From: an uncultured Gammaproteobacteria bacterium
GTDB taxonomy: Bacteria; Pseudomonadota; Gammaproteobacteria; GCA-002705445; GCA-002716945
Direction: 5' to 3'
Assembly (NCBI GenBank): GCA_902559355.1
Contig: CACEHM010000002.1
Coordinates: forward strand, 107,246-171,245
Length of the DNA stretch: 64,000 nucleotides
Shown piece by piece: positions 1-64,000 of the stretch (positions are counted from its first letter, which is position 1; each line of letters opens with the position of its first letter). Under the pieces are notes generated by a model that saw only the letters and a program-made list of their open reading frames with translations, did no database searches and was not told the origin of the DNA. The position numbers and the translations under genes are program-made.

Positions 1-2241
1 ATGGATATTTATATTAATAACAATAAATATCAAGCATTAGATGATGAAACTATCATACAAGTTGCTGACCGTCATGATATTCATATTCCAAGATTTTGCT
101 ATCATAAAAGATTAAGTATTGTAGCAAGTTGTAGAATGTGTCTTGTTGAAGTTGAGGGTGCTAAATATCCTCAACCTGCATGCTCTACAATTGTAAGAGA
201 TGGTATGAAAGTTAACACTGTGGGCTCAGTTACAGAAGATGCTCAAAAAAGTACTATGGAGTTCTTGTTAATTAATCATCCACTAGATTGTCCTGTTTGT
301 GATCAAGCTGGCGAATGTGAACTTCAAGATATCTCCTTAGATCATGGAGATTATAAATCAAATTATAAAGAGATAAAACGTACTGTAATAGATAAAGATA
401 TTGGCAATCTTGTTACAACTGAAATGACCCGGTGTATTCATTGTAGTCGATGTGTACGTTTTGGAGAGGAAGTTGCAGGCATAAAGGAACTTGGTATGAC
501 AGGTAGAGGCGAGGAGACGAAGATTGAAACATTTGTAAATCAAAGTCTGACTTCTGAACTATCTGGAAATGTTATTGACCTTTGCCCTGTAGGAGCATTA
601 AATAACAACCTGTATAAGTACAGTGCTAGAACATGGGACTTGAAGCAAATTAGTTCTATTTCTTCAAATGATTGTTTAGGTTCAAATATTTATTATCATA
701 CATATAAAAATGAAATTAAAAGAACTGTTCCAAAAGAAAATGAACAAATAAATTTATCATGGTTAGCTGATAGCGACCGATTCGGGCATGAAGGAATTGA
801 ATCTGAAGAAAGAATACTTTCCCCATTTGTCAGAAGTGAGAATAAGCTTATTCAATCTGATTTGGAAACACTTAATCAAGCTGTATCTCAAAAAATGCAA
901 GAGTATACATCAAGCACAACAGCTGTGATGTCAGCACAATCATCATGCGAAGAGATGTACTTATTTCAAAAAATTCTTAGAGAAAGTGGTATTCCTAACA
1001 TTGATCATAGAAGTAAAGAGTGTGATTTTGGATATCAAGATTACTATCCTATTATCCCATCATTCGATATAAAACTTAGTGAAATCGAATTTATGGAAAA
1101 TATAATTCTTGTAAATGTTAACATTAGCAAAGAATTCCCCATACTATCCGTATATTTAAGAAATGCAGTCAAACAAAACTCTACTAATATTATCTCTTTG
1201 TCAGCTTATGAATACTTGGAGAATTTTGATATCTCTCATTCAGAAACGTTAAGCCCAAAAGAGCTCGAAAAATATTTTACTACCACTTCAAATAATATTT
1301 TGTCAAATATTAACAAAGATAAAAAAAATCTAATAATCATGGGTCCATCAACAACTTATTTGAAGAATTATACTAATATTACTAATAATATTAGTAGATA
1401 TGCAAAATCAATAAATTCTAAATTATCTCTTTTAGGGGATCAATGTAATACATCAGGTGCTTGGGCAATGGGCGTTGTTCCTCATAGATTGCCGGGAGGT
1501 ATTGAAATAGCAGAATTTAAGAACACAGCTTACCTTTCATCGTATCCTAAGAATGACTTATTAATCATTTATAATCTTGAGCCTGAATATGATTTCTCTA
1601 ATGACACAGAAATTATAGATAGATTAAAAAATTCTAAATTCAATGTATTCTTTTCTTCTTATATGACAGATTCTATTAATAAGTATGCAGATGTTGTTTA
1701 TCCGCTAGCTGTTCAACAAGAATCTCATGGCTCTTACATAAATACAAACAAACAACTTCAAGTATTTAATCAAGTTATATCTCCAAGAGGACAATCCAAG
1801 AATGGATTAGAGATACTATTAGGACTTTCAAAAAGACTTGGAATTAACATTGATGATGAGCAAATCTCTAAAGATATAAATGAAATTTTATCTAAAATGA
1901 ATATTAAAAGTAATTACATTCTTATTGATACTATAGAGATGACAAACGAAAAGAATACCCTAGAAAAAATAATTATCAGAAGCTCAAACTCAAATAACCC
2001 AACATTGAGAAGATGTAAATCTTTACTAACCACACATGATAATGATGATTTCATGAGCATCCCCAATAGTATGAAAATCAATAGTGAGTCAAAAATTACA
2101 ATTAATGAATCAGAAAATAGTTTTAAAATTAAAGCAAATATTAAAGTTCATGATAAACCTGATAATACTATTTTGGTAAAAATGAATGGAAGATATGCAC
2201 AGAAAATTGGTTCTTACAATACTAGTGTAGACCTATCATAA
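1..2241 (+). CDS. nuoG: NADH-quinone oxidoreductase subunit G
   Basis: Iron-sulfur subunit of complex I, on the peripheral arm that carries electrons from NADH toward quinone. The N-terminal [2Fe-2S] ligands ([16 protein letters not shown] and a later Cys), the His/Cys N5 motif ([14 protein letters not shown]) and the N4 motif (TRCIHCSRC ... LCPVGAL) are all visible in the first 200 residues, followed by a molybdopterin-oxidoreductase-like domain without obvious cofactor function. At 746 aa it is shorter than the E. coli protein (about 908 aa). The extra N7 cluster is missing: its region reads [11 protein letters not shown] with one Cys. The ATG is the first base of the window and gives a natural N-terminus, so the gene appears complete. 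It overlaps nuoH by one base (TAATG); nuoA-F presumably lie upstream. Confidence 0.97.
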
Positions 2242-3254
2242 TGGAAGCAATATTTTATATCATAAAGACCTTGATATCTATTTTAGTGGTCATTGTACCT
2301 TTATTTTTAATAGTTGCATATGTTACTTACTCGGAAAGAAAAATAATTGGATTCATGCAATCAAGAATGGGTCCAATGAGAGTGGGCCCCTCTGGTCTAC
2401 TGCAACCTATCGCAGATGTTCTCAAGCTAGTATCAAAAGAAATAATAATTCCTACTAATGCTAACAAAGGCATTTTCCTAACTGCTCCTATGCTTATGCT
2501 TATTCCATCTTTATTAGTCTGGTCTGTAATTCCGCTTTCAGAATACTTTATTATTTCTAATATTAATGCTGGGTTATTATTCATTTTAGCACTAACATCA
2601 TTAAGTGTTTACGGTGTGATATTAGCTGGATGGGCTTCTAACTCCAAATATGCGTTCCTAGGTTCTATGAGATCAGCAGCACAAATAATCGCCTATGAGA
2701 TTGCAATGGGTTTTGCCTTAGTTGGAGTGTTGATGCTTTCTGGAAGTCTAAACTTGCAAAACATTATTTACGCTCAATCTGGAAGCCTATTTAATTGGTA
2801 TTGGCTGCCTTTATTCCCATTATTCTTAATATACTTTATTGCTGGAGTTGCAGAAACTAATAGAGCACCATTTGATGTATCTGAAGGTGAGTCTGAGATT
2901 GTTGCTGGTTTTCATGTGGAATACTCAGGGATGGCATTTGCTATGTTCTTTTTAGCCGAATACATGAACTTAATATTAATAAGCATATTATGCAGCATTA
3001 TGTTTTTTGGAGGGTGGTTATCGCCATTTCAGGGAACTGTAATAGATTCATATTTATCTTTTATTCCTGGATTCATTTGGCTTTCTATTAAAACGCTTAT
3101 ATTTATTTTCGTATTTCTCTGGCTCAGAGCTACTCTTCCAAGATACAGGTATGATCAAATCATGAGACTGGGATGGAAAGTATTTCTCCCAATTACTTTT
3201 TTTTGGCTTACCATTATTGGTATTTTAATATATCTTGATTACTTACCACTATAA
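2241..3254 (+). CDS. nuoH: NADH-quinone oxidoreductase subunit H
   Basis: Membrane subunit of complex I that forms much of the quinone cavity at the junction with the peripheral arm. The 337-aa length and about eight hydrophobic segments match the family. Conserved loops are recognisable: [19 protein letters not shown] near the N-terminus, [20 protein letters not shown] in the middle (acidic quinone-site loop), and [19 protein letters not shown] near the C-terminus. The start overlaps the nuoG stop by one base and nuoI follows after two bases, so it is translated within the nuo operon. Nothing unusual is seen. Confidence 0.97.
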
Positions 3255-3256
3255 TT

Positions 3257-3742
3257 ATGAACAGTATAATCAAATTCATTAAAAGTTTATTTTTCCTTGA
3301 GATTTTTAAAGGACTAAGTATTACAGGTAAAAAACTTTATAAGAAACCTATCACTATTCAGTATCCTGAAGAAAAAACACCACAATCAACTAGATTTCGT
3401 GGTCTCCATGCACTAAGAAAATATCCAAATGGAGAAGAGAGATGTATTGGTTGTAAACTTTGTGAAGCTGTTTGTCCTGCACTTGCGATAACAATTGATA
3501 CAGAAGAGAGGGCTGATGATAAAACAAGAAGAACAACTAAGTACGATATAGATCTCTTTAAATGTATATACTGCGGTTTCTGTGAAGAGGCATGCCCTGT
3601 TGATGCAATTATTGAGACAAGCATTTTTGAGTACCATTTTGAAAATAGAAACGATGGAATTATGAATAAAATAGATCTTTTAAAAATTGGTGACTTATAT
3701 GAACAACAAGAGTTAAAAGACAGAAGTGCAAATGACTTATGA
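3257..3742 (+). CDS. nuoI: NADH-quinone oxidoreductase subunit I
   Basis: Peripheral-arm ferredoxin-like subunit carrying clusters N6a and N6b, which relay electrons to NuoB and the quinone. Two 4Fe-4S motifs are clear: [12 protein letters not shown] near residue 62 and [12 protein letters not shown] near residue 101. The N-terminal amphipathic segment (about residues 1-25) probably lies on the membrane. At 161 aa it has the usual length. The motif [20 protein letters not shown] is typical of the family. The end overlaps nuoJ by four bases (ATGA type), indicating translational coupling. Confidence 0.97.
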
Positions 3743-4335
3743 ATATTGAATTAGTAACTTTTTTTATATTTAGCACATTACTTATATTTACTTGTTTTAA
3801 AGTTATAACATCATCAAATCCTGTTCTATCAGCGATTAATTTAGTCTTTTCATTTTTTTTATCTGCAGTTCTATGGTTGCTTCTTGGAGCTGAATTCTTA
3901 TCAATCATTCTAATTCTCGTATATGTAGGTGCTGTAATGGTCCTTTTCCTTTTTGTAGTAATGATGCTAGATATAAATATTGCAAAAAAAACAGCAGCAT
4001 ATATAAAATATCTTCCTTTAGGGATAGCAGTTTTTATAGCCTTCAACATACTCATAATTTATTTTTTCATTAACACATTTGAGAATATTGACTACAATGC
4101 AGTTAAAAATATAGAAATTATAAGTGATAGCAATACTCAAAACTTGGGTTATCTTTTATTTACAAAATATATTATTGAGTTTGAGATTGCTGGACTAATA
4201 CTATTACTCGGAATCATCTCAGCGATTGTACTTACTTATAGGAAAAATCCGAAAAATAAATATCAGAATCCTACTAAACAGATTTCAGCTTCCAAAAAAG
4301 ATAGACTAAAGATAATAACGGATCTCAAAGAATAA
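3739..4335 (+). CDS. nuoJ: NADH-quinone oxidoreductase subunit J
   Basis: Membrane subunit of complex I next to NuoK and NuoH in the proton-translocating arm. Five hydrophobic helices can be predicted from the 198-aa sequence. The conserved helix-3 region reads [20 protein letters not shown], the family signature including the Tyr and Gly of the pi-bulge helix. A basic hydrophilic tail ([13 protein letters not shown]) follows the last helix. It overlaps nuoI by four bases and is two bases from nuoK. Confidence 0.96.
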
Positions 4336-4336
4336 T

Positions 4337-4642
4337 ATGATTCCAATAAGTTATTATTTGATATTAAGTACAATTATATTCACTATATCAATAGCTGGTA
4401 TATTTCTTAACAGAAAAAATATTCTTGTTTTATTAATGTCCCTAGAATTAATGTTTTTATCAGTTAATTTTAATCTAATTACATTAGGCAATTACCTGGG
4501 GGATCTTACTGGACAAGTTTTTGTATTTTTTGTATTGACTGTCGTTGCAGCTGAGTCTGCAATTGGTCTAGCTTTATTGATTGTATTATTTAGGAGTAAA
4601 AAATCTATTGATGTAGATGATTTGTCGGAGCTAAAAGGTTGA
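4337..4642 (+). CDS. nuoK: NADH-quinone oxidoreductase subunit K
   Basis: Small three-helix membrane subunit of complex I (MrpC-like), 101 aa as expected. The two intramembrane glutamates needed for proton transfer in the family are seen in [10 protein letters not shown] (helix 2) and [11 protein letters not shown] (helix 3). Its end overlaps the nuoL start by four bases. No anomalies. Confidence 0.96.
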
Positions 4643-6561
4643 TAAATATTGCTTTGTTACTTTTACTTACTCCACTCATAGGGACTCTAATCCTTTTGTA
4701 CTTGCAAAACTCATCAAAAAAACTAACTATTATTATTTCAAATTTATCTATATTATTTTCTTTCTTGCTTTCTGTGTACTTACTAATTCTTTATATATCA
4801 TCCAATGCTTCTACTTTATCTAAAGATGTATTAGTCTTCGCTGATGTAAAGATATATTCCTTAGCATTTGGACTTTATATTGATTCATTGTCCCTAGTAA
4901 TGTGTACTGTAGTCACCTCAGTCTCCTTTCTTGTTCACTATTATTCTATTTCTTATATGAAAGATGAAAAATCATTTAATAGATTTTTTATCTACACAAA
5001 CTTTTTTACATTCTCAATGCTTCTAATAGTTTTATCAAATAACTTTTTTCAACTATTTATAGGATGGGAGCTTGTAGGGTTATCTTCTTATCTATTAATT
5101 GGTTTTTGGACTAAGAAAGATTCAGCCATTAAAGCAAACTACAAAGCATTTCTGGTTAATAGAGTGGGTGATATAGGATTAATCCTAGGGTTATGTTTGA
5201 TATTTATTTCATATAATACAACTAACTATAATGAAGTATTTCAACTAAAAGATACTATAAATAATACAAACATAAACATTTTTGGATATACATTTAATAC
5301 TCTAAGTTTTATTTGCTTTTTGCTATTTATAGGCGCAATGGCTAAATCTGCACAAGTGCCGCTTCATTTTTGGCTTCCAGATTCTATGGAGGGCCCAACG
5401 CCAATATCTGCCCTTATTCATGCTGCTACTATGGTAACCGCAGGTATTTATATGGTCGCAAGGCTATCACCTCTTTATGTTTTAGCAGAAGATGTTTCAT
5501 TGTTTATATTGTACGTTGGTTCGATTACTGCATTTTTCCTTGGAATAGTTGCATTAGTGCAAAATGATATTAAAAGAATTATTGCATATTCAACTATCTC
5601 ACAGTTAGGCTATATGACTGCTGCACTAGGTGCATCATTATATTCATTAGCTATTTTTCATTTAATCACTCATGCTTTCTTCAAAGCACTATTATTTCTG
5701 TGCGCTGGTTCAATAATTATAAAATGTCATCATGAGCAAGATATCAGGAAAATTGGAGGTTTGAGAAGGTTTATGCCTATTACGTATATGGCATTTTTAT
5801 ATGCCTCACTATCTTTAATTGGATTTCCTCTCACATCAGGTTTTTATTCCAAAGAGACAATTATTGATGCGGTGGGATATTATGGTCACACAATTCCATA
5901 TATAATGCTTTTATTATCGATATTTACCACCACACTATATACAGCAAAAATATTCTCTAAGGTCTTTTTTGGTGAATGTACTTTACATTTAGATAATGAA
6001 TTAAAAAATAAAGAAAATGATAGTGAAATGTTAATGCCGCTTGTGGTATTAACCATACCTTCAGTATTTTTAGGTATATTTATTTATGACTCTTTAATGT
6101 TGGGGACATTATTTGGAACTTCGTTAGCAGCACAAGAACTTGTGGAATCATTCTATAATGATTATGTTATTAATTCTCTAAATTTTTTTCTACACTCTTT
6201 TTTGACTATTAATTTTTTAATATTATTATCAGCTATAATCTTCGGATATTTTTATTACTATAAAAAATCTTTTGTGATAAAGACACCTTCTTTTATCAAA
6301 AATATCTTAACAGAAGAATATGGTTTTAACATTTTTTCATCTAAATATATTCCTGAACTTCAAAACTTTATAACTAAATATTTATGGAGACGTGTTGATA
6401 TATCAGCTATTGATAATGGATTTGTTAATAATACATCATATTTGCTTAATAAAATTTCATATAAGGTTCGCAAAGTACATACAGGTTTCATATATCATTA
6501 CTCACTAACCATAATTTCTGCTTTAATATTATTACTATTAATCATTGGGTATAAGAACTAA
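4639..6561 (+). CDS. nuoL: NADH-quinone oxidoreductase subunit L
   Basis: Distal antiporter-like proton-pumping subunit of complex I. It has 640 aa with many membrane helices and the long C-terminal section that forms the lateral helix. Key antiporter residues are visible: the helix-5 Glu in [16 protein letters not shown], the following charged motif NRVGDIGL, the channel Lys/His region [20 protein letters not shown], and [11 protein letters not shown]. The start codon is TTG (ttg ata aat), overlapping nuoK. nuoM follows immediately after the stop codon. Confidence 0.96.
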
Positions 6562-8064
6562 ATGTTTGATTATCCTATTCTTAGCTTGTTAATATGGATA
6601 CCTATACTTATAGGACTATTGCTAATTTTATCAAAAAATATTAGTGACAATATATCTCAACTCATAACATTGCTAACATCGTTTTTAATACTGGTTGTTT
6701 CATTAAATTTAACTCAAGCTTATGATCATACAACAAGTCAACTTCAATTTATTGAGCGTATCGAATGGATATCTGGCCTTAATATATTTTATTATCTTGC
6801 AGTTGATGGGATATCTGTTTCACTTATATTACTAACAGCTTTTATAAACTTTTTAATTGCGATTTATGCGTCCTCAGAAAACTATGTGAAAAAGTCTTCT
6901 TTTTTAGGTTACTTTTTAATTTTAGAAGGGCTTCTAATAGGAACCTTTTCAGCATTTGATAGCATTCTTTTTTATATATTTTTTGAAAGTTTATTAATTC
7001 CATTATTTCTAATTATAGGTATATGGGGTGGAGCTAACAGAAAATATGCTACTTTGAAATTCTTTCTTTATACATTATTTGGTTCTGTTTTAATGTTAAT
7101 TTCTATAATTTATTTAGCAAAAATATCTGGATCATTTGCAATTCAGGATTTTTATTCTGTTAATCTGTCATTTCAAGAAGAGATATTGATACTCTTAGCA
7201 TTTCTAATAGGATTTGGAATTAAAATACCAATGTGGCCTGTTCATACATGGCTGCCAGATGCACATGTAGAAGCCCCAACAAGTGGATCAGTTATTTTGG
7301 CTTCAGTTCTTCTTAAAGTTGGTGGATATGGAATGATTAGATTTATGTTGCCTGTAACAACAGACGCTGGAATTTATTTAAGTGAGTATATGATTTATTT
7401 ATCTCTAATAGCTATCATCTATATTAGTTTTGTAGCTTATGCTCAAGAAGACATGAAAAAACTAATTGCATATTCTTCTGTAGCGCATATGGGTTTTGTT
7501 ACACTAGGTATCTTCCTGGTTTTTAATCTACTTGACAGTAATACATCTGCTGCAATAATTGGCCTAGAGGGTGCTATGGTTCAGATGATATCTCATGGAT
7601 TAATATCTGCGGCATTATTTTTTTGTATAGGAATAATATACAAGCATTCCAAATCGAGACTTCTTAAAGATAATTATGGCGTTTCTAAATTCATGCCAAT
7701 TTTCTCTTTTATGATGATTTTTTTTCTTATGGCAAACTCTGGCTTACCAGGGACTTCGGGTTTTGTTGGGGAATTTCTTGTAATTACTTCATCTTTAGGC
7801 TCAAGCTTTTTATTCGGTTTTCTTGCAGCGACATCACTACTTCTATCAGCATCATATTCACTTAAAATGGGTAAAACTGTTTTATTTGGAGATAACCTTA
7901 AAAACACACAAGGATATATAGAATGTAGTTTTAATGAGAAAATTGTTCTAACAATTCTAATTATATTCATTTTATATCTTGGTATTATCCCAGATTACTT
8001 ATTTAAAATTATTGACCAATCTGTTATTGGAATTATTGAGTCGTTATCAGCAGGTAAAATATAA
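6562..8064 (+). CDS. nuoM: NADH-quinone oxidoreductase subunit M
   Basis: Antiporter-like proton-pumping subunit of complex I, 500 aa with about 14 predicted membrane helices. Recognisable motifs are the helix-5 Glu in FFESLLIPLFLIIGIWGG, the central channel segment MWPVHTWLPDAHVEAPTSGS, and AYSSVAHMGFVTLG. It starts directly after the nuoL stop and its own stop overlaps nuoN by one base. Length and motifs are ordinary. Confidence 0.96.
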   Translation: MFDYPILSLLIWIPILIGLLLILSKNISDNISQLITLLTSFLILVVSLNLTQAYDHTTSQLQFIERIEWISGLNIFYYLAVDGISVSLILLTAFINFLIAIYASSENYVKKSSFLGYFLILEGLLIGTFSAFDSILFYIFFESLLIPLFLIIGIWGGANRKYATLKFFLYTLFGSVLMLISIIYLAKISGSFAIQDFYSVNLSFQEEILILLAFLIGFGIKIPMWPVHTWLPDAHVEAPTSGSVILASVLLKVGGYGMIRFMLPVTTDAGIYLSEYMIYLSLIAIIYISFVAYAQEDMKKLIAYSSVAHMGFVTLGIFLVFNLLDSNTSAAIIGLEGAMVQMISHGLISAALFFCIGIIYKHSKSRLLKDNYGVSKFMPIFSFMMIFFLMANSGLPGTSGFVGEFLVITSSLGSSFLFGFLAATSLLLSASYSLKMGKTVLFGDNLKNTQGYIECSFNEKIVLTILIIFILYLGIIPDYLFKIIDQSVIGIIESLSAGKI

Positions 8065-9494
8065 TGTTGAATATTTTATTCATACCCGAAATAATACTTT
8101 CAATCGGAGTGATGATAATCATTCTATTTGACTTATTTTTTCAAAAACAGAAAGGACTCTCATTCACTTTAGTACAGTTTCTATTATTAATAGCTGCCTA
8201 TTACTCTCTGGATAATAAGTTTTCACCTAGTTATAGCGCATATACACTTAATGAATTTACAAACGTTTTTAAATTCATTCTTTTAGTTGGCTCTCTTACG
8301 ATATTTCACTATACATATAAGCATCTTAAATTTCTAAAAATTCTTAAAATCGAATACTTCACGATTTCGTTACTAGGCCTTATTGGAACTATGATTATGA
8401 TTTCAGCAAATAGTTTACTAATGTTGTATCTTGGTATTGAATTATTATCACTATCTTTATACGCACTCATTGGTTTCAATAAAAAATCATCTTTATCATC
8501 TGAAGCTGCAATTAAATATTATGTTCTGGGAGCAATGTCATCCGGCATACTATTGTTTGGTATTTCATTAATTTACGGCTTCACAGGTTCTATAGTCTAT
8601 GATGATATAGCATCTCAATTGATTAGTATCGATATGAATTCAGTCGATTACATAGCTATTGTTTTTGGAATCATTTTTATAACTGCCAGCCTATGTTTTA
8701 AGTTTGGTGCAGCCCCATTTCATATGTGGGTTCCTGATATATATCAAGGTTCTTTAATAAGTACTACAATATTATTGAGCACTCTTCCAAAGATTGCAGT
8801 TTTTATTGTTTTTCTTAAATTGTATTTCATACCATTTATTCTTCTCAGAGAAGTATGGTCAGATATATTAATTTTTGTCGGAATGCTCTCTATAGTAATA
8901 GGGAGTCTGTTTGCTTTAACTCAAGAAAATATAAAAAGACTTCTAGCATATTCTGCTATATCTAATATAGGATTTATCATATTATCACTTGGCCTTATCT
9001 CGGTCGACGGCATTCATGCATCACTCTACTATACTGTGGTGTATAGTCTAACAGCACTTGCGTCATTTGGTATTATTACTCATATTACCTCCAACAGTAA
9101 CGGCATTGAAAAGATAACCGATCTAGCAGGACTATCAAAGACACATCCATACTTTGCTTTTTTAATTTTAATTACTATGCTGTCCTCAGCAGGCATTCCA
9201 CCTTTAGTTGGATTTCATGCAAAGTTAATGGTAATTAAGGCGTTAGTAAGTAGTTCATATATTATACTTTCAATCATTGTTGTCATAATGACTGTTGTAT
9301 CAGCTTATTACTATTTAAAAGTTATTAAAACGATTTATTTTGATAACAGAGAGGATTTAATCTCAACTTTCTCTAATAGTGATATAATTTTATCGATAAA
9401 CGTTTTATCACTTATAGCTTTAGGAATTTTTCCTTATCTATTATTCAATTTAACTAGTTACCTTATGAGAATATTTTCTGTAATTTCTATTTAA
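8064..9494 (+). CDS. nuoN: NADH-quinone oxidoreductase subunit N
   Basis: Third antiporter-like pumping subunit of complex I, 476 aa and strongly hydrophobic. Family signatures include YLGIELLSLSLYALIGF (intramembrane Glu), FKFGAAPFHMWVPDIYQGS (channel region) and LLAYSAISNIGFI. It is the last gene of the nuo operon; the tRNA-fMet gene follows 39 bases later. The nuoN-tRNA/rimP junction resembles that in Xanthomonas- and Coxiella-type gammaproteobacteria (recalled, not checked). Confidence 0.96.
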   Translation: MLNILFIPEIILSIGVMIIILFDLFFQKQKGLSFTLVQFLLLIAAYYSLDNKFSPSYSAYTLNEFTNVFKFILLVGSLTIFHYTYKHLKFLKILKIEYFTISLLGLIGTMIMISANSLLMLYLGIELLSLSLYALIGFNKKSSLSSEAAIKYYVLGAMSSGILLFGISLIYGFTGSIVYDDIASQLISIDMNSVDYIAIVFGIIFITASLCFKFGAAPFHMWVPDIYQGSLISTTILLSTLPKIAVFIVFLKLYFIPFILLREVWSDILIFVGMLSIVIGSLFALTQENIKRLLAYSAISNIGFIILSLGLISVDGIHASLYYTVVYSLTALASFGIITHITSNSNGIEKITDLAGLSKTHPYFAFLILITMLSSAGIPPLVGFHAKLMVIKALVSSSYIILSIIVVIMTVVSAYYYLKVIKTIYFDNREDLISTFSNSDIILSINVLSLIALGIFPYLLFNLTSYLMRIFSVISI

Positions 9495-9495
9495 C

Positions 9496-9522
9496 TTGAA
9501 AATAATTTCCATAAATTATAGA
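9496..9522 (+). promoter_or_regulatory. Putative promoter for tRNA-fMet
   Basis: A TTGAAA box (9496-9501) and a TATAGA box (9517-9522) lie 15 bases apart, placing transcription start about 5 bases before the mature tRNA. The spacer is shorter than the ideal 17, so this is a weak prediction based only on matches to the sigma-70 consensus. Transcription from nuoN could also read through. Confidence 0.35.
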
Positions 9523-9533
9523 CTTCATACCAG

Positions 9534-9610
<77 letters not shown>

Positions 9611-9666
9611 TAAAATAATCAAATTCTCTTTCGCATTACATCTATTTTGATATACAATACAAACAC

Positions 9667-9682
9667 GGCTCCTATTGGGGCC
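9667..9682 (+). terminator. Short hairpin between tRNA-fMet and rimP
   Basis: GGCTCC-TATT-GGGGCC forms a six-pair stem (one G:U) with a four-base loop, followed by ATTTTAATG rather than a clean U-run. It could be a weak terminator/attenuator after the tRNA or a structure in the rimP leader. It lies 18 bases before the rimP start codon. Function is inferred from shape only. Confidence 0.3.
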
Positions 9683-9699
9683 ATTTTAATGCTTGTTTT

Positions 9700-10155
9700 A
9701 TGAATGAAGTTGAAGAAAACATAATGAATAAATTGAATGAATTGCTTCCAAATGATTTGAAAGCTATAAATGTGAATATATTTGGTAATAGCGATTCTAG
9801 AAGTATTCAAATAATGATTGAGTCTGATTCTGGTGTATCCATTGATCATTGCTCAAAGGTAACAAAGCTAGCTAAAAATATAATCACATTAGAAAAATAT
9901 ATTGACGATAACTATAGCATTGAAGTCTCTTCACCTGGCATAAATAGACCGCTTTATAACATGGGTGATTTTATCAAATACCAGGGAGAAAAAGTATTTA
10001 TAGAATTAAAAAAAAATATTAATAATCAGAAAAGATTCAAGGGATATTATGAGGTGATTGACGATATAATTTGTATCAATTATAAAAAAGAAAAAATATC
10101 AATAACATTCGATGCTATAAAAAAAGCTAATTTAGTTAGGGAGATAAAAATATGA
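9700..10155 (+). CDS. rimP: Ribosome maturation factor RimP
   Basis: Assists maturation of the 30S ribosomal subunit in the cytoplasm. The 151-aa sequence has the two-domain RimP pattern: an N-terminal alpha/beta domain with IQIMIESDSGVSIDHCSKVT and YSIEVSSPGINRPLY, then a small SH3-like C-terminal domain. Position first in the rimP-nusA-infB operon supports the call. The ATG at 9700 is preceded by a T-rich leader without a clear Shine-Dalgarno sequence. It overlaps nusA by four bases. Confidence 0.94.
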   Translation: MNEVEENIMNKLNELLPNDLKAINVNIFGNSDSRSIQIMIESDSGVSIDHCSKVTKLAKNIITLEKYIDDNYSIEVSSPGINRPLYNMGDFIKYQGEKVFIELKKNINNQKRFKGYYEVIDDIICINYKKEKISITFDAIKKANLVREIKI

Positions 10156-11657
10156 ATAAAGAGATACTTCTAATAATTGACACAGTCTCTAATGAAAAAA
10201 ATGTTGATCGAGAAATTATTATTGATGCAATGGAGCATGCATTAGCATCTGCTGTAAAGAAAAAATATAAACTTGATAATAAAACTCAAGATGAAATTGA
10301 CGTGGATGTTAGCATCAATCAAGATGATGGTTCATACACGACTATGAGAAAATGGGAAGTTGTAAATGAAATGTTAGTAGACGATGAGTATGAAAAGAAA
10401 ATGCTTATTGAGTTTGCTAAAGAAAAAAATTCTGATATCAATGTTGGTGAATATATAACTGAAGAAATTGAATCAGTAGAGTTTGGTAGGATTGTGGCTC
10501 AAACAGCAAAACAAAACATAGTTGCTAGTCTGAAGGCAGCAGAGAGAAACAGAATAGTAGATCTTTATGCACCCAGAATAGGAGAACTATTATTTGGTAT
10601 AGTAAGAAGAGTTGACAAAAATAATGTATTTCTTGACCTGAACTCCAATGAAGGTAGCAGCCTTTCTGATGAAGCTATGATTCTGAAAGAAAATCTTATA
10701 CCTAGAGAAAATATTAAACCAGGCGACAGAATTAGGGGTTATTTGAAGGATGTACAATCAGAGTTAAGAGGTCCTCAATTATATATTTCTAGAAAATGCT
10801 CAGAGTTTTTAATCGAGCTTTTCAGATTAGAAGTTCCAGAAGTAGGTCAAGGTATTATTGAGATATTAGGAGCTTCAAGAGACCCAGGACTGAGAGCTAA
10901 AATAGCAGTTAAATCAAATGATCCAAAACTTGATGCAATTGGAGCATGTGTTGGTATGAGGGGATCTAGAGTACAGTCAGTATCTAATGAACTTGCTGGA
11001 GAAAGAATAGACATCATCCCATGGGATGAAGATCCAGCAAAATTTGTTATTAATGCTATGTCTCCTGCTGAGGTCTTATCAATAGTAGTTGATGAAACGA
11101 GTAAGACTATGGATATAGCTGTTGCAGAAGAGCAGTTATCACAGGCTATTGGGCGAGGGGGTCAAAATGTCAGATTAGCAAGCGAGCTAACAGGCTGGAA
11201 TCTTAATGTTATGAGTAAGGATGATGCTGATGACAAAAATACTAAAGAAGAAGAGGAAACGGCAACTAAATTTCAAAATGAACTTAATGTTGACAACGAT
11301 GTTGCAAAAATACTTGCTGAAGAAGGTTTTACTTCTATTGAAGAGATAGCATTATGTGAAATTGAAGAACTTGAAAATATAAATGGTTTTGATACAGATC
11401 TTGTAAATGAACTTAGAAAAAGAGCTAATGATGAATATGATAAGAAACAAAAAGAAATAGAGGATAAGTCGTCGTTGAAAAACTTATCTGATCTTACAGA
11501 TGATCATATAATATTACTTAAAAACAATGATATATTAACTATTAGTGATGTGGCAGATTTATCAATTGATGAATTGCTTGATTATATTGAGTTATCGAAT
11601 GAAACTGCCGGAAAGGTTATAATGCAGGCTCGTGAGAGTTGGTCTGAAGAGGAATAA
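10152..11657 (+). CDS. nusA: Transcription termination/antitermination factor NusA
   Basis: Binds RNA polymerase and nascent RNA to control pausing, termination and antitermination. The 501-aa sequence shows the N-terminal polymerase-binding domain, an S1 domain (about 140-200), two KH domains (including GACVGMRGSRVQSVSNEL and AIGRGGQNVRLASELTGW) and two C-terminal helix-hairpin-helix acidic repeats (LAEEGFTSIEEIA and LKNNDILTISDVADLS). Such acidic repeats are typical of gammaproteobacterial NusA, where they contact the alpha subunit C-terminal domain. It overlaps infB by one base, and no ylxR gene lies between them. Confidence 0.96.
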   Translation: MNKEILLIIDTVSNEKNVDREIIIDAMEHALASAVKKKYKLDNKTQDEIDVDVSINQDDGSYTTMRKWEVVNEMLVDDEYEKKMLIEFAKEKNSDINVGEYITEEIESVEFGRIVAQTAKQNIVASLKAAERNRIVDLYAPRIGELLFGIVRRVDKNNVFLDLNSNEGSSLSDEAMILKENLIPRENIKPGDRIRGYLKDVQSELRGPQLYISRKCSEFLIELFRLEVPEVGQGIIEILGASRDPGLRAKIAVKSNDPKLDAIGACVGMRGSRVQSVSNELAGERIDIIPWDEDPAKFVINAMSPAEVLSIVVDETSKTMDIAVAEEQLSQAIGRGGQNVRLASELTGWNLNVMSKDDADDKNTKEEEETATKFQNELNVDNDVAKILAEEGFTSIEEIALCEIEELENINGFDTDLVNELRKRANDEYDKKQKEIEDKSSLKNLSDLTDDHIILLKNNDILTISDVADLSIDELLDYIELSNETAGKVIMQARESWSEEE

Positions 11658-13825
11658 TGTCAGAAAAAGACAACATAAAACTTAAAACGGATACTTTATC
11701 TTCAAGGAAAAGTAGCGCTTCAGTGGGCGTACATGTCAAAAGAAAAAGAAAGATTATTGCTAAGCCAGCATCAAAAGACTCATTAAAAAAAAATGACGTT
11801 TCCGTTTTAAAAAAAGAAGTTAAAAATTCCTCTCCACTAATAAAAACAAATAACGAAAAAAAAGTTAAAACATTAGTTAAAGTTAGTGAAGCACCAACAC
11901 AGGATATTAAGCCTTCAAAAAAACAAAAAATTAATAAAGATGAAAAAATTGAAAAAATGGAGAGCAAAGAGCTTCATCTTAAATCACCCAAACAAAAAAA
12001 AGATAAAAATAAAAAGAACAAAAATCATATCAAAGATATAGCTCCAACTCATAAGTTTGAAAAGCCAACCGAACCTGTAAAAAGAGATGTGAAAATAAGT
12101 CAATCTATGACGGTAGCTGAACTTGCTAATCAGATGGCTTTGAAAAATACCGATCTTATATCAAAAATGATGAGCTTGGGAGTTATGGCTACTGTAAACC
12201 AATCTCTAGATCAAGATACAGCAATTCTTATAACAGAAGAAATAGGACACAACCCAGTTATACAAAAAGAGAATGAAGATGATATTACACAACCAGAAAA
12301 GATAAAAATAACTGATGGAAAAGCTCGTGCTCCAATAGTAACAATTATGGGCCATGTAGATCATGGTAAAACTTCACTGCTAGACTATATCAGAAAGTCA
12401 AAAATTACTGAGTCTGAATCTGGCGGAATTACACAACATGTTGGTGCATACAGAGTCAAAACTAACAATGGTGAAATAGCTTTTCTTGATACACCTGGAC
12501 ATGCCGCATTCACCAGTATGAGGGCTAGGGGCGCTCAAGTAACTGATATAGTAATACTTGTTGTTTCAGCAGATGACGGAGTAATGCCTCAAACTGAAGA
12601 GGCTATTGAGCATGCTAGAGCAGCGGGGGTACCATTAATAGTTGCTATAAACAAAATTGATAAAGAAAATGCTGATCAAGAAAAAGTTAAAAATGATTTA
12701 GCAGCAAAGAATGTAATTCCTGAGGAATGGGGTGGTGAAACAATTTTTATCCCTATATCTGCACTTACTGGAGAAGGTGTCGATACCCTTTTAGATTCTG
12801 TTGTTCTGCAGGCTGAAATTCTAGAACTGAAAGCTCATGACACTGGCCCTGCCACAGGCGTTGTAATTGAATCGTCACTAGATAAAGGTAAAGGACCTGT
12901 TGCAACCGTATTGATTCAAAATGGTATATTAAATATGAAAGATTTTGTTCTAGTCGGTCAAACATTTGGAAGAGTAAGAGCTCTTTTCAATGAGTTTGGT
13001 AAACCGGTTAACAATGCAGGACCAAGTACTCCTGTAGTTATTACTGGTTTGTCTGCTACACCAAATGTGGGTGATCAGTTAATATCAACAGATGATGAGA
13101 AAAAAGTCAAAGAAATTGCATCTACAAGAGAGAAAAAACAAAAAGAAATTGACATGCAAAGCAAACAAAAGAATTTTTCAATAGAATCATTTGGTGATGC
13201 TAATGGTACTAAAAAAATTATAAACTATCTAGTAAAGACTGATGTTCAAGGTAGCTGTGAGGCTATTTTAAATAGCTTACAATCTATAGAAAATCCAGAT
13301 GTTGGTTTAGAGATAATATATAGCGGTGTTGGTGGCATAACGGAATCAGATATCAATTTAGCTCTAAGTGCACAGGCTCATGTAATAGGATTTAATGTAA
13401 GGGCAGATAGTAAAGCTAAAAAATTAATCGAATCACACGATATACCCTTACAATACTTTAGCATAATTTACGATTTAATAGATGCTGTGAAATTTGACTT
13501 GTCTGGTGAACTTGAACCAGAGGTTAAAGAAGAAATTATAGGTATAGCTACGGTTAAAGATGTATTTCGTTCATCAAAGCTTGGCGCAATAGCAGGAACT
13601 ATAGTATCAGAAGGAACAATTCAAAAAGATCAACCCATAAGAGTATTACGCGAAAATACAGTTATTTATGAGGGAGAGCTAGAATCTTTAAGAAGGTTTA
13701 AAGAAGATGTTAAGGAAGTTAAAAGCGGAACAGAATGCGGTATTGGCGTTAAGGACTATAATGATATCAAGTCTGGTGATCAGATAGAAGTTTACAAGAG
13801 AACTGAAATCAAGCGCTCTGTTTAA
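11657..13825 (+). CDS. infB: Translation initiation factor IF-2
   Basis: GTPase that brings initiator fMet-tRNA to the 30S subunit and promotes subunit joining. The first 150 residues are a lysine-rich, low-complexity linker, shorter than in E. coli; then comes an IF2-N domain and the GTPase domain with G1 GHVDHGKT, G3 DTPGHAAF and G4 NKID. C-terminal domains II-IV end with the tRNA-binding region (SGTECGIGVKDYNDIKSGD). At 722 aa it is on the compact side. A GGAATA element precedes the ATG within nusA. Confidence 0.97.
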   Translation: MSEKDNIKLKTDTLSSRKSSASVGVHVKRKRKIIAKPASKDSLKKNDVSVLKKEVKNSSPLIKTNNEKKVKTLVKVSEAPTQDIKPSKKQKINKDEKIEKMESKELHLKSPKQKKDKNKKNKNHIKDIAPTHKFEKPTEPVKRDVKISQSMTVAELANQMALKNTDLISKMMSLGVMATVNQSLDQDTAILITEEIGHNPVIQKENEDDITQPEKIKITDGKARAPIVTIMGHVDHGKTSLLDYIRKSKITESESGGITQHVGAYRVKTNNGEIAFLDTPGHAAFTSMRARGAQVTDIVILVVSADDGVMPQTEEAIEHARAAGVPLIVAINKIDKENADQEKVKNDLAAKNVIPEEWGGETIFIPISALTGEGVDTLLDSVVLQAEILELKAHDTGPATGVVIESSLDKGKGPVATVLIQNGILNMKDFVLVGQTFGRVRALFNEFGKPVNNAGPSTPVVITGLSATPNVGDQLISTDDEKKVKEIASTREKKQKEIDMQSKQKNFSIESFGDANGTKKIINYLVKTDVQGSCEAILNSLQSIENPDVGLEIIYSGVGGITESDINLALSAQAHVIGFNVRADSKAKKLIESHDIPLQYFSIIYDLIDAVKFDLSGELEPEVKEEIIGIATVKDVFRSSKLGAIAGTIVSEGTIQKDQPIRVLRENTVIYEGELESLRRFKEDVKEVKSGTECGIGVKDYNDIKSGDQIEVYKRTEIKRSV

Positions 13826-13826
13826 A

Positions 13827-14156
13827 ATGAGCAGAATGCATAAAATTGAAGATCTTCTTCATAAAGAAATTGCCAGTATAATCGTTACTAAAATAGATAA
13901 TCAGGATGTTAAAAATACTGTAACTATCACTGACATAAAAGTCAGCAAAGATATCCGTAGTGCTATAGTATATTTTACAACTTTAAAAAATGATTTTAAG
14001 AAAATTGAAAAAATAATGAACACACTCAAACCAACAATCAAATTCTATCTATCAAAAAATGTACATCTTAAAAGAATTCCAGATTTTAAATTTATTTTTG
14101 ATGACACAGTAATTAAGGGACAAAAAATTAATACTCTTCTTAATTCACTCAAGTAA
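13827..14156 (+). CDS. rbfA: Ribosome-binding factor A
   Basis: Cold-shock-associated 30S assembly factor with a single KH-like domain. The 109-aa protein begins MSRMHKIEDLLHKEIASII and carries VTITDIKVSKDIRSAIVYF and LKRIPDFKFIFDDTV, the family landmarks. It lies one base after infB and before truB, the usual order. No abnormalities. Confidence 0.93.
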   Translation: MSRMHKIEDLLHKEIASIIVTKIDNQDVKNTVTITDIKVSKDIRSAIVYFTTLKNDFKKIEKIMNTLKPTIKFYLSKNVHLKRIPDFKFIFDDTVIKGQKINTLLNSLK

Positions 14157-14163
14157 TTGATTT

Positions 14164-15045
14164 GTGATTAACGGAATAATTTTACTTAATAAATATAAAT
14201 TTGTAACTTCAAACAAGGTTCTTACTCTTTTTAAAAGAAAACTAAAAATAAAAAAAGCAGGATTACTAGGAATATTAGATCCACTAGCTACAGGCGTCCT
14301 TCCTATAGTTATTGGTGAAGCTACAAAATATATTACTTATATTGAAAGCAATAAAAAAAGTTATAATGTTAAATGTAAGCTTGGTGTATATAGTGAATGT
14401 GGAGATTTTGAGTCCAAACCTATCGAATTCGGTGATGAAAAATTAATTATACATAATCTGCAAGAACATACAATTAAAGACACTCTAGCTAAATTTATTG
14501 GTGACTATACTCAAGTTCCGCCAATGTTCAGTAGCACAAAATATAATGGAAAACCTCTTTACACCTATGCTCGCAAAAATATTGAAATCAAACGTGAACC
14601 CAAAAATAGACAAATTCATAAAATAAAATTTATATCTCTTAAATCAAATATTTTAGAATTTTCAGTTGTTTGTTCTTCTGGTACATATATTAGAACACTT
14701 GTACAAGATATTTCAAAAAAATGGGACTTACACTCATGTTTATATAGTTTGCATAGATCCAATGTAGAACCTTTTGAGGATTTTGATAATGTTACGCTAG
14801 AAAATTTAACTACCAAGAACTTTCATGAGCACTTAATTACAATACCTACTATGTTATCAAAACTGCCAAGATTATTGTGCACTGAGGAAGAGATAAATAA
14901 GTTGTACAATGGACTTTATATAGAAAAAAATGTAAATACTACATCAAAGTCGCTTCATAGGATTACAAGCAGAGATGATATATTTCACGGTGTTGGATTT
15001 TTTAAAGAAAATTATCTATATCCTAAAAGATTGATGAAAAGATGA
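14164..15045 (+). CDS. truB: tRNA pseudouridine(55) synthase
   Basis: Makes pseudouridine 55 in the T loop of tRNAs. The catalytic Asp lies in GILDPLATGVLPIVIGEATK, and the later motifs YTQVPPMFSSTKYNGKPLY and CSSGTYIRTLVQDI are conserved. The segment before the Asp reads AGLLG where most TruB proteins have GHTG, an uncommon substitution. The only reasonable start is GTG at 14164, giving MINGIILLNKYKFVTSNKVL. At 293 aa it is near normal length with a divergent C-terminal region. Confidence 0.93.
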   Translation: MINGIILLNKYKFVTSNKVLTLFKRKLKIKKAGLLGILDPLATGVLPIVIGEATKYITYIESNKKSYNVKCKLGVYSECGDFESKPIEFGDEKLIIHNLQEHTIKDTLAKFIGDYTQVPPMFSSTKYNGKPLYTYARKNIEIKREPKNRQIHKIKFISLKSNILEFSVVCSSGTYIRTLVQDISKKWDLHSCLYSLHRSNVEPFEDFDNVTLENLTTKNFHEHLITIPTMLSKLPRLLCTEEEINKLYNGLYIEKNVNTTSKSLHRITSRDDIFHGVGFFKENYLYPKRLMKR

Positions 15046-15110
15046 TATTTAGTTTGTAATAGTGCAGGGACATGATAAAATCCACACGTTAAAGAAATAG
15101 AAAAGAAAAT

Positions 15111-15380
15111 ATGGCATTAAATAATGAAACAAAAGCTGAAATTATAAAGAAATTTAAACAGTCTGATGGTGACTGCGGTTCTAGTTCAGTCCAGATAGCT
15201 CTTCTTACAGAAAATATCAATAAGCTTTCTGATCACTTTAATAAAAATAAAAAAGATAATCACTCAAGGTTGGGTCTTTTGAAGATGATCATGAAAAGAA
15301 GATCTCTAATGAGATACCTAAAAAGAACAGATATAACTACATATGAAAAGCTAATCAAAGAACTAGGACTAAGAAAATAA
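15111..15380 (+). CDS. rpsO: 30S ribosomal protein S15
   Basis: Primary 16S rRNA-binding protein of the 30S platform. The 89-aa protein has the expected motifs ([39 protein letters not shown]). A 65-base leader lies upstream after truB and may hold the autoregulatory structure known in E. coli, but I did not identify a pseudoknot. Its stop overlaps the pnp start by one base. Confidence 0.96.
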
Positions 15381-17452
15381 TGCAAACAAAAGAATTTAAA
15401 TTAGGTTCCCAAACAGTAAAAATAGATACAGGTCTCATAGCAAAGCAGGCAAATGCATCGGTAACCGTAGAAATAGATGGTACAGTCATTTTGGGTACGC
15501 TTGTCGCCTCATCAGAACCTAACACAAGAGATTTTTTCCCTTTAACAGTAAATTATAATGAAAAGTCTTATGCTGCAGGTAAAATACCTGGAAGTTTTTT
15601 TAAACGAGAAGGAAGACCAAGTGAAAAGGAAACATTAATAAGTCGTTTGATTGATAGACCTCTTAGACCTTTATTTGCCGCGACTTACAATCAAGAAGTT
15701 CAAATAGTTTTAACATTAATGTCATACAATCCAGAAATAGATCCTGAAGTTCCAGCATTAATTGCCGCATCAACATGTGTGAAGCTTGCGGGCTTACCAT
15801 TTAATGGAACATTGGGTGCAGTTAAAGTTGGTTATGAAAATAATGAATATGTTCTCAACCCTACATCATCACAGCTTGAGACATCTCTCTTAGATTTGAC
15901 AGTAGCTGGGACAAATAATGCTGTCCTCATGGTTGAGTCAGAGGCTAAAGAACTTACTGAAAAACAAATGCTAGATGCTGTTAATTTTGGACATGACAAA
16001 ATGCAGGATATTATAAAAGCTATCGATGAATTAGTAAGTGAAGTGGGTGTAAATGTTATGGAAGCAGAACCTGCAGAGGATAACTCAGAGTTATACAATT
16101 CTTTAAAAACAAAATATGGCAATGAAATATCTGATGCATATCAAATAACTATCAAGCAAGATAGATATGAGAAACTATCAACATTAAAAGAGGATATAAT
16201 GTCTAAAGAAGTTTCTGATGAAGACGATAATTCAGACAAATTATCTGCAGTTTTTAATGATTTAAAAAAAGATATTGTTAGAGAAAGAATTCTAAGTGGT
16301 GAAAAAAGAATTGACGGAAGAGATAATTCGACAGTAAGACCTATATCAGTTCAAACAGGTGTCTTACCGAGGACTCATGGTTCTGCGTTATTCACTAGAG
16401 GCGAGACCCAAGCTTTAGTAGTCGCTACATTAGGCACAAATAAGGATGCTCAAATAATTGATTCACTAAACGGCAGAGTTGACGACCCATTTATTTTTCA
16501 TTATAACTTCCCACCATATTCTGTTGGAGAAATTGGAATGATTGGTTCACCAAAAAGAAGAGAAATTGGTCATGGAAAGCTCGCTAGAAGAGGCGTACAA
16601 GCAGTGATGCCATCTTTAGAAGATTTTCCATACACAATTAGAGTTGTATCAGAAATTACTGAATCAAATGGTTCTAGCTCCATGGCTTCAGTATGTGGTT
16701 CAAGCTTGGCAATGATGGATGCTGGTATTCCTTTAAAAGGCCCTGTCGCAGGTATTGCTATGGGTTTAGTAAAAGAAGGTGATAGACATGTAGTTCTTAC
16801 TGATATTCTTGGTGATGAGGATCATTTAGGTGATATGGATTTTAAGGTAGCAGGAACTGAATCTGGAATTAATGCACTTCAAATGGATATAAAAATTGAT
16901 GGTATTACTTCAGATATTATGGAAACAGCATTAAGTCAAGCAAAAGAAGCCAGACTACATATTCTAAATGAAATGAATAAAGAGTTAAGCGAACCAAGAG
17001 GCGATGTATCACAATTTGCACCTAGATATACTACAATGAAAGTCGACCAATCGAAGATTGCTGAGGTTATTGGTAAGGGCGGTGCAGTTATTAAATCAAT
17101 AGTCGAGCAGACCGGAGCAGTAATAGATATAAATGATGATGGCGTCATTAAAATTGCCGCGTCTGATCAATCAAAAAGCGATCATGCAAAGTCAATAATA
17201 GAGGAAATCACAGCTGGTCCACAAGTTGATAAAATTTACGAAGGTAAAGTAGCAAAAATAATGGACTTTGGGGCATTTGTAGCAATTACACCTAACAAGG
17301 ATGGTCTAGTTCACATATCACAAATCAGTGAAGACAGAGTCAAAGATGTTAAAGATGTATTATCTGAAGGTGATATGGTTAAGGTTAGAGTTCTTGAAGT
17401 TGATAAACAAGGAAGAGTAAAATTAACAATGAAAGGAATAGATCAAAGCTAG
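15380..17452 (+). CDS. pnp: Polyribonucleotide nucleotidyltransferase (PNPase)
   Basis: Phosphorolytic 3'-5' exoribonuclease that works in mRNA turnover. The 690-aa sequence shows two RNase PH domains ([20 protein letters not shown] in the first, [19 protein letters not shown] and [20 protein letters not shown] in the second), a KH domain ([18 protein letters not shown]) and a C-terminal S1 domain ([20 protein letters not shown]). Coupled to rpsO as in most proteobacteria. It converges on dksA with only seven bases between the stop codons. Confidence 0.97.
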
Positions 17453-17459
17453 CCTTGAA

Positions 17460-17891
17460 TCAATCCATCTGAGTTTTTTCTAACTTTTCATGCCTTTCTT
17501 GAGCTTCAATTGAAAGAGTAGCTATAGGCCTAGCCTCTAATCTTTTTATTCCGATTGGTTCACCTGTATCCTCACAGTAACCATAAGATCCATCATCTAT
17601 ACGATTAAGAGCTTGGTCAATTTTTGATATTAACTTTCTTTCTCTATCACGTGTTCGTAATTCTAATCTAAATTCTTCCTCTTGTGTTGCTGCATCATTT
17701 GGATCTGATAATTTAGATGAGTCTTGTTTCATATGATCCATTGTTTTCTCAGCTTCTGTCATCAGTAATTTTTTCCATGAATAAAGAATATTTTTAAAGT
17801 GATCAATTTGCTCTAAAGACATATAGTCTTCACCTTTTTTAGGTTTATAGGGTTTGAAATTAAGATATTTCTCTAAATTGGATGTAGCCAT
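17460..17891 (-). CDS. dksA: DksA family RNA polymerase-binding regulator lacking a full zinc site
   Basis: Binds the secondary channel of RNA polymerase and, with ppGpp, adjusts transcription of ribosomal and amino-acid genes. The coiled coil is present, and the tip acidic pair region reads DPNDAATQEEEF. The C-terminal domain reads YGYCEDTGEPIGIKRLEARP, then TLSIEAQERHEK: only one of the four zinc-ligand cysteines of E. coli DksA remains (CxxT and SxxA). This pattern resembles alphaproteobacterial DksA and zinc-independent paralogues such as Pseudomonas DksA2 (recalled). It is 47 bases after xseA on the same strand, probably one transcription unit. Length 143 aa is normal. Confidence 0.92.
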   Translation of the reverse strand: MATSNLEKYLNFKPYKPKKGEDYMSLEQIDHFKNILYSWKKLLMTEAEKTMDHMKQDSSKLSDPNDAATQEEEFRLELRTRDRERKLISKIDQALNRIDDGSYGYCEDTGEPIGIKRLEARPIATLSIEAQERHEKLEKTQMD

Positions 17892-17938
17892 ACCGATAGA
17901 TTATTTTGCTATTTGTTTAGCTTCATAGCAAGTCTTTT

Positions 17939-19261
17939 TTACTCTTTTCTCTTAACTTTTATTAAACCATCAGATACTTGTATTACAAGCTCACATTGGG
18001 GTTTAACATCATTAATACTTTTTACAATTTTATTATTTTTATCTTTTACAATTGCATAACCTTTGTTCAATATTAAATTAGGGTTAATTTGTTTTATTTG
18101 CTGAACTTTAAGATTAAGAAATTCTTTGTTAGCAATAATATTTGAATCTAAAGATTTTTTTATATTTTTATATAATTTATTGATATCAATATTATAATCA
18201 TCAACACTCATTAATATCTCTTTCATTAACTTGATCTGTCTATCTTTACAATCTTGTACAGACTTATGATTTAATTTAATTTTATTATCTATTACTCTAT
18301 GCAATAATTTTCTCTGCTGGATAAATTCTTTCGAAAAATCAATAATGATCTTAATAGGCTTGCTCATCTTAATAATAGTTAAAAAACCTTTTAATTTATT
18401 TTGCAATGAAATAATTAAATTATTAATTCGTTTTATAAATGAGATCTCAATATAATGTATGTCTTGTTTAAGTGTTTGGATGTCTGGAACTGATTTGATA
18501 GCTGCAGCTGTCGGAGTTTCTTGTGCACAGTCTGATGCATAATCTGCAAGAGTTATATCTGGTTTATGTCCAATCCCTGTAACCGTGGGTATTGATGAGG
18601 CAGAAATCTCTCTTACTAAATCTTCATCATTAAATGCCATTAGATCTTGAAGTGAACCGCCACCTCGCACGATTAAAATGACTTGAACGATAGCATCTTT
18701 ATTTATTCTTTTGAGTTGTTTAATTAAATTTCTTGGAGCCAAATCACCTTGAACTATAGATGGATATACATAAAGTTTTGATAAAGGATATTTTTCGTTT
18801 AATTTGGAGCAAACATCTTTTAAAGCATGGCTATCTTGTGCTGTTAATATCCCTATTGCATCAGGATATTTAGGTAAATCTTTTTTTTTATCAAAGATAC
18901 CCTCATAAGATAATTTCTTTTTAATTTTTTCTATTTCTTTTTTTATGAACCCATCACCAAACTCTGATAATTCAATTATATTGAGTTGAAATTGTGCAAA
19001 ACCAGCATAAAAATCTACTCTAGCTGAAACTATTACTTCTTTATGAAGATATTCAGATAAATCAAGACTATTTAAAGACCCTTTCCACATAACGCAGCTA
19101 ACTGTACTACTTGATTTGCTATCTCTTAATTTAAAATATTGATGACCTCTTGAGGACCTATAATCTGATATCTCACCTTTGACCGTAATAGGGTACTGAA
19201 AAGCAAGTAGCATTGCTTCTCTAGCCTCAGTATTAAGTTCAGAAACACTATATATTTTCAT
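17939..19261 (-). CDS. xseA: Exodeoxyribonuclease VII large subunit
   Basis: Catalytic/large subunit of ExoVII, which degrades single-stranded DNA in repair. An N-terminal OB-fold (ITVKGEISDYRSSRGHQYFK) is followed by the conserved catalytic domain (IGILTAQDSHALKDV, ILIVRGGGSLQDLMAFNDE, TGIGHKPDITLADYASD, CAQETPTAAA) and a long helical C-terminal region. At 440 aa it matches the family. It is divergent from guaB, a gammaproteobacterial neighbourhood, with a 42-base shared upstream region. xseB is not in the window. Confidence 0.96.
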   Translation of the reverse strand: MKIYSVSELNTEAREAMLLAFQYPITVKGEISDYRSSRGHQYFKLRDSKSSSTVSCVMWKGSLNSLDLSEYLHKEVIVSARVDFYAGFAQFQLNIIELSEFGDGFIKKEIEKIKKKLSYEGIFDKKKDLPKYPDAIGILTAQDSHALKDVCSKLNEKYPLSKLYVYPSIVQGDLAPRNLIKQLKRINKDAIVQVILIVRGGGSLQDLMAFNDEDLVREISASSIPTVTGIGHKPDITLADYASDCAQETPTAAAIKSVPDIQTLKQDIHYIEISFIKRINNLIISLQNKLKGFLTIIKMSKPIKIIIDFSKEFIQQRKLLHRVIDNKIKLNHKSVQDCKDRQIKLMKEILMSVDDYNIDINKLYKNIKKSLDSNIIANKEFLNLKVQQIKQINPNLILNKGYAIVKDKNNKIVKSINDVKPQCELVIQVSDGLIKVKRKE

Positions 19262-19292
19262 TTTTTAACTTTTCGTAAATAGGTATTCTATG

Positions 19293-19298
19293 TATAAT
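19293..19298 (+). promoter_or_regulatory. -10 box of a likely leaderless guaB promoter
   Basis: TGTATAAT is an extended -10 match (TATAAT at 19293-19298). The guaB ATG begins six bases after it, where transcription would start, so the transcript would have essentially no 5' untranslated region. No convincing -35 box is seen (TTTTCG at the 17-base spacing), but an extended -10 can compensate. No Shine-Dalgarno sequence precedes the ATG, which agrees with leaderless translation. Confidence 0.5.
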
Positions 19299-19303
19299 AT
19301 AGA

Positions 19304-20794
19304 ATGGTAGGTACAACACATCAATCACGAAACAAAGTATTTTCTGGAGAAGCTCTAGCTTTTGATGATGTCTTACTCGTGCCTTCTTACTCTGATATTT
19401 TACCAATAAATGTAAATTTATCATCTTTTTTGACTAAATCTATAGAATTAAAAACTCCTATAGTATCAGCTGCAATGGATACAGTCACAGAATCAAAAAT
19501 GGCTATCACACTTGCGAGTGAAGGAGGGATAGGAGTCATACATAAAAATTTATCTATAGAAGACCAAGCTAAACAAGTAAGATTTGTAAAAAAATATGAA
19601 AGCGGCGTAATAAACAATCCTGTTACTGCCAATGCGAATTCAACAGTTTCTGAGATTAATAAAATTACAGAACGATTTGGCATATCAGGTGTGCCAATAG
19701 TAGATAATAAAAATCTGATTGGTATTGTCACTAATAGGGACTTAAGATTTGTGGAAAACTCAAATACAAAAGTATCATCTATAATGACTCCTAAAGACAA
19801 GTTGATTACCGTGACAGAAAATTATACTAAAAATAAAGTTATAGATTTATTAAGAGAAAATAGAATTGAAAAGGTATTAATTGTTAACAGGAAATATCAA
19901 TTAAAAGGAATGATTACTTTTAAAGATATACAAAAATCATCTACATACCCTAATGCATCAAAAGATAAGAATGGAAGTTTGTTAGTTGGCGCAGCTGTCA
20001 GCACAAGTAAAGAATCCTATGAAAGAATTGATGCCTTAGTTAGAGAAAATGTTGACGTGATTACTATTGATACTGCTCATGGACACTCTAAATCTGTTAT
20101 TGATACTTTAAAATATATTAAAAAGAAACATCCTGCTCAACAAGTAATAGTCGGCAATATTGCGACTGCTGATGCTGCTGAACTTTTAATCAAGAATGGT
20201 GCAGATGCAATAAAAGTAGGAATAGGCCCTGGCTCCATTTGCACTACGAGAATAGTAGCTGGAGTTGGCGTGCCGCAACTTTCAGCAATCTATAATTGTT
20301 CTAAAATAGCAAGTAAACATAAAATTCCATTAATAGCAGATGGAGGAATACGATATTCAGGTGATATTGCAAAAGCAATAGCTGCTGGTGCTGACTCTGT
20401 TATGTTAGGAGGCCTTCTTGCAGGTACGGACGAATCACCAGGTGAAGTTGAGATGTTTGAGGGAAGAACCTATAAATCTTATCGTGGTATGGGATCAATT
20501 GGAGCTATGCAAAGCGGTTCTAAAGACAGATATTTTCAAGATCACCAAAGTGAAAGTAAAAAACTTATACCAGAGGGCATAGAAGGAAGAGTTCCATATA
20601 AAGGAACAATGAAAACAATTCTCCATCAATTAACAGGTGGGTTGCGATCAAGTATGGGATATTTAGGTTGTAAAAATATAAAATTAATGAAAACAAAAAC
20701 CAATTTTATAAAAATATCTAATTCTTCAAAAATAGAAAGTCATACTCATGATGTTGCAATTGTTAAAGAGCCCCCAAATTATCAACCTAAATAA
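19304..20794 (+). CDS. guaB: Inosine-5'-monophosphate dehydrogenase
   Basis: Oxidises IMP to XMP with NAD, the committed step of GMP synthesis. The sequence has the TIM-barrel start [17 protein letters not shown], a pair of CBS domains (about 100-215), the catalytic loop [18 protein letters not shown] with the active-site Cys, the flap [17 protein letters not shown] and [14 protein letters not shown]. At 496 aa it is a full-length enzyme. Its stop overlaps guaA by one base. An N-terminal extension of about 12 residues before the conserved region is odd, but the promoter position supports this ATG. Confidence 0.97.
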
Positions 20795-22338
20795 TGATAT
20801 CTGAAAGAGATTTAATTCTAATTTTAGATTTTGGTTCTCAATACACACAGTTGATTGCGAGGCGGATACGTGAACAGGGAATTTATAGCCTAGTAAAATC
20901 ATATGATACTGATATTAGTGAAATAAAGAATTTGAACCCTAGAGGTATAATTTTAAGTGGTGGACCAAATTCTGTAAACTTCAAGAAAACGCTTAAACCT
21001 AATAAAGAAATATTTTCTTTAGAGATACCTATATTAGGTATATGTTATGGCATGCAATTGCTTTCCAAAGAATTTGGGGGAAAGGTAATTAAATCAAGCA
21101 AAAAAGAATTTGGTGACTCAAAGTTAATAATCAGAAAAAAATCTAAACTATTTAAAGATATTAAAATTAATGTAGAACATAAAGTTTGGATGAGTCATTC
21201 AGATAAAGTGATTAATGCTCCTTTGAACTTTACTAAAATAGGAGAAAGTACAAATTCAAAAATTGCAGCATTTGAAAATACAACTACAGATATTTTTGGA
21301 ATTCAATTTCATCCCGAAGTAACACATACATCTATTGGGAAAAAAATACTTAAAAACTTTATTTTGATTTGTAAATGCAAGAAGTCATGGACAGCTAGTA
21401 AAATTAGTAAAGAGATGATTCATAAAATTAAATCAGATATTGGAGATGATAAAGTTATACTTGCGCTATCTGGAGGTGTCGATTCTTCAGTTGTAGCAGC
21501 AATATTAAGTAAAGCTATTGGTAAGCACTTATCATGTATTTTCATTGATACTGGATTATTGAGAAAAAATGAAATAATTGAAGTAAAAAATATCACTTCA
21601 TCGTTAAAAATAAATCTTACAACTGTCGATGCTTCAAGAAAATTCTTGTTAGCTCTTCGTGGAGTTAAGGACCCGGAGAAAAAGAGAAAAATTATTGGGA
21701 AGTGCTTTATAGATGTCTTTAATGCTGAAGCTAAAAAAATTAAAAATGTTAAATATCTTGGCCAAGGAACAATTTATCCTGATGTAATTGAATCATCATC
21801 AAAAAATTCTGAATCAGATGTTATTAAATCACATCATAATGTTGGCGGTCTCCCTAAAAAAATGAAATTAAAGCTTGTTGAACCTATAAGAGATTTATTT
21901 AAAGACGAAGTGAGAAGGGTAGGTCTTGAGCTTGGTTTACCTAAAGCTTTGATTAACAGACATCCATTCCCAGGTCCAGGTTTAGCAGTTCGAATACTTG
22001 GAGAGATCAATCATGAGAAGATAAAAATCCTTCAAGAAGTAGATTATATCTTTATTGACGAATTAAGGAATCAAAATTTATATAATAAAATAGATCAAGC
22101 TTTAGCAGTCTTAATACCCTCAAAATCTGTAGGTGTTATGGGTGATAAGAGACAGTATGGATATGTTATTGCGTTGAGAGCAGTGAACACCACAGATTTT
22201 ATGACTGCAACAGCTTGTCATATAAGTCATCAAACTTTAAATAATATTTCTACAAGAATAGTAAATGAAGTCAACGGTGTAGCAAGAGTAGTTTATGATA
22301 TTACATCAAAGCCACCTGGAACAATAGAGTGGGAATAA
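20794..22338 (+). CDS. guaA: GMP synthase (glutamine-hydrolysing)
   Basis: Converts XMP to GMP using glutamine and ATP. The N-terminal class I amidotransferase domain contains LGICYGMQLL (catalytic Cys) and FHPEVTHT (catalytic His). The ATP-pyrophosphatase domain contains the P-loop ALSGGVDSSV, and the C-terminal dimerisation domain has HPFPGPGLAVRILGE and ends SKPPGTIEWE. At 514 aa it is slightly shorter than E. coli GuaA (525). It forms an operon with guaB. Confidence 0.97.
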   Translation: MISERDLILILDFGSQYTQLIARRIREQGIYSLVKSYDTDISEIKNLNPRGIILSGGPNSVNFKKTLKPNKEIFSLEIPILGICYGMQLLSKEFGGKVIKSSKKEFGDSKLIIRKKSKLFKDIKINVEHKVWMSHSDKVINAPLNFTKIGESTNSKIAAFENTTTDIFGIQFHPEVTHTSIGKKILKNFILICKCKKSWTASKISKEMIHKIKSDIGDDKVILALSGGVDSSVVAAILSKAIGKHLSCIFIDTGLLRKNEIIEVKNITSSLKINLTTVDASRKFLLALRGVKDPEKKRKIIGKCFIDVFNAEAKKIKNVKYLGQGTIYPDVIESSSKNSESDVIKSHHNVGGLPKKMKLKLVEPIRDLFKDEVRRVGLELGLPKALINRHPFPGPGLAVRILGEINHEKIKILQEVDYIFIDELRNQNLYNKIDQALAVLIPSKSVGVMGDKRQYGYVIALRAVNTTDFMTATACHISHQTLNNISTRIVNEVNGVARVVYDITSKPPGTIEWE

Positions 22339-22369
22339 GCCTTTAGCGTTCAAAATTATTTTAGATTAT

Positions 22370-22723
22370 ATGAAACATAATCTCAATTCTATTTATGATA
22401 ATTGGTTAGTAATTACTATTGCATTATCAGTTGTCATAATTTTCTTCTCATTCTTTTCAGTAACTTCTCATTTTATGATACAAAACACTGATAAATATTT
22501 ACATACAGCTGCTTATTTTTTTTTAAGCTTTTCTGCTTCTCTTAGGAAACCAACTAATTATATTTTAATATTTATTTATTTTGTCTTCTTTGGAATTGTA
22601 ATTGAATTGGTGCAGCCATATTTTAATCGCTATTTTGAATTATTAGACATTTTGGCTAACTCTCTTGGTATTTTTTTAGCAATAACTTTTGCAGATTTCC
22701 TCAGAAAATATTATTCTTATTAA
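22370..22723 (+). CDS. VanZ-like family membrane protein
   Basis: The 117-aa protein has about three or four membrane helices and the VanZ-like signature DKYLHTAAYFFLSF followed by GIVIELVQPYFNRYFELLDI and ANSLGI. Members are integral membrane proteins of unknown cellular role; the name comes from a teicoplanin-resistance gene and does not imply resistance here. It lies 31 bases after guaA and directly before the ArsC-like gene with no gap, so the two may be co-transcribed. Confidence 0.78.
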   Translation: MKHNLNSIYDNWLVITIALSVVIIFFSFFSVTSHFMIQNTDKYLHTAAYFFLSFSASLRKPTNYILIFIYFVFFGIVIELVQPYFNRYFELLDILANSLGIFLAITFADFLRKYYSY

Positions 22724-23074
22724 ATGTCAGAGGCACTTTTTTATCATAATCCTAAATGTAGTAAATCCAGAAAAGCCCTTGACATAATTGATACTCATAA
22801 TATAAATATTAAAGTAATACTTTATCTTAAAGATAAAATTACTAAGAGTATGCTTAAAGAGATACTTGATTCATCTGGACTATCGATTAGAGATATTATC
22901 AGAAGCAATGAAAAGGAATATAGAGAGAATAATCTAGATAATCTTAACCTTACCGAAGATGAACTTCTGAATCTTATACTCAAACACCCTAAACTACTTC
23001 AACGGCCAGTATTTGTTTTCAACAATAAAGCAATTATAGGTCGACCTCCTGAAGATGTTCTAAAAATTATATAA
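22724..23074 (+). CDS. arsC: ArsC family glutaredoxin-dependent reductase
   Basis: The thioredoxin-fold ArsC family reduces arsenate to arsenite with glutaredoxin. The 116-aa sequence carries the catalytic Cys in HNPKCSKSRKALDII. It also has the three arginines expected of arsenate reductases in DIIRSNEKEY, LLQRPVFVF and IGRPPEDVL. No arsR or arsB is adjacent, so a general Spx/YffB-like redox role is possible. It begins right after the VanZ-like stop, and lexA follows 59 bases later. Confidence 0.78.
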   Translation: MSEALFYHNPKCSKSRKALDIIDTHNINIKVILYLKDKITKSMLKEILDSSGLSIRDIIRSNEKEYRENNLDNLNLTEDELLNLILKHPKLLQRPVFVFNNKAIIGRPPEDVLKII

Positions 23075-23083
23075 AATTTATAG

Positions 23084-23112
23084 TTGTACCTCTCAAATAG
23101 TTCATATATCAT
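23084..23112 (+). promoter_or_regulatory. lexA-dinB promoter
   Basis: TTGTAC (23084-23089) and TATCAT (23107-23112) are separated by exactly 17 bases, a good sigma-70 arrangement in the gap between arsC and lexA. Transcription would begin near 23119, inside the GAAC repeat described separately, so a repressor bound there would block initiation. Prediction rests on consensus matching. Confidence 0.5.
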
Positions 23113-23134
23113 ATGAGAACTTAATGAGAACTTA
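23113..23134 (+). promoter_or_regulatory. Candidate LexA operator, tandem ATGAGAACTTA
   Basis: The 11-base unit ATGAGAACTTA occurs twice in perfect tandem and runs into the lexA start codon. This creates GAAC-N7-GAAC, which is the direct-repeat LexA box of Alphaproteobacteria rather than the CTG-N10-CAG palindrome of E. coli. A further AGTTC lies upstream (23099-23103) in inverted orientation. Position over the predicted transcription start fits autorepression of lexA-dinB. The regulatory role is inferred. Confidence 0.55.
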
Positions 23135-23736
23135 TGAAAGAATATTCTACTTTAACTACCAAGGAACAAAACACATATGACTTCATCGTTAGGTATTCAA
23201 AAAAATTTGGAAAATATCCCTTATTAACAGAAATTGCAAAGGGTATAGGAATTACATCAAAAGGTGTAGCGCATAGATATGTAAAATCTTTAGAAAAAGC
23301 AGGCAAAATCTTAAGGTTTTCAAATAAACATCGTGGTATTTCTACAATAGATGAAGGCCCTCTTTTTTTAAAATCTTTAGGAAAGATTGCAGCAGGTGGG
23401 CCTATTGAAGCAATAACTGATCAACAAAGAATTGAACTTGAATACTTGTTTACCAATAAAAAATCATATGCGCTCAAGGTAAAAGGAGAATCAATGATAG
23501 ATGCAGGTATAAATGATGGGGATTGGGTAATTATTGAAGAAAGTAAAAAATTCTATAAATCAAAAGTACATGTGATTTTAATTGACAATCAAGATGTGAC
23601 TTTAAAATATATAGAAAAGGGAAGCCCAGGAGAGATAAAGTTAATTCCTGCAAACAAAACATATAAAGAAACAATTTACCCTGTTGAAAGAATTTCTATT
23701 CAAGGATATGTAGTTGGACAAGTAAGAATATACTAA
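23134..23736 (+). CDS. lexA: LexA repressor / SOS autoprotease
   Basis: Represses the SOS regulon and self-cleaves when RecA is activated by DNA damage. A winged helix occupies about residues 1-70. The Ala-Gly cleavage bond lies in GKIAAGGPIEA. The S24-type catalytic Ser (KGESMIDAGI) and Lys (VTLKYIEKG) are present. The recognition-helix region SKGVAHRYVKSLEKAGKI looks more like alphaproteobacterial LexA (SKSGIHR-type, recalled) than E. coli LexA, which agrees with the GAAC-N7-GAAC site at its promoter. The stop overlaps dinB by one base, so the two form an SOS operon. Confidence 0.94.
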   Translation: MKEYSTLTTKEQNTYDFIVRYSKKFGKYPLLTEIAKGIGITSKGVAHRYVKSLEKAGKILRFSNKHRGISTIDEGPLFLKSLGKIAAGGPIEAITDQQRIELEYLFTNKKSYALKVKGESMIDAGINDGDWVIIEESKKFYKSKVHVILIDNQDVTLKYIEKGSPGEIKLIPANKTYKETIYPVERISIQGYVVGQVRIY

Positions 23737-24953
23737 TGAGTGAAAAAATCTTTATTCACGTAGATATGAACGCATTTTTTGCCTCAATAGAACAAAGAGA
23801 TTATCCAAAACTTTTAGGAAAACCTGTAGCTGTAACTAATGGAGAGCATGGCTCATGTATTATTACTTCTTCATATGAAGCTAGAGCATTTGGAATAAAA
23901 ACAGGAATGAGGATTTCTGATGGAAGAAAAATTTGTCCTTACTTAGTTCAAAGACCATCAAGACCAAAAGTATACGCAGAAACATCAACAAGAATAATGA
24001 ATATACTACATAATATATCTCCTGATATTCAAATATACTCAGTTGATGAAGCTTTTCTAGAATTAACAAATTGTATGAAAATTTATAAGGAAATTAATCA
24101 TGTCATATACAAGATTAAAGATCTTATTTATGAATCAGAAAACCTTAAATGTTCGATTGGTATATCATTTAGTAAATCATTAGCAAAATATGCTTCAAAA
24201 ATTAATAAACCAGATGGAATAACTTATATTAATAAAAATAATTATCACGAATATCTAGATAATTCACCAATAGATACTTTGTGCGGGGTATCAACAGGAG
24301 TTAAAAGTTTTCTAAATCACCATGGTGTTTACAAATGTTCTGATATGAAAAAGTTACCTATAAGTATACTTTCTAATAGGTTTGGCAATATTGGCAAAAA
24401 AATATGGCTAATGGCAAATGGAAATGATTTTGAAGGACTCATTCCAGACTTAAATCATCCAAAAAGTCTTGGACATGGAAAAGTATTAAAACCTAATACA
24501 AAAAGTAGCTATTTAATAAAAAAAGTATTCCTAAGGATGTCAAATAAATTAGCATTACGTTTACGTAAATCTAATTATGAATCAAATATTTTCTTAATAG
24601 GCATAAAAATAAAAGCAGGGTGGATACAAAAGAAAGTCAAAATAGAGAAAGCTACGTGTAATCGAAATGATATATTTAATATTTGCTTATCTTATCTAAA
24701 TTTGTTCGAAAAAAATACGGGCATTTATCAAGTTCAAGTTACAGCTTTAAACCCCTTAAAGAAGAATACACAAATGGACATTTTCAGTAAAGATAATGAT
24801 AAGAGTGAAGTTTTAGATCAAGCACTAGAGAACATACATGATAAGTTTGGCCCCGAGACTATTAAGCCCGCTCGCTTAATTAGTGACGATACAGATAGCC
24901 CAGACGTAATCGCCCCAGCATGGAGACCGAGTGGACATCGAAAATCGGTATAA
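23736..24953 (+). CDS. dinB: Y-family DNA polymerase IV
   Basis: Error-prone translesion polymerase. Catalytic carboxylates are visible in HVDMNAFFASIE (first Asp) and YSVDEAFLEL (Asp-Glu pair). The remaining fingers, thumb and little-finger domains are recognisable over 405 aa. A likely sliding-clamp-binding peptide QMDIFS occurs near residue 348. It is co-transcribed with lexA and so should be DNA-damage inducible. UmuC is the alternative assignment, but no umuD is next to it and the length and motifs fit DinB. A hairpin terminator follows the stop codon by two bases. Confidence 0.9.
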   Translation: MSEKIFIHVDMNAFFASIEQRDYPKLLGKPVAVTNGEHGSCIITSSYEARAFGIKTGMRISDGRKICPYLVQRPSRPKVYAETSTRIMNILHNISPDIQIYSVDEAFLELTNCMKIYKEINHVIYKIKDLIYESENLKCSIGISFSKSLAKYASKINKPDGITYINKNNYHEYLDNSPIDTLCGVSTGVKSFLNHHGVYKCSDMKKLPISILSNRFGNIGKKIWLMANGNDFEGLIPDLNHPKSLGHGKVLKPNTKSSYLIKKVFLRMSNKLALRLRKSNYESNIFLIGIKIKAGWIQKKVKIEKATCNRNDIFNICLSYLNLFEKNTGIYQVQVTALNPLKKNTQMDIFSKDNDKSEVLDQALENIHDKFGPETIKPARLISDDTDSPDVIAPAWRPSGHRKSV

Positions 24954-24955
24954 AA

Positions 24956-24983
24956 AAAGGCCGAGGGGGTAGATTCGGCCTTT
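24956..24983 (+). terminator. Intrinsic terminator after dinB
   Basis: AAAGGCCGA and TCGGCCTTT form a perfect nine-pair stem around a ten-base G-rich loop, immediately after the dinB stop. The trailing T run is short (TTTCATT) but the stem is GC-rich against an AT-rich background. The A-run before the stem would make it partly bidirectional. Confidence 0.8.
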
Positions 24984-25003
24984 CATTAAAGGGGTGGGGA
25001 TAT

Positions 25004-25135
25004 GACATCTTGTCTGTATCCTGTCTATAACATTACTCTAACAAAATAGACATGTCAATAATAAATATGAACAAAAACTATACAAATATCAAAAATAATG
25101 GTACTGTCTGACAAATAATAGACAATACTTTGACA
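25004..25135 (+). promoter_or_regulatory. Cluster of TGTC/GACA sites upstream of MerR-type regulator
   Basis: The 175-base gap after dinB contains eight TGTC or GACA cores in about 130 bases. They include two copies of ATAGACA (25046-25052 and 25118-25124), one inverted TGTCTAT (25022-25028), the palindrome GACATGTC (25049-25056) and TGTCTGACA (25105-25113). TGTCTAT and ATAGACA form a perfect seven-base inverted pair. This density suggests cooperative operator sites for the downstream MerR-type regulator. A TTGACA at 25130-25135 is a consensus -35 box. Binding is inferred. Confidence 0.5.
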
Positions 25136-25141
25136 AATGCT

Positions 25142-26146
25142 ATGGAAAATATAATAATTAGAAACAATGACAAGGATAAGTCCAACATTAGTTTGCAAAT
25201 GAAAGAAGATTTAGCTGCTAAACCTAGACATTTGATTCAAGTTGTCAATAGACGGACGGGCTTAAGCTCAGATGTAATTAGAGTATGGGAAAAAAGATAC
25301 CAAGCAGTAGTTTCTCATCGAAATGATACAAACAGAAGACTCTATTCAGATAAAGATATTGATAAACTAACTCTCCTAAAAAGAGCAATAGCTGCAGGCA
25401 GGAGAATAGGCGATATAGCTGCACTTTCATACGATGATCTCTTTGAACTCGTAATGGGAGATGAATCAACTGCATCCATAGGCTATAAAAGACCTAGCAC
25501 AGGGACTATCATGGAATTGTTTGACGAGGCAGTTTCATGCATCAAAGAAATGAATAGCTGGAAACTAGATAATGTTTTATCAAATGCAGTAGCTATATTA
25601 AGCACAAATGATTTTTTAATTGAATTCATTAAACCACTGAGTAATTACATACAAGATGAGTGCTCAAGAGGGAGTATAAGATACTCACACGAAAAGATGT
25701 CGAAGCTTTGTATTAGGACATGTTTAAACAATCTTTACCTGAATCTTCGTTCATCAAAAGAGGATTGCCCTAGACTTGTTATAGCCTCATTGTTATCTGA
25801 GCATGAGAGTCTAGACACTCTGATGCATATGATTGTTGCTCAGAATATAGGATGGGATCTTACTTATATTGGAAATGGCGTCCCACATGATGAAATAACT
25901 TTTGCAGCATCTAAAGTCAAGGCACAGGTAGTCGTACTAGCCATAAACAACCCAAGAGATATCGCTAGAAAGATTTATGAAATCAAACATATTAGAGATA
26001 AAGCTGATAAAACAGAGGATATAATTTTAATCGGCTCTCAAAGTAGTGACTATAAACAGCTCAGTAATGAGTTTAACATCAATATATCAAATGATTTAAC
26101 AAGCTTTAGACTATCCTTGGAAAGGCTCTATAGCTTAATTCGATAA
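25142..26146 (+). CDS. MerR family regulator with C-terminal B12-binding-like domain (CarH/LitR type)
   Basis: The N-terminal MerR winged helix reads LIQVVNRRTGLSSDVIRVWE, with RYQAVVSHRNDTNRRLYSDK next. A helical linker and a Rossmann-like B12-binding domain follow (SLLSEHESLDTLMHMIVAQ, then YIGNGVPHDEI). CarH/LitR proteins bind adenosylcobalamin and act as light-sensitive repressors, often of carotenoid or photolyase genes. The His expected to ligate cobalt is present in SEHES, but the usual following Gly is not, so cobalamin binding is uncertain. Start is ambiguous: the ORF track uses TTG at 25130, ATG lies at 25142, and ATG 25199 would put the HTH at the usual position and leave room for a TTGACA/TATAAT promoter. 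The end overlaps convergent valS by 12 bases. Confidence 0.78.
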   Translation: MENIIIRNNDKDKSNISLQMKEDLAAKPRHLIQVVNRRTGLSSDVIRVWEKRYQAVVSHRNDTNRRLYSDKDIDKLTLLKRAIAAGRRIGDIAALSYDDLFELVMGDESTASIGYKRPSTGTIMELFDEAVSCIKEMNSWKLDNVLSNAVAILSTNDFLIEFIKPLSNYIQDECSRGSIRYSHEKMSKLCIRTCLNNLYLNLRSSKEDCPRLVIASLLSEHESLDTLMHMIVAQNIGWDLTYIGNGVPHDEITFAASKVKAQVVVLAINNPRDIARKIYEIKHIRDKADKTEDIILIGSQSSDYKQLSNEFNINISNDLTSFRLSLERLYSLIR

Positions 26147-28870
26147 AGTATTCTTTAGACTTTCCAAAGATAGAATATCATTTTCAATCTTTTTTCTGTT
26201 TGCAATATTTTGATTAATAATTTCAGCAGGGGCTCTTTCTATAAAGCTTTTATTGTTAAGTTTTGAATCAATTTTATTGATAACATCATTAAACTGCATA
26301 ATCTTATTGTCTATTTTATTTAGTTCATCTTTGACATTAATCATGTTTTTGATCTGTAAGTATAAAATAAATTTATCATCTATTAGTTCGATATAATCAT
26401 GATCGTCGAATTCAATATCATCAGCAATAGATAGTTCAATACCAGACAGGTTATTGATAAGCTTAACATTTTCAGTGATATCTAGATTAATCACTTCATT
26501 TTTTACAATTATTTTTGCAGCGATGTTAACTTTTGGATGAACACCAAGCTCAGTTCTGCTTTTTCTTATTTTTTTGATAATTTCTTGTATAACACTTACT
26601 CTTTCATATATATCATCCTCTTTTGAAATTCTAATTTGGGATGGAAATTTACTATTTATTAGGCCTGGTTCATCTACAAGCTTCTTATGGTAAAGATTAC
26701 TCCAAATTTCTTCTGTAATAAAAGGTATAATTGGGTGGCAAATTTTAAGTATTCTAATTATAGAATATATCAAATAATTCTTTGTAGTCTCTGTCGTATT
26801 ATTCTTAACTATCTCTAGGTACCAATCACAATATTCATTCCATACAAATTCATAAATACTATTTGCCATTAAATCAAATCTATATGTTGAACTATATTTT
26901 TTGAAATCCTTAGTAACATTATCTAGTTTATACATTATCCATTTATCAAATATTGTAGCAGATGATGTATTTAGATTTTCTTTGTATTCATACTCGTCAC
27001 ATGTAAGCATAATAAATCTTGATGCATTCCATAGCTTATTACAAAAATTTCTATATCCCTCTATTCTGTTTAAATCAAAGTTAATGTCTCTACCTGTTGA
27101 AGCCATTGCACAGAAATTAAATCGTAATGCATCGGCGCCATATTCTTTTATTCCATTAGGAAAATCTCTTTTTGTTTTTTTGACTACATTCGCTCTCTGC
27201 TTTTCATTGATTAGACTCTCAGTTCTTTTTTCAATAAGTTTTTCTATAGATATGCCCTCTATAATATCTATTGGATCAATAACGTTACCAATAGATTTAG
27301 ACATTTTCTTGCCTTCTGAATCTCTAACAAGACCATGAATATAAATTTTATTAAATGGAATCTTTTTTGTAAACTTAAGACCCATCATAATCATTCTTGC
27401 AACCCAAAAGAAGATAATATCAAATCCAGTGACTAAGAGATTGGTGGGATAGTATTTTTCAAATATTCCATTATTCTTTTTCCAGTCAAGAGTCGAAAAA
27501 GGCCATAGTGATGACGAAAACCATGTATCCAAAACATCATTATCGCGAGTTAGCTCAGTTTCTTTTTTGATAGAATATTTTTCTCTTACATTTTCTTCAT
27601 TTTTACCAACATAAACTTTTCCATCATTATCGTACCAAGCTGGTATTCTATGTCCCCACATTATTTGCCTACTAATGCACCAATCTTCAATATTTTCTAA
27701 CCAGTTGAAATAAATTTTTTCCCAGTGCTCAGGAACAAAACTAATTTTTCCATCCTTAACCACCTCTACACCATTATTTGCTATTTCTTTCATATTCATG
27801 AACCATTGACTCGTGAGTAGTGGTTCGATTATTTCACCCGTTCTTTCTCCTATGGGTACAGTTGTCTTATAAGGTATTTGTTCTACAAAAACACCTATAT
27901 CATCAAGATCTTTAACTAAATTGTCTCTTAGTTCATGTATATTCATTCCAATATATTTTTCATGAACATTCTCATTCATAGATCCGTCCTTATTTAGGAT
28001 ATTTATAAAATCTAAATTATGTTTCTTACCTATTTTGTAGTCATTAAAGTCATGTGCTGGTGTAATTTTCAGACATCCAGTTCCAAAATCTATATCCACA
28101 ATTTCATCTTGTATTATCGGTATTTCTTTATCGATCATCGGTAAAACTACATGTTTCCCTATGAGATGTTTATATCGTTCGTCATTTGGATTAATACATA
28201 CTGCTGAATCTCCAAAGAAGGTCTCCGGCCTTGTAGTAGCAACAGTGATAAACTCGTTTGAATCAACAACTTTATATCTTAAATGATACAAGTAACCATC
28301 TTTTTCTTCATTTATAACTTCTAAATCAGATACAGCTGTTTGGAGCTTAATATCCCAGTTAACAAGTCTATTACCTCTATAAATTAATTTACTATCATAA
28401 AGTTCAATAAAGATATCTCTAACATTTTCTGATAAATCATCATCCATTGTGAATCTATTTCTTGACCAATCCGCAGAGGAACCTAGTCTTTTCGTTTGAT
28501 TGATAATTGTGTTTCCAGAAATCTCCTTCCATTTCCAAACCTCATCAATAAATTCATCACGACTAAGGTCTTTGATATTTTTACCTAAACTTTTAAGTCT
28601 ATTTTCTACCACTAGCTGTGTAGCAATACCAGCATGATCAGTACCTGGTTGCCATAAAACGCTCTTACCAAGCATACGATGATATCTTACAAGAATATCA
28701 ATGATAGTATGTTGGAATGCATGACCCATATGCAATGTTCCTGTTACATTAGGTGGAGGCAACACTATAGAAAATTTAGATGTAGATTCTTTTGCTGAAA
28801 AAGATTTTGTCTTTTCCCAAGAATTATAAATCTTTTCTTCAATTTCTTTCGGCTTATATTGTTTGTTCAT
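26135..28870 (-). CDS. valS: Valine--tRNA ligase
   Basis: Class I aminoacyl-tRNA synthetase that charges tRNA-Val. The HIGH-type motif is in PPPNVTGTLHMGHAF and the KMSKS motif in EGKKMSKSIGNVID. The CP1 editing domain (about 190-330) with TTRPETFFGDSAV is intact, and a C-terminal coiled-coil arm closes the protein. At 911 aa it is slightly shorter than E. coli ValS (951). It is last in the pepA-holC-valS operon, overlapping holC by 17 bases. Confidence 0.97.
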   Translation of the reverse strand: MNKQYKPKEIEEKIYNSWEKTKSFSAKESTSKFSIVLPPPNVTGTLHMGHAFQHTIIDILVRYHRMLGKSVLWQPGTDHAGIATQLVVENRLKSLGKNIKDLSRDEFIDEVWKWKEISGNTIINQTKRLGSSADWSRNRFTMDDDLSENVRDIFIELYDSKLIYRGNRLVNWDIKLQTAVSDLEVINEEKDGYLYHLRYKVVDSNEFITVATTRPETFFGDSAVCINPNDERYKHLIGKHVVLPMIDKEIPIIQDEIVDIDFGTGCLKITPAHDFNDYKIGKKHNLDFINILNKDGSMNENVHEKYIGMNIHELRDNLVKDLDDIGVFVEQIPYKTTVPIGERTGEIIEPLLTSQWFMNMKEIANNGVEVVKDGKISFVPEHWEKIYFNWLENIEDWCISRQIMWGHRIPAWYDNDGKVYVGKNEENVREKYSIKKETELTRDNDVLDTWFSSSLWPFSTLDWKKNNGIFEKYYPTNLLVTGFDIIFFWVARMIMMGLKFTKKIPFNKIYIHGLVRDSEGKKMSKSIGNVIDPIDIIEGISIEKLIEKRTESLINEKQRANVVKKTKRDFPNGIKEYGADALRFNFCAMASTGRDINFDLNRIEGYRNFCNKLWNASRFIMLTCDEYEYKENLNTSSATIFDKWIMYKLDNVTKDFKKYSSTYRFDLMANSIYEFVWNEYCDWYLEIVKNNTTETTKNYLIYSIIRILKICHPIIPFITEEIWSNLYHKKLVDEPGLINSKFPSQIRISKEDDIYERVSVIQEIIKKIRKSRTELGVHPKVNIAAKIIVKNEVINLDITENVKLINNLSGIELSIADDIEFDDHDYIELIDDKFILYLQIKNMINVKDELNKIDNKIMQFNDVINKIDSKLNNKSFIERAPAEIINQNIANRKKIENDILSLESLKNTLSN

Positions 28871-29303
28871 TATATTTATTATGCATTAAAGTAAAATTAT
28901 TTTTCCTATATTCCAAAAACTTATTTCTACTTATTGATTTTTTTGATTCATCAGTATCCACAAATTCATAGATATTAATATTATTTTCAAGGTTCACTAA
29001 AGCATTATCATAATTATTTATAATAGAGGTATAATCATTAAATAGTTTGAGTTTATCAAGATTCTGTATAGATAATAATATTATTGGCGTATCAATTACG
29101 TCTCCCTTATTATAAATCTTATGTGGTAAAAAACTATTCTGTTCAAAAGACCAAAGTAGTTTATCTAGCTCTTCAAGCTTTTCATAATCATCAATTATGA
29201 TAATATTTTCATCTTTTTTGTATAAACATTTAACGAATTTACAAAGACATAACTTAATATCATGATTTATTTCAATTGAATAAAAATTTACGACTGATTT
29301 CAA
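28854..29303 (-). CDS. holC: DNA polymerase III chi subunit
   Basis: Chi subunit of the clamp-loader complex; contacts SSB. Divergent in sequence but recognisable: an N-terminal VVNFYSIEI strand and the family motif LLWSFEQNSFLPHKI, with position between pepA and valS diagnostic for gammaproteobacteria. The start codon is TTG at 29303, two bases after the pepA stop; no better upstream codon is available. At 149 aa it is normal in length. The last 17 bases overlap valS. Confidence 0.82.
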   Translation of the reverse strand: MKSVVNFYSIEINHDIKLCLCKFVKCLYKKDENIIIIDDYEKLEELDKLLWSFEQNSFLPHKIYNKGDVIDTPIILLSIQNLDKLKLFNDYTSIINNYDNALVNLENNINIYEFVDTDESKKSISRNKFLEYRKNNFTLMHNKYNEQTI

Positions 29304-29305
29304 TT

Positions 29306-30748
29306 TTATTTATTTGTCATCACAAAGTCTGTAAGTAATTTTACTGGTCTACCTGTTGACCCTTTGTCATTTCCCGAATCCCATGCTGTACCAGCGATAT
29401 CTAGATGTGCCCATTTTTCTTCCGTTGTGAAATTAGCTAAAAATGCAGCAGCAGTTATGGCGCCACCATACCTCCCACCTATATTTTGTATATCAGCAAA
29501 ATTAGTTTTTAGTTCATCAAAATAGTCACTATATAATGGTAATTCCCAAACACGATCACCAGTCTTATCAGCAGAACTTTTAATCTTCTTGGTTAGAACA
29601 TCATTGTTTGAGAATAAACCTGATGGATATTTTCCAAGACCGACTAGGCACGCGCCTGTGAGGGTTGCCATGTCTAATATATATCTAGGTTTATATTTTT
29701 TGGAAAATGTTAATGCATCACACAAGACTAATCTTCCTTCCGCGTCAGTATTTAGTATTTCGATTGTAATACCTGACATGCTTGTTACTACATCTCCTGG
29801 TCGAGTAGCTACTCCACTAGGCATGTTTTCAGCACATGCTAGTATGCCAATAACATTATTTTTTAAATTCATTTCAGCACATGCTTGCATAGTACCAATA
29901 ACTGAACCTGCTCCTGACATATCATATTTCATTTCATCCATATTAGGCGATGGCTTTAGAGATATGCCTCCTGTATCAAATGTAATACCTTTACCTACTA
30001 ACACGATGGGCTGTTTATTTTTTATAGGCATATATTTAATTATTACAAGTTTTGCTGGCTGTGTACTTCCTTGCGAAACAGATAGCAATGATCCCATTTT
30101 AAGAGTACGCATCTGCTTCTCATCCAGAACTTCCACTTTTAAGTTCTTATTCAATTTTTCTAATTTTCTTGCTTCTTTTGCTAAAAAAGTTGGATTACAT
30201 ATATTTGGAGGGGTATCACCAAGGATTCTAGCTTTATTAAGACCATTAGCTATCGCAATTGAAATATCTATGGTGCTACTCAATTGCTTATTACTAATTT
30301 TACTTGAAACGTTTAATAAACACTCCTTCAAAGATGAAGTATTCGTCTTTTTATAGCTATATTGAGTTTTTTCAATCTCTATAATACTAGATTTTATATG
30401 ATCATAATTCCTAATAGATATGTTATTAAGATCAAGCGAGATGCTTTTAATATTATAACCATTGATTTTCTTTAACGCAGAATTAAGATTTTTTTCATAA
30501 TTTTGAATTGTCAGCTTATTTTTTTGACCAAGACCAACAAGAAAGTAGTTTTTTTCATACATTTTACTAGAAAATATATTCATTGAACCTGATGCACCAG
30601 TGACTAATTTATTAGATATCGCCAATTTTACATCTTCAAACACGGCATCACTGAGGGCTGACTTATTAAGACTTGAAAGCTTATCTTCATAGACGAATAA
30701 TAAGTTGTAATCGGCTTTTGAATTTTTGTTGAATCTTAGGTATTTCAT
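29306..30748 (-). CDS. pepA: Cytosol aminopeptidase (leucyl aminopeptidase)
   Basis: M17 family two-metal aminopeptidase. The signature NTDAEGRLVLCDAL and the metal/active-site Lys-Asp region VGKGITFDTGGISLKPS are intact. The N-terminal domain, which in E. coli also binds DNA with XerCD at cer sites, is present but divergent. At 480 aa it is close to the usual 500. First gene of pepA-holC-valS, divergent from lptF with 76 bases between them. Confidence 0.96.
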   Translation of the reverse strand: MKYLRFNKNSKADYNLLFVYEDKLSSLNKSALSDAVFEDVKLAISNKLVTGASGSMNIFSSKMYEKNYFLVGLGQKNKLTIQNYEKNLNSALKKINGYNIKSISLDLNNISIRNYDHIKSSIIEIEKTQYSYKKTNTSSLKECLLNVSSKISNKQLSSTIDISIAIANGLNKARILGDTPPNICNPTFLAKEARKLEKLNKNLKVEVLDEKQMRTLKMGSLLSVSQGSTQPAKLVIIKYMPIKNKQPIVLVGKGITFDTGGISLKPSPNMDEMKYDMSGAGSVIGTMQACAEMNLKNNVIGILACAENMPSGVATRPGDVVTSMSGITIEILNTDAEGRLVLCDALTFSKKYKPRYILDMATLTGACLVGLGKYPSGLFSNNDVLTKKIKSSADKTGDRVWELPLYSDYFDELKTNFADIQNIGGRYGGAITAAAFLANFTTEEKWAHLDIAGTAWDSGNDKGSTGRPVKLLTDFVMTNK

Positions 30749-30824
30749 GATATTTCCAAATAATAAAGTTATACTGATTTAATGGTTAAGATTAACACTT
30801 TTATTTGACCTTGTAATTATTACT

Positions 30825-31868
30825 TTGAATTTAATTAGCCAATATATTTATAAAAACTCTCTTCTGTCAGTGTTATCTGTTTTATTAATTCTTTCGCTTA
30901 TACTTTTTGCAAATACAGGACTAAGATTGATGGAGGACGTTAATGATGGTGGTATTCCATCTGTATTTTTATTACAGCTACTGAGTTTAAAAATAATACA
31001 GTACTTCTCTTTACTTATACCTATCAGTCTGTTTTTTGGAATAATAATTGCTCTCAATAAGCTGTACGTATCTAATGAGATGGTAATTATGAAGATAAAC
31101 GGCTATTCGAATAAATTAATATCAGCGATTCTCACAAGAATGATTGTCATTACAGCTATCATTGTCATGCTTTTCAATTGTTTTATTACACCTTATACAG
31201 TAGACATTAGATCTGAAATCGAACATCGAATCATTCATGAACAAAAGATATACTCTTTGCGTGATAAAAATTTCACAATTAGCAATGATGGATCAAAGGT
31301 AATTTATATTAACAATAAAAATAAGCTTACTACAGCTAATGTATTTATTAAATCTAAAACTAATGAATCAAACTCGATTAGTATCTCATCTGGAATATCA
31401 ACATCAGAATCTAGTGACGACTTAATTAAATTAGTTGAGGGTAAGTCTTATGTATTCAATCCTGATGGAAGTTTTAGTTCTACAGAGTATCTAAATCAGG
31501 ATATTTTATTATCCAATGAAGTTCCTAAAAATATAAATAATGATCTAGAGTCTAAGTCTATTTTACAACTACTTCAGCTTGATGATATTTTTTCGTTTTC
31601 TGAAATTCTAAAGAGATTCTCTATGATAATAGCAACATTGATACTTGGTTATCTTGCAATACCTCTTAGTCATATAAATGCTAGAGAAGATAAATATAGA
31701 AATATATTTATTGCTGCATTTTTCTATTTTAGCTATATAGTTTTGATTAATATCTTTACGAAGTCATTTGATACTAGAGTATATATTTCATTCAGCCTAA
31801 TTACTCTTCATATCATTTATTTATACATCACATTTAAATTTCTTAATTACACGAATCGCACTAGATAA
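30825..31868 (+). CDS. lptF: LPS export permease LptF
   Basis: Inner-membrane permease of the LptB2FG ABC transporter that extracts lipopolysaccharide for transport to the outer membrane. The 347-aa sequence has three N-terminal helices, a periplasmic beta-jellyroll region (about 125-255) and three C-terminal helices with LGYLAIPLSHINAREDKYRN. It starts with TTG (ttg aat tta att agc); no ATG fits the expected first helix. It pairs with lptG four bases downstream. Its divergence from pepA is the standard gammaproteobacterial layout. The gene indicates an LPS-bearing cell envelope. Confidence 0.92.
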   Translation: MNLISQYIYKNSLLSVLSVLLILSLILFANTGLRLMEDVNDGGIPSVFLLQLLSLKIIQYFSLLIPISLFFGIIIALNKLYVSNEMVIMKINGYSNKLISAILTRMIVITAIIVMLFNCFITPYTVDIRSEIEHRIIHEQKIYSLRDKNFTISNDGSKVIYINNKNKLTTANVFIKSKTNESNSISISSGISTSESSDDLIKLVEGKSYVFNPDGSFSSTEYLNQDILLSNEVPKNINNDLESKSILQLLQLDDIFSFSEILKRFSMIIATLILGYLAIPLSHINAREDKYRNIFIAAFFYFSYIVLINIFTKSFDTRVYISFSLITLHIIYLYITFKFLNYTNRTR

Positions 31869-31872
31869 TAAG

Positions 31873-32940
31873 ATGAATAAAATATTTATATATATGTTTA
31901 AAAAATACCTATTAGGATTCTTCCTAACAATAAGCATACTCATAAGTATCAATTTACTAATTATTTTTTTATCTGAGTTAAGAAACTTAGGAATAAATGA
32001 ATATACACTTTCTCTAATTGCTCAATATACTTTATTCTTAATCCCACAAAACTTCCTAGATATTTTCCCATACGCATTGCTAATCGGTAGCATGATCGCA
32101 TTCGGATCTATGGCTTATCATTCAGAAATCCTTGCAATCAATTCCAATGGTGTAGGCGTTAGAAAAACTATTTTCATAATTATGTTTCAAACTTTTTTAT
32201 TAGCATCTGCATTTACATATGTAGGTAATCATATTTCGCCACAGTTCTCTGTTCATGCACAAGAGATTAAAAATAAAGCTCTCAAAAAAAATAGTATTAA
32301 TCAAGAGATATGGTTTAAAGGCAAAGATTATATTATTAATGCTAAAAGAATGATTACTGATAAGCATTTAGAAGATATCGAAATAATAAATATCAATAAT
32401 GGTAGTATTAATTCAATCATTAATGCAGAGGTAGCGACTTATGATACTAATTGGATTTTGAATGGAATAAAAATTATCGACATCAATACTAATCAGATAG
32501 TTAATAAAGAAACACTTAATATATCTTCTGAGAAATTCATACCGTCTCAAATACTTAAAAATAAATTCAATAAGAAACGTCATCAATCGATTGAATCTCT
32601 GTATGCAAATATTATTTTCTATAATGAGTTGGGCATATATTATGAAGAGCATAAAGTCATGTTTTGGCAAAAAATGTTATTACCAATTTCCTGTTGTATA
32701 ATTGTTTTTGTTGGCATACCTTTCTTATTTACAAAAATTAGATCTACCAATCAAAGTCAAAAAATTATTTTTGGTATATTATTTGGAATCACTTATTTTG
32801 TTATTTCTAGTATTATTATCAATATGTGCCTAATACTAAATATATCTGCATTAATATCTGTCTTGATATCTATGGGGATATTTTTTATTTTTGGATATTT
32901 CTTATTTAATAAGCTGGTTAAAAGTCATATTCATATTTAA
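31873..32940 (+). CDS. lptG: LPS export permease LptG
   Basis: Partner permease of LptF in LptB2FG. The 355-aa protein has the same three-helix, periplasmic domain, three-helix plan. N-terminal YMFKKYLLGFFLTISILISI and the first-loop segment NFLDIFPYALLIGSMIAFGS are typical. Its stop codon shares the TTAA bases with the stop of the convergent RDD gene. Confidence 0.92.
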   Translation: MNKIFIYMFKKYLLGFFLTISILISINLLIIFLSELRNLGINEYTLSLIAQYTLFLIPQNFLDIFPYALLIGSMIAFGSMAYHSEILAINSNGVGVRKTIFIIMFQTFLLASAFTYVGNHISPQFSVHAQEIKNKALKKNSINQEIWFKGKDYIINAKRMITDKHLEDIEIININNGSINSIINAEVATYDTNWILNGIKIIDINTNQIVNKETLNISSEKFIPSQILKNKFNKKRHQSIESLYANIIFYNELGIYYEEHKVMFWQKMLLPISCCIIVFVGIPFLFTKIRSTNQSQKIIFGILFGITYFVISSIIINMCLILNISALISVLISMGIFFIFGYFLFNKLVKSHIHI

Positions 32941-33317
32941 TCAACTCTTTCCAAATAGGTTTTCGATAACTTATCTTGTAGAGATTCTGAGTAAAATATT
33001 AACAGTAGATGACCACCTATTAGAGCAATTATAATTCTTACAAAAGACTGAAGATAAGATATGTCTGAAGAACATCTACTATATATTTTTACTTTCCATA
33101 TTTTCATGCCAAGAGTTTGATTATATTTTTTCCAAAACCATGCATAATATAAAAAAACTATTAAAATAAGATATAGTTGATACAGATAGCTATTTAAAAC
33201 TGCATTGCCCTGTGTAAAAAGGATAATTGGTATCGTGAAAAAATATAATACTGCAAAGAGTAGGATTACATCATAAAAATTTATTAATAATCTTTTAAAT
33301 AAGCCTACATTATTCAT
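32937..33317 (-). CDS. RDD family membrane protein
   Basis: The 126-aa protein begins GLFKRLLINFYDVILLFAVL, where the RDD motif Arg and Asp appear as R...D, and continues with the conserved YYAWFWKKYNQTLGMKIWKV and SFVRIIIALIGG. About three membrane helices. The function of RDD proteins is mostly unknown; some have been linked to ion transport. The ATG at 33317 is preferred over the upstream GTG at 33326; it overlaps the end of moeA by eight bases, so translation is probably coupled. Confidence 0.82.
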   Translation of the reverse strand: MNNVGLFKRLLINFYDVILLFAVLYFFTIPIILFTQGNAVLNSYLYQLYLILIVFLYYAWFWKKYNQTLGMKIWKVKIYSRCSSDISYLQSFVRIIIALIGGHLLLIFYSESLQDKLSKTYLERVD

Positions 33318-34566
33318 AATGCTCACTTGATAGGACGAATGGGATTACTTTTACGTTTTCACCTTCTTTTATTTTATCTATGTGTTCTGCAAGTTCAATG
33401 TAACAATTTGCATCTTTTAATGATGATAATATATTTGAACCCTGAGCACCTGAGCTTTTAACAAAAAACTCACCATTATTAATTGTTAAAATACCTCTTT
33501 TATATTCTTTCCTGCCCTTTCTTTTTTTAATCTCGGATTGTAGTTTTGCAGTTAGAGTTAAAGATGTATTATTTTTTTGACCAGTCATTTTTCTTATTGC
33601 TGCACTCACAAATAAATTAAAAGTCACTACGACTGATACTGGATTTCCCGGCAATCCAAAGAAAAAGCATTTTTTAATTTTGCCAAATGCTAATGGCCTT
33701 CCTGGTTTGACAGCTATTTTCCAAAAATTTACTTTACCTAATTTTTCCAAAGCATCTTTGATAAAATCAGCATCACCAACTGATACTCCCCCTGTTGTAA
33801 GCAATAAATCACATTCCTTAGATGCTAGTACTAATTTTTTTTCTACAGATTTTAGTTTATCCTTTACTACCCCAAAGTCCTTTATTTTAATTGGATACTT
33901 TTGAAGTAATCCATGTAATAGATATCTGTTACTATCATATACTTGAGATTTTTTGATTTTAGTATCAATGCTTACAAGCTCATCACCTGTCGAAAAGAAA
34001 CCTATTATAGGTTTAGAATAAACTGCTATTTTTGCTTCGCCTAAGGATGCTAAAATTCCCATATCTACATCATCAATTTGTCTGCCTTTCAATAAAACAG
34101 TAGTATTCTTTTTGATGTCCTCACCAGGAAACCTTATATTTTGATCTTTGAATATATTTGCATTAATAACTATCTTATCGTCTATATTTTTAACAAGCTC
34201 TTTCATTACAACCGCATTACAACTCTTAGGAACCATACCGCCAGTCATTACTTTTACTGCTTCATTTATCTTTACATTTTTATTATATGGACGACCTGCG
34301 AAAGATTCTCCAACACATGTAAAAGTATATTTATTATTTGAGTTTGTAATATCCATACAAACCGCGTAACCATCCATAGCAGAATTTTTATAATTAGGTA
34401 TGTCTTGATTAGATTTAATGTTTTTTGCCAGAACTCTACCATAAGATTCTTTTAGGGGTACTAGCTCAGTATCTTTTTTGCTTACTATGGATTTTAATAT
34501 TCTTGATAGTGCCTCCTCAACATTCAAGGCATTTGGATCAAATTCATTAAAACAATTATCTTTCAT
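33310..34566 (-). CDS. moeA: Molybdopterin molybdenumtransferase
   Basis: Inserts molybdenum into adenylated molybdopterin in molybdenum-cofactor synthesis. Conserved segments: NYKNSAMDGYAV, PGEDIKKNTTVL, IIGFFSTGDELVS, LLTTGGVSVGDADFIKD and FFGLPGNPVSVVVTFN. At 418 aa it is full length. Its presence implies that this genome encodes at least one molybdoenzyme, though none is in the window. Divergent from xerD across 45 bases. Confidence 0.95.
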   Translation of the reverse strand: MKDNCFNEFDPNALNVEEALSRILKSIVSKKDTELVPLKESYGRVLAKNIKSNQDIPNYKNSAMDGYAVCMDITNSNNKYTFTCVGESFAGRPYNKNVKINEAVKVMTGGMVPKSCNAVVMKELVKNIDDKIVINANIFKDQNIRFPGEDIKKNTTVLLKGRQIDDVDMGILASLGEAKIAVYSKPIIGFFSTGDELVSIDTKIKKSQVYDSNRYLLHGLLQKYPIKIKDFGVVKDKLKSVEKKLVLASKECDLLLTTGGVSVGDADFIKDALEKLGKVNFWKIAVKPGRPLAFGKIKKCFFFGLPGNPVSVVVTFNLFVSAAIRKMTGQKNNTSLTLTAKLQSEIKKRKGRKEYKRGILTINNGEFFVKSSGAQGSNILSSLKDANCYIELAEHIDKIKEGENVKVIPFVLSSEHYE

Positions 34567-34589
34567 TTTTTTAAATTAAATAAATTATG

Positions 34590-34595
34590 TATACT
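34590..34595 (+). promoter_or_regulatory. -10 box upstream of xerD
   Basis: TGTATACT is an extended -10 match ending 16 bases before the xerD ATG, so the leader would be about ten bases. The region at the -35 spacing is only a T run. No Shine-Dalgarno sequence is present in the predicted leader. Confidence 0.4.
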
Positions 34596-34611
34596 GAGTA
34601 TATCAAATATT

Positions 34612-35520
34612 ATGCCGATATCAGATAATTCAATTGAATATCAACTTATAGATCAATATTGCAATGATGCATCGTTCAAAAGGGGCCTCTCTAGAAATAC
34701 AATATTAGCTTATAAATCTGATCTTAAAATATTCCTTACATGGCTTGAGCACAATAAAAAAAAATTCTCTAATGTAGATAGAATTATCATTAATAACTAT
34801 CTTGCTGATAGATTAGATAAAGGGACATCAGTAAGTACTATACAAAGAATAATTACTTGTATTAAATCATTCTATTTATTCTTATTTGAAAATAAAATTA
34901 TAGATAATAATCCTGCGCAACTAATAGAAAATCCGAAAAAAAGAAGAAAGCTACCAACTATTATTTCAGAAAATGAAGTAGAAAAGCTTCTTGAATCACC
35001 TGATATAAAAACAGGCGTTGGACTTAGAGATAAATGTATTCTTGAGCTGCTATATTCTGCAGGATTAAGAATAAGTGAACTATTAAATGTTAGAGTCAAT
35101 CAAATCTCTAAGGAAAAACCATTTTTGAAGATAAAGGGTAAAGGAAATAAAGAGAGACTCGTACCAATAGGTTCATCAGCGATGAGTCTATTGATATTAT
35201 ATATTGATACATATAGAGCTAATTTAAAGCCAACTAATCATATTGATATGTTATTTCTAAATGAAAATGGCTCTATTATTTCAAGGCAAGCTTGTTGGGA
35301 GATGATTCAAAAATACGCGACAGTTTCTCTTATTAACAAAAAAATATCCCCTCATAATTTGAGACATGCATTTGCAACACATCTGCTTAATAATGGAGCA
35401 GACTTAAGGACTGTACAGATGCTACTTGGCCATGCTAGTCTATCAACAACACAAATTTACACTCATATTGCTAAGGAGAGGTTGGTAAAATTTCATCAAA
35501 AATACCATCCTAGAGGATAA
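34612..35520 (+). CDS. xerD: Site-specific tyrosine recombinase XerD
   Basis: Works with XerC at dif to resolve chromosome dimers. The 302-aa protein has the N-terminal SAM-like core-binding domain (FKRGLSRNTILAYKSDLKIF) and the catalytic domain with Arg in LYSAGLRISELLNV, HNLRHAFATHLL, LLGHASLSTTQIYTH and the Tyr nucleophile. Followed two bases later by dsbC, the same xerD-dsbC order known in other gammaproteobacteria, which separates it from a phage or island integrase. Confidence 0.93.
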   Translation: MPISDNSIEYQLIDQYCNDASFKRGLSRNTILAYKSDLKIFLTWLEHNKKKFSNVDRIIINNYLADRLDKGTSVSTIQRIITCIKSFYLFLFENKIIDNNPAQLIENPKKRRKLPTIISENEVEKLLESPDIKTGVGLRDKCILELLYSAGLRISELLNVRVNQISKEKPFLKIKGKGNKERLVPIGSSAMSLLILYIDTYRANLKPTNHIDMLFLNENGSIISRQACWEMIQKYATVSLINKKISPHNLRHAFATHLLNNGADLRTVQMLLGHASLSTTQIYTHIAKERLVKFHQKYHPRG

Positions 35521-35522
35521 CT

Positions 35523-36230
35523 ATGAAAAATATTTTTTTATTTCTTACTCTTGCATTGCTTGTTTCATGCGCTAAAAGAGATGATGCTGATATTGATATA
35601 AAAAAAACAATTTCTAATGCATATCCAGATATTGCTGTAGATGAAATAAAAAAAATTGATGAAAACTTCCATGAGATTATCATAAATAATAAAATTTACT
35701 ATGCTACGAATGATGGCAAATATCTAATCATAGGTAATGTAATTGATTTGAGTACAAAAGAAAGCATTACTGAAAATACCAAGATGAATCAAAGATTATC
35801 AATAATTGAATCGATTGATATGAAAAATCTTATGGTATTTAAGCCTAATAAAACTAATCATATTCTTACGATTTTTACGGATACATCATGCCCATATTGT
35901 CAAAAACTTCATAATGAAGTACCGAGTTTATTAGAAAATAATATTGAAGTTAGGTATGTTTTATTTTCACGAAATGGAAATGATGTAGATGCATATCAGC
36001 AGCTTGTAGCAGCATGGTGTTCCGACAATAAGGTCGAGGCTTTAGAGGATTTATTTGCCGGTGATATTTTAGAGGAGGGAGCTATGTGCGAGAACCCCAT
36101 CTCTAAAAACTTTGAGTATGCTGGCTCATTATCTGTTGAAGGGACCCCAACTATCTTTCTTGAAGATGGAAGAATCATACCAGGCTATCAAAACTATAAA
36201 AATATCATAGCTTTTATAAATCAGAAATAA
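35523..36230 (+). CDS. dsbC: DsbC-like disulfide isomerase, predicted lipoprotein
   Basis: Periplasmic thiol-disulfide isomerase of the DsbC family. An N-terminal dimerisation domain (about 25-80) precedes a thioredoxin fold with active site DTSCPYCQKLHNEV and cis-Pro loop VEGTPTIFLEDGR. Two points are unusual: the signal peptide ends in a lipobox (LALLVSCAK) instead of an ordinary cleavage site, implying membrane anchoring, and the active site is CPYC rather than CGYC. Position after xerD supports the identity. A GAGGATAACT element before the ATG is one of the few good ribosome-binding sites here. Confidence 0.88.
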   Translation: MKNIFLFLTLALLVSCAKRDDADIDIKKTISNAYPDIAVDEIKKIDENFHEIIINNKIYYATNDGKYLIIGNVIDLSTKESITENTKMNQRLSIIESIDMKNLMVFKPNKTNHILTIFTDTSCPYCQKLHNEVPSLLENNIEVRYVLFSRNGNDVDAYQQLVAAWCSDNKVEALEDLFAGDILEEGAMCENPISKNFEYAGSLSVEGTPTIFLEDGRIIPGYQNYKNIIAFINQK

Positions 36231-36231
36231 C

Positions 36232-37650
36232 TTACAAAAATTTTTTTTCTATATTGTTTAAGAAATTATCTATCTTTTTAAATTGATCTTCCATACCAGA
36301 AAATCTTGAATCAGTTATCGCTTTATCTAATTCTCTGCGAGCTTTTGCAAGTGTAGTCCATGGTAATTTTTCCCCATTGTGCGATATTTTATCTTTTATA
36401 TAATCTTGATGTTCTTTTCTAGTCTCTTCAGTAAGCAAATCATTTCTATCTGAATAAATTTTTCTTTTATATAGTTCTACTAATCTTTTATCTTCAAGAG
36501 AATTTAATTCTTTATCTAAATCATGAGCATTATCTATTTTCGATAATTGTTGAATTATTTTCCAGTCACTAGGACCTGTGAAGCCCTGATATAACATTTC
36601 ATCTACATGATCGGATGCAGACATGTAATCTCCGCTGTCAATTTGATAATCAGCAAGCTGATCTACAAGATATTGATTAACATTCATAATGAAATTACTT
36701 GAATCTTTTACTAAGTTAGCTCTTTCTTCGTATAATCCTTTATTCTCTAGATATTCCTTTTTTTGAATATTATTCATATGTTTTTCTTCTAGAAAGATTG
36801 GATAATCATTACTTTTAATTTTTTTTAGGATTTTGTTTTTAAATAATCCTCCTATACTTCTTGTCCTTGAGTTTATTACATCATCTGTAACTTCTTCATT
36901 TAAATTATAAAATATAATTTCTTTTGCATTATCAGGGTTACTGGTAACCAAGGATACTGGCATATAAGTTCCTGTTGCATTTGTTGGAGGAATTATAAGA
37001 ATATTATTATTATTAATATATTCATTAACATTTTTATAACTTCTAAACTGAATCATATGTTCCCATAATTCTGGTTCATTTTTTTTAATAATATTTGCTA
37101 AGTCTATTGTGGCATCAACATCACTCATCGCATCATGAGCAAATTCATGTTTTATTTCATTATTTTCCGCGAGTTTTTCTAGCTTTAAGCTCCTTTTGCC
37201 AGTTTTTTCATCATTTGGAATATTCAGATATGGCTTATCTAGATTACAGACTGCTAGAATTATTTTAAACAGGTCTGCTCTAGAATTATTGTTCGTGTTC
37301 GTAAGATAGGGAGCATGGAGAGATTGATAAAAACTACATCTAAGAAACTTCTCATCAAAATTAATATTATTATATCCAATAAAAATTGCAGGAGACCATG
37401 AGGCTAATTTTTTATGAACTCTATCCATAAATTCATAAAAGGATTGTTCACGACTTAATTGTTCTAAGTCAGTTTTTGTGATTAGCATTGCAACAGGTGA
37501 TGGAATAACACCGTCTCTTAATCGACATTTTTCATTGAACTCATCGATAATATTAAAGTTCTCATCAACTAGTTTTGCTGCAAGTTGAATAGGCTGATCA
37601 AAGTACCAACTTAATCCAGAAGTTTCAAAATCATAAAAAACATAATTCAT
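36232..37650 (-). CDS. sbcB: Exodeoxyribonuclease I
   Basis: Processive 3'-5' single-strand DNA exonuclease. The DEDD exonuclease motif is at the N-terminus (FYDFETSGLSWYFDQPIQLA) with later acidic motifs FIGYNNINFDEKFLR and HDAMSDVDATIDLA. The SH3-like and helical C-terminal domains of ExoI are present. At 472 aa it is nearly identical in length to E. coli ExoI (475). Ends one base after dsbC, convergent. Confidence 0.95.
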   Translation of the reverse strand: MNYVFYDFETSGLSWYFDQPIQLAAKLVDENFNIIDEFNEKCRLRDGVIPSPVAMLITKTDLEQLSREQSFYEFMDRVHKKLASWSPAIFIGYNNINFDEKFLRCSFYQSLHAPYLTNTNNNSRADLFKIILAVCNLDKPYLNIPNDEKTGKRSLKLEKLAENNEIKHEFAHDAMSDVDATIDLANIIKKNEPELWEHMIQFRSYKNVNEYINNNNILIIPPTNATGTYMPVSLVTSNPDNAKEIIFYNLNEEVTDDVINSRTRSIGGLFKNKILKKIKSNDYPIFLEEKHMNNIQKKEYLENKGLYEERANLVKDSSNFIMNVNQYLVDQLADYQIDSGDYMSASDHVDEMLYQGFTGPSDWKIIQQLSKIDNAHDLDKELNSLEDKRLVELYKRKIYSDRNDLLTEETRKEHQDYIKDKISHNGEKLPWTTLAKARRELDKAITDSRFSGMEDQFKKIDNFLNNIEKKFL

Positions 37651-37655
37651 TTATA

Positions 37656-37684
37656 TTGTATGTTGGATAGTGTAATCTTATTAT
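37656..37684 (+). promoter_or_regulatory. Promoter of the parE-parC operon
   Basis: TTGTAT (37656-37661) and TATTAT (37679-37684) are separated by 17 bases. Transcription would start near 37691, only two bases before the parE ATG at 37693, predicting a leaderless message. No Shine-Dalgarno sequence is present. Confidence 0.5.
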
Positions 37685-37692
37685 ACACAACA

Positions 37693-39594
37693 ATGGTAAA
37701 AAAGACATACACCGCATCTGATATAGAAATTCTAAAAGGAATAGAGCCGGTTCAAAAAAGACCTGGTATGTATACTGACACATCTACACCTAATCATTTA
37801 CTACAAGAGGTATTAGATAATTGTGTTGACGAATCTATTGCTGGATTCTGTAATAATATTGATATTACTTTAAACACTGATGGGTCATATACAGTTAAAG
37901 ATGATGGACGGGGTATGCCAGTAGATATCCATCCAGAATACAAAAAATCTGGAGTTGAGGTTATTATGACCAATTTACATTCTGGCGCTAAATTTAGTAA
38001 TAAAAACTACAAATATTCTGGGGGGCTTCACGGGGTAGGTGTATCCGTAGTGAGCGCATTATCTGAATCTCTTATTGTTGATATTGAACGCGCTGGCGAT
38101 CAAAATCTTCATCAGATTTCATTTAAAAATGGAATAATCAGTAAAAATTTGTGTGCTATTGCTAAAACTACAAAAAATTCTCATGGTACCTGTATAACTT
38201 TTAAGCCAAATAAAAAATATTTTGATAGTGAAGACATTCAAATTACTAGATTACATAAGCTTGTAGAAGCAAAAACTATATTGAAGCCAGGCTTAAAGAT
38301 AATAATTAATGATTTAAAGTACAAAACTGGTAATAAAGTATATTGTCATACTGGATCCTTAGATTTATATTTAAAAAATAATCTAAAATCTCAAACTCTA
38401 CTTCCAATTGACCCAATTTTAATAGAACTTGATGATGATTTATTTGAAGTCTCTTCAACCGTTTGCTGGATAGAAGATATTGAGGAAATTATTCAAGATA
38501 GTTATGTAAACCTAATACCAACTTCTGATGGTGGTACCCATGTAAACTCTTTAAAGTCTGCAGTTGCTGATTCTTTACGAGATTTCATGATTACTCATAA
38601 AATTATGCCAAAGAACTTAAAAATTATCCCAGATGACATATGGAAAAATACATCTTATCTGATCTCAATTAAAATATCTGACCCTCAGTTTGTTGGTCAA
38701 ACAAAAAATAAATTACAATCCACATCTATTGGATCGAAACTATCATCTCAATTAAAGGATAGATTAGAATTGTGGCTCAATAATCATTCTGATACCGCTG
38801 AAGAAATATCAAACCTTGCTATACAGAATGCTTATCAAAGGTTATCAAATAATAAAACTAAGAAGATAAAGTCTTCAACAAAAAGTATTATAATGCCAAG
38901 TCGTTTATCGGACTGTTCTAGTAAAGACAATAATGTGAATGAATTATTTCTCGTAGAAGGAGACTCTGCTGGAGGTTCTGCAAAACAAGCCAGAGATAGA
39001 ACCTTTCAAGCTATATTGCCTTTGAGAGGAAAGATACTTAATACCTGGGAAGTTAGTTCATCAAAGATACTTGAATCAAAAGAAGTTCAGGATATATCGA
39101 CTGCAATAGGTGTAAAACCTGGTGAAAGTAACCTTTCGTCATTGAGATATGGAAAAATTTGTATACTGGCTGATGCAGATTCTGATGGTTTGCATATCGC
39201 AACATTACTTATTGCTTTGTTTGTTAAGCATTTTCCTGATCTTATCCTAAATGAACATATCTACGTTGCTCTCCCACCTCTCTACCGCTTAGATTATAAA
39301 AATAAAACCTACTATGCTATTTCTGACGATCATTTAAATAAAATACTTAGTCAATATAAAATTAAATCTACAGATAGTAATTTAAGTATAACTAGATTTA
39401 AAGGATTAGGTGAAATGAACCCATCTCAGCTTAGAGATACAACTCTTACTCCAGCATCAAGAAAACTTATCCTATTATCCCTTGATCATAAAAGTAAGGA
39501 TATAAAGAAATTAAATATGATGCTATCGAAAAAAACAGCTCCCGACAGAAAAGTATGGTTAGAAAAAAAAGGTAATCTTGCTCAAACAAGCTAA
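37693..39594 (+). CDS. parE: DNA topoisomerase IV subunit B
   Basis: ATPase subunit of topoisomerase IV, which decatenates replicated chromosomes. GHKL ATP-binding motifs are present ([44 protein letters not shown]) and the TOPRIM region shows [20 protein letters not shown] and [13 protein letters not shown]. The track's start at 37660 adds 11 residues upstream of [16 protein letters not shown]; the ATG at 37693 matches E. coli ParE (MTQTYNADAIEVL, recalled) and lies just after a predicted promoter. 633 aa; overlaps parC by one base. ParE rather than GyrB is supported by parC adjacency and compact size. Confidence 0.95.
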
Positions 39595-41846
39595 TGACAA
39601 AAAATAGAGATATATTTTCATCAAATATAGAAAAAGTATCAATAGGAGACTTTAGTGAAGATGCATATTTAAATTATTCTATGTATGTAATTTTAGACCG
39701 TGCGCTTCCTAGTTTATTAGACGGCCTAAAACCTGTTCAGAGGAGAATAATTTATGCTATGAGTGAATTAGGGTTAAAACACTCTACCAAACATAAAAAA
39801 TCCGCTAGAACAGTTGGAGATGTATTAGGAAAATTTCATCCTCACGGAGATACTGCATGTTATGAAGCAATGGTGATAATGGCACAATCATTTGCTTATA
39901 ATATGCCGTTAATTGACGGACAAGGTAATTGGGGTACACAAGATGACCCTAAGTCTTTTGCAGCTATGAGATATACAGAATCAAAGCTCACACAATATTC
40001 ACAATTATTACTTAACGATTTAAAAAATGGCACATCAGATTGGATACCCAATTTTGATGGCACATTAAATGAACCTAAATTTTTACCATCTCAAATTCCT
40101 AATATTCTTATAAATGGAAGTTCAGGTATAGCAGTAGGCATGTCTACAGATATTCCACCGCATAATCTTGGCGAGATTATATTAGCGGTTCAATATATTA
40201 TTAATAACCCTAAGTGTAGTATCAGGGAACTTATGGAATTCATCCCAGCACCAGACTACCCAACTGGTGCAGACTTATTGCAAGATGAATCCGATATAGA
40301 TGCTATCTATAATGAGGGTACGGGTAACATTAAATTGAGAGCTGAATACAGTCATCATGGTAAGACTATTGAAATAACATCCTTACCTTATCAAGCCTCG
40401 ACTACAAAAATTATTGAACAAATTCAGTCACAAATCATTGATAAAAAGATTAGTTTTATAAACTCAATCGAAGATCAATCTGACGAGAAAAATCCTGTAA
40501 AAATCATTATAAAAATTAAAGGAAATAGTCATAACTCAAATGATGTAATGAATCATTTATACTTTACGACTGATCTAGAGAGAAGTTATAGAGTAAATCT
40601 AAATATGATTTCAATGGATGGTAAACCGAAGGTTATGAATTTGAAAGAAATCTTAACTGAATGGATCTCATTTAGAATCAATACATATAAAAGAAAACTT
40701 AATCATGAGAACAACAATATACTTGATAGACTTCACATTCTTGAAGGATTTTTAATTGTATATAAGCATCTAGATAAGATTATAGAAATACTGAGGAATG
40801 AAGATAATCCAAAACTAAAGATAATGAAAATAGGAAAGTTTTCTGAAAAACAATATGAATCTATTATTAATATGCGATTAAGAAATATAGCTAAACTTGA
40901 AGAAGATAAAATAAAAGATGAGTATAAGAAGCTTCAAAAACGAAATAAAGAGATAAACTCTATTCTTAAATCTAAAGCAAAACTCAATAAATTAATCATT
41001 CATGAACTTGATATTCTTAGTGAAGAGTATGCACATGATAGAAGAACAAATATTTTGTCTAATACAGACTCATCTAAACAAATCATACAAGAAATAAAAA
41101 TATCAAGTGAGCCTGTATCTCTAATTTTATCCAGTAATGGATGGGTCAAAACTAGCAAAGGTAGTTCTGTATCACTCGATAACTTAACATTTAAATCAGG
41201 TGATTCATATCTTGCTCATTTAGATATAGAAAATAATAAGCAAGTATCTTTTTTAGATCAAAAAGGATTTATATATTCAATGATGGTCAATGATATTCCT
41301 TCTGGAAGGGGTTATGGTGAATCTTTAAAAAAATATTTCAATATTGATGACGGAGTACATGTCACTGGAATGTTGAATACCTCTAATGATTTACATACCC
41401 TGTTTACCTCTGAGTCAGGTTATGGGTTCTTATGTAAGAATGAGGAGCTTTTATCTTCAAACCGAAACGGTAAATCAATTGTAAAAAATAAACAATCAAA
41501 TATTATTAAGCCACTTGAGGTTGATGTTAAAAATTTAGATTATTATTTACTTGTGACTAACAAGCAATACCTTATCTTATCTAAGCTTGATGATATTCCA
41601 ATCTTGACAAAAGGTAAGGGTGTGAAGTTAATTAACATACCTAAATCCGAAGATAGCGAAAAGGTTATATTTTCTGGGGTAATTAGAGCAGGGCAAAGAC
41701 TTGAAATATCTGCAGAAAATAAAAGAAGTAAATATATTGAATTTAAAGAACTTCAACCATATATTATGACTAGAACAAGGCGTGGAAAGAAAATTGAGCA
41801 AAAATTTATCCACAAGAATATGAAATTAAATTATAATATAGGATAA
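39594..41846 (+). CDS. parC: DNA topoisomerase IV subunit A
   Basis: DNA-cleaving subunit of topoisomerase IV. The catalytic region includes [34 protein letters not shown] and [11 protein letters not shown] with the Tyr that links to DNA. The C-terminal beta-pinwheel domain is present in degenerate form. At 750 aa it equals E. coli ParC (752). Co-transcribed with parE; htpX follows two bases later. Confidence 0.95.
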
Positions 41847-41848
41847 CT

Positions 41849-42763
41849 ATGAAAAGAATTTTTTATTTTATTGTAGTCAATATCGCAATACTATTTGTTT
41901 TAAGCATCTTTCTGTCACTTACAGGCTTTACCGGTATTCTTCAGTCGAATGGTGTAGATCTTGATTATGATTCACTTATGCTATTTTCACTTGTTTTTGG
42001 TATGGGCGGTTCATTCATTTCCCTATACATGTCTAAGTGGATGGCCAAATCCATGGCAGGTGTCAAATTAATTACTAATCCATCAAATGAATTTGAAAGA
42101 TGGTATTTAGATGTCGTAAAAAAACAATCAGCACAACTCGGATTAAAAATGCCAGAGGTTGGAATGTTCAATTCTCCCCAACCGAATGCTTTTGCTACTG
42201 GTTCATCCAAAAATAGTTCATTAGTTGCACTAAGCACAGGGCTTGTTAGCGCAATGAGTAGGGATGAAATCGAAGCTGTAATAGGTCATGAAATGAGCCA
42301 TGTTGCAAATGGTGACATGATAACGCTCACACTCATACAAGGAATAGTTAATGCCTTTGTAATATTTTTCTCCCGAGTAATCGGTCATTTTGTAGATAGA
42401 GTTATTCTAAAAAATGAGAGAGGATATGGTATAGGTTATTTTTTCACTGTAATATTCGCACAAGTAGTACTAGGGATACTTGCATCTACTATAGTATGTT
42501 GGTTCTCAAGAATGAGAGAATTTAGAGCAGATATTGGCGGTGCTCAACTAACTTCTAAAACTAAAATGATTAATGCTCTTAAAGCACTTGAGCGCCAAGT
42601 AGCAGCACCATTACCTGATCAAATGTTAGCATTCGGTATATCTAATAAAGGACAATCTAGTACGTTAAAAAAATTATTTTCTACTCATCCACCTTTAAGA
42701 AAAAGAATAGAAGCTCTAGAAAATTCTGATATCGAATCTGTGCCGCAAGAACAACTTAATTAA
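41849..42763 (+). CDS. htpX: Membrane zinc metalloprotease HtpX
   Basis: Inner-membrane M48 protease in quality control of membrane proteins. The zinc motif HEMSH lies in VIGHEMSHVANGDMI, the third-ligand Glu in FRADIGGAQL; four hydrophobic segments flank the catalytic domain. PEVGMFNSPQPNAFATGSSK is the family substrate-groove motif. 304 aa, normal. A GGATAACT element precedes the ATG. Overlaps efp by one base. Confidence 0.95.
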   Translation: MKRIFYFIVVNIAILFVLSIFLSLTGFTGILQSNGVDLDYDSLMLFSLVFGMGGSFISLYMSKWMAKSMAGVKLITNPSNEFERWYLDVVKKQSAQLGLKMPEVGMFNSPQPNAFATGSSKNSSLVALSTGLVSAMSRDEIEAVIGHEMSHVANGDMITLTLIQGIVNAFVIFFSRVIGHFVDRVILKNERGYGIGYFFTVIFAQVVLGILASTIVCWFSRMREFRADIGGAQLTSKTKMINALKALERQVAAPLPDQMLAFGISNKGQSSTLKKLFSTHPPLRKRIEALENSDIESVPQEQLN

Positions 42764-43329
42764 TGGTCGATCATTCACTTCTCAGAAATGGCAACAAAGT
42801 TCTTGTTGATAATCAACCCTATGTAATCATGGATACAGACTTTGTTAATCCAGGTAAAGGCCAAGCGTTTACTAAAATTAAGATAAAAAATCTTTTAAAT
42901 AAGAAAACTATTGAAAAGACTGTTAAAATTGGTGAAGAACTCAATGAAGCAGATGTTCTTAACACCTCAATGCAATTTCTCTATCAAGAATCAAACACTT
43001 TATTTTTTATGAATCTTGAATCTTATGAACAGATTGAATTAAATGTATCTTCGATAGACTTCGATCCTAGATGGTTAAATGATGGTGATGAATGTAACGT
43101 CACAATCTGGAATGAAGCTATCATAGATGTTGAGCTTCCTAATTTTGTTGTATGTAAAGTTACATCGACAGAAAGTGTTGCAAAAGGAGATACTGTATCA
43201 TCCACACTTAAAGATGCAGAATTAGATAATGGTATTACTGTAAAAGTTCCTGCATTCATCAAACAAGGTGAGGATATTAAACTTAATCCAAGTACTGGCG
43301 AATATTCATCAAGAGCAAAAAATGACTAA
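42763..43329 (+). CDS. efp: Translation elongation factor P
   Basis: Relieves ribosome stalling at consecutive prolines. Three beta-barrel domains over 188 aa; the modification-site Lys lies in NPGKGQAFTKIKIKNL, the K34-type context that EpmA beta-lysylates in gammaproteobacteria. The C-terminal motif GITVKVPAFIKQGEDIKL is diagnostic. Translationally coupled to htpX (TAATG) and overlapped by the next gene by eight bases. Confidence 0.95.
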   Translation: MVDHSLLRNGNKVLVDNQPYVIMDTDFVNPGKGQAFTKIKIKNLLNKKTIEKTVKIGEELNEADVLNTSMQFLYQESNTLFFMNLESYEQIELNVSSIDFDPRWLNDGDECNVTIWNEAIIDVELPNFVVCKVTSTESVAKGDTVSSTLKDAELDNGITVKVPAFIKQGEDIKLNPSTGEYSSRAKND

Positions 43330-43702
43330 AGCGCAAGAACGTAGAAAAGCTGTAGAACAAGCTATACAAGAGCATAAAGCAAAAAAAAATAAATACATAA
43401 TAGCTGCAGTATTTTGGTTTCTATCAAGTTTATATATATATTCAAATGATGCGGGCTTTTCTGATGTTTATTCTTTAAAGCCATTTGTTTACTTTATAGT
43501 AGGTCCAGTCTTTGCATCTATCGTATTCGGTAACATCATGTTCTTCATGCAAAAAATAATAGAAAAAGGCGTAATTGGTTTTTTCGGAAAGAATTCTCAA
43601 AACCTTGTTTTACCCGTGATCTCATTCGTATTCTTTTGTGCATTAGTCGGAATGTTTATTATAATATTTAAATTTGCTGAACTACTACAAACCATTATCT
43701 AG
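43322..43702 (+). CDS. Hypothetical three-helix membrane protein
   Basis: I do not recognise this family. The track starts it at 43268, inside efp; the ATG at 43322 (MTKAQERRKAVEQAIQEHKA) is more likely because it leaves only an eight-base overlap with efp. The 126-aa product has a basic, helical N-terminus of about 22 residues, then roughly three membrane segments (from YIIAAVFWFLSSLYIY, FVYFIVGPVFASIVFG and VLPVISFVFFCALVGMFIII). Probably translated with efp. Confidence 0.65.
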   Translation: MTKAQERRKAVEQAIQEHKAKKNKYIIAAVFWFLSSLYIYSNDAGFSDVYSLKPFVYFIVGPVFASIVFGNIMFFMQKIIEKGVIGFFGKNSQNLVLPVISFVFFCALVGMFIIIFKFAELLQTII

Positions 43703-43778
43703 ATAAAATCAGATAAAACTAACCTGTTTTTATTTATCAATTAAATTAATAGATACAATAATATTAGAATCATGTATT

Positions 43779-44108
43779 ATGATTTTTATGCCTATACTTA
43801 TGAGAGACATATTATTACCAGTTCTTATATCAACTGTCTATTGGCTAGCTTTATATAATGGCGTCTTATTTCTTAACCTTTTTGTTTTTGTTGTATTATC
43901 TATTGTTTATGTTTATTACTGCAAATGGGTTAATGCGAATTATGAGCATATGTTTTCTCAAGAATCTGTTGATGAAAAACTTAAAGACATGAATGGATTC
44001 TCAAGGCGTATTATTACAGGTATATGGGTATCACACTTTGCATTCTTCTTCTTTGGGGGAATAAGCTTAGGTGTTTCAGTACCTTTTATCATCTACTTCA
44101 ATTTGTAA
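43779..44108 (+). CDS. Hypothetical membrane protein
   Basis: Not recognised. The 109-aa sequence contains three likely membrane helices (LLPVLISTVYWLALYNGVL, NLFVFVVLSIVYVYYC and IWVSHFAFFFFGGISLGVSV) separated by a polar loop with EHMFSQESVDEKLKDMNG. Possible starts are ATG 43779 or ATG 43788. It stands alone between the efp cluster and the photolyase-like gene. Confidence 0.6.
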   Translation: MIFMPILMRDILLPVLISTVYWLALYNGVLFLNLFVFVVLSIVYVYYCKWVNANYEHMFSQESVDEKLKDMNGFSRRIITGIWVSHFAFFFFGGISLGVSVPFIIYFNL

Positions 44109-44142
44109 ATAATAGTTAATATTATCAATATTGTAATAGACC

Positions 44143-45288
44143 ATGACTGATATATATGAACAAGCAAAAGATAAATTAGATAACTTTATAAAAAATGATA
44201 TTCTTACTTACTCTAAGAATAGGAACTATGATTATGGACCTAAAAATAGATCCAATGTATCTCATCTATCAAAATACATAACCCATCGTGTCATCAATGA
44301 ATATGATGTTATTAATTTAGCTTTATCAGAGTATTCTCTAACAAAAATAGAAAAATATGTTCAAGAAGTATTTTGGAGGGTTTATTGGAAAGGATGGCTA
44401 GAACATAGACCACAGGTATGGAGTGATTATTATGAATACTCAAACAACAATTCAAATAGTGAAGCCTATAAAAAGGCGATCGAAGGAACAACAGGAATTG
44501 TATGTTTTGATAATTGGGTAGAGGAATTAGTAAATGAAAACTACTTACATAATCATACAAGGATGTGGTTTGCAAGCATATGGATATTTACGTTAAATCT
44601 ACCATGGCAATTAGGCGCTAATTTTTTTATGAGACATTTACTGGATGGTGACAGCGCTTCGAATACTCTCAGCTGGAGATGGGTAGCGGGCCTTCAAACA
44701 ATTGGGAAACATTATTTAGCAACCGCGTCTAATATTAGTAAATTTACTAATAATGTTCATAAACCGCAAAACTTAAATGAAGATGCATTGCCACTCAATG
44801 AAAACAAAACCTATGACTTGATAGATATAAACTATTCTACTTTAGAACAAAGCAGTGATACGCTTCTAATAGCTGATAATAATCTTTCTTTGAAAAATCA
44901 TGAAGATATCTATTCAAAATACAAACATGTCTATTTGTTGTACCTTTCTAATGAATGTAGAAACATCGAGCTCAGTGAAAATGTATTGAATTTTAAACAT
45001 TCAATACTTCAAGATTTTTCTAATAAATATTCTAAATCACAAATAGTGAGTGGAAGTGATTTAAAAAAAGAGATGGATATAACTCAGAACATAGATGTTA
45101 TTTATCCATGTATTGGAGAAAATCATTCATTTTTAGAAAATAACAAAAATAATTGCAAATTAAATTATATCTATGGACAAGAGGATTTGTTCTGTTGGAA
45201 ATATGCAAAAAAGGGATTTTTCAATTTTAAAAAAAATATACCATTGATTATTGATAAAATTATCAAATCAAAAGATTTTTTTATCTAA
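44143..45288 (+). CDS. Photolyase/cryptochrome-like FAD-binding protein with rearranged domains
   Basis: Residues about 20-200 match the FAD-binding helical domain of DNA photolyases: SNVSHLSKYITHRVINEYDV, VFWRVYWKGWLEHRP, HNHTRMWFASIWIF and LDGDSASNTLSWRWVAG. The N-terminal antenna (Rossmann) domain that precedes it in ordinary photolyases is absent. Instead the C-terminal 160 residues alternate strands and helices (TLLIADNNLSLKNHEDIYSK, VYLLYLSNECRN, VIYPCIGEN), as if a Rossmann-like domain had moved behind the FAD domain. Catalysis is unproven; repair, photoreception or another flavin role are all possible. Single gene, 34 bases after a membrane-protein gene. Confidence 0.72.
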   Translation: MTDIYEQAKDKLDNFIKNDILTYSKNRNYDYGPKNRSNVSHLSKYITHRVINEYDVINLALSEYSLTKIEKYVQEVFWRVYWKGWLEHRPQVWSDYYEYSNNNSNSEAYKKAIEGTTGIVCFDNWVEELVNENYLHNHTRMWFASIWIFTLNLPWQLGANFFMRHLLDGDSASNTLSWRWVAGLQTIGKHYLATASNISKFTNNVHKPQNLNEDALPLNENKTYDLIDINYSTLEQSSDTLLIADNNLSLKNHEDIYSKYKHVYLLYLSNECRNIELSENVLNFKHSILQDFSNKYSKSQIVSGSDLKKEMDITQNIDVIYPCIGENHSFLENNKNNCKLNYIYGQEDLFCWKYAKKGFFNFKKNIPLIIDKIIKSKDFFI

Positions 45289-45303
45289 GCAAGAGCATAA
45301 ACT

Positions 45304-45771
45304 CTAAAAGCCTTTTTGTTTTGCAAAGGCAGCATAGTTCTTTTTACCAATTGCTATTTTTAGACTCATCTTGTAACTGGCTTTTTGATCATCTATACAA
45401 ATTACTTTGCTCCTAACTATATTTTGATCATCATAAATCCCAGTTAAGGTGTCAATATCTATGCTTAGTAGAATTTTATTTTGACTATCATCTAATCTTT
45501 TATAAATGTTAATCTTTTTATCCAAATTATAGCTTCTAAACACATCAATCTCGCCATCATGGTAGTCTACTACCAAATCTTTGTAGCCTCTGTCTATCCA
45601 CCATGAAACTATATGGACATGATCATCTAAGAATTTTAAGGAAAAATCTACAGTATTATTGGAAGTATCTGAAAAACTACATAGATACTCAGCAGTGGAT
45701 AGGTTTCTTTTATCGATATTAGAGCAATTACTCAATAAGATTATAGAAAAGAAAATTAAAAAGATTTTCAT
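45304..45771 (-). CDS. Predicted lipoprotein of unknown function
   Basis: The 155-aa protein begins with a lipoprotein signal (FLIFFSIILLSNCSN, Cys 16), so it is probably anchored to the inner or outer membrane. The remainder is beta-rich and soluble; two or three further cysteines (YLCSF, VICIDD) could form a disulfide. No known domain recognised. The C-terminus IAIGKKNYAAFAKQKGF is basic. It is six bases after a small membrane-protein gene on the same strand, and convergent with the photolyase-like gene. Confidence 0.7.
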   Translation of the reverse strand: MKIFLIFFSIILLSNCSNIDKRNLSTAEYLCSFSDTSNNTVDFSLKFLDDHVHIVSWWIDRGYKDLVVDYHDGEIDVFRSYNLDKKINIYKRLDDSQNKILLSIDIDTLTGIYDDQNIVRSKVICIDDQKASYKMSLKIAIGKKNYAAFAKQKGF

Positions 45772-45777
45772 TAGTTA

Positions 45778-45939
45778 TTATTTCAACATCAAGGTAAGGA
45801 TAATACCCGTAAACATTACTATAGATAAAGAAGCAAGAACGGGTAATTTTTTCATTATACCTTTTCTCCAGAAATCAGGCTCTTTTCGCCATGTATCTGT
45901 GTCTTTCCAAAATGCTGAATCTTTTTTATTTTCTGTCAT
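45778..45939 (-). CDS. Small single-helix membrane protein (53 aa), missing from the ORF track
   Basis: Read on the minus strand, ATG at 45939 opens a 53-codon frame beginning MTENKKDSAFWKDTDTWRKE, continuing with PDFWRKG, then one hydrophobic helix (VLASLSIVMFTGIILTLML). A soluble N-terminus with repeated aromatic-acidic segments (FWKD, TWRKEPDFW) followed by a C-terminal anchor suggests a tail-anchored protein. It sits six bases upstream of the lipoprotein gene, so they are probably one operon. The plus-strand ORF over this place in the track is a shadow. No family recognised. Confidence 0.55.
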   Translation of the reverse strand: MTENKKDSAFWKDTDTWRKEPDFWRKGIMKKLPVLASLSIVMFTGIILTLMLK

Positions 45940-46013
45940 AATTTTAATTATTTATATTATCATATTATTTTTTTAAAACTTAAGCTCAGATAAATTTATT
46001 GCTAATATGTCAT

Positions 46014-47195
46014 ATGTCAAATAAATATGATGTCATCATTATTGGTGCTGGTGCTGCAGGGATGATGTGTGCCATTGAATCTGGTAAACGTGGAAAATCT
46101 GTCTTACTGGTAGATCATGCTGCTAAAATTGCAGAGAAAATAAGAATATCAGGTGGCGGCAGATGTAATTTCACAAACATAAATACAAACCCTAAAAACT
46201 TTATTTCACAAAATCCTAATTTCTCAATTTCTGCACTAAATCAGTACACACCAGATGATTTCATAGAACTCATTAAAAAACATAATATTGCTTATCATGA
46301 GAAAACCCTTGGACAGCTTTTTTGTGATCATAAATCTCAGTTAATTATAGACATGCTATTATCCGAGTGTAACCAAGTTAATGTTAAAATTAAAAAATGT
46401 TTTGTTGTAGATAAAGTTGAAAAAGTAAATGATGACTATATTGTCATCAACAATAATGATAAGTATTTTTCTAAATCACTTGTGATTGCTTCAGGAGGTC
46501 TTTCAATTCCAAAAATTGGAGCTACTGATTTTGGATATAAAATAGCCAGTCAATTCAATTTAAATATTGTTGAAACACAACCAGCATTAGTTCCATTAAC
46601 TTTCACAGATGAAATATTATCGTTATGCAACGAATTAAGCGGATTATCACTTAATGCAAATATTTCTCAAGGGAATATATCTTTTGAAGAGGGAATGTTA
46701 TTCACACATAGAGGGCTGAGCGGTCCCTCAATACTGCAGATATCGTCATATTGGTCGCAAGGCGATAGTATAAACATTAATTTATGCCCACGTGATAATC
46801 TAGGTGAAATTCTTCAAGATAAAAAAAATACTAAACCAAAACAAAATATCATTAGTATTTTATGTGAGTTTCTTCCAAAAAGATTAGCGATGATTATTTG
46901 TGATAAAAATAAATTTAAAGGGAATATTTCTGAATTATCAAAACAATCATTAGATAAAATTAATAATATTATAAACAGCTGGCATGTAACCCCAAAAGGA
47001 TCAGAAGGTTACCGTACTGCTGAAGTCACAAGAGGTGGTGTTGATACTGATGAAATATCATCAAAAACTATGATGTGCAGGAATCACCCTGGACTATTTT
47101 TTATAGGTGAGGTTGTGGACGTTACAGGCCATCTTGGTGGATATAACTTCCAATGGGCATGGTCATCTGGATTTGTAGCAGGCCAATATACTTAG
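46014..47195 (+). CDS. NAD(P)/FAD-dependent oxidoreductase (HI0933/BaiN family)
   Basis: Flavoprotein of the HI0933/YhiN family. The N-terminal dinucleotide fold reads YDVIIIGAGAAGMMCAIESG, followed by the family hallmark RISGGGRCNFTN and a C-terminal FIGEVVDVTGHLGGYNFQWA. Physiological substrate of most members is unknown. The track's TTG at 45999 is replaced here by ATG 46014, since MSNKYDVIIIGAG matches the usual start. 393 aa, full length. Monocistronic; the next gene is convergent. Confidence 0.9.
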   Translation: MSNKYDVIIIGAGAAGMMCAIESGKRGKSVLLVDHAAKIAEKIRISGGGRCNFTNINTNPKNFISQNPNFSISALNQYTPDDFIELIKKHNIAYHEKTLGQLFCDHKSQLIIDMLLSECNQVNVKIKKCFVVDKVEKVNDDYIVINNNDKYFSKSLVIASGGLSIPKIGATDFGYKIASQFNLNIVETQPALVPLTFTDEILSLCNELSGLSLNANISQGNISFEEGMLFTHRGLSGPSILQISSYWSQGDSININLCPRDNLGEILQDKKNTKPKQNIISILCEFLPKRLAMIICDKNKFKGNISELSKQSLDKINNIINSWHVTPKGSEGYRTAEVTRGGVDTDEISSKTMMCRNHPGLFFIGEVVDVTGHLGGYNFQWAWSSGFVAGQYT

Positions 47196-47216
47196 CCAAA
47201 AATAGATAAATATTGC

Positions 47217-47519
47217 TTAGTTATCACCTTCTTTAACAAATATCCCATCTATCATCTTGCCTTTACGATTTTTTATGTCCGCGTAAGCAACTTTTAAGCA
47301 ATCTTTCATTGTTAAGTTATTTCTTACCATAATATTAATCAAAACCACCATCATATCTCCAACATCATCACGAATATCTTTCCCTTTACATAAGCTATCT
47401 GATAATTCACCAGCCTCTTGAATCAATTTAAGATATTGATCTTTATCTGTACTGCCTTCTATTAGATTTCTATCCCTGTGCCATTGTCCAATTAATTCTT
47501 CATAATTTGATTCTGTCAT
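47217..47519 (-). CDS. MazG-like nucleotide pyrophosphohydrolase
   Basis: All-alpha NTP pyrophosphatase of the MazG type. The metal-binding pattern is visible: EAGELSDSL (ExxE-like) and DIRDDVGDMMVVLINIM (ExxD-like). At 100 aa it resembles the short single-domain, phage-type MazG-like proteins rather than full-length MazG. Likely role is hydrolysis of non-canonical or excess NTPs; the actual substrate is not predictable. Convergent with the flavoprotein gene, 77 bases from the next minus-strand gene. Confidence 0.8.
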   Translation of the reverse strand: MTESNYEELIGQWHRDRNLIEGSTDKDQYLKLIQEAGELSDSLCKGKDIRDDVGDMMVVLINIMVRNNLTMKDCLKVAYADIKNRKGKMIDGIFVKEGDN

Positions 47520-47596
47520 TATCGCTCTCTGATTTATCTTTTAATATTTATAACTATTTAAACTAAAGTTTACAATAATAACTTTTATTCTTCTGC

Positions 47597-48046
47597 TTAT
47601 ATAATCGGCGAAGAATGATGAATCTTGATTTTTAGACCAGTCTCACTAGACTTTAATACAAAAGTAAACGCTACTCTCATAGATTCATCTGAATTGACTA
47701 ATTTGAAATCTAGGATACCCATAATTGCAATAAGATCCTTCTCTATGACTGTATTTGTCTCATTAATATTTATACTTTCATATGCTTTTAAAGCAAAACC
47801 AGTATCTTCTGAATATTTACCACCTATGAAATAAGAAAGGGCTTCATCAGTTGAATTCCTAAATATAGTTTTATTAGTTAATGTAGGTTTGAACAAAACT
47901 CGCTCTTCATCAAATAGATAATGTTTATTGATAAATTCAAGCGCTATAGCCTTATAATCATCATTTTTTTCATAAGCAGTTCGAATCATTGAAAGACCAT
48001 CTGCCCATGATGTAACAAACTCTAATAAATCTTGTTTTGTTGGCAT
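47597..48046 (-). CDS. NTF2-like (SnoaL-type) protein
   Basis: The 149-aa sequence fits an NTF2/ketosteroid-isomerase fold: an N-terminal helical part with SWADGLSMIRTAYEKNDDYK, then DEERVLFKPTLTNKTIFRNS, ALSYFIGGKYSEDTGFAL, and the final strand KIKIHHSSPI. Similar proteins from marine bacteria are sometimes labelled phosphoribosyl-AMP cyclohydrolase by neighbour transfer, but the fold suggests a small-molecule-binding or isomerase role that is unknown. ATG 48046 is chosen over the TTG at 48061. Confidence 0.7.
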   Translation of the reverse strand: MPTKQDLLEFVTSWADGLSMIRTAYEKNDDYKAIALEFINKHYLFDEERVLFKPTLTNKTIFRNSTDEALSYFIGGKYSEDTGFALKAYESININETNTVIEKDLIAIMGILDFKLVNSDESMRVAFTFVLKSSETGLKIKIHHSSPII

Positions 48047-48115
48047 AATTATTAATCTCAATACTCTAAGTACTAACTATTAAAGCATTTTATTGATTCT
48101 TTGTATTGTCAAAAT

Positions 48116-48277
48116 TTATTTTATTAAAATCATAGTAAATAAATAAATCACTCCAATAACGAAGGTAAATGAAACAGCACCAGCAAGTAAATAGCTAGTT
48201 CCTTTATTTAAATACTTATTATTCAATAAAGCAACAGCACTTATAAATATTAAAATTAAAATAAAAGCTAGAGCCAT
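48116..48277 (-). CDS. Small two-helix membrane protein (53 aa), missing from the ORF track
   Basis: The minus-strand frame from ATG 48277 encodes MALAFILILIFISAVALLNN, a short basic turn KYLNKGTSYL, and a second helix (LAGAVSFTFVIGVIYLFTMI), ending LIK. It fills most of the otherwise empty gap between the NTF2-like and outer-membrane-like genes and begins five bases after the latter's stop, as expected for an operon. No family recognised; codon content and hydrophobicity pattern are the only support. Confidence 0.5.
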   Translation of the reverse strand: MALAFILILIFISAVALLNNKYLNKGTSYLLAGAVSFTFVIGVIYLFTMILIK

Positions 48278-48282
48278 AAGTA

Positions 48283-48651
48283 TTAAAAAGTATATTTAGT
48301 GTTTATTACAATCCAGTTAAGGTCCCTTCCAACTGATTTCATTTTACTACGATAGTTAACATTTAGCTTGAGAGAATTAAAAAACGTCTTAGTAACACCA
48401 AATCTCAGATAATCATATGAAGCACCGGAGCCAATTGGTGTTCCCTCATTAATATCTTCGCCAAAACCTACTTCACCAAATAGTCTATATTTATCCAAAA
48501 CGACGCTTTTTCCTACTTTGATATGATGTGATGTTTTATAGTAGCTTGAGTCACTGAACCATAGTTCTTGTCTTGTTGCTATATAACTATCAGCACTTAG
48601 ATTTGATACTGAGACTATAAGCAAGAAAAAAATATATAATATATTACGCAT
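48283..48651 (-). CDS. Small outer-membrane beta-barrel-like exported protein
   Basis: A clear signal peptide (ILYIFFLLIVSVSNLSA) precedes a beta-rich mature part of about 100 residues with alternating hydrophobic strands (YRLFGEVGFGEDI, YDYLRFGVTKTFF, LKLNVNYRSK) and a C-terminal aromatic NTKYTF, the typical signal for outer-membrane barrel insertion. Too short for a full 8-strand barrel unless oligomeric. Family not recognised. Encoded 11 bases downstream of the sugar dehydrogenase gene, so probably co-expressed. Confidence 0.62.
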   Translation of the reverse strand: MRNILYIFFLLIVSVSNLSADSYIATRQELWFSDSSYYKTSHHIKVGKSVVLDKYRLFGEVGFGEDINEGTPIGSGASYDYLRFGVTKTFFNSLKLNVNYRSKMKSVGRDLNWIVINTKYTF

Positions 48652-48662
48652 TTATTTCTCCT

Positions 48663-49745
48663 TTAATATTTACTTAGTTGCCATAGGCTTGCACTGCCAC
48701 TTGAATTTATTAAGAATATTTCACCTTTACTATTGATTTCTATATCTCTTATTCTTCCAATGTCATCTTCAAATACGATATGCTCTTTTTTCACATTATT
48801 ATTTTCAAATTCCAATCTGTAAAGAGTCCTAAATTTTAATGATGTTACTAATACGTCTCCATTCCATTCAGAAAAATCATCTCCTTTGTATATAGCGATA
48901 TTACTAACTGCAATGGAAGGCGTCCAAGTCCATATTGGTTTTGTGAATCCTGGTTCCCATGCATTTCCATTTCCTATCTTCGTACCTATATAATTTTTTC
49001 CTCCCCATCCAATAATTTTCCAACCATAATTTTCTCCGAATTTTACTTCACCAAAAAAATCACCGCCTTTTGCTCCATGGTTTGATATATACACTTTCTT
49101 ATCGAAAGGCGAAACATACATCCCTTGAGGATTTCTCACACCAATTTGATAGACCTCTGGAAGCCACGTAGGCTTGTCTATAAATTTTGGATTGTCTTTG
49201 GGTATCGATCCATCTAAGTTTATTCTTATTATGCTTCCTGGATGATTAGTTATGTCTTGTGCAATCATACCTTTGCCTCGTTCACCCACTGATGCAAAAA
49301 GATGTTTATCTTTTATAACAATCCGAGAGCCAAAATGGTATCCGCTGTTAATTGGAGGTTCTGCTTGAAATATATTTTGAAAGTCTATTTTATTTTCGTT
49401 ATATAACCCTCTGGCAATAGAAGTAGATGAATTTCCACTCTCTCTATCTTCAGAATAGCTTACGTATACATAACCATCTTTATAGAGAATGTCTAAGAGA
49501 CCCCCTTGTCCATAATAATAAAAATCAAGATTATGTTCGATAGTATGTTTATTGCCACTATTCATATCGATGCGAACTATGTCACCGGTTTTCTCTGTTA
49601 CAAGTAGAGTCTGATCATCAACAAAAGACATTCCCCATGGCTCACTAAGCTCACTAGTAATTTTTAAAACCTTAAATTTTTCGTTTGAGGAAACTCCAGT
49701 ACTAAAGTATACGAGAGTCAAGAAAAAAAATATTAATCTAATCAT
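48663..49745 (-). CDS. PQQ-dependent soluble aldose/sugar dehydrogenase
   Basis: Exported six-bladed beta-propeller of the glucose/sorbosone dehydrogenase family (YliI/Asd type). An N-terminal signal peptide is followed by LSEPWGMSFVDDQTLLVTEK, SGYHFGSRIVIKDKHLFAS, GERG, the long VRNPQGMYVSPFDKKVYISN, HGAKGGDFFGEVKFGENYGW and TWTPSIAVSNIAIY, all family landmarks. At 360 aa it is full length. Activity would need PQQ, whose synthesis genes are not here. It is the last apparently ordinary gene before the candidate defence island. Confidence 0.88.
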   Translation of the reverse strand: MIRLIFFFLTLVYFSTGVSSNEKFKVLKITSELSEPWGMSFVDDQTLLVTEKTGDIVRIDMNSGNKHTIEHNLDFYYYGQGGLLDILYKDGYVYVSYSEDRESGNSSTSIARGLYNENKIDFQNIFQAEPPINSGYHFGSRIVIKDKHLFASVGERGKGMIAQDITNHPGSIIRINLDGSIPKDNPKFIDKPTWLPEVYQIGVRNPQGMYVSPFDKKVYISNHGAKGGDFFGEVKFGENYGWKIIGWGGKNYIGTKIGNGNAWEPGFTKPIWTWTPSIAVSNIAIYKGDDFSEWNGDVLVTSLKFRTLYRLEFENNNVKKEHIVFEDDIGRIRDIEINSKGEIFLINSSGSASLWQLSKY

Positions 49746-49817
49746 GTATATAATTATATAGAATCATACTATTCAACTAATATTATAACTCTCTCGTTGG
49801 GTATATATTTCATAGTA

Positions 49818-50666
49818 TTATTTTAACCTATTACCAAGTATTAACAGTTCTTTTATTTTTTTTCTTTTTGATGCTACTGAGTTTATGTTTCTACTAGCAT
49901 CGATACGGATTATTTTGAAACCTCTATAAAGATCTTTAACTATTTTCGTATTACTGTTGGACGCTATGACATAGGCTCCTTTTGAATCAGCTAATTTGAA
50001 ATGATCTGCCAGGTTTTTTTGTTGTTCTAGACCAAACTTTACAGAGTAATCTGTAAAATATGATGTTTCATTTAGAGGAACATATGGCGGGTCAAAATAT
50101 ACTAAATCATTTCTCTTAATTATGACTTCCTTATAATCTTTTGATGTAATATTTCTGTTTGGCGGCAATACTTTAGACAGTTGTAATATTTGCTCTGGTT
50201 TTATAAATGAAGCATTGGCATACCGACCTACAGGTACATTAAATTCACCTTTACTATTTACTCTGTAAAGTCCATTGAAACAAGTTTTATTCAACAGCAT
50301 CAGTAAGGAGCTTCTCGTTAGTGAAGAAATATTTTTATCTCTAGAATTATATAAATCTCTCATCCTATAGTAATCTTTTTCACCTTTATAATTTCGCAAT
50401 AATATTTCATATTCTTTTATTAAAGAACTACTTTTACTTTTGATATGTTTATATAGCTGTATAAGATCTTTATTAGCGTCATTGATATATAAATCTCTTT
50501 TTTCAATATTAAATTTATTTATAATGTTAAAAAATACTGCTCCTCCGCCAAAAAAAGGTTCAATATATCTATCGAATTTTAAGTTGATGTAATATTTTTC
50601 AATTATTTTGTTAAGTGAATATTTTCCACCAGCCCATTTAAGCAACGGTTTATTCTTAATAATCAT
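49818..50666 (-). CDS. DNA adenine methylase, D12 class (Dam/DpnM-like)
   Basis: N6-adenine methyltransferase of the Dam/DpnM group. The substrate segment PLLKWAGGKYSLNKII, SAM-binding motif IEPFFGGGAVFFNI and catalytic DPPY in DLVYFDPPYVPLNETSYF are all intact over 282 aa, and TCFNGLYRVNSKGEFNVPVG is family-specific. GATC is the commonest target of this group, but specificity cannot be read here. It lies five bases after the HNH endonuclease gene on the same strand, so it probably protects host DNA from that nuclease. An orphan Dam role is less likely given this coupling. Confidence 0.9.
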   Translation of the reverse strand: MIIKNKPLLKWAGGKYSLNKIIEKYYINLKFDRYIEPFFGGGAVFFNIINKFNIEKRDLYINDANKDLIQLYKHIKSKSSSLIKEYEILLRNYKGEKDYYRMRDLYNSRDKNISSLTRSSLLMLLNKTCFNGLYRVNSKGEFNVPVGRYANASFIKPEQILQLSKVLPPNRNITSKDYKEVIIKRNDLVYFDPPYVPLNETSYFTDYSVKFGLEQQKNLADHFKLADSKGAYVIASNSNTKIVKDLYRGFKIIRIDASRNINSVASKRKKIKELLILGNRLK

Positions 50667-50671
50667 TTGAT

Positions 50672-51496
50672 TTAAAATTTATGCTCTCTTCTGTGCCAAC
50701 CAAGATATTTAGCATGATGCTCTTGAAATTTAATTCGTTGCTTTTCATTAATACCTAATTTATTTAATAAAACTTTATCTATCTCATTAGATAAAAGTAC
50801 CTTACCATCGTCTGTAAAGGATACATATCCAAGCTCAAAAACTAAATCAATATTTGGGGACAATAGGATTCCATTAAATTCGTCAAATGCTTCAGAAGGA
50901 TTACATTTTGCGAATGGTTTTATATGTGCCCCAATCAAGAGCTTGATATCACTGATTTGTGTTATTGGACACTCATTATTCCAAATAATTTTAAGTTTTT
51001 CTTTAAAATACTTTTGATATTTAGAATTTCTTACGTTATGTTCTTGACGAACCCTGAGCTGATCTTCAAATTTTTTATTATCACCATAGACTTCTTTTTT
51101 CAATTCCCCATATGATCCTTTAGATATAGATAGCTCATAAAATTTGTTCCTTTTTTTATTGAACCATATTTTATAATTCAGGTCTCTGATTTCAGATTTA
51201 TCAACTATTTCACATTCTGGATAGTCTTTCTTAATCTGTTCATGTAGATCATCAGTAAACCTAATTCTGTATAAAGGGGTTTTTCTTGTACCATCATCAT
51301 TTTCTTTTTTAAATGTATTTGCTTTATAAATCTCTCCTGAATAATAAATATCTAGATCAACTGGAATCTCTGGCTTGCAAGGAAAAAACCCTTCTTCCAT
51401 TGAAGGATAAGGTGCTACAGTGGTGCGATCAACAAAGAAGCTTTTATCTAGGTCTTTAGTCCAATAATTTTCTATTCTTTTCCAGGAACTCGCCAT
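50672..51496 (-). CDS. HNH-family restriction endonuclease
   Basis: The C-terminal 100 residues contain an HNH_2-type nuclease core: CPITQISDIKLLIGAHIKPF (His of the motif and a Cys near the metal/structural site) with FNGILLSPNIDLVFELGYVS. The N-terminal 150 residues (beta-rich, e.g. YPSMEEGFFPCKPEIPVDLD) are likely the DNA-recognition part. Size 274 aa and coupling to a D12 methylase five bases downstream suggest a type II restriction enzyme. It is divergent from the helicase operon across 133 AT-rich bases that must hold both promoters; I found no C-protein gene. Confidence 0.8.
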   Translation of the reverse strand: MASSWKRIENYWTKDLDKSFFVDRTTVAPYPSMEEGFFPCKPEIPVDLDIYYSGEIYKANTFKKENDDGTRKTPLYRIRFTDDLHEQIKKDYPECEIVDKSEIRDLNYKIWFNKKRNKFYELSISKGSYGELKKEVYGDNKKFEDQLRVRQEHNVRNSKYQKYFKEKLKIIWNNECPITQISDIKLLIGAHIKPFAKCNPSEAFDEFNGILLSPNIDLVFELGYVSFTDDGKVLLSNEIDKVLLNKLGINEKQRIKFQEHHAKYLGWHRREHKF

Positions 51497-51629
51497 GATA
51501 GTTATGTAAATATAACATTATATGTTCACTAGAGTAACTTTAATATATATGGTGGCGATATCTATCTAATATTACATAAGGATAATACTTCTCCTTGTAG
51601 GATAGTTTAAAATAGTTAAAATAAAGATT

Positions 51630-53861
51630 ATGTCTCTAAGAAATCTTGTAAGCCTAGGTAAGTTTGAAGATAGATATAATGTTGATTCAGGTGAGGAAGT
51701 TAAAAAAGTACTAGATAACTTTTTTATTCCTGCGTTAAGTAATTCTCATACATATGATCGTCAGGCTGGCTATTTCAGCTCCGCTATATTTTCTATTACA
51801 TATCAAGCGTTGCCTAAATTTATAAAAAATGGCGGCAAAATGCGCATAATATGCAATGAATTTCTCACCAAAGAGGATATCGCTGCAGGTAAAGATATTT
51901 CGAGTCAGGAACAATTTAATGAAGAACTTCATTATCTGTTAGAAAATTTTCAACACCATAAGAGAACACAACTCCTTTGTTCCCTCATAAAGCAGGGTGT
52001 ATTGGAAATGAAAATTTGCTGGAAACATCAACCCGGATTATTTCATGAAAAAACAGGAATATTTCGTGATAATGAGGGCACTACCGTAACCTTCAATGGC
52101 GGAGTGAATGAATCTTTGGGTGGATGGCTCAGTAATTATGACTCAATGACGCTAGAACAATCTGGCGGAACAGGAAGAAAAAATGTTATTGAAGATCAAA
52201 TCAGAGATTTCGATAATTTATGGAAAAATTCACATGATGTGTGGCAGTGTGTCTCTTTGGATAAAGCGATAAAGAATAATATTATAAAAAATGCATTTGA
52301 TGCTAAAGATTTTGATAGAGAATTGGATGAAATCATTCGTATAGAGGACTCTCTCAAAGATATCTTAGCTAAAAATAACACATTAACTTTTGAAGACATT
52401 AAATCAATTCATAGATCAAGCAAAGATGCATCACCACTCGACGGAGTTACACTAATGGATCATCAAAAACTAGCTATCAATTCTTGGAGAGCTAATGATA
52501 ATAAGGCAATTCTTAAATACTGTACTGGAGCTGGAAAAACAATGATTGCAATGTTTGCAATACGTGAGATGTTAGCGAAAAATAAAAAACCATTAATAAT
52601 TCTTGATGGTCTTACTCTTAGAAAACAATGGGAAATAGAAATTAGAAAGTTTGTGACAAATAATGTATTTATTGCCCAAGGGAAAAATATTACAGAACAG
52701 TTGTCGGCTGTATCAAAAGATGATGGAAAAGATATAGTCATTCTAGTATGTGAACAGTCTGCAAAAACGCAAAACTTTCTCAATAATTTTACAATCGGCG
52801 AACATATATTTTTAGTGGCTGATGAATGTCATTGTTTATGGGCTGACGGTGCTAATAGAATCATTCAACAAAGTTGGAACAACTGTCCACGCTTAGGATT
52901 AAGCGCTACTCCTGAGAATACCTCATTTGAACAGCTCGATAGAAAACAACCAAGTAAGATTGATGTCGTTGAATTTTTTGGCGGTAAGAAAATGCCTGAT
53001 AATACTTACAAATTTACTGAAGTATTTACGATTAGGCAAGCCATTGCTGCCAAGCCTCCCGTCCTTACAAAATATTTCTATTATCCCATATCTGTGAATT
53101 TGACAGATACTGAAATGAGAGAGTATATGTCATTAACAAAAAAATATCACAACTTCCTTCATCAGCATGATGAGAATAATAAAGAAGATTTAGAAAGACT
53201 TAAACGTTATTTGATAGCAAGAGCACGAATTATTAAAAATGCCGAAAATAAACAATATAAATGTAAAGAAATTATAACTAGTAAAGCTTATAAAACACAT
53301 ATTATTAACCCAGAACGACAATCATGGTTAATTTATGTGGGTGCTGGCCAAGGTATTGACAAAGACGATGATAGAAGACAGATAGAGACTTATAGGGAAC
53401 TTATAAATCAGTCTATGCCAGGTGTGAATGTAATTGCGTATTTCAGTGATAAAGTAAAAAGTAAAGATAGGAAGAAAACCTTAGATGATTTTAAAAATAC
53501 GCAAGGCATTTTAATAGGCTGTCAAATGTTAGATCAAGGAATAGATATACCTCAACTATCTATGGGAATTATTCTAGCATCTTCTAAAAATGAAAGGACA
53601 TTTATTCAACGTAGAGGTAGACTTCTTCGCATAGATAGAAGTAACAGGTTGCATAAAAAAAAACATGCTGTAATTTTTGATATAATCGTTGTGCCTAATT
53701 TCAAATCATATAATGATGATTCAGAAGAACAAGATTTTCTTAAAATGGTTGAGGGAGAATGTCACCGAGCAATGCAATTTGCAGCAGATGCTGAAAACGA
53801 TGTTGAAAGTTTAAATGAATTAGACATAATAAGAAATAAACTTAGGGCTAGAGTCTCATAA
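51630..53861 (+). CDS. PLD-nuclease / superfamily 2 helicase fusion
   Basis: First gene of the four-gene unit. Residues about 1-200 form a phospholipase-D-like domain with one HKD motif (FHEKTGIFRD: His139, Lys141, Asp147; then FNGGVNES), so a dimer would be needed for a complete active site. The SF2 motor follows: Walker A TGAGKT (299-304), DECH box (398-401), SAT in LGLSATPEN (425-427), GCQMLDQGIDIPQLSMG and QRRGRLLR for motifs V-VI. Similar fusions occur in antiviral systems, acting as nuclease plus translocase. I do not match it to one named system. 743 aa; the next gene is 16 bases away, bridged by a minicistron. Confidence 0.88.
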   Translation: MSLRNLVSLGKFEDRYNVDSGEEVKKVLDNFFIPALSNSHTYDRQAGYFSSAIFSITYQALPKFIKNGGKMRIICNEFLTKEDIAAGKDISSQEQFNEELHYLLENFQHHKRTQLLCSLIKQGVLEMKICWKHQPGLFHEKTGIFRDNEGTTVTFNGGVNESLGGWLSNYDSMTLEQSGGTGRKNVIEDQIRDFDNLWKNSHDVWQCVSLDKAIKNNIIKNAFDAKDFDRELDEIIRIEDSLKDILAKNNTLTFEDIKSIHRSSKDASPLDGVTLMDHQKLAINSWRANDNKAILKYCTGAGKTMIAMFAIREMLAKNKKPLIILDGLTLRKQWEIEIRKFVTNNVFIAQGKNITEQLSAVSKDDGKDIVILVCEQSAKTQNFLNNFTIGEHIFLVADECHCLWADGANRIIQQSWNNCPRLGLSATPENTSFEQLDRKQPSKIDVVEFFGGKKMPDNTYKFTEVFTIRQAIAAKPPVLTKYFYYPISVNLTDTEMREYMSLTKKYHNFLHQHDENNKEDLERLKRYLIARARIIKNAENKQYKCKEIITSKAYKTHIINPERQSWLIYVGAGQGIDKDDDRRQIETYRELINQSMPGVNVIAYFSDKVKSKDRKKTLDDFKNTQGILIGCQMLDQGIDIPQLSMGIILASSKNERTFIQRRGRLLRIDRSNRLHKKKHAVIFDIIVVPNFKSYNDDSEEQDFLKMVEGECHRAMQFAADAENDVESLNELDIIRNKLRARVS

Positions 53862-53881
53862 TGGATCGTCAAAGAAAATGA
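53861..53881 (+). other. Six-codon minicistron bridging two defence genes
   Basis: ATG at 53861 overlaps the helicase stop (TAATG), reads MDRQRK and ends in TGA that overlaps the next gene's ATG (ATGA). The arrangement would carry ribosomes across the 16-base gap and couple translation of the helicase and the 83-aa protein. It may also be chance in an A-rich stretch. No peptide function is proposed. Confidence 0.3.
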
Positions 53882-54129
53882 AAACTACAGATTCTATTAA
53901 TAGAGAAAAACTTGATGCAATGATGAGGGAAGAGCTGACTCATTATTTTAGCGAGGAGCAAGCTAATACTGATGATCCTGTGGTTTCCATTGATATACTA
54001 ATGTCTATATGGGATTTAGTAATAGAATACGAAGCTAAAAACTCTCAAGTATCTGATAAGAAAGCGGATAATTATAAAAACTTAGTTCACAAGATAAAAT
54101 TATTAATAAATAAACAACAAAATGATTAA
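53878..54129 (+). CDS. Small acidic protein of the defence operon
   Basis: The 83-aa product is mostly helical and acidic in its first half (EELTHYFSEEQANTDDPVVS), then more basic (NYKNLVHKIKLLINKQQ). No known domain recognised. Its position between the helicase and the SMC-like ATPase, with an eight-base overlap with the latter, suggests an accessory subunit, possibly bridging or regulating the ATPase. An unrelated or antitoxin-like role cannot be excluded. Confidence 0.65.
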   Translation: MKTTDSINREKLDAMMREELTHYFSEEQANTDDPVVSIDILMSIWDLVIEYEAKNSQVSDKKADNYKNLVHKIKLLINKQQND

Positions 54130-56161
54130 GCTTGATAAACTCATTTTAAACAATGTGGGTCCATACAGATACATAGAAAACTCTAATAGAGATATTGAGA
54201 TTTCTGATAATTGTAACTCAGACTATATTTTTATTCATGGTAGTCCTACGCACGGAAAAACAACTTTTAGAAATGCTCTCTCATGGCTGTTGTGTAATAA
54301 GTTCTCCGATGATTCAGCTGTTGGTAAATATTCGGATAATCATACGGTGTCAGATTTTATTAATCAAAATTGTGTTCAGTTTCCTGATCATCATTTTTTT
54401 GTCAAAGGTGAACTAGTAGATGATGTAAAAAATAAAAGATATGTAATAACAAAAACAATTAATTTAAAAGAAAAGGGAATAAAAAATATTGAGGACTTAA
54501 AAAATAATCCACCCGATGTTAATACAAATATAAAGGTCATAGATTTAGATACACAAGAAAACTATCATCCTCAAAATCCATTAAAGTTTTTAGATAATTT
54601 ATTTCCAAGCAGATTACTGGATTATTTTTTTGTTTCAGGGAATGATGTAAAAGCAAGGCTCAAAAAAAAGGATCTAGCTGCTGATTTTGAAACTATTCTT
54701 GGATTAGGCGCTTTCAATACTCTCAAAAGTGTATTGCAAGATATTAAAGAGGATTTAGCAAGTAAAAATGCAAGAGATGAGAAAGCAGATAAGGAGAGCA
54801 AGGCATTAAATAATGCTAAAGAAACGTATAAATTAGAACTTAACGGCAATGATAATGGAGCAGAAGGAAAAATTACTGAACTGGAAAATGTCACAAGAGA
54901 AATTACAAATACAGAAAATAAAAGAGACAATGCTATTTCTGAGTTATCTAAGTATGATGAATGTAGTAAGCTAGCAAGTGAACGAGATAACATAAAAGCT
55001 AAAATTGAGCTTAAGATTGAAAGCATGAGAGACGATGCAGAATGGTTACGAGCTCGAAGCTCAGAGCTCTGGGCTATTCATGCATACAATCATGTCATTG
55101 TACCAATGCAAGATGCCCCTCAGATTTATAACTCAGCAGATAGAACTCTTATTGATATAATTGATAGTATTACGTCGCATGAAGCGCCTTCACATATATT
55201 TCAAAATCTTAGTGATAATGATAAAGCAGTACTTGAAGAAATTGTCAATTTACACAAAGAAAAATTAGATGTAGATACTAGTGATATTTCAAGTTTTGAC
55301 AAATATAAAGGGGCGGATAAAGAAATCCTAAAAAAAACTAGAAACTTAGCTCAAAATAAAAATAAATTGCAAGAACTACAAATAGATTTAAGTGTTAAGA
55401 CTGCTGAGATTGCAAATACACCATTTCAAAATGAAACAGAAGAAAAAAAAGTTAAACAAGCTAAGATTCAATTAAATGGCATAGAAGATTTAATCGAATC
55501 ATACAGACACAAAGAACAAAAACTCAAAGCTGAAATTCAGGTTACACAAGCTAATCTCAAAGAGATTGAAGAAAAATTATCAAAGAACATCGAACATCTA
55601 ACAGCTGAAGAAAAGAAACAATTCGATGTTGCAAGTGTACTTATCCCAGTTGTTGAAAAATCATCAGATGCTTGTAAAAAAGCATACAGAAAAACATTTG
55701 AGACAAAAGCAAATGAAATATTCGAAGTAGTTAAAAATCCAAAAAACCCTAATGATTCATTAAAAATTGATGAAAAATACAATCTAACTATCACTAGACC
55801 TGGGCTTAGAGACAGCGAGGATCAAAAAACCAGAGAGCTTGAAAGAAAAAGGGAGTCAGGCTCAGAGGGCTTTATTGCAGCAACTGCTGTTACACTAGCG
55901 TTATCACAACTTGCTGTAAAACATTTCCCTGTTGTTCTTGATACGCCATTTGAACAAGGTGATTATCAAGATGACCTAAGGTTAATTGATGGTTGGAAAG
56001 AAATAAAGCAGCAAGCTATTATCTCATTTCAGAAACCTAAGGATGGTACAGATTCGCCTCTCTCATATCATAATCTTAAAGATAAATTTCCGATGTCAAA
56101 ACATTACCGTCTACACAAAGATGAAACCAAAGAGATGAGTTGGTTCGAGGAGATTAAGTAA
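54122..56161 (+). CDS. DndD/SMC-like ATPase
   Basis: A RecF/SMC-type ATPase. The N-terminus LDKLILNNVGPYRYIE leads to Walker A HGSPTHGKTTFRNALSW (P-loop residues 40-48). Two long helical, charged segments (about 190-290 and 380-500) should form a coiled coil, and the C-terminal lobe has GSEGFIAATAVTLALSQLA in the place of the ABC signature and FPVVLDTPFEQGD as Walker B/D-loop. Length (679 aa) and layout match DndD of phosphorothioation systems. dndB, dndC and dndE are absent, so a DNA-sulfur role is unlikely. It overlaps both flanking genes by a few bases and should be made in fixed ratio with them. Confidence 0.82.
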   Translation: MIKLDKLILNNVGPYRYIENSNRDIEISDNCNSDYIFIHGSPTHGKTTFRNALSWLLCNKFSDDSAVGKYSDNHTVSDFINQNCVQFPDHHFFVKGELVDDVKNKRYVITKTINLKEKGIKNIEDLKNNPPDVNTNIKVIDLDTQENYHPQNPLKFLDNLFPSRLLDYFFVSGNDVKARLKKKDLAADFETILGLGAFNTLKSVLQDIKEDLASKNARDEKADKESKALNNAKETYKLELNGNDNGAEGKITELENVTREITNTENKRDNAISELSKYDECSKLASERDNIKAKIELKIESMRDDAEWLRARSSELWAIHAYNHVIVPMQDAPQIYNSADRTLIDIIDSITSHEAPSHIFQNLSDNDKAVLEEIVNLHKEKLDVDTSDISSFDKYKGADKEILKKTRNLAQNKNKLQELQIDLSVKTAEIANTPFQNETEEKKVKQAKIQLNGIEDLIESYRHKEQKLKAEIQVTQANLKEIEEKLSKNIEHLTAEEKKQFDVASVLIPVVEKSSDACKKAYRKTFETKANEIFEVVKNPKNPNDSLKIDEKYNLTITRPGLRDSEDQKTRELERKRESGSEGFIAATAVTLALSQLAVKHFPVVLDTPFEQGDYQDDLRLIDGWKEIKQQAIISFQKPKDGTDSPLSYHNLKDKFPMSKHYRLHKDETKEMSWFEEIK

Positions 56162-56667
56162 TGAATGATACGAATCATACATATTCAGCTTCGGATCAAG
56201 AGTGGCTTCAAAAAGGAGCTAGTGATGTGAGTCTGAGTGAGAAAAATATTGAATGGGTAGACAAGTTGTTCAAATCTACAGATAACCCTTATAAATTTAT
56301 TGATAGTAAAGAGGATTTTTATTTAGTAGGTTTCGTCGTTGCTTTAGCGCACGATAAGAAGCCAGAATTCTGGAAAGGACGCAAGGGCAAAGATAGGTTT
56401 ATTTCTAAAATCGTCAGAGGTTGGGATGCAGGAAGAGGCGATCAAGCAAGAACACTTCTGCGAAAAGTATTTGGGACAAAGATATTAGAAAATGGAATGA
56501 ATCCTGATATCGGTGCTAATAAATGTATATCCTCGCTTGTAGATCAAGGCCTAACTATCATTCATGAGAAGCATCTTATGGATGCGGGTGATACTACAAT
56601 GACATATACATGGTTTGGAATATCTATGCTACTTGCTGCACCAAAGTTGTGGGGGAAAACAATATAA
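56161..56667 (+). CDS. Unrecognised 168-aa protein, last gene of the defence operon
   Basis: No known family recognised. The sequence is a mixed helical globular protein with no signal peptide or membrane helix. Notable segments are DFYLVGFVVALAHDKKPEFW, a basic stretch WKGRKGKDRFISKIVRGWDA followed by GRGDQARTLLRKVF that could contact nucleic acid, and a C-terminal MTYTWFGISMLLAAPKLWG. Its start overlaps the ATPase stop by one base (TAATG), so it is part of the system. A DndE-like DNA-nick binder or an effector are possible guesses only. Confidence 0.65.
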   Translation: MNDTNHTYSASDQEWLQKGASDVSLSEKNIEWVDKLFKSTDNPYKFIDSKEDFYLVGFVVALAHDKKPEFWKGRKGKDRFISKIVRGWDAGRGDQARTLLRKVFGTKILENGMNPDIGANKCISSLVDQGLTIIHEKHLMDAGDTTMTYTWFGISMLLAAPKLWGKTI

Positions 56668-56737
56668 ATAATCTTTTGGAGCAGATTTATTTTATCAACT
56701 TACATGATGAAAGCAATAATCTAAAATTTATTATTAT

Positions 56738-56810
56738 CCTCCCCGCCCGGACTCGAACCAGGAACTAAACCTTAGGAGGGTCCTGTTATATCCTGTTTAA
56801 CTACGGGGAG
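56738..56810 (-). tRNA. tRNA-Arg (CCT)
   Basis: Minus-strand 73-base cloverleaf: acceptor CTCCCCG/CGGGGAG with discriminator G; D arm GTTA-TAAC; anticodon stem GGACC/GGTTT with loop CTCCTAA (anticodon CCT, reading AGG); four-base variable loop; T arm CCTGG-TTCGAGT-CCGGG. The CCA end is not encoded (ATA follows), unlike the initiator tRNA in this window, so CCA must be added. Its 3' end points toward the candidate defence island. tRNA-Arg(CCU) genes are frequent integration targets. Confidence 0.94.
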
Positions 56811-56831
56811 ATATTTTTGTATATTCTATAG

Positions 56832-56837
56832 TATAGT
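56832..56837 (+). promoter_or_regulatory. -10 box immediately upstream of tsaB
   Basis: TATAGT lies seven bases before the tsaB ATG (with a second overlapping TATAGT at 56827-56832), which would put the transcription start at or next to the start codon. No clear -35 box was found, and the divergent tRNA-Arg occupies the upstream bases. Confidence 0.35.
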
Positions 56838-56844
56838 ATGCAAT

Positions 56845-57480
56845 ATGAATATACTTTCAATTGATACTTCAGGAAAATCATTTTCCCTGACTCTAGTAAA
56901 AGATCAAACAAAAACTTCATTTATTGATACATCAGAATCTGTATCTAGCGAATCTGTGTTAGTTGAAATTGATAAATTAGTATCAGAATGTAAGATTACA
57001 CCAAAAGATATTTGTAGTGTTATCTATAACAATGGTCCAGGTAGTTTTACTGGAGTTCGTGTATCGTCCGCTATAGTCCAAGCAATTGGGTTTAGCAATA
57101 ACTGTCCAGTATATGGAATTAATTCACTGATGCTTATAGCTTACTCTGAGTATATAAAAAGTAATGCATCTAAAATTCAAGTTATCAAAAAAGCTTTTGG
57201 TGATCAGGTCTTCCATGGCTTATTTCATCTGACAAGCGATTCTTGTATATCGAATGATCCAATTAGAACATCTACATTTTCAGATGTAGAGATAGACTCT
57301 AATTATATTTTAATAACTGATGACAATAATACTATTAAAAATTTAAAAGATGATCATTTACTAATAGATAACTTTGTTGGCTCAGAACTTCTTATTGATT
57401 ATTACAATATTTATTGCGCGAAAAAAAATAATTTTGATTATAAAGATGCCTTACCAAGCTATGCTGGGCACACAATTTAA
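56845..57480 (+). CDS. tsaB: tRNA threonylcarbamoyladenosine biosynthesis protein TsaB
   Basis: Partner of TsaD in making t6A37 on ANN-decoding tRNAs. The ASKHA-fold N-terminus MNILSIDTSGKSFSLTLV and the hallmark NNGPGSFTGVRVSSAIVQAI are clear. At 211 aa it is normal, with a divergent C-terminal half. Its stop shares the TTAA bases with the stop of convergent psd. No Shine-Dalgarno sequence is seen. Confidence 0.92.
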   Translation: MNILSIDTSGKSFSLTLVKDQTKTSFIDTSESVSSESVLVEIDKLVSECKITPKDICSVIYNNGPGSFTGVRVSSAIVQAIGFSNNCPVYGINSLMLIAYSEYIKSNASKIQVIKKAFGDQVFHGLFHLTSDSCISNDPIRTSTFSDVEIDSNYILITDDNNTIKNLKDDHLLIDNFVGSELLIDYYNIYCAKKNNFDYKDALPSYAGHTI

Positions 57481-58343
57481 ATTTTAACGCCAATTTTTTG
57501 TCCCACTCTTACAGCTTGATTAATTTTAAGGCCATCAGATAAGTTAATTTCATCCGTGAACAGTAGTATCACAGTAGAACCTGATTTAAACATTCCTATT
57601 TCGTTGCCTTTATCGAAGCTAATATTTTTATTACCATATTTTGTAGAAATAACTTTTTTAGGCATAGGAGGTGACACTTCTCCTTTCCATTGAGTCTCTA
57701 TTGATGATACGTTAATCGCTCCAACTAATATTACAGAAAAGAAAGAATCATTATTTTTAAAATGACAAACCAGTCGTTCATTTTTTGAATAAAGGTTATT
57801 TATACATTCCACTGCATGATCTGCTACACTAAATAATCTACCAGGTACATGAAGAGTCTTCATTAGTTTTCCAGTAAAAGGAATATGTACACGATGGTAA
57901 TCTTTTGGTGATAGGTAAATTGTTAAAAAACTTCCATTAGCATAGACGGATGACAATTCTTTATCATTAACCAGTAATTCTTTTATAGGAGTATTTTTAC
58001 CTTTCACTTGTAATATAGATTCGTTTGTAATTTTTCCAAACTGTAGAATTCTTCCATCACAAGATGAAACAATAGAATTATTATCTTGATTAATCTTATG
58101 AACTCCTTTTTTAAGTTTACGTGTAAAAAAATCACAAAAGGTATGATAGTTTTCAATATTCTCTTCTTCACATTCTTTAAGATTGATTTTAAAAATTCTT
58201 ATATAAAGTTTAATCAAGTATCGGGTTAACGGATGATGTGTTCTAGTGATGATATAAGTAAAACGTGACATTAAATGATGTGGAACTAAATACAACCAAT
58301 AGGAAAGTATCATTTTTTTTGCTTTTGAAAGGTAATTATCCAT
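57477..58343 (-). CDS. psd: Phosphatidylserine decarboxylase proenzyme
   Basis: Makes phosphatidylethanolamine in the inner membrane. The proenzyme self-cleaves at a Gly-Ser bond in GMFKSGSTVILLF to form the pyruvoyl group. Other conserved parts are SCDGRILQFG, YLSPKDYHRVHIPFTGKL and the VGAINVSSIET segment. 288 aa. A hydrophobic N-terminal segment (MILSYWLYLVPHHLMSRF) suits membrane association. Divergent from aroC. Confidence 0.93.
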   Translation of the reverse strand: MDNYLSKAKKMILSYWLYLVPHHLMSRFTYIITRTHHPLTRYLIKLYIRIFKINLKECEEENIENYHTFCDFFTRKLKKGVHKINQDNNSIVSSCDGRILQFGKITNESILQVKGKNTPIKELLVNDKELSSVYANGSFLTIYLSPKDYHRVHIPFTGKLMKTLHVPGRLFSVADHAVECINNLYSKNERLVCHFKNNDSFFSVILVGAINVSSIETQWKGEVSPPMPKKVISTKYGNKNISFDKGNEIGMFKSGSTVILLFTDEINLSDGLKINQAVRVGQKIGVKI

Positions 58344-58423
58344 TTATTCGTATGTTATCGTTATGCTTGGTACATTTATACATGCTCCAATCAAATTTAT
58401 CAGCAAATATATGATATTTTGTC

Positions 58424-58429
58424 TATAAT
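58424..58429 (+). promoter_or_regulatory. -10 box upstream of aroC
   Basis: A consensus TATAAT lies 20 bases before the aroC ATG, predicting a leader of about 14 bases. The expected -35 region (CAGCAA) is weak. Confidence 0.4.
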
Positions 58430-58449
58430 GCAATAAAAATATATTAATT

Positions 58450-59508
58450 ATGTCAGGAAATACATTCGGTAAAATTTTTAGAGTAACCACCTTTGGTGAA
58501 AGCCATGGGAAAGCGCTTGGTTGCGTTATAGATGGTTGTCCACCTAACATTAAAATAGATGAATCTGATATTCAAAAAGACTTAAATAGGCGCAAACCTG
58601 GACAGTCTAAATATACTACTCAAAGAAAAGAAGATGATAAGGTAGAAATACTCTCAGGTATTTTCAATGGAGTCACTACAGGTACACCAATCACTTTAAT
58701 TATTTTCAATAAGGATCAGAAATCTAAAGACTATTCTGAAATTAAAAATAAATTTCGTCCAGGACATGCTGATTTTACTTATCAGAAAAAATATGGCATC
58801 AGAGATTACAGAGGCGCTGGAAGGTCATCTGCAAGAGAAACAGTTGCAAGAGTAGCAGCTGGGGCTATAGCTAAAAAATTTTTAAATAAGATTAATAAAA
58901 CAAAAATATTTGGATATGTTTCACAACTTGGTGAGATAACGCCTGATAAAATAAAACTCACTGATATAGAAAAGAACTCCTTCTTTTTTCCTGATGGAAA
59001 AAAAATATCTGAATTAGAAAAATATTTGATGAGTATTAGAAAGTCCGGTGACTCTATAGGTGCGAAAGTTACTATTGTAGGCAAGAATATTCCTATTGGT
59101 ATAGGCGAACCTGTATTTGACAAACTTGATGCAATGCTTGCTCAAGCAATGATGTCTATCAATGCTGTAAAAGGTGTTGAGATTGGAGCAGGTTTTGATG
59201 TGGTTACCCAAAAAGGTTCAGAAGCTAGGGATGAAATTACACCTAAAGGTTTTTTGAGTAATTTCTCAGGCGGAACACTAGGTGGGATATCGACTGGGCA
59301 AGACCTTAAGGTTAATATTGCACTTAAACCTACATCTAGCATTTTAGTTCCTGGCAAAACAGTCGATATTAAAAACAAGCCAACTACAATTAGAACGAAA
59401 GGTAGACACGACCCCTGTGTTGGCATAAGAGCGGTACCTATAGCCGAGGCGATGATGGCATTAACACTATGTGATCTATACCTTCGCCACAAAGCACAAA
59501 ATTTATAA
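58450..59508 (+). CDS. aroC: Chorismate synthase
   Basis: FMN-dependent last step of the shikimate pathway, forming chorismate from EPSP. Signature segments: [40 protein letters not shown] and [20 protein letters not shown]. 352 aa, complete. It lies ten bases before leuC, so aromatic and leucine synthesis genes may share a transcript. Confidence 0.96.
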
Positions 59509-59518
59509 GTCATTTAAA

Positions 59519-60922
59519 ATGAAACATACTCTTTACGATAAAATATGGGCTGATCATTGTATTCATGAGAACGAGGATAAATCGTCTCTTATATATATTG
59601 ATCGACATTTGATACATGAGGTGACATCACCTCAGGCATTTGATGGTTTAGATATTAAAAAAAGAGATATCTGGAATAAGCAGTCTATTATGGCAACGAC
59701 TGATCATAACGTACCCACTATTAATAGAGACAAAGGTATCACAGATCCAGTATCAAAAATTCAAGTTGAAACATTAAGGGATAATTGTAAAAAGCATAAC
59801 ATTGAATTATACGATCTTGATAATATCAAACAAGGGATAGTCCATGTTATTGGACCCGAGCTTGGCATGACACAGCCTGGCATGACATTGGTTTGTGGTG
59901 ACTCACATACTTCAACTCATGGTGCACTTGCATCTTTAGCTTTTGGAATAGGAACAAGTGATGTTGAACATGTTCTAGCAACTCAGTGTCTTAATTTGAC
60001 AAAAGATAAAAATTTTAAAATTCATGTGAATGGAAAACTTAAGCCCTTTGTAACATCAAAAGATTTAATTTTATACATTATTGGTAAAATTGGTACATCT
60101 GGTGGAACAGGTTTTACTATTGAGTATGCAGGCGAAGCAATTACTGATTTATCTATTGAGTCAAGAATGACTATGTGCAACATGACTATAGAAGCAGGTG
60201 CAAAATCTGGTCTAATGGCTTTTGACAAGACTACACATGACTATCTAAAAGATAGAGAATTCTTACCCAGCAAAAAGCATTATGATAACGCCCTTAAATA
60301 TTGGGAATCATTGGTAAGTGATGAAAGTGCTCATTTTGATAGAACAGAAGTATTTGACGCTAATGATGTTGAGCCTCAAGTAACATGGGGAACGTCACCA
60401 GAGATGGTTACACCTGTGGATAGCAAAATCCCAACACCCGATACTGTGACCAATGAAGAGGAGTATATCGATACACTAAAATATATGGGGCTTGAACCTG
60501 GTGTAGAAATTAATTCAATATCTCTTGATAAAATATTTATAGGTTCTTGTACTAATTCTAGAATAGAGGACTTGAGAGATGCCTCACAAGTAGTCAAAGG
60601 CGAAAAAGTATCTAGCAGTATCAAACAGGCTATAGTTGTTCCAGGCTCAGGACTTGTAAAAGCGCAAGCAGAAGCAGAGGGCTTAGATAAAGTATTCATT
60701 GATGCTGGCTTTGAATGGAGGGATCCAGGATGTTCAATGTGTTTAGGCATGAATGATGACTTCTTACAACCATATGAACGATGTGCGTCAACATCTAATA
60801 GAAATTTCCAAGGTCGACAAGGAGATAAAGGCCGAACACATCTTGTTAGTCCAGCCATGGCAGCAGTTGCTGGCATTAAAGGTCATTTTTATAATGTTAA
60901 GGAATTCATGAATGAAAAATAA
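59519..60922 (+). CDS. leuC: 3-isopropylmalate dehydratase large subunit
   Basis: Aconitase-family isomerase of leucine synthesis; holds a 4Fe-4S cluster. Cluster ligands lie in [13 protein letters not shown] and [13 protein letters not shown]. The first motif [20 protein letters not shown] is intact. The track starts at 59471 within aroC; ATG 59519 ([15 protein letters not shown]) is the conserved start, giving 467 aa. The end overlaps leuD by 11 bases. Confidence 0.96.
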
Positions 60923-61550
60923 TAATTTTCAAGGGCAAGTTATTCCTATAAATAGAGATAATGTAGATACAGATTTAATCATCCCAAAGCAATACTTAAA
61001 ATCTATTAAAAAATCTGGTTTTGGTCCATTTTTGTTTGACTCACTTAGGTACACCACCACAGCTACGCTTGACAGTAATAGTGATAGAACTGAAGTCTCA
61101 TCTTTTATATTAAATCAAACACCTTATAAGAAGGGCACAATATTAATTGCAAAATCTAACTTTGGGTGCGGTTCATCTAGAGAGCATGCAGTATGGGCTA
61201 TACAGAATTATGGAATTAATATTGTAATTGCTGAAAGCTTTGCAGATATCTTTACAAGAAATAGTTATGCTAATGGCCTTTTGTTAATTTGTTTAGATAA
61301 AAATATCATTGCGAAGATTATTAATGATGCTTTGTCATCAGATTCTTATAAAATTAAAGTTCATCTAGAATCTAATATTATAACTTTGCCAAACGAAGAA
61401 AATATATCATTTACTATTGATGATTCATATAAAGAGAGAATCTTAAATAACTTAGATGATATAGAATTAACCTTACAATATAAAAATAAAATTACTGAAT
61501 ATGAGAATAAAATAAAACAAACGAAGCCTTGGCTATTTGATAATGAATAA
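60912..61550 (+). CDS. leuD: 3-isopropylmalate dehydratase small subunit
   Basis: Swivelling small subunit that completes the LeuCD active site. [20 protein letters not shown] and [20 protein letters not shown] are the family signatures, and [19 protein letters not shown] follows. 212 aa. It overlaps leuC by 11 bases and leuB by eight, so the subunits are translated together. Confidence 0.96.
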
Positions 61551-62619
61551 AAAAAATATATTAATTTTCCCAGGAGACGAAATAGGTCCTGAAATTATAA
61601 CTGAAGCTATAAAGGTTATTGATTATTTTAACGAGTCCAAGTTAACAAATATATCATATGATTTTGCAGATATTGGAGGTGCAGCTCTTGATAAATATGA
61701 TACGCCGATTAAAACTGATGACTTAGATAAAGCAAAAAAGTCTGATGCAATTTTATTGGCAGCTGTGGGTACTCCTAAGTATGATAATAATCCTAGAGAG
61801 AAAAAACCAGAATATGGTCTTTTAGCTCTTCGAAAGCACCTTAATTTATTTATAAATATTAGACCAATATTTGTTTTTAATTCTTTGTTAGGATATTCAT
61901 CTTTAAAATCAGAGCTTATAAGCGACTTGGATATTGTAATTATCAGAGAACTAATAGGTGATGTATATTTTGGAGAGCCTAGAGGATTTAAAGATATTAA
62001 TGGAGATAGAGTAGGTTATAACACAATGTTATATTCAGAATCTGAGGTACAACGTATAACTCAATTTGCTATAGAAGCTGCTAAAAACAGGCAGAAACAG
62101 ATTACATCAATTGATAAGGCTAATGTTCTAGAGTGTTCACAATTATGGCGTCAGACTGTTGATCGCATGATGATTAAACATAGCGATATTGATTTACAAC
62201 ATATGTATGTTGATAACGCTGCTATGCAAATTATAAAAAATCCTAAACAGTTCGATGTTATTTTAACACCTAATTTATTTGGTGATATCTTATCTGATGC
62301 AGCATCAATGTTAACTGGCTCTATAGGGCTATTACCTTCTGCTTCATTATCTAATGATACTGGAATGTTTGAGCCAATACACGGGTCAGCACCTGATATA
62401 GCAGGCCAAGGAATAGTAAATCCATTAGCAATGATACTATCCTTAGCTATGATGTTTGAGTATACTCTCGATAAACCTGAGCTCTCTAAGATAATTAAAA
62501 AAGCTGTTGATGAAGTGCTTAACGATGGATATTTCACAAAAGATTTATCTTCTAAAGACTTTATTTCGACATCTCAAATGGGTGATAAGATTTTAGAGAG
62601 AATAAAAAAACAATGTTAA
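61543..62619 (+). CDS. leuB: 3-isopropylmalate dehydrogenase
   Basis: NAD-dependent oxidative decarboxylation in leucine synthesis. Conserved: LIFPGDEIGPEIITEAIKVI, the substrate-binding REL in VIIRELIGDVYFGEPRGF, the metal-site NLFGDILSDAASMLTGSIG, and EPIHGSAPDIAGQGIVNPLA. The ATG at 61543 is preferred over the TTG at 61537. 358 aa. Overlaps asd by seven bases. Confidence 0.96.
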   Translation: MNKKNILIFPGDEIGPEIITEAIKVIDYFNESKLTNISYDFADIGGAALDKYDTPIKTDDLDKAKKSDAILLAAVGTPKYDNNPREKKPEYGLLALRKHLNLFINIRPIFVFNSLLGYSSLKSELISDLDIVIIRELIGDVYFGEPRGFKDINGDRVGYNTMLYSESEVQRITQFAIEAAKNRQKQITSIDKANVLECSQLWRQTVDRMMIKHSDIDLQHMYVDNAAMQIIKNPKQFDVILTPNLFGDILSDAASMLTGSIGLLPSASLSNDTGMFEPIHGSAPDIAGQGIVNPLAMILSLAMMFEYTLDKPELSKIIKKAVDEVLNDGYFTKDLSSKDFISTSQMGDKILERIKKQC

Positions 62620-63635
62620 AGAAACAAGATAAATACAATATTGCAATAGTAGGCGCTACAGGAATAGTAGGTGAATCTTTATTAAGTATCCTAGATAGTA
62701 GAAGCTTTCCTATTAATAGTATTCATGCTGTTGCTAGTCAAAAATCTAAAGGAGTAAAAGTTAAGTTTGGCAATCATCTACTCACAGTCGAAGCTTTAGA
62801 TGAATTTGACTTCAGTAATATTGATATAGCATTTTTCAGTGCAGGAGGCTCCATTTCAAAAGAGTATGCACCCAAAGCAGCTTCTCAAGATTGCATAGTT
62901 ATAGATAATACATCCGAATTTAGATATATTGATAATATACCGCTGATAGTTCCAGAAGTTAATCCGAATGATATCGATAAATATAAAGAAACTAATATAA
63001 TTGCCAATCCAAATTGCTCGACAATACAGATGCTTGTTGCACTAAAGCCGCTTCATGATGAATTCGGTGTAGATAATATTAATGTCTCTACTTATCAGGC
63101 TGTATCAGGTTCAGGCAAGGACGGTGTAGAAGAATTACTTCAGCAATCATCATCTTATATAGATCAAAGAACCATTGAAAAAAATGTCTATCCTAAACAA
63201 ATTGCATTTAATGCAATACCTTTTGTAGATTGTTTTCTAGACAATGATTACACAAGAGAAGAGATGAAAATGGTATGGGAGACACAAAAGATTTTAGATA
63301 AAAGCATTAAAGTAAACCCTACAGCTGTAAGAGTACCTGTACTTGTGGGTCATGCAGAGAGCATTTATATTGAAACAAAGAAGGATATTGATATTGATAT
63401 AGCAAAAGAGGTACTTAGAAATTTTAATGGCATTAAACTTATTGATGATACTGAATCTATCGATTTTCCAACTCCTTTTGAGCATGGTCATGGTACAGAT
63501 GATGTTTATGTTGGGCGTATTAGAAAAGGTTTAGATAAAAATAATACTTTAAATTTATGGGTAGTAGCTGATAATGTAAGAAAAGGTGCTGCGCTTAATA
63601 GCATTCAGATTGCAGAATATTTAACTAGGAGTTAA
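62613..63635 (+). CDS. asd: Aspartate-semialdehyde dehydrogenase
   Basis: Reduces aspartyl phosphate in the route to lysine, methionine, threonine and diaminopimelate. NADP fold IAIVGATGIVGESLLSIL, catalytic Cys in IANPNCSTIQMLVALKPL, and YQAVSGSGKDGVEEL are intact. 340 aa. The downstream position after leuCDB matches many gammaproteobacteria. Confidence 0.95.
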   Translation: MLKKQDKYNIAIVGATGIVGESLLSILDSRSFPINSIHAVASQKSKGVKVKFGNHLLTVEALDEFDFSNIDIAFFSAGGSISKEYAPKAASQDCIVIDNTSEFRYIDNIPLIVPEVNPNDIDKYKETNIIANPNCSTIQMLVALKPLHDEFGVDNINVSTYQAVSGSGKDGVEELLQQSSSYIDQRTIEKNVYPKQIAFNAIPFVDCFLDNDYTREEMKMVWETQKILDKSIKVNPTAVRVPVLVGHAESIYIETKKDIDIDIAKEVLRNFNGIKLIDDTESIDFPTPFEHGHGTDDVYVGRIRKGLDKNNTLNLWVVADNVRKGAALNSIQIAEYLTRS

Positions 63636-63637
63636 TT

Positions 63638-64000
63638 GTGAAACTATTCTTATTTATAATTATAATACTTTCAGTTTTAGGAATATTGGAATACAAAGCT
63701 ATAGTACCAGCATCATCATTTGGTATTTTATTAGCACTTGATACTATTGCTAACTTTATAAAATCTTTAAACATACACACATATTATTTAATTCTTCCGG
63801 ATATCACAATTACAGTCCAAGGATTACTCTCATTATTTTTAGTATTATTTATAGTTGGCTATATTTCAGATAGATTTAGAACTCTTGACCTAAAGGTTAA
63901 ATCATTAAATAAAGAAATTAACAAACTCAATGCTATTAAAGAGGAAACTAAGATATCTGAGCCAGAATCAAATAATGAGATGCAACAAATTGCCTCGGAT
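63638..64000 (+). CDS. Membrane protein with coiled coil, truncated by window end
   Basis: A GTG start at 63638, two bases after asd, opens a frame to the window edge (121 codons) that is not in the ORF track. It begins VKLFLFIIIILSVLGILEYK, followed by a second hydrophobic segment (LLSLFLVLFIVGYISDRF) and a charged helical stretch (TLDLKVKSLNKEINKLNAIK). The next gene after asd in many gammaproteobacteria is the large membrane protein FimV, but the visible part has no LysM-like feature, so I assign no family. Confidence 0.6.
   Translation, partial: MKLFLFIIIILSVLGILEYKAIVPASSFGILLALDTIANFIKSLNIHTYYLILPDITITVQGLLSLFLVLFIVGYISDRFRTLDLKVKSLNKEINKLNAIKEETKISEPESNNEMQQIASD

Follow-up and report, generated by a model that had tools for sequence, protein, structure and literature searches.

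A probable NewPHL-type photolyase with an FAD-binding domain ahead of an alpha/beta domain in an uncultured gammaproteobacterium

The locus and its gene neighbourhood

The window (the whole stretch of DNA analysed, 64,000 nucleotides) derives from an uncultured Gammaproteobacteria bacterium with a genome of 1.04 Mb and carries, on its forward strand, the following gene and features:

44143..45288, + strand: putative NewPHL-type photolyase gene, 381 aa, ATG to TAA (full-length homologues and tree)
44143..44754, + strand: all-helical, N-terminal FAD-binding catalytic domain, aa 1 to ~204 (PF03441, family profile and AlphaFold2)
44755..44829, + strand: linker, aa 205-229, without predicted secondary structure (AlphaFold2)
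44830..45285, + strand: C-terminal alpha/beta domain, the 'Z-domain' of NewPHL, aa 230-381, with five predicted strands (AlphaFold2)
45184..45246, + strand: C-terminal signature region DLFCWKYAKKGFFNFKKNIPL, aa 348-368, common to alphaproteobacterial homologues

The Pfam profile FAD_binding_7 (PF03441) was identified at aa 73-192 (E = 4e-19) and in all 26 aligned relatives of the protein. The antenna domain (PF00875) had no Pfam match in the protein or in the same 26 relatives, and the FAD domain therefore has no antenna domain ahead of it, as the original prediction had held for a helical FAD domain at the N-terminus. The FAD core is homologous to that of class I cyclobutane pyrimidine dimer (CPD) photolyases (1owl and 1dnp, with the class III-type 4u63 close by) over ~180 residues, and the CPD-site residues are shared. 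In those enzymes, however, an antenna domain leads and PF03441 is present in full, a layout (PF00875, then PF03441) that the window protein does not have: its match stops two thirds of the way through the profile (positions 2-127 of 203), and its C-terminal third is different. Class I photolyases could be aligned to the family profile from residue 7 to ~190, and the profile aligned to residues 228-408 of 4u63 and 210-395 of 1owl; no solved structure aligned past residue ~200, so none covers the Z-domain.

An AlphaFold2 model of the full protein, built with 26 sequences (pLDDT 89.9, pTM 0.89), consists of helices up to residue ~201, the linker, and then five strands (240-243, 262-267, 299-303, 316-321 and 339-344) that alternate with helices, bearing out the strand/helix alternation first read from the sequence. 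The C-terminal region is thus predicted to adopt a five-strand alpha/beta, Rossmann-like/HUP fold. Both the Rossmann-like character of this region and the reversal of domain order relative to photolyases and cryptochromes had been proposed earlier, and both are backed by AlphaFold2 and Foldseek, the former by a Foldseek search with the domain itself.

Two small membrane proteins lacking Pfam matches (43322-43702 and 43779-44108) lie directly upstream, in an order that is kept in close SAR86 relatives. As the other neighbours were read from sequence as what are presumably HtpX-like and EF-P-like proteins, the gene's own context is uninformative. Among 86 loci of relatives, 57 have a PF04244 photolyase near the gene, no more than 500 bases away in 49 of them; a DCC1-like gene occurs in 51, mostly in SAR11, and class I-like photolyases were nearby at seven. 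In SAR11, a (6-4)-type photolyase is usually found close to the NewPHL gene. Most SAR11 loci (e.g. L033:5968-7798) share a conserved gene arrangement that may serve against light damage: an MsrA-like gene, the NewPHL gene, and then the DCC1-like gene and the PF04244 photolyase on the opposite strand. At four loci of one SAR86-type group (L052:5715-5990, L027, L059 and L066), the start of the NewPHL gene lies within an alkyltransferase-like gene (MGMT DNA-binding domain), with an overlap of ~14 bases. Elsewhere in the host genome are a class I photolyase (472-aa frame; G000:C4:69340, L001) and a PF04244-like photolyase of 500 aa whose FAD part has several cysteines (G000:C4:51262, L003), which together with the window protein make three members of the photolyase family.

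Relatives, phylogeny and likeness to NewPHL

At least 577 relatives were identified in GTDB genomes, the best 80 of which are essentially full length and belong to SAR86, Pelagibacteraceae, SAR116 and comparable marine groups; the closest, among the matches listed, are from SAR86 and other marine Gammaproteobacteria, which suggests a SAR86-like origin for the host genome. The ORF is therefore neither a chance frame nor an assembly artefact, and the full frame kept in the best 80 of these loci also rules out a pseudogene or fusion artefact. Using tblastn, full-length colinear homologues were found at 34-37% identity in Ruegeria, Peteryoungia, Novosphingobium and Niveispirillum, with Roseobacteraceae, Rhizobiaceae and Sphingomonadaceae among the families represented. 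Those on named alphaproteobacterial plasmids (34-37% identity, 92-95% of length covered) are described, where annotated, only as 'FAD-binding domain-containing protein'. Of 398 evenly drawn Pseudomonadota genomes, 38 contained a homologue of the Niveispirillum protein at an E-value of 1e-20 or better, and in 30 of these the match spans almost the entire protein. A search of IMG/VR with the window protein found no viral copies, and phage records gave partial matches confined to the FAD part. One alphaproteobacterial copy (L155, G378:C3) is split between frames with an internal stop, which looks like gene decay or a sequencing error. On a Persicobacter (Bacteroidota) plasmid (L119), a divergent protein with its FAD domain first is encoded by a frame that runs at its end into the beginning of a photolyase/cryptochrome-like ORF.

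In a maximum-likelihood tree built on the FAD domain, the window protein groups with SAR86, SAR11 and SAR116 proteins (support 100/98), and these marine forms, the homologues from Alphaproteobacteria and a second SAR86 genus form one clade (100/99) that is sister to the SPL proteins (95/85) and apart from the class I and PF04244 photolyases. D348, K357, G358, F360, F362 and I366 of the signature region are invariant, and a loose pattern of the signature was found in 26/26 marine and 33/35 alphaproteobacterial sequences, in 5/5 from other SAR86 and in 0/13 class I photolyases.

This architecture corresponds to NewPHL, the photolyase type of Emmerich et al. (2020, NAR 48:12845), which in the accounts given by later papers combines an N-terminal FAD domain with a C-terminal 'Z-domain' and repairs CPDs in single-stranded DNA (PMC13274461, PMC9426592). 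Its characterised members are, by the accessions of the citing paper, D. shibae A8LJA9 and M. mesophilicum M7YZC8 (PMC13274461). Similarly, Phr7 of Prochlorococcus is a NewPHL-type protein with a C-terminal Z-domain and no Fe-S cysteines (PMC9426592). The window protein resembles both in having its FAD domain first, no antenna domain ahead of it, no Fe-S cysteines and a Z-domain that is shared with alphaproteobacterial proteins, and along its whole length it aligns colinearly with homologues of this architecture from Roseobacteraceae and Rhizobiaceae. The Ruegeria and Peteryoungia homologues come from the same family or order as the characterised NewPHLs of D. shibae and M. mesophilicum, and it is through such proteins of related species that the window protein, judged by sequence, is linked to characterised NewPHLs as a member of their SAR86/SAR11/SAR116 branch. 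Unlike the alphaproteobacterial forms, to which it is ~35% identical, it sits in this separate sub-branch, for which no characterised member was found; a literature search on NewPHL-type photolyases in SAR11 and SAR86 likewise returned nothing relevant. The reversed domain order is real, but it was published in 2020 and adds no new type of photoreceptor. The suggestion of an undescribed photoreceptor or repair flavoprotein, which was to be given up if the family had already been described with this architecture, is overturned by the published accounts of NewPHL (2020) and of Phr7 with its Z-domain (PMC9426592).

Flavin site, lesion site and probable function

Residues were mapped by phmmer alignment to the A. 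nidulans photolyase (1owl) and compared with the FAD contacts published for that enzyme; Y228 and the TS-LS motif were positioned by eye from the family alignment, and T346 fell outside the mapped positions. Nine of the 12 FAD-contact positions compared are conserved (A. nidulans/window: Y228/Y23, S241/S40, L243/L42, S244/S43, R287/R79, N349/N137, D380/D168, D382/D170 and N386/N174), while three are altered (T240 to V39, W280 to Y72 and A385 to S173). E283, W286, N349, M353 and W392 of the A. nidulans enzyme, which we take from established photolyase biochemistry to be its CPD-site residues, all have conserved counterparts (E75, W78, N137, M141 and W180). The proximal (W178) and middle (W155) electron-transfer tryptophans are also conserved, and the position of the distal tryptophan of the class I triad (W314 in A. 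nidulans) is an alignment gap. The Fe-S cysteine set is absent, with five cysteines in the whole protein and only C121 within the catalytic domain. Conservation of the FAD-contact, CPD-site and tryptophan positions therefore supports assignment as a putative light-driven CPD photolyase.

Taken with the phylogeny and with the repair genes that lie near the gene in relatives, we consider it highly probable (about 0.88) that the protein is a photolyase of the NewPHL group, in which an N-terminal domain binds FAD and lesion, a Z-domain closes the flavin site and light drives the splitting of CPDs. The gene product is thus most likely a light-powered enzyme that repairs UV-damaged DNA, probably single-stranded DNA by analogy with characterised NewPHLs. 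In the proposed mechanism, the helical domain would hold FAD and the lesion while the Z-domain packs onto it and seals the flavin site, as the C-terminal domain reportedly does in the 2020 NewPHL study. Blue or UV-A light would excite the reduced FAD, from which an electron would pass to a dimer that has flipped into the pocket; splitting of the dimer and return of the electron would follow. The preferred substrate would be a CPD in single-stranded DNA.

A cryptochrome-like light sensor that signals flavin photoreduction through its C-terminal domain would share the FAD domain of cryptochromes, which often carry C-terminal extensions, and weak CRY matches did occur among the NCBIfam results. 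However, E75, W78, M141 and W180 of the CPD site are invariant, flavin N5 is faced by Asn (N174) instead of the Asp of plant CRYs, repair genes adjoin the genes of relatives, and characterised NewPHLs repair CPDs, making a sensor very improbable. A NewPHL-like protein acting on (6-4) photoproducts or double-stranded CPDs is less far-fetched, as strandedness cannot be read from sequence and the sister Phr4/Phr6 forms have been suggested to be (6-4) photolyases (PMC9426592). Phr4 and Phr6 nonetheless have four Fe-S cysteines in the FAD domain, a set that is absent from the window protein, whose class I-type CPD pocket residues are conserved. In addition, the genome already encodes class I and PF04244-like photolyases, which leaves the single-stranded DNA niche to the window protein, and we regard a different substrate as unlikely. 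As a CPD photolyase of the NewPHL group, the protein would represent an ssDNA-type photolyase that is widespread in abundant heterotrophs of the sunlit ocean (SAR11, SAR86 and SAR116), and its usual proximity to a (6-4)-type enzyme in SAR11 suggests that at least two or three components make up light-driven repair in these bacteria.

Origin of the C-terminal domain

The Z-domain may be an antenna domain that was relocated to the C-terminus by way of split genes and then reduced to a pigment-independent lid, having diverged strongly in the marine branch; this is the simplest reading, which we hold tentatively, at somewhat short of even odds. A credible minority alternative is that an unrelated Rossmann/HUP domain was fused to the FAD domain. 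Folded alone, the domain gave a confident model (pLDDT 89.7), and Pfam detected neither PF00875 nor any other credible family in it. In Foldseek searches with the isolated domain, photolyases had the highest TM scores, though with E-values never below 0.001: 0.60-0.61 to the class II enzyme of M. mazei, 0.53 to 8ijy and 0.39-0.54 in other photolyase rows. Fusion of an unrelated domain would be consistent with the return of the HUP-class folds of CoaD and USP in the same search (E ~5e-3), but these reached TM scores of at most 0.45 and 0.35, respectively.

Sequence similarity to the antenna domain is weak, which also speaks for an unrelated domain. Using hhalign, the merged Z alignment matched class I antenna domains with P = 6.2e-4 over 95 columns, the best value obtained, versus 0.14 for argininosuccinate synthase, 0.13 for SDR and 0.16 for the class I catalytic domain as controls, and 0.21 for the PF04244 N-terminal domain, which is itself photolyase-related. 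The alphaproteobacterial Z set alone gave P = 0.008, so that both sets score far better against class I antenna domains than against unrelated profiles, as would not be expected of an unrelated domain. In contrast, a different antenna alignment gave P = 0.055-0.15, the Z subset of the second SAR86 genus did not prefer the antenna domain over controls, and the marine set alone did not clearly separate the two; P < 0.01 was obtained only from the merged and alphaproteobacterial sets, the single-clade alignments being small.

The SPL proteins (Xu et al. 2021; PMC9426592), sister to the NewPHL-architecture clade, argue further against an unrelated domain. Like the window protein they have the FAD domain first and then an alpha/beta domain, which in SPL is a separate downstream gene or part of a longer fusion, and the 140-170 aa ORF directly downstream of the SPL FAD gene is unmistakably an antenna domain (hhalign 96%, 1.7e-9). 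Circular permutation, as originally proposed, is therefore retained as the relocation of a domain and held less likely as a single step, with relocation through split genes the likelier course because the sister proteins have their alpha/beta domain as a separate downstream ORF. Such split-gene forms offer a concrete route to an inverted photolyase domain order. As split and fused reversed forms have already been published as Phr4/Phr5 and Phr6 (PMC9426592), the idea of relocation is at most a refinement. Four loci (L150, L151, L152 and L153) carry a Z-less SPL gene with an overlapping or adjacent downstream ORF for a bare, Phr5-like antenna domain, and one further locus (L154) encodes a 415-aa protein in which the FAD domain is followed by a longer alpha/beta-looking region, possibly a fusion of such a split pair.
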